A stretch of 20,430 bases of DNA from a virus: positions 1-20,430 of the IMG/VR virus record IMGVR_UViG_3300025889_001196; one strand, 5' to 3'. The position numbers and the translations under genes were made by a program. The notes beneath the pieces are model-generated. The model was not told the origin of the DNA, made no database searches, and saw nothing but the letters and a program-made list of their open reading frames with translations. This document shows positions 1 to 20,430 of the stretch, one piece after another (position 1 is the first letter of the stretch; every line of letters begins with the position of its first letter).

Positions 1-108
1 ACGATTGAGGATAAAAACGCGCTGCGGAATGATGTCGACGCCAGCGTCGTCGCGCGCATTGCCAATCAGGTAATGTCGGGTGATGCCGAGGCGCTCGAAA
101 AAAACTAA
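1..108 (+). CDS. Tail assembly chaperone, C-terminal end (gpG-like, partial)
   Basis: The window opens inside a reading frame whose last 35 residues are visible, ending TAA at 106-108. The fragment is acidic and helical in character (for example VARIANQVMSGDAEALEKN). By position, directly before the tape measure gene, and by the frameshift site at its end, this is the upstream (gpG-like) product of a tail assembly chaperone pair. In that family a minor share of ribosomes slips back one base and makes a longer gpGT-like fusion that escorts the tape measure protein during tail assembly. The 5' end lies outside the window, so domain and length cannot be checked. Assignment rests mainly on context. 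Confidence 0.75.
   Translation, partial: TIEDKNALRNDVDASVVARIANQVMSGDAEALEKN
99..105 (+). other. Programmed -1 ribosomal frameshift site (A AAA AAC)
   Basis: The zero frame reads GAA AAA AAC TAA, so A AAA AAC is correctly phased as X XXY YYZ, with the stop codon as the very next codon. Slipping back one base opens the -1 frame from 105 to a stop at 300-302. Two weak stimulator candidates are visible: a Shine-Dalgarno-like GAGG at 88-91, and a short stem TCGGC (114-118) with GCCGA (144-148) starting 8 bases after the site. This arrangement directly before a tape measure gene is the classic signature of the tail chaperone frameshift. Confidence 0.88.
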
Positions 109-302
109 GAGAGTCGGCGGACAGGCGCTTTCGTTTTGTGCTGGCCGAAAAGCTGGGGATGACCGTCTCGCAGCTCGAGGCCGAAATGTCCGTCGATGAG
201 TTCATCGAATGGTCAGTATTCTTCACCATGCAGGATGAAGATTACAAAAAGCAACGCAGCGAGGCGATGAGTGGCAAACCAAACCGTCAAGGTCGTATTT
301 GA
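105..302 (+). CDS. Tail assembly chaperone, -1 frameshift extension (gpT-like)
   Basis: The -1 frame entered at the slippery site encodes about 65 further residues and ends TGA at 300-302, overlapping the tape measure start by 32 bases. The translation includes LAEKLGMTVSQLEAEMSVDE followed by FIEWSVFF. This fits the gpT-type pattern of a LA-x-x-x-G-x-T segment, a short helix, a Ser-x-x-E turn and an aromatic E-W. That resemblance makes the extension look like real coding sequence rather than chance read-on. It has no convincing start of its own, so it is expected only as the C-terminal part of a fusion. Identity of the family is from memory of the pattern. Confidence 0.8.
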   Translation, partial: LRESADRRFRFVLAEKLGMTVSQLEAEMSVDEFIEWSVFFTMQDEDYKKQRSEAMSGKPNRQGRI

Positions 303-3300
303 GGGCAAGGACCAAACGTCCAAGGCCATCAAGTCGCTCAATAGCAACCTCAACAACGCCAAAAAAGCGGTCGATAGGATCAAAAGCAGTCTGGGCGGCA
401 TGACCGGCGCCCTGGGTGCTGCTGCCGGCGCTGCCGGTTTCGGCTTGCTGGCGAAAAACGCACTCCAGACCGCCGACTCGCTCGGCAAAACCGCCACAAA
501 ACTCGGCGTCACAACGGATCAACTTTTTAAATTTCAGACGCAGGCGGAGCTTGCGGGTATCTCTACCCAGACCGCAGACATGGCGCTCCAGCGCTTTACC
601 CGGCGAACCGCCGAGGCCGCTGCCGGTACTGGCGAAGCGAAAGCTGCCCTAGAAGAGCTGCGAATCGATGCGGCAAAGCTCCAGGCGTTACCGCTAGATA
701 AGCGAATGAAGGTGCTGGCCGACGCATTTGCGGAAGTCAAGAACCCGGCAGATCGTCTGCGCCTGGCGTTCAAGCTGTTCGATTCCGAAGGCGCTGCCAT
801 GGTCAATATGCTGAAGGACGGCAGCGGCGCGCTCATTGATAGCGAAAAGCGGATGAAAAAGCTGGGCATCACGGTAGAGCGAGATGCCGCTCCAAACATC
901 GAGGAATTCAACGACGCGGTTTTTCTGCTAGGCCGAAGGGTACAGGCGGCAATGATAAACGGGCTGGGGAAAGCGACCCCGGTCATGGAAAAGGTCGCCG
1001 ACCGGCTTGCAGAAATGGCGGTTCCGCTGACCGGCAAGCTGCTCGACGGGCTGGATTGGCTGCTAAAAAACCTAGATAAGATCACCAGGGCGTTCAAGCT
1101 GCTGATTGCGGCGATGGTTATCTCTAAAGTCGTGCAGTTCACGACTGCGGTTCTCGCGCTAGTAAAAGCGCTCGGGGGCATGGCGGTAATATTAGCGGCC
1201 CTCGCGAGCCCGATTGCCCTTTTAATTGCTGGAGTAACCGCTGCGGCCGCGGCGATTTATGCTTTCCGCGAGGAGATCGGCGACGCAATCGATTCACTCG
1301 ACGACTATCTCGGCATCACCGATAAGGTCGGGAAGGCCGTCAACTTTTTCAAAGGCATTCTGGGCGACGCCGAGGATCAGGTCGAGGACAACACCGACAC
1401 AACCAAGAAAGCGACCAAAGAAACGGACGGTTTCGAGGAAGCGCTCGACAACCTCAATGACACTGTAAACACCGCCGAGCCGGTTCTCGAGGAGTTCGGC
1501 GATACCGTCGATTATGTGGCATCAGAGGAGATCATCGCTGCGGCGAGGACTGACGCATTCCGCGAAGCTCTCGAGGACTTGCGCGAGGCCGCTCGAACGG
1601 GCGCCGATGATATTGAGGATTTTCAGAAGGAAATCGCCGACTTCGAGAAAACGGTAAACAACACCGAGGCGACGACCGAGGATTTCAATAACGCGCTGCT
1701 GAACAGCATCGAAGAGCTGACCGGCGTGACATTTGAGGCGCGCGCAGTTCGCGAAGAAATCGACAAGGTAAAGGCGGCAATCGAAGCGCTAACCAATGCC
1801 GAGGGCGATTTTAATGAGGAGCTGGCAGTTCTGAATCGTCGCCTGGAGGAATTGGGCGAGGAGCTGGTCGAAGCAACGCGCGCAGCGGACGGGCTTACCG
1901 CATCCCAGCGCGAAGTGCTGGACGAGGTAAAGAAAAGCGAAACAGAAATCAAAAAGCTAAATGACAAGCTGGCTGATCTGAAATCGCTATATGACAGCGG
2001 CAGAATAAGCGCTCGCGAATACCAAATCGCGACCGAGGGCGTGAACGCCGAAATCCGAGAATTAAGCGCAACCGATCTGACCGGGTTCGAGCGCGCCGTT
2101 CGGGATGCGTTTAACGATACCCCGCTCGAGGAATTTCTCGAGGATTTGGATACCATCGCAGGCAGGCCCGGCACTCTGGATGCGCTAATTACTACACTGA
2201 TTGGGGAGGGCGGAGTAAAGGGGGCAATCGATAGTTGTTTCGGCACTACCCCCGTAACGGATTTTGGTGATGCTATTAAAAATTTATTTACTGGTGAGGG
2301 CTCCGCGATCGGCGGTTTTGGTGGCGCTCTCACTAGCCTAACAACGGCGCTAGGCACTTTTTTCACTGGCGCGGAAACCAAGTTCGGTCTATTTAAAACG
2401 GCGGTAATCGAGGTGCTGGAAGATATTGCCGCTGCCGCGATTGCGTCGGTCGGTATCAATTTCTTGAAAAATCTAATTCCTGGTATCGCTACGGGCGGAC
2501 TTATTGGCGGCGAAGGGTTTGCCGATGGCGGTCGCGTATTCGGGTCTGGGGGTCCGAAAGAGGACAAGGTACTGGCGCGCCTTTCTGCCGGCGAGTATGT
2601 CATCAACGCCGCGAGCGTCAGCAAGTTCGGCACCGGCTTTTTCGATATGTTGAACGACGGCAAGATGGCGATGCCCGGATTCCAGCAGGGCGGATTTGTT
2701 TCATTTGATCCGGTCAGCATCGCATTGAACTATCTGTTATCTCAAATTTTCGATCTTATTTCTAGCGTTATTTTCGGCGATACATCAACCGCCGAGAAAA
2801 TGGCAAAAATGAGAGCGGGAGCCGCAAACTACATATCAGGGAGTTTTGACGAAGTTCTAAAGCAGTTCAGCGAAAACTATGGGTTTGGTCGCGGCCTTTA
2901 CAAGCTGAAAGATATCAAAGGACCAGACGGCGGCGGGGTTAATCTCTTAGAGGGAACGATTATCCCCACCATAATGGGGGCGATTCTGCCGAAAGGTTCG
3001 GATTACGAGCGCCATAAAAAAGTTACGGACGGAATGAAGGAAATCGGTCCTGGTTTTGCCGAGGAGATTTATAACTTTCTGACCGCTCGCCTTCTAAAGC
3101 TCAGATTCGATACAGTCAATTTTAATATGGACGATCTGGTCGCCAAGCTGTTCAACGACTCGAACACTATCGCTGGCGGCTCTCTGTTTCTCAATTCTCG
3201 CCAGTTCGGTGGACCGCTGGATCGCGGACAGCCGTCAATGGTCGGCGAGGACGGTCCCGAGCTATTTATTCCGAATCGAAACGGCAGCGTCTCACCGATC

Positions 3301-3417
3301 AAGGGCGACAGTACCGATTTGCAGCGATCCATCGACGAAATGAAAGACGAAATCGTCATGCTGCGGCGGCAGCTCTCGAGGGAAATTAGTGGTCGCCGAC
3401 CCGCTGGGGTTCGGTAA
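271..3417 (+). CDS. Tape measure protein (tail length determination)
   Basis: The 1048-residue product is the scaffold around which the tail tube polymerises and which sets its length. It starts at GTG 271 behind GAGG at 261-264. Visible parts: an Ala/Gly-rich N-terminal segment near residues 45-65; a hydrophobic block around 275-332; long charged heptad-like stretches around 340-610; and a Gly-rich region near 740-790 ending in the common tape measure motif LSAGEYVINAASVSKFGTGF. Near residues 985-1010 is the recurrent VGEDGPELFIP motif. At roughly 1.5 angstrom per residue, the usual rule, the tail would be about 150 nm, which favours a siphovirus. It overlaps the chaperone extension upstream and shares its final base with the next gene. 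Confidence 0.93.
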   Translation: MANQTVKVVFEGKDQTSKAIKSLNSNLNNAKKAVDRIKSSLGGMTGALGAAAGAAGFGLLAKNALQTADSLGKTATKLGVTTDQLFKFQTQAELAGISTQTADMALQRFTRRTAEAAAGTGEAKAALEELRIDAAKLQALPLDKRMKVLADAFAEVKNPADRLRLAFKLFDSEGAAMVNMLKDGSGALIDSEKRMKKLGITVERDAAPNIEEFNDAVFLLGRRVQAAMINGLGKATPVMEKVADRLAEMAVPLTGKLLDGLDWLLKNLDKITRAFKLLIAAMVISKVVQFTTAVLALVKALGGMAVILAALASPIALLIAGVTAAAAAIYAFREEIGDAIDSLDDYLGITDKVGKAVNFFKGILGDAEDQVEDNTDTTKKATKETDGFEEALDNLNDTVNTAEPVLEEFGDTVDYVASEEIIAAARTDAFREALEDLREAARTGADDIEDFQKEIADFEKTVNNTEATTEDFNNALLNSIEELTGVTFEARAVREEIDKVKAAIEALTNAEGDFNEELAVLNRRLEELGEELVEATRAADGLTASQREVLDEVKKSETEIKKLNDKLADLKSLYDSGRISAREYQIATEGVNAEIRELSATDLTGFERAVRDAFNDTPLEEFLEDLDTIAGRPGTLDALITTLIGEGGVKGAIDSCFGTTPVTDFGDAIKNLFTGEGSAIGGFGGALTSLTTALGTFFTGAETKFGLFKTAVIEVLEDIAAAAIASVGINFLKNLIPGIATGGLIGGEGFADGGRVFGSGGPKEDKVLARLSAGEYVINAASVSKFGTGFFDMLNDGKMAMPGFQQGGFVSFDPVSIALNYLLSQIFDLISSVIFGDTSTAEKMAKMRAGAANYISGSFDEVLKQFSENYGFGRGLYKLKDIKGPDGGGVNLLEGTIIPTIMGAILPKGSDYERHKKVTDGMKEIGPGFAEEIYNFLTARLLKLRFDTVNFNMDDLVAKLFNDSNTIAGGSLFLNSRQFGGPLDRGQPSMVGEDGPELFIPNRNGSVSPIKGDSTDLQRSIDEMKDEIVMLRRQLSREISGRRPAGVR

Positions 3418-4919
3418 TGTCGTTCGCCACTACGCTCGCGGAGCTGGTCGCAAAAAGAAACGTCCAGCTCTCATATATCGCTATTCTGAAGCCTTATGAT
3501 GTCAGCGGGGCGACCGAGCTGACGCTCTACTACTCCGACAGCGGTTTCGTCACTGAGCCCGGAGATACTCCGGCGAATCAGTATTTCGACCCGCGCCTGG
3601 TTGAGCCGATCACGTTTTCGCGCACTATGTTCAGCAGCGGCAGGGTCGGCGGATTCTCGCGGCCAGGTTACGGCAACCTGATCCTATCGAATGGCGACGG
3701 CGAGCTGGACGATTTCGCCGGTTATGCCTGGGACAGTCGATCAGTCGAGGTGCGGGTCGGCGAGTTCGGTGCCGGGCTTTCCAATTTCTTCACTATATTT
3801 AAAGGCGAGTCGAAAACCATCGAGTTCGATGACGAAACCGTCGAGGTTGTTCTGCGGGACAACCAGGAAGATTTCGAGATCGAATTCCCGCCGAACGTTT
3901 ATACCGATGTGTCGTTATCCGATAACATTCTCGGCAATCCGATCCCGCTATGTTTTGGCGAGGTCAGGAATATAGAGCCGGTTCTGATCGACTCGACGAA
4001 TCGGGTCTACCAGGTGAACGACGGCGAGATCAATGCCGTCTCGGCTGTTTATGAGGGCGGGGTCGCGCTAACCTTGACGACCGACTACACGGTCGATCTG
4101 ACGAACGGGAAAATCACACTGGTCGCAGATCCGACCGAGGTTATCACGGCGGATATCCAGGGCTACGTCGACAGCGGCAGCACTTACTTAACCAGCGTGG
4201 CGGACATTGCCAGGGAGATTGTCACAACTTACGGCGGCCTGGCCGATCCCGGCGATCTTGATACGGCATCGCTGACCGCGCTGAATACCGCCAATAATTC
4301 GACAGTCGGGATATATGTCGATAAATCGACAACCATCCTAAAGGTTCTTGACGAGCTGGCGAATAGTGTCGGGGCGTTTTACGGATTCAACCGATCCGGC
4401 AAATTTGAAATGGCGCGCCTCGAGCTGGCAACCGGTACCGCTGATGCCGAGTTCGATCTGACTAACATTATCGAGGTGCAGCGCCAATCGTCGGCAACAC
4501 CGAACCACCGAGTTCGCGTCGGGTATGACAAAAACTATCGAGTGATGAGCGAGAGCGATTTCGGGGCATCGGTCACGACCGCGCAGCGGGATTACCTGGT
4601 CCGGGAAATGCTCTTCGAGTCAGACAACACCGCGAGCATTCGCACGATTTACCCGAATTCAGAGGAGCTGGTCGTCCCGGCGTTATTCTCGGCATCCAGC
4701 GCTGCCAGCACTGAGGCGACCCGCCTGCTGGCCTTGTATGGCTCTCAGAGAGATTTTTACACCATCAGGGTAAAGACGCAGCCCTACACTTTAAAGCTGA
4801 ATGACGTCGTGCAGATAGCGTTTGATCGGTATAATCTGACCAGCGGCAAGAAATTCCGCGTTATCACGATCACCGAAGATGCGGCATCGAACGAGGTCGA
4901 ATTGGAGCTGTGGGGCTAA
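3417..4919 (+). CDS. Tail tip / hub-like structural protein
   Basis: The 500-residue protein begins at the last base of the tape measure gene and is likely translated by coupling. Position after the tape measure is that of distal tail or hub proteins. Residues about 75-105 contain GYGNLILSNGDGELDDF, a motif I associate with phage tail proteins that form the first ring below the tube. The C-terminal end (YTLKLNDVVQIAFDRY, then a GKKFRVITITED strand pattern) resembles the end of gp27-like hub proteins, where similar 'short strands ending in LxLWG' occur. No enzymatic motif is seen. Its exact role in the tip is uncertain, but structural function is well supported by context. Confidence 0.68.
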   Translation: MSFATTLAELVAKRNVQLSYIAILKPYDVSGATELTLYYSDSGFVTEPGDTPANQYFDPRLVEPITFSRTMFSSGRVGGFSRPGYGNLILSNGDGELDDFAGYAWDSRSVEVRVGEFGAGLSNFFTIFKGESKTIEFDDETVEVVLRDNQEDFEIEFPPNVYTDVSLSDNILGNPIPLCFGEVRNIEPVLIDSTNRVYQVNDGEINAVSAVYEGGVALTLTTDYTVDLTNGKITLVADPTEVITADIQGYVDSGSTYLTSVADIAREIVTTYGGLADPGDLDTASLTALNTANNSTVGIYVDKSTTILKVLDELANSVGAFYGFNRSGKFEMARLELATGTADAEFDLTNIIEVQRQSSATPNHRVRVGYDKNYRVMSESDFGASVTTAQRDYLVREMLFESDNTASIRTIYPNSEELVVPALFSASSAASTEATRLLALYGSQRDFYTIRVKTQPYTLKLNDVVQIAFDRYNLTSGKKFRVITITEDAASNEVELELWG

Positions 4920-5774
4920 ATGGCTGAAAACATTATCATTTCCGCGAATAACTACGTCGACACGGCATCGAGCATCACGGCGGATTCGGCTGCGGCATCG
5001 CTGCCGGTCACAAATCTCCAGGATTTGCAGATCGTGAAGGTGTGGCGCACCAGTAGCGCGACCAGCGCTCAGATCGATCTCGACTTCGGTTCGCAGAAGA
5101 TCATGGATTTTTTCGCGCTAATCGCTCACAACCTGACGACATCGTCGACCGTGCGCTGGCGCTTATCGAATGACAACTTTTCGACGTTCATTTATGACTC
5201 TGGCGAGATTAGCGCCTGGGCGCCCATCGAGGGATTCGGCGGATCGCCCTGGGGCGTTTTCACCTGGGGCGGATTGCCGACGGCTGAATTGATTAGTCTC
5301 TACAATGCCAGCACGTTCAATCTGTTGGCATCACCGCAGATCGCGAGATATTTGCGCTTGGACATTAGCGATTCGACTAATTCCGCTGGCTATGTCGAGG
5401 CCGGGCGCCTAATAGCAGGACCGGCATATCAGCCGACGATCAATTACGCGAACGGCGTAGCGGTTCAATTCGTCGATGATTCCAGAGTGACGAAATCACG
5501 CGGCGGCCAGGTGTTTGTCGATGAGGTCCGCAAATATCGGCGGATCACGTTCGATCTGATTCATCTGCCCGAGAGCGAGATATTCCAAAACGTATTCAAC
5601 GCCATCGACCGGGTAAAAGGCGTATCGAAAGATGTCCTGGTCATTCCGCAGCCCAGCGACTCGTCGACCTGGCTGACGCAAAACATTTATGGGCGGGTCG
5701 CGGAGATCGGGGCCATCGAAAACACAACGCTGTCGCGATATAGTCGCACCATGACAATCGAGGAAATAATCTAA
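4920..5774 (+). CDS. Beta-sandwich tail tip protein (discoidin-like)
   Basis: The 284-residue protein starts immediately after the TAA of the preceding gene. The N-terminal half (AASLPVTNLQDLQIVKVWRT, then IDLDFGSQKIMDFFALIAHN) has the pattern of galactose-binding/F5-8-type-C-like beta sandwiches seen in phage tail proteins, where 'asNLqd...vWRT' precedes a strand-rich jelly roll. Residues 195-284 include RGGQVFVDEVRKYRRITFDL and look like a second beta domain. It probably sits at the tail tip and may help anchor fibres or bind surface glycans; binding is inference. It ends in a TAATG overlap with the fibre gene, consistent with one translationally coupled tail operon. Confidence 0.6.
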   Translation: MAENIIISANNYVDTASSITADSAAASLPVTNLQDLQIVKVWRTSSATSAQIDLDFGSQKIMDFFALIAHNLTTSSTVRWRLSNDNFSTFIYDSGEISAWAPIEGFGGSPWGVFTWGGLPTAELISLYNASTFNLLASPQIARYLRLDISDSTNSAGYVEAGRLIAGPAYQPTINYANGVAVQFVDDSRVTKSRGGQVFVDEVRKYRRITFDLIHLPESEIFQNVFNAIDRVKGVSKDVLVIPQPSDSSTWLTQNIYGRVAEIGAIENTTLSRYSRTMTIEEII

Positions 5775-6757
5775 TGGCTTTCCCTGTTACTTTAAACGGC
5801 GTCACCTATACGCTGGCGAATTTCGAGGGCTTGAATTACGTCGAAGGATTCCCCGATGCGCTCGAGGATTTTGTTACCGAGGCAGGCACTCAGGTCTCGG
5901 CGGCTGCCACTAGCGCAACAAATGCGGCGACCAGCGAGAGCAACGCATCATCCAGCGCGACCGCTGCCGCGAGCAGCGCGACCGCTGCCGCGAGCAGCGC
6001 AACCGCAGCGGCGGCATCGGCTACGGCTGCCCAGGCATCACTCGACGCAATCGAGGGGCTTTACCTGGGCGCGCAGTCTAGCGATCCGACGGTCGACCTA
6101 AATGGCGACGCGCTGACTGCTGGCGATTGGTATTTCAACACCGTCGCCGGGGCCGTCAAAATTTACGATGGCTCGGCATGGGTGACGATCACATCGATCA
6201 CTTTCGACCTGGTAGATGACACCACGCCGCAGCTCGGCGGCAATCTGGATTTGAATGGGAACACTGTCGGCGGCGTCGACGCAACGGAGCTTTCGATCTT
6301 GGAAGGCGCCACGGTCACTACTGCGGAATTGAATTATCTTGACATCACTACGCTCGGCACCACCGAGGCCAGCAAGGCGGTCACGGCGGATGCGAATGGA
6401 GTGGTGACGTTCGATGATGGCATTTCCGAAGAATATGGCGCGGTCACTTCCAGCTCGAATTCCACGACTGTCGATCTGCAATCCGGCACTAACTTCAGCC
6501 ATACGCTAACAGAGAACACTACTTTCACGTTCAGCAACCCGGCGGCAAGCGGCAAGATATCTGCGTTTACTTTAAAGATCGTCCAGGATGCCAGCGCTTC
6601 CGGGTATACGGTTACCTGGCCGACATCAGTGGATTGGCCTAGTGCTACAGCGCCTACGTTGACAGCTACGGCATCAGCGATTGATTACTTTGTGTTTATA
6701 ACCCATGACGGTGGTACTAACTGGTACGGGTTTACAGCGGGGCAAGCGTTCGGATGA
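5774..6757 (+). CDS. Tail fibre protein with Ala/Ser/Thr repeat stalk
   Basis: The 327-residue protein has a short N-terminal domain (residues 1-35, ending in PDALEDFVTEA), then about 55 residues almost entirely Ala, Ser and Thr built from seven-residue SATAAAS units. This is a typical fibre stalk that forms a trimeric helical or extended rod. A region around 95-135 (YLGAQSSDPTVDLNGDALTA, then DWYFNT and VKIYDGSAWV) matches the small domain often found after such stalks. The C-terminal 60 residues (TVTWPTSVDWPSATAPTLTA ... GGTNWYGFTAGQAF) match a common phage fibre tip domain. Start is fixed by the TAATG overlap at 5772-5776; the stop overlaps the next ATG. Confidence 0.82.
   Translation: MAFPVTLNGVTYTLANFEGLNYVEGFPDALEDFVTEAGTQVSAAATSATNAATSESNASSSATAAASSATAAASSATAAAASATAAQASLDAIEGLYLGAQSSDPTVDLNGDALTAGDWYFNTVAGAVKIYDGSAWVTITSITFDLVDDTTPQLGGNLDLNGNTVGGVDATELSILEGATVTTAELNYLDITTLGTTEASKAVTADANGVVTFDDGISEEYGAVTSSSNSTTVDLQSGTNFSHTLTENTTFTFSNPAASGKISAFTLKIVQDASASGYTVTWPTSVDWPSATAPTLTATASAIDYFVFITHDGGTNWYGFTAGQAFG
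5954..6016 (+). repeat. 21-bp tandem repeat inside fibre gene
   Basis: Two identical 21-base units (5954-5974 and 5975-5995) are followed by a degenerate third copy to 6016, with weaker similarity on both sides. Each unit keeps frame and encodes seven residues of the Ala/Ser/Thr stalk. Such repeats can expand or contract by slippage in steps of seven residues, changing stalk length without breaking the gene. Confidence 0.85.
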
Positions 6758-8823
6758 GTAGGGCGGCTAATAAGCTAATATCGGCGGCGGCTGGTGCTGG
6801 CGTTGACACTGGTGACGATGATTTCGCCAACGTTGTCCTGTTGCTAGACGGTGATGGTACTAGCGGTGATGACAATAATACCTTTACTGACTCGTCTACC
6901 AACGGCTTTACGGTTACTGAAAACGGCTCTGTAGTACAGGGTAGCTTTAGTCCGTATGGGGATAATTGGTCGTTTTATTTTGATTCTGGGGAATATATTT
7001 ACACGCCTAGTACAGGCCAGTTTGTTTGTGGAACAAGCACAGATTTTACAATTGAGCTTTGGTATTGCTCTGCTCCGGGGTATAGCCCTATACAATTTGA
7101 TGTGTTGTTTTCTCAATGGCCTGCAGGCTCTCCAAATGTTGGGAAGTGGTTTGTAGGAATTGAAGATAGCGGCGGGGCGGCTACGTTTTATAATAGGAGT
7201 TTTAGTTTTTCTACTGGCTTGTTAAACGGCACAACCGATATTACAGATGGAAACTGGCATCATATTGCAGTAACTAGAACAGGAAGCGTTTTTCGATTAT
7301 TTGTAGACGGGACTCAAGAAGATACAGCAACACGAACTAGTGACTCTGTTGGCATGACTGCTTCAATATATTTTAACACTTATGAAGCGGCAGTTTCGGC
7401 AGGAAATGACAATTATGGAGAAGGTTGGATAAGTAATGCTAGATTAATACAAGGAACAAGTTTGTATACAGCAGACTTTACGGCCCCTACAAGTCCGCTT
7501 ACAGCAGTAACTAACACAAAGTTTTTGTCGGCTCAGTCAAACCGATTTATTGAAAACAGCTCAAATAACTTTTCTTTTACTATAAACGGGACCCCCAAAG
7601 TAACCCCGTTCAGTCCGTTCAAGAATGATGACGCAAGGACACTAACGACTGATGGTGGGTCTGGATACTTTGATGATAGTTCAAATAGTTATTTACAAAT
7701 AGCAGATAACAGCGTTTTTGACGCAACAACGTCTTTATGTATAGAAGCATGGTTTTATATGACTTCTTCTCCGGGCAGTGGGCCAGACGCACACGCTGTT
7801 GTCAGCAAATGGGTTTCAACAACCCCCGGACAACGCACTATATTTATAGATATAGAAAATACTGGGTTGCGTGTTTACGCTGATCTTCAAGGTGCATCAA
7901 ACCCTGTTTTAATTACCACTGATGGTGGCGCTATATCTCAGCACGAATGGCATCATGTTGCTGTAACATGGGACGGCTCAACATACAGGGCGTTTTTGGA
8001 TGGAGCTTTAGAAGGCTCAACATCAAGTTCTAGTGCGCCTATTGCAAGTAGCCAAGTTGTCAAGGTAGGGTATAACACCAACACTCATTATTTTGGTGGC
8101 TATATTACTGATGTTAGATGGATAACAGACGGCGGTGCTATATATACATCTGGCTTTACGCCACCTACATCACCACTTACCGCTATAACAAACACAGAGC
8201 TATTGCTTAACTTCCAAGACGCTGGCATCTACGACAGAACAGGCATCAACAACATAAATACTGTAGGCAATGCTCAGATTGACACAGCCGTTAAAAAGTA
8301 CGGCACAGGGTCAATACAGTTTGATGGTACTGATGATTACATAGAAGCGTCTTATGTAAGCGACTTATTTGATTTTGGGTCGGAAGATTGGACTATGGAA
8401 TGTTGGGTTTATTTGCAGACCGACTCAGATAGTGCTGGTGGAATTATAGAAATATATAAAGATGACAATAATTATATAAGGTTGTTTAGAGCAAGTGGGG
8501 CAGACATTCAGCTAAGGGGAGTAAGCGGAGGCACAACCCAGTTTGATATTCAGTCTTCGTCTCAAAGCCTAGATACATGGATTCATGTTGCTGGCGTTCG
8601 TGACGGCTCAACAATAAGGTTGTTTGTAGACGGTACTCAAATAGGTACAGATACTTCGTTTTCAATTCCCGATTTATCGGATGCAAGGGTTGTTGTTGGC
8701 TTAGATTTGCCGGGGACAGATAGATATTTTACTGGCTACATAGACGATCTACGAATCACCAAAGGCGTAGCCAGATACACATCTAACTTTACACCGCCTG
8801 ATGCGGCACTACCCAAGTTTTAA
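6754..8823 (+). CDS. Triple LamG/concanavalin-like adhesin (receptor-binding candidate)
   Basis: The 689-residue protein carries three copies of a laminin-G/concanavalin A-like lectin domain. Repeat 1 spans roughly residues 65-260 (FTIELWY ... GNWHHIAVTRTGS ... RLFVDGTQ), repeat 2 roughly 300-490 (CIEAWFYM ... EWHHVAVTWDGSTYRAFLDG), and repeat 3 roughly 515-689 (WTMECWVYLQ ... TWIHVAGVRDGSTIRLFVDG). Each ends with a 'ddlRi..g.alYts.FtpPtspL' segment. No peptidase or hydrolase motif is seen. Following the fibre gene, it is the best candidate for host-surface recognition. Its DNA is strikingly AT-rich compared with neighbours (23 G+C of 60 at 7201-7260 against 37 of 60 at 4201-4260), which suggests recent acquisition. 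Start by ATGA overlap with the fibre gene. Confidence 0.85.
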   Translation: MSRAANKLISAAAGAGVDTGDDDFANVVLLLDGDGTSGDDNNTFTDSSTNGFTVTENGSVVQGSFSPYGDNWSFYFDSGEYIYTPSTGQFVCGTSTDFTIELWYCSAPGYSPIQFDVLFSQWPAGSPNVGKWFVGIEDSGGAATFYNRSFSFSTGLLNGTTDITDGNWHHIAVTRTGSVFRLFVDGTQEDTATRTSDSVGMTASIYFNTYEAAVSAGNDNYGEGWISNARLIQGTSLYTADFTAPTSPLTAVTNTKFLSAQSNRFIENSSNNFSFTINGTPKVTPFSPFKNDDARTLTTDGGSGYFDDSSNSYLQIADNSVFDATTSLCIEAWFYMTSSPGSGPDAHAVVSKWVSTTPGQRTIFIDIENTGLRVYADLQGASNPVLITTDGGAISQHEWHHVAVTWDGSTYRAFLDGALEGSTSSSSAPIASSQVVKVGYNTNTHYFGGYITDVRWITDGGAIYTSGFTPPTSPLTAITNTELLLNFQDAGIYDRTGINNINTVGNAQIDTAVKKYGTGSIQFDGTDDYIEASYVSDLFDFGSEDWTMECWVYLQTDSDSAGGIIEIYKDDNNYIRLFRASGADIQLRGVSGGTTQFDIQSSSQSLDTWIHVAGVRDGSTIRLFVDGTQIGTDTSFSIPDLSDARVVVGLDLPGTDRYFTGYIDDLRITKGVARYTSNFTPPDAALPKF

Positions 8824-8835
8824 TAGGAGACAAAT

Positions 8836-9339
8836 ATGTTATTTGTTGAAGTGGCTACTGGAACGCCAAAAACAAAAGTCCAGTTACAACAAGAAAACAA
8901 GCATATGTCTCTGCCTGAAGCGTGGACTGATGCAACGCTAGAAGCCTTGGGTGTGGTGCGGGTAACAAAGACTAATGCACCTGATGTTGGCGAATGGCAA
9001 GTGGCTGTCAAAGATGGCGTAGAGCAAGTCGATGGCGTATGGCAAGAAAAGTGGGTAACTCAGGAAATGTTTACCGAATACACTGAGACTGACGAGGACG
9101 GCGTAGAAACCACTGTAACCGTACAGGATCAGATAGACGCCAAGGTAGCCGCTGACAATGCCGCCCTAGAGGCCACAGAACGAGCTAAACGCGACGATCT
9201 GCTCAAGGAAACCGATCACTATGGTCTCTCCGATGTCACTATGTCAGACGACATGACGGCATACCGCCAGGCGCTTCGCGATGTTCCGCAGCAGGAAGGA
9301 TTCCCTGGCACGATTACTTGGCCTACTAAACCCGAGTAA
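8836..9339 (+). CDS. Tail fibre assembly / tail assembly chaperone-like protein
   Basis: The 167-residue product starts at ATG 8836 behind a clear AGGAG at 8825-8829. Its C-terminal part (RDDLLKETDHYGLSDVTMSD, then YRQALRDVPQQEGFPGTITW) matches the pattern 'R..lL.etDw..l.D...s.....YRqaLRDip.Q.gfP..i.WP' that is common in phage tail assembly chaperones placed behind fibre genes (the Phage_tail_APC type). It likely helps fold or attach the fibre or LamG protein. The first half lies in the same AT-rich DNA as the adhesin, while composition returns to the genome norm at about 9100, as if adhesin and the first half of its partner arrived together. Confidence 0.72.
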   Translation: MLFVEVATGTPKTKVQLQQENKHMSLPEAWTDATLEALGVVRVTKTNAPDVGEWQVAVKDGVEQVDGVWQEKWVTQEMFTEYTETDEDGVETTVTVQDQIDAKVAADNAALEATERAKRDDLLKETDHYGLSDVTMSDDMTAYRQALRDVPQQEGFPGTITWPTKPE

Positions 9340-9344
9340 TATGA

Positions 9345-9815
9345 ATGGACCCGCTTTCCCTGGTCGCAATAGCCTCGAGCGCATTCAAGGGGCTCGAGGT
9401 TCTTGTCAGCAAGGGCGCGGAAATTGAACACGTCGCAAAAAAGCTCGGGCACTGGTACGGCCTGGTCGCGGACATAAGGGAAGCCGAAAAGGAAGCCGAA
9501 AATCCGCCGCTTTTCAAAAAGCTATTCGATGGCGAATCAGTAGAGCAACAAGCTCTCAACGCCATCATCGCCAAAAAGAAAACCGAAGAGATGGAGAAAC
9601 AGGTCCGGGAGCTGATCATCTGGGCATACGGCGATGAAACCTACAAAGAAATGATGGCGATGCGGCGCGAGATACGCGCCAGGCGAGACGCTACAATTTA
9701 CAAGCAACGGCGAAAGCAGCGCATGATGCTAGATATTGCAGCAGGCATCATCGGTGCTATGGTATCCGGGGGCGTCATTTGGGCGCTATTTTCAATAGTA
9801 AATGGAGCAAGGTGA
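9345..9815 (+). CDS. Conserved phage protein with C-terminal membrane segment, function unknown
   Basis: The 156-residue protein is mostly charged and helical (residues 25-125, with many Lys/Glu and Arg), and ends in a hydrophobic segment at about 128-152 (DIAAGIIGAMVSGGVIWALF). The topology suggests a cytoplasmic body tethered by a C-terminal membrane anchor. I recall similar proteins (a 'EAEKEAENPPLFKKLF' segment and an 'R..R..iY.qR' segment) in marine phages between fibre and lysis genes, without an assigned role. It is not a typical Rz spanin, which has an N-terminal anchor. Start at ATG 9345 has only a weak ribosome site. Confidence 0.7.
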   Translation: MDPLSLVAIASSAFKGLEVLVSKGAEIEHVAKKLGHWYGLVADIREAEKEAENPPLFKKLFDGESVEQQALNAIIAKKKTEEMEKQVRELIIWAYGDETYKEMMAMRREIRARRDATIYKQRRKQRMMLDIAAGIIGAMVSGGVIWALFSIVNGAR

Positions 9816-9816
9816 A

Positions 9817-10191
9817 ATGAAAGCAATCGCAGCACTTCTGGCGGTATTCGCATCTGCCGCATCCGCGCAAACCGTAATCAATTACGAGGATGGTTCAACC
9901 TATACGCTAAACGAGAATCAGCAAATATATATCAGCACTCCAAACAATACGCTGTTCACGCGCAAGCTGTACAAAAACAAAAACACCTATTTTCTAGCGC
10001 AAGAGCCCTGGTCAAAGCGTGACTATGTTCCGCAGGAAACCGACGATTTAGAAGTCGGATCGCATGAATGGTGCAAGGCATATATCCCCTGGAGTGAGGG
10101 TCTCACATTTGCCATGGTAAATTGGCAGCGCTATTGCGACACAAATGGCGACGGAGTTTATGACGAGCTGGATGATCGATGGGATGAGTGA
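9817..10191 (+). CDS. Exported protein with C-terminal EF-hand/dockerin-like calcium loop
   Basis: I chose ATG 9817 because it gives a textbook signal peptide (MKAIAALLAVFASAASA, cleavage before Gln18) and has GGAG and AAGG at 9804-9812; the in-frame ATG at 9802 would add five residues before the signal. The mature part of about 107 residues ends in CDTNGDGVYDELDD, where D108, N110, D112 and D116 or D119 match a calcium-binding loop. Two cysteines (in HEWCKAY and in RYCDTN) could form a disulphide in the periplasm. No lipobox is present. Placed at the head of the lysis cassette, it could act in the periplasm or at the outer membrane; that role is a guess. I do not recognise the family. Confidence 0.7.
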   Translation: MKAIAALLAVFASAASAQTVINYEDGSTYTLNENQQIYISTPNNTLFTRKLYKNKNTYFLAQEPWSKRDYVPQETDDLEVGSHEWCKAYIPWSEGLTFAMVNWQRYCDTNGDGVYDELDDRWDE

Positions 10192-10288
10192 TCGAATCGG
10201 AGAGCTTCTGGTCGCGGCGGCATGGATGACGGTGGCCCCAATCTTTTTTCTGGTTGGGCTCACAATCGGCATTTTCGCCCTGCTATGA
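10184..10288 (+). CDS. 34-residue single-span membrane peptide
   Basis: This short ORF overlaps the stop of the exported protein by eight bases and encodes MSDRIGELLVAAAWMTVAPI followed by FFLVGLTIGIFALL. About 25 of its residues form one hydrophobic span with a charged N-terminus, so a small inner-membrane protein is plausible. Its position before the holin genes suggests a lysis accessory such as an antiholin or pinholin-like peptide, but nothing in the sequence proves this. Coupled translation with the upstream gene would explain the absence of a strong ribosome site. Confidence 0.5.
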   Translation: MSDRIGELLVAAAWMTVAPIFFLVGLTIGIFALL

Positions 10289-10302
10289 TTTTTGGTTTGA
10301 GC

Positions 10303-10311
10303 TGGTACAAT
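10303..10311 (+). promoter_or_regulatory. Extended -10 promoter candidate for holin/lysozyme genes
   Basis: TGGTACAAT fits an extended -10 (TG-n-TACAAT, five of six matches to TATAAT). No good -35 hexamer lies 16-18 bases upstream. It sits in the 50-base gap before the first holin candidate, with the start codon about 20 bases beyond the expected transcript start. Confidence 0.35.
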
Positions 10312-10338
10312 TAGCCAACTTTCTTGGGGGGTTTGGGA

Positions 10339-10527
10339 ATGGTCGACGAATCGACAAAGCAGGTAATGGATGTCATTAGCGTCGGCACGATGCTCGGGTC
10401 TCTGGGCTCTATTCTGCCCCCCATGGCGGCTTTATTCACAATCATCTGGACCGGAATCAGGATTTACGAAACCGATACCGTCCAGGCGCTAGTGAAGAAA
10501 AAGGACGATCCACCAGAGGAAAGCTGA
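10339..10527 (+). CDS. Holin-like protein, one membrane span
   Basis: ATG 10339 is preferred over an in-frame TTG at 10324; a run of six G at 10326-10331 provides a ribosome-site-like sequence 7 bases before it. The 62-residue product has a polar N-terminus, one hydrophobic span (about residues 14-38: SVGTMLGSLGSILPPMAALF then TIIW), and a charged tail ending KKKDDPPEES. The pattern 'LPP.AALFT.IWt.iRiYE' is one I associate with small putative holins in marine phages. It is followed by a second holin-type gene and the lysozyme, with TGATG overlap, so a lysis role is well supported by context. Confidence 0.7.
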   Translation: MVDESTKQVMDVISVGTMLGSLGSILPPMAALFTIIWTGIRIYETDTVQALVKKKDDPPEES

Positions 10528-10970
10528 TGTCCTGGCTGGGTAAGTTATTCGGGGGCGATGGCGCTGCCAGCTCAATCATTGATCAGACATTCGGGCTGAT
10601 CGATAAATCGTTCTACACCAAACAAGAGCAAGGCGAGGCGCTGATGAAGGCCGAGGCCGACGCTCGCCAGATGACGATTCAATGGCTGGAATCGACCAGC
10701 GGCTCCAGACTCGCCCGGCGCGTGATCGCTTTCTCGATCACTGGCACCTGGCTCTTTATGTTTATGGCTGCGACTGCAAGCTCCCTGGTTTCGATCTGGG
10801 TCGGTGATATCGCAGCGGATAAGCTGCTGCAAAGCACTGAAATCCTGGACGGTCGAATCGAGACCATGACTCCGGCGGTAATGCTGATCCTGGGCTTTTA
10901 CTTCGCGGCGCCCTATATGGGCGACCTGGCGAAAGGCGCGCTCCAAAAATTCGGGAACGCTCAGAAATGA
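10527..10970 (+). CDS. Holin-family protein (GTA_holin_3TM-like)
   Basis: The 147-residue protein overlaps the previous stop (TGATG) and the next start (ATGA). It has an amphipathic N-terminus (MSWLGKLFGG), a soluble helix around 35-60 (EALMKAEADARQMTIQWLES), then hydrophobic spans at about 70-95 (AFSITGTWLFMFMAATASSL) and 115-135 (MTPAVMLILGFYFAAPYMGD). This layout and the 'R..RR.ia....gtwlf' segment resemble the three-TM holin family described for gene-transfer-agent release. It probably forms or regulates the membrane lesion that lets the lysozyme reach the peptidoglycan. Which of the two holin-like proteins is holin and which antiholin cannot be told from sequence. Confidence 0.72.
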   Translation: MSWLGKLFGGDGAASSIIDQTFGLIDKSFYTKQEQGEALMKAEADARQMTIQWLESTSGSRLARRVIAFSITGTWLFMFMAATASSLVSIWVGDIAADKLLQSTEILDGRIETMTPAVMLILGFYFAAPYMGDLAKGALQKFGNAQK

Positions 10971-11401
10971 CAGCAGGCGTCGACTTCAAAGTATTAACGA
11001 AATGGCTCGAGCTTGATGAGGGCTGCAAGCTCAAGCCTTACTATTGCACCAGCGGGAAGCTCACCATAGGCGTCGGTCGAAACTTGGAAGATACCGGGAT
11101 CACCAAAGCCGAGGCGCAATTCATGCTCGAGGGCGACATTGTGCGCCTCATGCGCGAGCTAGATGAGCTGTTTCCCGAGTGGCGCGATCTCAGCGAGACC
11201 AGGCAAATGGTCGTGCTGAATATGGCTTTCAATCTGGGGACGTTCGGCTTTCTCAACTTCAAGCGAACCATCGGGTACATACGCGATGAGAAATTCGCCG
11301 AGGCAGCGGACGAAATGTTGCGGTCTGAATGGGCCGAGCAAGTGGGGGCAAGGGCGAAAAGACTCTCGGACGCTATGAGGGAGGATAAACCGCCCGTTTA
11401 A
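10967..11401 (+). CDS. Endolysin, GH24 (T4-type) lysozyme
   Basis: The 144-residue enzyme cleaves the glycan strands of peptidoglycan at the end of infection. The catalytic region is LDEGCKLKPYYCTSGKLTIG at residues 16-35, continuing VGRNL. Compared with T4 lysozyme (Glu11, Asp20, Thr26), the spacing gives Glu18, Cys27 and Thr33, i.e. an E-8aa-C-5aa-T triad with Cys in place of Asp, a variant known in phage lysozymes. A later NMAFNLG segment (residues 84-90) matches the conserved 'lvsfaFNvG' helix. There is no signal peptide or SAR anchor, so export through the holin lesion is expected. Overlap with the holin gene is ATGA. The stop TAA is followed in the same frame by HNH nuclease coding sequence. 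Confidence 0.92.
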   Translation: MTAGVDFKVLTKWLELDEGCKLKPYYCTSGKLTIGVGRNLEDTGITKAEAQFMLEGDIVRLMRELDELFPEWRDLSETRQMVVLNMAFNLGTFGFLNFKRTIGYIRDEKFAEAADEMLRSEWAEQVGARAKRLSDAMREDKPPV

Positions 11402-11404
11402 AAT

Positions 11405-11956
11405 CTGATCGGGTCAGCGAAACAGGCCCGGAAATCTAGGGCCGCCTATTATTTCACCGGGAAGCCGTGCAAATTCGGCCACCTGGCGCCTCGCTACACT
11501 TCGAACAAATGCTGCTCGACTTGCGACGCACTCAAGCGCACCGGCATGAACCCGGCGGCTCGCGAGGAGCTGCGCGCGTATTGGCGGGATTATGACCGCA
11601 AGCGCGGCTCCCGGAGCGATTACTGGCGCGAGCATTACCACAAAAATGCGTCCTATCTTTACGCTTCCCGATATGTGCGCCCCAAATACAAGGCAACGCA
11701 CCGACGATCAAAAGAAAGGCGGCGGCTTTACATTGAGCGCGCCAATATCCTGCGCGACAATAATCTGGTCCAGGCGGATATCGAGGCCGTTTACAGCCAA
11801 GCGCGCGCGGTCACTGCTGAGACCGGGGTCGCGCACTCGGTCGATCATATTGTGCCGCTGCGCGGCGAGATGGTTTGCGGCCTTCACGTTCCCTGGAATA
11901 TGCAAATTCTGACGGCTCGGGACAACTCGATAAAAGGCAATCGGTGGGATGATTAA
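11405..11956 (+). CDS. HNH endonuclease with N-terminal zinc knuckle; start codon unclear
   Basis: The first ATG of this frame (11546) begins after the first part of the domain. Upstream codons from 11447 encode YYFTGKPCKFGHLAPRYTSN followed by KCCSTCDALKR, the C..H..C..C zinc knuckle that typically opens this common phage HNH family. No ATG, GTG or TTG lies between the lysozyme stop (11399-11401) and that segment; CTG 11405 is the nearest near-cognate start, which is why I give it. Catalytic HNH residues are in HSVDHIVPLRGEMVCGLHVP and NMQILTARDNSIKGNRW. Such nucleases are often free-standing homing-type enzymes, or cut during packaging. Options are a non-AUG start, readthrough of the lysozyme stop, or a degenerate gene made from ATG 11546 without the knuckle. 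Confidence 0.75.
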   Translation: MIGSAKQARKSRAAYYFTGKPCKFGHLAPRYTSNKCCSTCDALKRTGMNPAAREELRAYWRDYDRKRGSRSDYWREHYHKNASYLYASRYVRPKYKATHRRSKERRRLYIERANILRDNNLVQADIEAVYSQARAVTAETGVAHSVDHIVPLRGEMVCGLHVPWNMQILTARDNSIKGNRWDD

Positions 11957-12182
11957 GTTAAAAACGCAGCAGGGTGATCTATATGTTCGGGCTGGTGAGA
12001 TTCTGATGCTGCTCCCCGAGCGCGGTCGTCCTGGCTGCTCAATGATTTATACGCAGCTCTTTCCCGATGGTTTGTCGATTGATATGACACCGGACGAAAT
12101 ACTCGAGGAACTGATGGGCGCGGAAGAATGGGAATTCGAGATAATCGAAGATGAGGAAGAGGAAGAAACTGCCGAGGAATAA
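11949..12182 (+). CDS. Small acidic protein, function unknown
   Basis: The 77-residue protein overlaps the HNH gene by eight bases. The first 50 residues look like a compact beta-rich domain (MIKLKTQQGDLYVRAGEILM ... CSMIYTQLFPDGLSIDMTPD), followed by a very acidic tail (EFEIIEDEEEEETAEE). Acidic tails of this type occur in phage proteins that mimic DNA or bind basic partners, but there is no evidence for either here. I do not recognise the family. It is the last plus-strand gene before a pair of terminator hairpins. Confidence 0.6.
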   Translation: MIKLKTQQGDLYVRAGEILMLLPERGRPGCSMIYTQLFPDGLSIDMTPDEILEELMGAEEWEFEIIEDEEEEETAEE

Positions 12183-12186
12183 AAAA

Positions 12187-12209
12187 GCCCGGCGGGACCA
12201 GCGCCGGGC
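12187..12209. terminator. Hairpin terminator between converging genes (bidirectional candidate)
   Basis: An 8-bp perfect stem, GCCCGGCG with CGCCGGGC, encloses a 7-base loop. On the minus strand it is followed directly by six T (complement of 12181-12186), making a good intrinsic terminator for the exonuclease transcript. On the plus strand CTTTT follows 6 bases later, so it may also stop rightward transcription. Confidence 0.75.
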
Positions 12210-12226
12210 ATAGGACTTTTAGGAGT

Positions 12227-12252
12227 CTGACCGCTAAAGGGTAAGCGGTCAG
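12227..12252. terminator. Second hairpin at the end of the minus-strand gene
   Basis: A perfect 9-bp stem, CTGACCGCT with AGCGGTCAG, has an 8-base loop and abuts the stop codon of the minus-strand gene (12253-12255). On the plus strand it is preceded by CTTTT belonging to the first hairpin, and no long T run follows on either side. It may protect 3' ends or assist termination. Confidence 0.5.
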
Positions 12253-13188
12253 TCAAAGACTACTCTTAATCTTCAAGGTTTTCAAACGTATTGTGCGCGC
12301 CTCTTTTGCAGCGACTACACGCTCCGGCTGCGCCTTGTAATGCCGCACCGGCCATTCGATTTGATACGGTCCCGCCTGCCCGAGCGTAGCGTCGCCCATC
12401 GCGGTCATCACTTTAAGCTCCAGCTCGGCAATTTCATCTTCGAGCTGGCGGCGGTGATCGCGCAGCAGCTCCAGATGATAAACGTCATTATCGAGCCCCT
12501 TTAACTCAACCGGGGTTTCGCTCTTTTCCGCTGGCGGGATCGCTGCGTCGTCGATGTTGACCGGCGCGAACCAATCTTCGGCAGCAACCCGGCGCCGAAA
12601 GTCGGCACAAATCTCGGTGATCTCGGCCTGGATGTCCGGGTCGGCAGGGATGACCGTGATCCGGCGCTCGATTCCTCGGTGCAGCGTGACAATGATCCCG
12701 GCGCTCGCCCCGGTCGCCATCATCTGCGCCTGGAGCTGGATCGGGCCGCGATATAGCGGAATATCATCGCTCGGCGGTGCGGTCGTGACCTTGCACTCGA
12801 TGGGGATGCGTCCCTGGAGCGTGATCTGGTCGCCGCCTTTAACCTGGATGGTTGCGCCCGACTCAACCAGCAGCGGTTCGTCGATAACCGCGATGCCATC
12901 GCAGGAAACTTCAAAATCGTCGAGCTTGATCACCGGGGGCGACTGCTGGATTTGGGTGATCCCCAGCACTTCGCAGGCGTTCGAGATCAACACCGGCTCG
13001 AGCAGATTGCCAACGATTCCCGGCTCCCCGATATCGTAATCCGGCAGCGGACCCGCCTGCGCCTGGATAGATTTCCGCAGCTCATCGTTCGGCGTGGACC
13101 AGGGATGCGGAATCCCATGTCGCCAGCAATAAAGAACCGGGATGCGCGATCCCGACATTTTGGTGTCGTCTGATAATTTGCCGACCAT
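12253..13188 (-). CDS. YqaJ-type phage exonuclease (PD-(D/E)XK fold)
   Basis: The 311-residue protein is the only clear minus-strand gene. Motifs in order: G60-NLLEPVL with Glu64; FEVSCDGIAVID with Asp97; IPIECKVT with Glu131 and Lys133; and QLQAQMMATG (Gln151, 153, 155). These are the nuclease residues and the trailing Gln motif of YqaJ/lambda-exonuclease relatives. A coiled region near residues 225-265 (LRDHRRQLEDEIAELELKVM) is usual for the family's C-terminus. It should resect double-stranded ends 5'-3' to feed single-strand annealing, fitting with the Sak4 and SSB genes on the other strand. Start ATG has AGGGGG five bases upstream. A promoter TTGACA-N16-TATGAT lies just ahead. Confidence 0.82.
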   Translation of the reverse strand: MVGKLSDDTKMSGSRIPVLYCWRHGIPHPWSTPNDELRKSIQAQAGPLPDYDIGEPGIVGNLLEPVLISNACEVLGITQIQQSPPVIKLDDFEVSCDGIAVIDEPLLVESGATIQVKGGDQITLQGRIPIECKVTTAPPSDDIPLYRGPIQLQAQMMATGASAGIIVTLHRGIERRITVIPADPDIQAEITEICADFRRRVAAEDWFAPVNIDDAAIPPAEKSETPVELKGLDNDVYHLELLRDHRRQLEDEIAELELKVMTAMGDATLGQAGPYQIEWPVRHYKAQPERVVAAKEARTIRLKTLKIKSSL

Positions 13189-13208
13189 GTGGCCCCCTGT
13201 TTAAAAAT

Positions 13209-13238
13209 TTGACACTCGCCCATCATAGGCATTACGCT
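13209..13238 (+). promoter_or_regulatory. Rightward promoter candidate, perfect -35 and weak -10
   Basis: TTGACA at 13209-13214 is followed after 18 bases by TACGCT (13233-13238), which keeps only the three most conserved -10 positions. Transcription would begin near 13245 and reach the small helix-turn-helix gene. TTGACA here and TGTCAA at 13244-13249 form an inverted repeat, so the two opposed promoters overlap almost completely. Confidence 0.4.
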
Positions 13239-13249
13239 CGGCCTGTCAA
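13222..13249 (-). promoter_or_regulatory. Strong leftward sigma70 promoter for the exonuclease gene
   Basis: On the minus strand TTGACA (13249-13244) is followed after 16 bases by TATGAT (13227-13222), five of six matches to TATAAT. Transcription would start near 13215, about 27 bases before the exonuclease ATG. Its -35 covers the expected start point of the rightward promoter. Confidence 0.65.
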
Positions 13250-13266
13250 TTACTGAGGGGACCGAC

Positions 13267-13425
13267 ATGACCCTGGAAGAGATCATCGCAACATTCGGCG
13301 GAGTATCGCAGACCGCTCGAGCCCTGGGCGTCACCAGGCAAACCATTTATCACTGGCGACGGAAGGGCGACATTCCCGAGGCGCGGCGCATCCAGGCGGA
13401 GGTGATCATTGGCCGATCAGACTAA
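13267..13425 (+). CDS. Cro/YdaS-like helix-turn-helix regulator
   Basis: This 52-residue protein has a ribosome site (GAGGGG at 13255-13260) and the core sequence TFGGVSQTARALGVTRQTIY followed by HWRRKGDIP. That is the classic Cro-type helix-turn-helix: a short first helix, 'gg.s..ArALGvtr..i..W' and an 'iP' turn. Such proteins are small DNA-binding regulators of early phage promoters. It lies directly behind the opposed promoter pair and is the obvious candidate to bind there. No dimerisation domain beyond the HTH is present. A shift to the next gene occurs by overlap with its TTG start. Confidence 0.78.
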   Translation: MTLEEIIATFGGVSQTARALGVTRQTIYHWRRKGDIPEARRIQAEVIIGRSD

Positions 13426-13654
13426 TCGCTTCGGGCACCTGGTCGACAACTTTTTCCTGTTGTTTGTCGGCCTGCGCTTGGCGGAGATCATCACATGGTC
13501 ATGGTGGTGGGTGACTGCGCCGCTATGGGGTTCGCTACTGATCGGCTTTCTGTTCGCATTCGGGCAGAGCTGGCACAAGCAAACGAAGCGACAGAAATGG
13601 ATCAAGATGAAACAGCAAAAGGCGGAGCGGGATGGGCAGTCACAGCCGGAATAA
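13409..13654 (+). CDS. Small membrane protein, function unknown
   Basis: An unusual TTG start is supported by a near-perfect ribosome site GGAGGTGA (13397-13404) lying inside the HTH gene. The 81-residue product has a hydrophobic region over residues 13-50 (FFLLFVGLRLAEIITWSWWW, then VTAPLWGSLLIGFLFAFG), likely two spans, and a basic cytoplasmic tail (KQTKRQKWIKMKQQK). Position between the HTH gene and the resolvase-like gene suggests an early membrane protein, perhaps linked to superinfection or host takeover; that is speculation. It overlaps the next gene by 23 bases. Confidence 0.6.
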   Translation: MADQTNRFGHLVDNFFLLFVGLRLAEIITWSWWWVTAPLWGSLLIGFLFAFGQSWHKQTKRQKWIKMKQQKAERDGQSQPE

Positions 13655-14018
13655 GGGCGCCGCTGGCGAGCGCGAGCTGATCCTCGAGATCGAGCAATGG
13701 ACCGGCATCCGCCTCGAGCGAAATCTCTCGCAGGCATTCGGCGGCGGTCACGATCTGATCGGGCTCGATCATTGGGCGATTGAATGCAAGCGATACCGCG
13801 AGATCACAAACGCGGACAAAAAGGAGTTCTGGGAACAAGCGGTAAAGCAAGCGCTGAAGGTGCGGAAGGTTCCGGCGGTTTGCTTCCGGGCTGACCGGCA
13901 GCCCTGGCGGGTGCTGGTTCCCTACCCGACCGATTTATATCGGCTCGAGGATTTTAGACGCTCGGCGGAAGTATCGCTCGAGCTTTTTTGTGGACTGATA
14001 ACGGAGAAAATACTATGA
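13632..14018 (+). CDS. Holliday-junction-resolvase-like PD-(D/E)XK nuclease
   Basis: The 128-residue protein begins RNKGAAGERELILEIEQW, with a Glu at residue 13 typical of archaeal-Hjc-like and phage resolvases. It continues with FGGGHDLIGLDHWAIECKRY, where Asp41 (or Asp46) and Glu51-x-Lys53 form the nuclease centre. The length matches small single-domain resolvases. It would cut branched replication or recombination intermediates before packaging. It belongs to the early operon next to the Sak4-like ATPase. GGAG at 13623-13626 is the likely ribosome site. Substrate preference cannot be read from sequence, so a different branched-DNA nuclease role is possible. Confidence 0.75.
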   Translation: MGSHSRNKGAAGERELILEIEQWTGIRLERNLSQAFGGGHDLIGLDHWAIECKRYREITNADKKEFWEQAVKQALKVRKVPAVCFRADRQPWRVLVPYPTDLYRLEDFRRSAEVSLELFCGLITEKIL

Positions 14019-14746
14019 AACTTTCCGAGATAACAAAGGGGGGCGCCATTCAACCGCCCAGGGTGTTGATTTATGGACCCGCAGGCGTCGGGAAAACGAC
14101 TTTCGCAGCCAGCGCGAAAAATCCGATCTTTCTGCCCGTCGAGGATGGGCTCGGGCGGATAGAAGTCGACGCATTCCCCAGGCCGAAAAACTACGCCGAG
14201 GTGCGCGCAGCGCTCGACGAGCTGATCAACGAAAATCACGATTACCGGACCCTGGTGATCGACTCTCTGGATTGGCTCGAGCCGCTGATCTGGGCGCACA
14301 CCTGCGAGCAGAACAAATGGCAGAGCATCGAGCAGCCTGGCTATGGTCGCGGATATGTCGAGGCGCTGCGCTACTGGCGGGAATTCCTGGATCGCGCCAA
14401 CTATCTGCGCGACGCAAAGAAAATGGCCTGCGTGATGATCGGGCATTCAGCGATCAAGCGATTCGAGGCGCCCGACGCCGAGGCATTCGACCGCTATGTG
14501 ATCAAGCTCCAGGCGAAAGCCTGCGACCTGGTATCGGAGCATTCGGACGCGATCCTATTCGCAAACCAGCGTTATTCGACGATCAAAACCGAGGATCGGG
14601 GTCGCACAAGGACGCGCGGCACCGGCCAAGGGGATCGCGTCATGTACACCGAAGAGCGCCCGGCATGGGTCGCGAAAAACCGCTACGGGCTGCCGTCCGA
14701 GATGGCGCTCGATTGGGCCGAGTTCGCGGGTGCGCTCAAGAAATGA
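14015..14746 (+). CDS. Sak4-like RecA-fold ATPase (single-strand annealing/recombination)
   Basis: ATG 14015 is chosen because CGGAG sits a short distance before it and the product begins with a compact domain; an upstream TTG (13988) would add nine residues. The 243-residue protein has Walker A GPAGVGKTT at residues 21-29, a Walker B strand TLVIDS at 79-84 and a later MIGHSAIKRFE segment, as in AAA_24/Sak4 proteins. Sak4 recombinases promote strand annealing together with a phage SSB. The gene is followed by a short ORF and a DUF669 SSB, which is a frequent arrangement. The end overlaps the next ATG (ATGA). Confidence 0.82.
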   Translation: MKLSEITKGGAIQPPRVLIYGPAGVGKTTFAASAKNPIFLPVEDGLGRIEVDAFPRPKNYAEVRAALDELINENHDYRTLVIDSLDWLEPLIWAHTCEQNKWQSIEQPGYGRGYVEALRYWREFLDRANYLRDAKKMACVMIGHSAIKRFEAPDAEAFDRYVIKLQAKACDLVSEHSDAILFANQRYSTIKTEDRGRTRTRGTGQGDRVMYTEERPAWVAKNRYGLPSEMALDWAEFAGALKK

Positions 14747-14997
14747 GCGAGCAGGTATATCGCGCGTGGGCGGACAATCCACCTACCGAGGCAGAGCTGG
14801 GGGAAACCCTGGTTCTGCTATGGGATCATCATCCGCCGGTTTTTTGTATCGCGCGGATTGTTAAGACACGCGGCGAATTCACAATGGCCGCGTCGGTCGC
14901 TGACTTCAAGCGGCTGTTTCACCTGGGGCTCGATCCGATGAGCCCTGATTTTTGGACTTACTACCCGAAAGGGGGGAGCGTAAAAAATGGCATTTAA
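14743..14997 (+). CDS. Small early protein, function unknown
   Basis: The frame is open far upstream, but the start at ATG 14743 is set by the ATGA overlap with the Sak4 stop and gives an 84-residue protein. Residues 20-45 (LVLLWDHHPPVFCIARIVKT) and 50-80 (FTMAASVADFKRLFHLGLDP then MSPDFWTYYPKG) look like a small alpha/beta fold. It overlaps the SSB start by 11 bases, so it is embedded in the recombination operon. I do not recognise it. Confidence 0.6.
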   Translation: MSEQVYRAWADNPPTEAELGETLVLLWDHHPPVFCIARIVKTRGEFTMAASVADFKRLFHLGLDPMSPDFWTYYPKGGSVKNGI

Positions 14998-15445
14998 TGC
15001 AAGCGATTGGGCAGGCGAAGGCAGTGGCAGCATCGAGCTGAAAGAGGGCTGGACCCCGGCGGTCATCGATGAGGTCGTCCAGAAAACCAGCGGAGCCGGG
15101 AATCAATACGTATCGGTTCGGTTCAGCTTGACCGAATACAACGGCAAAAAGCTCTGGGAAAATCTCAATGTCTGCCATCCGAAGGAAAACGTGCGAGAGA
15201 TTGCTTACCGCATCCTGGCGAACATGATGAACGCCGTCGGGATCAATTCGATCCAGGACGAGAAAAACCCCGGCGAGCTGCAAATGCACGAGCTGCGGAT
15301 TTTGGTGGGCCGCGACAGGGACGGTGATTGGGCCGTGAAGGCGTTTGAACCCAAGCAAGGGTCAGGGGTAGCCCCCGAGTTTAGAACGCCCCCAGCGGCC
15401 TCTCCGGCGCCCACAGCGGCATCTGATGAGGATATCCCCTTCTGA
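14987..15445 (+). CDS. DUF669 single-stranded DNA-binding protein
   Basis: The 152-residue protein shows the DUF669 pattern: a start with an 'aSDWageG' segment, a strand-rich centre (NQYVSVRFSLTEYNGKKLWE then NLNVCHPKENVREIAYRIL), and a disordered Pro/Ala-rich linker (residues 130-145). It ends in DEDIPF, the acidic-aromatic tip by which SSBs recruit partner proteins. It likely coats single strands made by the exonuclease and recruits the Sak4 ATPase and replication proteins. The start has GGGGGGAGCG about 10 bases before ATG. The stop overlaps the next start (TGATG). Confidence 0.85.
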   Translation: MAFNASDWAGEGSGSIELKEGWTPAVIDEVVQKTSGAGNQYVSVRFSLTEYNGKKLWENLNVCHPKENVREIAYRILANMMNAVGINSIQDEKNPGELQMHELRILVGRDRDGDWAVKAFEPKQGSGVAPEFRTPPAASPAPTAASDEDIPF

Positions 15446-15870
15446 TGAATGGCGACCCGTCTCGGGTCGCTGATGCTCTGGGGTTAAGGCGGGTCGGTTC
15501 CGAATATAAGGGGCCGTGCCCGATCTGCGGCGGAAAGGACCGATTTCACGTTAAATCGGGTCGATCCGCCGACTTCCTGGTTCACTGTCGTCACGGCTGC
15601 TCATACAGCGATCTCGCGAGAGAGCTGGAGAGCCGGGGGATAGTCGACCGCGACGATTACGTCGCCCCAACGCATCGGCGATCCGATCTCGAGCTGGCTG
15701 ACCACATGATTCTGGTCATGCAAGGCGCCGCGCTACGCGGCGAGACAATAAGCCAGAGTGACCGCCAGGCGGTCGCGCTGTTGATAACAAAAGTGGACGA
15801 GGGGCGAATCGCGCGGCTGCGCGCGTTACGGGACAAATTAGGGGGTAGTAATGGAGTATCAAAAGGATGA
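15445..15870 (+). CDS. Zinc-ribbon protein of primase type, no catalytic domain
   Basis: Residues 23-52 contain GPCPICGGKDRFHVKSG followed by FLVHCRHGC. Cys25, Cys28, Cys48 and Cys52 fit the zinc ribbon found at the N-terminus of phage/plasmid primases (Prim_Zn_Ribbon type), which reads the priming site. At 141 residues it lacks a TOPRIM or other catalytic domain. The remaining sequence (residues 75-141) is helical and uncharacterised. It directly precedes a RepA-like helicase gene, as in split primase-helicase systems. Either a catalytic subunit lies outside the window, or the protein helps load the helicase, or it works with host DnaG. Confidence 0.7.
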   Translation: MNGDPSRVADALGLRRVGSEYKGPCPICGGKDRFHVKSGRSADFLVHCRHGCSYSDLARELESRGIVDRDDYVAPTHRRSDLELADHMILVMQGAALRGETISQSDRQAVALLITKVDEGRIARLRALRDKLGGSNGVSKG

Positions 15871-16942
15871 GTTTTTCTGGGATCGAATGGCTGCGAGCAA
15901 GCTCGGGCAGTTCAATCCGAACGAACCGTGGGACATGAAGATAAAGCAGCCGGAATGGCTGCTCGATAAACTGATCCCAGCAAGATCGATTGGCATGGTC
16001 TACGGGCCGAGCAATAGCGGGAAGTCGCACATTATCTGCGATCTGATCTCGGTGCTGCTGCACGGCAAAAGCGAGTGGCTGGGCCGGGAGATTAAGCCCG
16101 GCCATGTGCTGATGTTCAGCGAGAGCCTGGGACATATCCAGGCGCGAATGAAGGCGTATATCAGCGCGGTCCCTGGCGAGCTGGAGTTTAAATTCTACTC
16201 GCTGCCGAATCTGTCGCTCGATATCCGCGATATTGATCTGCTTCAGGCGTGGATTGCATCGATGGAGCATCCGCCGACGACGCTTATATTCGACACGCTG
16301 GCGACGGCTTTCTCATTCGATGAGAATGACAACCGGGAGGCGTCGAAGCTGATCGCTGCGCTCGAGAGCAAGATACTCCCGCTGCTGCCGCCGATCTGCA
16401 CCATCATCATTGTGCATCACACCAGCAAGGTGTCGGAAGGTAAATCCGCCAGGGGCGCGTCCGCACTGATCGGTAACATCGATTACTCGATCAATGTGAT
16501 GTATGACAAAAAGCAAAACCTGACGATTGCGAGCTGGGAAAAGGATCGCTGGCGCCTGGTTGAAGAGCCGCCGGTCTGGGCTGGCACCATGCACCGCGTC
16601 CCGGTCGAATTCGAAAATGGCAGCGCTGATATTTCTATTCTGGATTGGAGGCCGCACGATACCGAGGCAGCCGAGCTGGCCGAGCGCCTGGCAGAAGAGA
16701 TAAAGAACCAGAACATTCGCGAGGAAGTCTTTGATCTGATTGATAAAAACATCGGGGGATATGTTCACACTCACCGGACGCTGCGCGCGCCGTCGGAGCT
16801 GAACCCCATCGGATTCGATGCGAAGTTTAATAACAAGCGGCAGGAAATCTACGATTTCATTCGCGAGAAGTATGACACCGCTGACGTTATCAGCTCGCGC
16901 GGCAACATCACCGGATTCACCGTAATAGGCAAAAAACAATGA
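15851..16942 (+). CDS. RepA-type hexameric replicative helicase (AAA_25)
   Basis: The 363-residue protein has Walker A GPSNSGKS (52-59), a catalytic Glu in FSES (89-92), Walker B TLIFD (144-148), a histidine motif IIIVHHTSK (185-193) and RGASAL (201-206). This set matches RSF1010 RepA-like/AAA_25 ring helicases. The C-terminal 90 residues look like a winged-helix type tail. It should unwind the phage replication fork and partner with the zinc-ribbon protein upstream, which it overlaps by 20 bases. AGGGGG at 15839-15845 is its ribosome site. The stop codon lies within a long terminator stem. Confidence 0.8.
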   Translation: MEYQKDEFFWDRMAASKLGQFNPNEPWDMKIKQPEWLLDKLIPARSIGMVYGPSNSGKSHIICDLISVLLHGKSEWLGREIKPGHVLMFSESLGHIQARMKAYISAVPGELEFKFYSLPNLSLDIRDIDLLQAWIASMEHPPTTLIFDTLATAFSFDENDNREASKLIAALESKILPLLPPICTIIIVHHTSKVSEGKSARGASALIGNIDYSINVMYDKKQNLTIASWEKDRWRLVEEPPVWAGTMHRVPVEFENGSADISILDWRPHDTEAAELAERLAEEIKNQNIREEVFDLIDKNIGGYVHTHRTLRAPSELNPIGFDAKFNNKRQEIYDFIREKYDTADVISSRGNITGFTVIGKKQ

Positions 16943-16995
16943 TGATGACGACAACCCCCCCCTATATAAAAAGAGTCGTTGTCATCATCATTTTT
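16941..16995 (+). terminator. Intrinsic terminator after the replication operon
   Basis: A stem of about 14 pairs (16942-16955 with 16978-16991, one C-A mismatch) closes a loop rich in C, TA and A, and is followed by TTTTT (16991-16995). The stem overlaps the helicase stop codon. It should end the early transcript that starts near the HTH gene. Confidence 0.85.
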
Positions 16996-17008
16996 CAAGG
17001 CACACTAA

Positions 17009-17099
17009 GCAGGGGCTTTATTGATCCCCTGCGCCCTTGGGGGGCGCTAGGGGAGTCAACAAATCCTAGTCCTGCAAGTAGTGCCTAGAACCCCAGCGC
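17009..17099 (+). other. Structured intergenic leader with competing hairpins
   Basis: Three pairings are visible: GCAGGGG/CCCCTGC (17009-17015 with 17026-17032), GCGCCC/GGGCGC (17031-17036 with 17042-17047), and GCGCT-a-GGGG with CCCCAGCGC (17044-17053 with 17091-17099). The second and third share bases 17044-17047, so they exclude one another. CTAG occurs three times within about 40 bases (17047-17050, 17066-17069, 17085-17088). The region lies between the terminator and the next gene, whose ATG follows the last stem with no Shine-Dalgarno sequence. It could be a structured leader, a small RNA or part of an origin; sequence alone does not decide. Confidence 0.45.
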
Positions 17100-17100
17100 G

Positions 17101-17346
17101 ATGGCACTCGACGTTAATACAATCGCCGTCGTCAAAGCGCTCGACGAAGCGGTCGGGCGGTCGGTGAGCTATACCGAAATCCGATTCATGTATTTGCATC
17201 ACGGCGGAGAGCGGCGGCGCCTGGCTGAAAGATTGGAGGCAGTCGTCGCGCAGTACCCGAGCTGCGTCGCCTGGGATATGCGGATCGGCAGCGACCGCAG
17301 ACTCGAGACCTGGGTGCGGGTCGATAAGGCCATCGGGCCGGTCTGA
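17101..17346 (+). CDS. Small basic/helical protein, function unknown
   Basis: The 81-residue ORF begins immediately after the structured leader with no recognisable ribosome site. Residues 1-30 look like a short helical domain (DVNTIAVVKALDEAVGRSVS, then YTEIRFMYLHHGG) and residues 35-75 form a second helix plus strands ending in a TWVRVDK segment. The layout (helix, 'YTEIR', helix, strands) resembles small winged-helix-type phage proteins, but no family is recognised. The stop lies four bases before a LexA-box-like operator. It may belong to the transcript that starts in or after the leader. Confidence 0.5.
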   Translation: MALDVNTIAVVKALDEAVGRSVSYTEIRFMYLHHGGERRRLAERLEAVVAQYPSCVAWDMRIGSDRRLETWVRVDKAIGPV

Positions 17347-17349
17347 AAA

Positions 17350-17369
17350 TACTGTATGAATTAACAGTG
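17350..17369 (+). promoter_or_regulatory. LexA (SOS) box candidate
   Basis: TACTGTATGAATTAACAGTG contains CTGT (17352-17355), eight bases, and ACAG (17364-17367), the invariant halves of the gammaproteobacterial LexA site. It differs from the consensus TACTGTATATATATACAGTA at five of 20 positions, none in those halves, and closely resembles the E. coli recA operator (TACTGTATGAGCATACAGTA). The site lies in the gap before the modification-gene block. No clear -35/-10 pair overlaps it apart from a TATGAA at 17355-17360. Confidence 0.65.
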
Positions 17370-17451
17370 TACAAAAACTTTACGGGGGGAGGGGAGGAGA
17401 GTAGATTTAACACATGGCCGGGGTGGTCCTGGCCGAAAGGGAGAAATCAGC

Positions 17452-17949
17452 ATGGAACAACGCAAAACAGTCGAATATGGGTACGGCGCAGAAAAGCACA
17501 CTTATCGCAAGATTGGCACCATTCAGACCGGCGCGGAGCGCATTTGGCGCGAGTCGGGAGAGACGGCTTGCAATTACACCGAATATCACATGGCGGGTTA
17601 TCAGGATTTAGACCTATACGCATGGGGCAATGAGGGTAGTTTCGTGCTGCTGACTTTTGCCGAGGTTTCAATTCTCGAATCCTACTATCAGAACCGCGTT
17701 TTTCACGCAACCAGCGATAGCCGCAGTACTTATGATATTGGCGAGAATGTAGAAATTTATACGTTTACTGCGGGGCATCACTCTCATCTAGGCACTAATG
17801 TATTCCGATTTGTTAAGTCGGCTTTTAATGGTCGTTTAAAGCTCGAGGGCTATCGCTTAGACGCTGAACAGGTTGGCAACTATGATAATGGCGAGCCTTT
17901 CTTTCGGTATCGACTCGTTGAGCTTGCCGCTGCTACGGAGGCCGCGTAA
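17452..17949 (+). CDS. Unknown protein at the head of the DNA-modification block
   Basis: The 165-residue protein starts at ATG 17452 with GGGAG eight bases upstream. It is strand-rich with many aromatic residues (TEYHMAGYQDLDLYAWGNEG, then VLLTFAEVSILESYYQN), with no signal peptide or membrane span. A HHSHLG segment near residues 109-114 could bind metal but is not diagnostic. I recognise no family. It is the first gene after the LexA-like box and is coupled (TAATG) to what follows, which makes it part of the same unit as the glycosyltransferase. Upstream, 17384-17398 is a purine-rich G tract, too far from this ATG to be its ribosome site. Confidence 0.6.
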   Translation: MEQRKTVEYGYGAEKHTYRKIGTIQTGAERIWRESGETACNYTEYHMAGYQDLDLYAWGNEGSFVLLTFAEVSILESYYQNRVFHATSDSRSTYDIGENVEIYTFTAGHHSHLGTNVFRFVKSAFNGRLKLEGYRLDAEQVGNYDNGEPFFRYRLVELAAATEAA

Positions 17950-17999
17950 TGAGTTACCGCGCATTTGTAATTAGAGACGAGGTGCAGTATGAAAAATGA
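17949..17999 (+). CDS. 16-residue coupling or leader peptide (doubtful)
   Basis: An ORF MSYRAFVIRDEVQYEK starts in TAATG overlap with the preceding gene and ends after the start codon of the next one (ATG 17989). It contains the GAGGTG ribosome site of the next gene. Translation through it could bring ribosomes to that start. It may equally be a chance frame. Confidence 0.25.
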   Translation: MSYRAFVIRDEVQYEK

Positions 18000-18240
18000 C
18001 GTTTTTGAAAAAGCCGTAATTATTGATTCCAAAAAGGCAGCGCAGGAGGAGTGGCAACAAATGCCCGAGTTTGTGCAGGAAAAGCAGGAGCCATACTCGC
18101 AGATCATTTTCCGTTTTGAAACTGAGCAGGATTTGATCGAGTTTTCAGAGCTGATCGGTCAAAAGCTAACCAGCAAAACCAAATCGTCATGGCATCCTTT
18201 TCGTCCGCACCGCGACCCGAGCAGGAAGGTGTACCGATGA
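17989..18240 (+). CDS. Small protein of the 'TKSxWxP' phage type, linked to base modification
   Basis: The 83-residue protein contains YSQIIFRFETEQDLIEFSEL followed by IGQKLTSKTKSSWHPF. The pattern 'i.frF.t.eD...Fa.LIGq.lT.KTKSiW.P' is one I recall in small phage proteins found near DNA-modification genes; no biochemical role is known to me. GAGGTG at 17979-17984 is its ribosome site. Its stop overlaps the glycosyltransferase start (ATGA), so the two are translationally coupled, which supports a joint role. The fold looks alpha/beta, like a small ferredoxin-type domain; this is a guess. Confidence 0.65.
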   Translation: MKNDVFEKAVIIDSKKAAQEEWQQMPEFVQEKQEPYSQIIFRFETEQDLIEFSELIGQKLTSKTKSSWHPFRPHRDPSRKVYR

Positions 18241-19097
18241 ATCCTCGATATCCGGTTTTTATTGTGTCTAAAGGGCGATGGGCAAATATGCTCACCGCTC
18301 GAGCGCTGGACGAAATGAGCGTACCGTATAGCCTTATCGTCGAGGAGTCAGAGCGAGAGCTTTACGCATCGCGATACTCATGCCCGATTCATGTTTTACC
18401 GCAGACATATCTGGATAGCTATGAAACTTGCGATGACCTTGGTGATAGTAAATCTCGCGGCCCGGGCGCGGCGCGAAATTATGCGTGGGATTTAGCGGCG
18501 GCTGAGGGAGTAAAGCGGCATTGGGTCATGGATGACAACCTCGACGCTTTCCATTACTTAAACAGAAATCGGAAGTGGGAGGTTCGATCCGGTAAAACGC
18601 TTGCAGCAGCCGAGGATTTCACTGATCGATATAGTAACGTGCCGATCTCAGGTTTGAATTATTACTCTTTTTGTAAGCGCACCGATGCGGTCCCCCCCTT
18701 TGTGGCGAATACTAGGATTTACTCTTGCTTGCTAATTGAGAATGCGGCGCCTTATCGATGGCGCGGACGATACAACGAGGATACCGACCTTTCGCTGCGC
18801 GTTTTAAAAGATGGGTTGTGCACGATTCAGTTCAATGCGTTTTTGTGTGGAAAGGTCACGACTCAGAGAATGAAGGGTGGTAACACGAAAGAATTCTATT
18901 CTGGGGAGGGGACGCTGCCCAAGTCGCAAATGATTGCTGATTTGCATCCCGATGTCGCGAAAGTGGTGTGGCGTTTTAACCGCTGGCATCATCATGTCGA
19001 TTACAAACCATTCAAGAAAAACGCACTTATTCGGATTGTCGATGTGCCGGAGGGTGTAAACGACTACGGAATCTTTGAAGCTGAATACGATCAATAA
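18237..19097 (+). CDS. TET-associated DNA-base glycosyltransferase (TAGT / GREB1-related)
   Basis: ATG 18237 is chosen because GGAAGGTG lies six bases upstream and the product opens with the family start YPVFIVSKGRW; an in-frame ATG at 18189 would add 16 unrelated residues. Over 286 residues the family motifs appear in order: GPGAARNYAWDL with RHWVMDDN (a DxD-like metal/nucleotide-sugar site, residues ~75-102), a NTRIYSCLL segment (~156-164), RWRGRYNEDTDLSLRVLKDG (~172-191), CGKVTTQRMKGGNT (~203-216) and RWHHHVDYKPFKKN (~252-265). Members are predicted to transfer sugars to hydroxymethylated or otherwise oxidised bases in phage DNA, protecting it from restriction. No TET dioxygenase, methyltransferase or hydroxymethylase is seen in the window, so the acceptor base is unknown. 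Confidence 0.8.
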   Translation: MNPRYPVFIVSKGRWANMLTARALDEMSVPYSLIVEESERELYASRYSCPIHVLPQTYLDSYETCDDLGDSKSRGPGAARNYAWDLAAAEGVKRHWVMDDNLDAFHYLNRNRKWEVRSGKTLAAAEDFTDRYSNVPISGLNYYSFCKRTDAVPPFVANTRIYSCLLIENAAPYRWRGRYNEDTDLSLRVLKDGLCTIQFNAFLCGKVTTQRMKGGNTKEFYSGEGTLPKSQMIADLHPDVAKVVWRFNRWHHHVDYKPFKKNALIRIVDVPEGVNDYGIFEAEYDQ

Positions 19098-19115
19098 ATA
19101 AAGGGAGAGAGCAAA

Positions 19116-19295
19116 ATGATAAGCATCGGAGAGCATTGGATCGCCTTGGCGGTCGTCGCCCTGGTCGCTGCGTTTGGTTTCGCTGGCGACGGTGACCTGG
19201 CGGAAGCCGAGCGGCAGCAGGCGGAATACTGCGCTAACGTCGAGGCCGATACCTGGCCCGACTATCGCGGGATATATGCGGAGGTATGCAAGTGA
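19116..19295 (+). CDS. Small membrane-anchored protein with conserved Cys/Trp tail
   Basis: The 59-residue ORF starts at ATG 19116 behind GGGAGAGA. Residues 7-25 form a hydrophobic span (HWIALAVVALVAAFGFAGDG), and the rest (AEYCANVEADTWPDYRGIYA then EVCK) has two Cys and a WPDY segment of a kind seen in small phage proteins of unknown function. It may face the periplasm, where the cysteines could pair. It overlaps the next small gene by ten bases. Confidence 0.55.
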   Translation: MISIGEHWIALAVVALVAAFGFAGDGDLAEAERQQAEYCANVEADTWPDYRGIYAEVCK

Positions 19296-19447
19296 AATTG
19301 TGCAAAGAGTGTGGCCGCGTTGACGGCCACCATCCACACTGTCCAGAATATGATGATCGGGATTTCGTCGACGACGAGCCCGATTGTTTTGATGAGTATC
19401 GCGAACAACGAGAGAGGGATCAGGATGTATGTCAGCGGAGAGATTGA
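19286..19447 (+). CDS. 53-residue zinc-finger protein
   Basis: ATG 19286 (or GTG 19292) opens MQVKLCKECGRVDGHHPHC, where Cys6, Cys9, His15 or His16 and Cys19 form a compact metal site. It is followed by a very acidic middle (YDDRDFVDDEPDCFDEYR) and a charged end. GGAGG-like sequence at 19281-19284 is close to the start. Such mini zinc proteins in phages often bind host polymerase or nucleic acid, but none is identified here. It overlaps both neighbours. Confidence 0.5.
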   Translation: MQVKLCKECGRVDGHHPHCPEYDDRDFVDDEPDCFDEYREQRERDQDVCQRRD

Positions 19448-19631
19448 AAAGGTTTTGGCATTTATGGATAGCGAGGATTGCGATATTGCAATCAGAGCAG
19501 CGCATACGATGGCGCAAAGATTCCGCGAGGATATGGCGATCACTCAAGACCTGGCGGTCGTTAAACTCTCAGAATGCAGAGAGCCGCCGCTGGAGATTGT
19601 CACGTTCGCGGGAGGATTGAGCGATGACTGA
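19425..19631 (+). CDS. Small helical protein, function unknown
   Basis: ATG 19425 has AGAGAGGGATCAGG directly upstream, better than the much earlier ATG of the same frame (19311), which would run through the zinc-protein gene. The 68-residue product (VSGEIEKVLAFMDSEDCDIA, then IRAAHTMAQRFREDM) is helical, with no recognised family. It overlaps the DUF3310 start by eight bases, consistent with one small-gene operon. Confidence 0.55.
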   Translation: MYVSGEIEKVLAFMDSEDCDIAIRAAHTMAQRFREDMAITQDLAVVKLSECREPPLEIVTFAGGLSDD

Positions 19632-19887
19632 TCTAGTCAACTCGCCCGAGCATTACAAGACCGGCGACATCGAGTGCATTGCAGCCATCGAGGCAGCGAT
19701 GACCCCCGAGGAGTTCGCCGGGTATCTACGCGGTAACATCATCAAATATATATGGCGTTACGATAAGAAACATCGCAACGACCTGGCGCTCGCGCAGCGC
19801 GATCTCGAAAAAGCGCAATGGTATCTTCACCGGCTGCTGCACTTCCGAATAAAAAAATGGGGGGTGGGGGGTGCCGACATCGGCTGA
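19624..19887 (+). CDS. DUF3310 family protein
   Basis: The 87-residue protein carries the family pattern VNSPEHYKTGDIECIAAIEA ... YLRGNIIKYIWRYDKKH ... DLEKAQWYLHRLL. DUF3310 proteins are widespread in phages, sometimes fused to nucleotide metabolism enzymes, with no firm biochemical role. The domain covers residues 4-75; the last 12 residues are encoded by an A7 run and two G6 runs (19851-19871), where length changes by slippage are plausible. It closes the early small-gene block before a structured boundary. Confidence 0.85.
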   Translation: MTDLVNSPEHYKTGDIECIAAIEAAMTPEEFAGYLRGNIIKYIWRYDKKHRNDLALAQRDLEKAQWYLHRLLHFRIKKWGVGGADIG

Positions 19888-19904
19888 TATCATTAGCACC
19901 CCCC
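19866..19904. terminator. G/C hairpin at the early/structural boundary
   Basis: GGGGGGTGC (19866-19874) pairs perfectly with GCACCCCCC (19896-19904), enclosing a 21-base loop. There is no T run after it on the plus strand; on the minus strand an A7 complement (T7) follows about eight bases away, so it may stop leftward transcription. It could also roadblock or insulate transcription at this gene boundary. Confidence 0.5.
19885..19893 (+). promoter_or_regulatory. Extended -10 promoter candidate for the structural gene
   Basis: TGATATCAT is an extended -10 (TG-n-TATCAT, five of six to TATAAT) placed in the loop of the G/C hairpin; no -35 is recognisable (TGGGGG at the right distance). The expected start point is about 20 bases before the next ATG. 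Confidence 0.3.
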
Positions 19905-19922
19905 CCTACCTGGTAACGCGCA

Positions 19923-20430
19923 ATGATTAAAGCAAGTTCCGACCTAAGCAAGCTCCAGCGCAACATCCCGAAGATTCGGAAAAAGCTAATGTATGCGGAG
20001 AGCGAAGCGCTAAACCAGACCGCGAATATCGCAGCGAAAGCGCAACGCGCGCAGGCCGACAAGATATTCGACAGGCCGACGCCGTTTCTGCTGAATGGGA
20101 TATTCAATCCGAAAGGGAGGTTGGGGTTCGTCGGGATATTCTCGAGATTTAACACGCTGCGCGCCGAGCTGATACCGGGCGCGCCTCGAGGCCAGTTCCG
20201 CGCTGGCGGAGAAAGGATCAACAAGGTCATCGCGCTGCAAGCGCTCGGCGGAACCAGAACGCCACCTAAGCGAGCGCTGCCCGTACCAACTGCTAAAGCG
20301 CGTCGCAACAAATACGGCAACCTCTCGCGGACCTATATCAAAACACTGCTGGCGAAAGACAACCACGTTCAGCTCGGATTGCGCGAGGGAGTTCAGCCCG
20401 GCATCTATCGTCGCGAAAGTAATGGGCGCC
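19923..20430 (+). CDS. Probable virion/tail-completion protein, N-terminal part (partial)
   Basis: The frame starts at ATG 19923 and is still open at the window end, with 169 residues visible. The start IKASSDLSKLQRNIPKIRKK is followed by ALNQTANIAAKAQRAQADKI, then FDRPTPFLLNGIFN. The 'aLN.TA..v.......i..f.RPTPfT.n' pattern is one I associate with gpZ-like minor tail or tail-completion proteins that join head and tail. No strong Shine-Dalgarno sequence is visible. If right, structural genes begin again here, after the early block, and the order gpZ-like - (major tail) - chaperone - tape measure would fit the continuation at the other end of a circular or permuted genome. Confidence 0.55.
   Translation, partial: MIKASSDLSKLQRNIPKIRKKLMYAESEALNQTANIAAKAQRAQADKIFDRPTPFLLNGIFNPKGRLGFVGIFSRFNTLRAELIPGAPRGQFRAGGERINKVIALQALGGTRTPPKRALPVPTAKARRNKYGNLSRTYIKTLLAKDNHVQLGLREGVQPGIYRRESNGR

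Follow-up and report, generated by a model that had tools for sequence, protein, structure and literature searches.

A conserved slip site of the lambda G/GT kind in the putative tail assembly chaperone genes of an uncultivated phage

By reading one entire IMG/VR contig of 20,430 bp (hereafter the window) and comparing it with its relatives, we find that a gpG-like tail assembly chaperone gene very probably uses programmed −1 ribosomal frameshifting at its 3′ end, as G/GT does in phage lambda. The slippery heptamer, its phase and conservation, a coding −1 frame, homology to chaperones, and the gene order are all present (Table 1). The site is clearly real and its conservation strong, but the device is a known one and the example ordinary. 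A preliminary description of the window had proposed this interpretation, which is now supported by homologues of the −1 frame, conserved heptamers, and chaperone profile matches of the G protein.

Slippage itself, its efficiency, and its role in assembly are what we infer here. Most ribosomes would end gpG at the TAA, while on A_AAA_AAC a minority, carrying tRNA-Lys and tRNA-Asn, would move back by one base and resume at CUA (105–107), adding the 65 residues of the T domain to produce gpG-T. By analogy with lambda, the tape measure protein would be coated by many copies of gpG and few of gpG-T, with the T domain recruiting major tail protein; both chaperones would depart before the tail is completed.

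Table 1. Features at and around the slip site, in window coordinates
Feature	Position	Strand	Evidence
gpG-like tail assembly chaperone gene, 3′ end: last 35 codons and TAA	1–108	+	full-length homologue (118 aa, L002/L004) matches phrog_344, phrog_16513
GAGG, possible Shine-Dalgarno-like element, 7 nt 5′ of heptamer	88–91	+	sequence; mostly conserved
Slippery heptamer A_AAA_AAC	99–105	+	X_XXY_YYZ phase; same or other canonical heptamer in 48/49 distinct proteins
T-like −1-frame extension, 65 codons (105–299) and TGA stop (300–302)	105–302	+	43 related loci; phrog_337, phrog_26456, phrog_14766; coding codon-position pattern
Zero-frame TAA stop, 0 nt from heptamer	106–108	+	flush TAA/TGA/TAG in 46/49 distinct cases
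Tape measure protein gene, GTG start at 271	271–3417	+	phrog_9483 tail length tape measure protein, E 3.5e-40

Reading frames, protein families, and gene order

The contig opens inside the G gene, so only the final 35 G codons fall within the window. Read directly, the 3′ end of the gene is ...GAG GCG CTC GAA AAA AAC TAA, with the last four codons occupying 97–108 (GAA 97–99, AAA 100–102, AAC 103–105, TAA 106–108). Every coordinate given in the preliminary description, which had pointed out a phased A AAA AAC heptamer and an immediate stop, was correct. Also borne out was a −1 frame open for 65 codons and overlapping the tape measure start. Translated from position 105, this frame reads LRESADRRFRFVLAEKLGMTVSQLEAEMSVDEFIEWSVFFTMQDEDYKKQRSEAMSGKPNRQGRI and overlaps the tape measure gene by 32 nt; a GAGG at 261–264 lies ahead of the tape measure GTG.

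The full-length G homologue matched phrog_344 (E 1.6e-9) and phrog_16513, annotated “tail assembly chaperone” (E 1.2e-7). When joined, the G-T fusion matched phrog_16513 over fusion residues 12–159, crossing the junction, with an E value of 4e-10 vs. 1e-7 for G alone. A Pfam match to Phage_TAC_13 stayed below the gathering cut-off (16.8 vs. 28.8 bits).

In the related locus L004, genes for the major head protein (capsid), head closure (connector), tail terminator, and major tail protein (phrog_1407) precede G, the slip site, T, and the tape measure gene, which is the lambda arrangement. In L004, G is thus flanked by the genes for the major tail protein and the tape measure, and the window likewise has its tape measure gene following, at 271.

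L004 has capsid and major tail protein genes, but neither was seen in the window. The contig closes with a minor tail protein gene (19923–20429, phrog_1924) and starts inside G, and its two ends, 1 and 20430, may border a single gap in the head/tail block. Elsewhere, a TET-associated glycosyltransferase gene (18189–19097; PF20691, E 3e-47; phrog_842) suggests that this phage's DNA may carry hypermodified bases.

Conservation of the slip site and the −1 frame

Within the window, AAAAAAC was not enriched (4 seen vs. 2.9 expected), and 59 of 400 dinucleotide shuffles of the window held one or more phased heptamers flush with a stop, along with comparable open frames. A single sequence is therefore not significant alone, and it is conservation in relatives, rather than window statistics, that shows the site to be real. 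Searching with the −1 product returned 43 related IMG/VR loci. A broader search guided by profiles confirmed 307 candidates; 80 of them were kept. Heptamers were tabulated for these kept loci, more distant loci, two bacterial scaffolds, and the window, which together gave 49 distinct T proteins. Because these were sampled by similarity to the window's T and include many close relatives, they do not represent 49 independent events. Near-identical annotated phages were not found, and a scan of genome contigs yielded only four relatives.

A canonical heptamer stood in phase before the gpG stop in 48 of these 49 proteins: A_AAA_AAC in 44, G_GGA_AAC in 3, and C_CCA_AAA in 1. The heptamer has therefore been either kept or exchanged for another canonical one. 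The stop was flush with the heptamer in 46 cases (44 TAA, 1 TGA, and 1 TAG). The G_GGA_AAC sequences form one well-supported clade (100/99) nested in the A_AAA_AAC tree, near the window's own clade; here three bases changed and the zero-frame Lys became Gly, with slipperiness retained. Across 18 representatives, the slip codons were solely AAA (or GGA) and AAC, while most neighboring codons varied synonymously. In this phage's other genes, AAA and AAG are used about equally, as are AAC and AAT.

The remaining protein comes from L092, the one close relative whose heptamer is broken (AAGAAAC; GAA AGA AAC TAA at 1491–1504). Its T frame is intact, so the mutation could be recent, the sequence could be in error, or an alternative site could be in use. 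Two distant relatives of the phage group, an Ammoniphilus scaffold (L049, TAG) and a Rickettsiales MAG (L051, TAA), carry A_AAA_AAC with an abutting stop. T homologues in Micromonospora prophages (L039 and L048, around 2970–3010, and L050) have no phased −1 heptamer, and their G and T frames are related by +1 (or −2) around GCGTACAAAAGCCTTC; these homologues therefore likely use another kind of frameshift.

The T frame also behaves as protein. Among the 18 representatives, variable columns at codon positions 1/2/3 amounted to 61/53/92% in the T frame and 64/42/97% in the G frame. In 20 diverse sequences, Leu1, Phe11, Leu13, Ala14, Leu17, Thr20, Val21, Glu32, and Trp36 of T were invariant, and conservation begins at the first post-slip residue, upstream of any possible start codon. 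T matched phrog_337 “tail protein” (E 1e-6), and its homologues in Streptomyces phages are annotated as tail assembly chaperones; among solved structures, there was no sequence match. Judged by these patterns, the −1 frame is protein-coding, conserved, and without a start of its own. The preliminary description had noted a gpT-like extension lacking a separate start codon, and the many homologues, together with candidate GTG and ATG starts that are not conserved, agree with it.

The same comparisons bear on other ways in which these frames could arise. The extension could be made by transcriptional rather than ribosomal slippage, since polymerases can slip on runs such as the A7 at 98–104. Runs typical of efficient transcriptional slippage are longer than A7, however, and the clade with GAGGGAAAC and Streptomyces phage Wentworth, which share a heptamer, keep the frame relation with no long homopolymer. 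Moreover, what is conserved is the phased heptamer as a unit, as expected for paired tRNA slippage, and we regard a transcriptional origin as highly unlikely. Less likely still is that the −1 frame is a separate gene, started internally at GTG 138 or ATG 159 or coupled to the G stop, with no fusion made. A short open reading frame does run from GTG 138, and some records annotate a stand-alone T protein. However, relatives carry GTC, ATC, or TTT in place of that GTG, one clade has Lys instead of the Met at codon 19, and T residues 1–11 are conserved upstream of both candidates. The junction itself holds no start codon, and independent translation would not need a phased heptamer.

The shuffles might also be taken to favor a chance run of A closing gpG, or one long gene split by an indel from assembly or sequencing. 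Yet the same arrangement recurs in dozens of contigs from independent metagenomes as well as in the Ammoniphilus scaffold and the Rickettsiales MAG, and the stop is retained across records as TAA, TGA, or TAG, making such an accident the least probable of these explanations, with a likelihood close to nil. Programmed −1 ribosomal frameshifting thus remains our preferred reading.

Signals around the slip site

No convincing stimulator emerged from the sequences around the slip site. A downstream stem had been suggested, and the 5-bp complement TCGGC 114–118/GCCGA 144–148 does exist in the window. Its pairing is not kept across relatives, with 5/5 pairs in 6 of 16 representatives and 1–2/5 in one clade. 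In folds computed without pseudoknots, the downstream region was no more stable than shuffles (z −0.62 and −0.01), and no covarying consensus structure was found near the slip site. We therefore rejected this stem as a stimulator.

The GAGG upstream of the heptamer is a candidate only. Its conservation is confounded with conserved Glu codons. In its favor, GAG is the sole Glu codon at the aligned position in 18 representatives, but the purine-rich stretch is shifted by one codon or missing in some relatives. Optimal spacing of Shine-Dalgarno-like elements for −1 sites is 10–14 nt, and the 7 nt seen here is shorter.

The G stop lying flush with the heptamer is a mild, slightly unusual peculiarity. 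By comparison, heptamer and stop are on average 26 nt apart in SEA-PHAGES genes and 36 nt apart in the Xu set (PRFect, PMC10885494). The T frame starts with Leu-Arg or Leu-Lys, almost always encoded as CTA A.., and this choice creates the flush zero-frame stop. CTA accounts for 11% of Leu codons in this phage, and AGA and AGG together for 19% of Arg codons. The flush stop may have been selected as part of the signal, or it may be an accident of inheritance. Both Streptomyces phage Wentworth and L129 lack it, indicating that it is not essential to the device. As part of the signal, it would act while a ribosome pauses at the stop codon, its P site holding tRNA-Asn, and that ribosome would then slip back on A_AAA_AAC. 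We consider such stop-assisted slippage rather unlikely; if it did occur, the speed of termination would help set the G:GT ratio and would make up for the missing downstream structure.

Known frameshifting chaperones and significance

The lambda G/GT system has been described (Levin et al. 1993; Xu, Hendrix and Duda 2004, as summarized in PMC5009743), and both what it does in lambda and how widely it occurs in long-tailed phages are published (PMC5009743). Shared with lambda are the order of major tail protein, G, G-T, and tape measure, a short −1-frame T extension, a heptamer at the 3′ end of G, and the absence of a separate T start. By contrast, the heptamer here is A_AAA_AAC and the G stop directly follows it; the likeness to lambda drawn here is one of arrangement. 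This heptamer had been called canonical, which holds for its pattern; as a shift site, however, A_AAA_AAC is weaker than A_AAA_AAG in E. coli (PMC5009743). Such weakness agrees with lambda, where the GT:G ratio is known to be low.

The g-t genes of the haloarchaeal siphoviruses HCTV-1, -2, and -5 use the same two heptamers found here, A_AAA_AAC in HCTV-2 and G_GGA_AAC in HCTV-1 (PMC5009743); their hosts are archaea, and the comparison concerns the frameshift device only. Genes 21 and 22 of Streptomyces phage Wentworth (MH019216) have a homologous T domain, an in-phase G_GGA_AAC, and the same gene order. Wentworth differs in that its zero-frame stop lies further downstream and that two separate tail assembly chaperone genes are annotated.

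For this group of uncultivated phages, our reading would provide a correct annotation as gpG and gpG-T, where gene callers would drop or truncate T. Such genes could also be found by the simple combination of a heptamer and an abutting stop, and the flush stop itself poses a small question about how the G:GT ratio is set.
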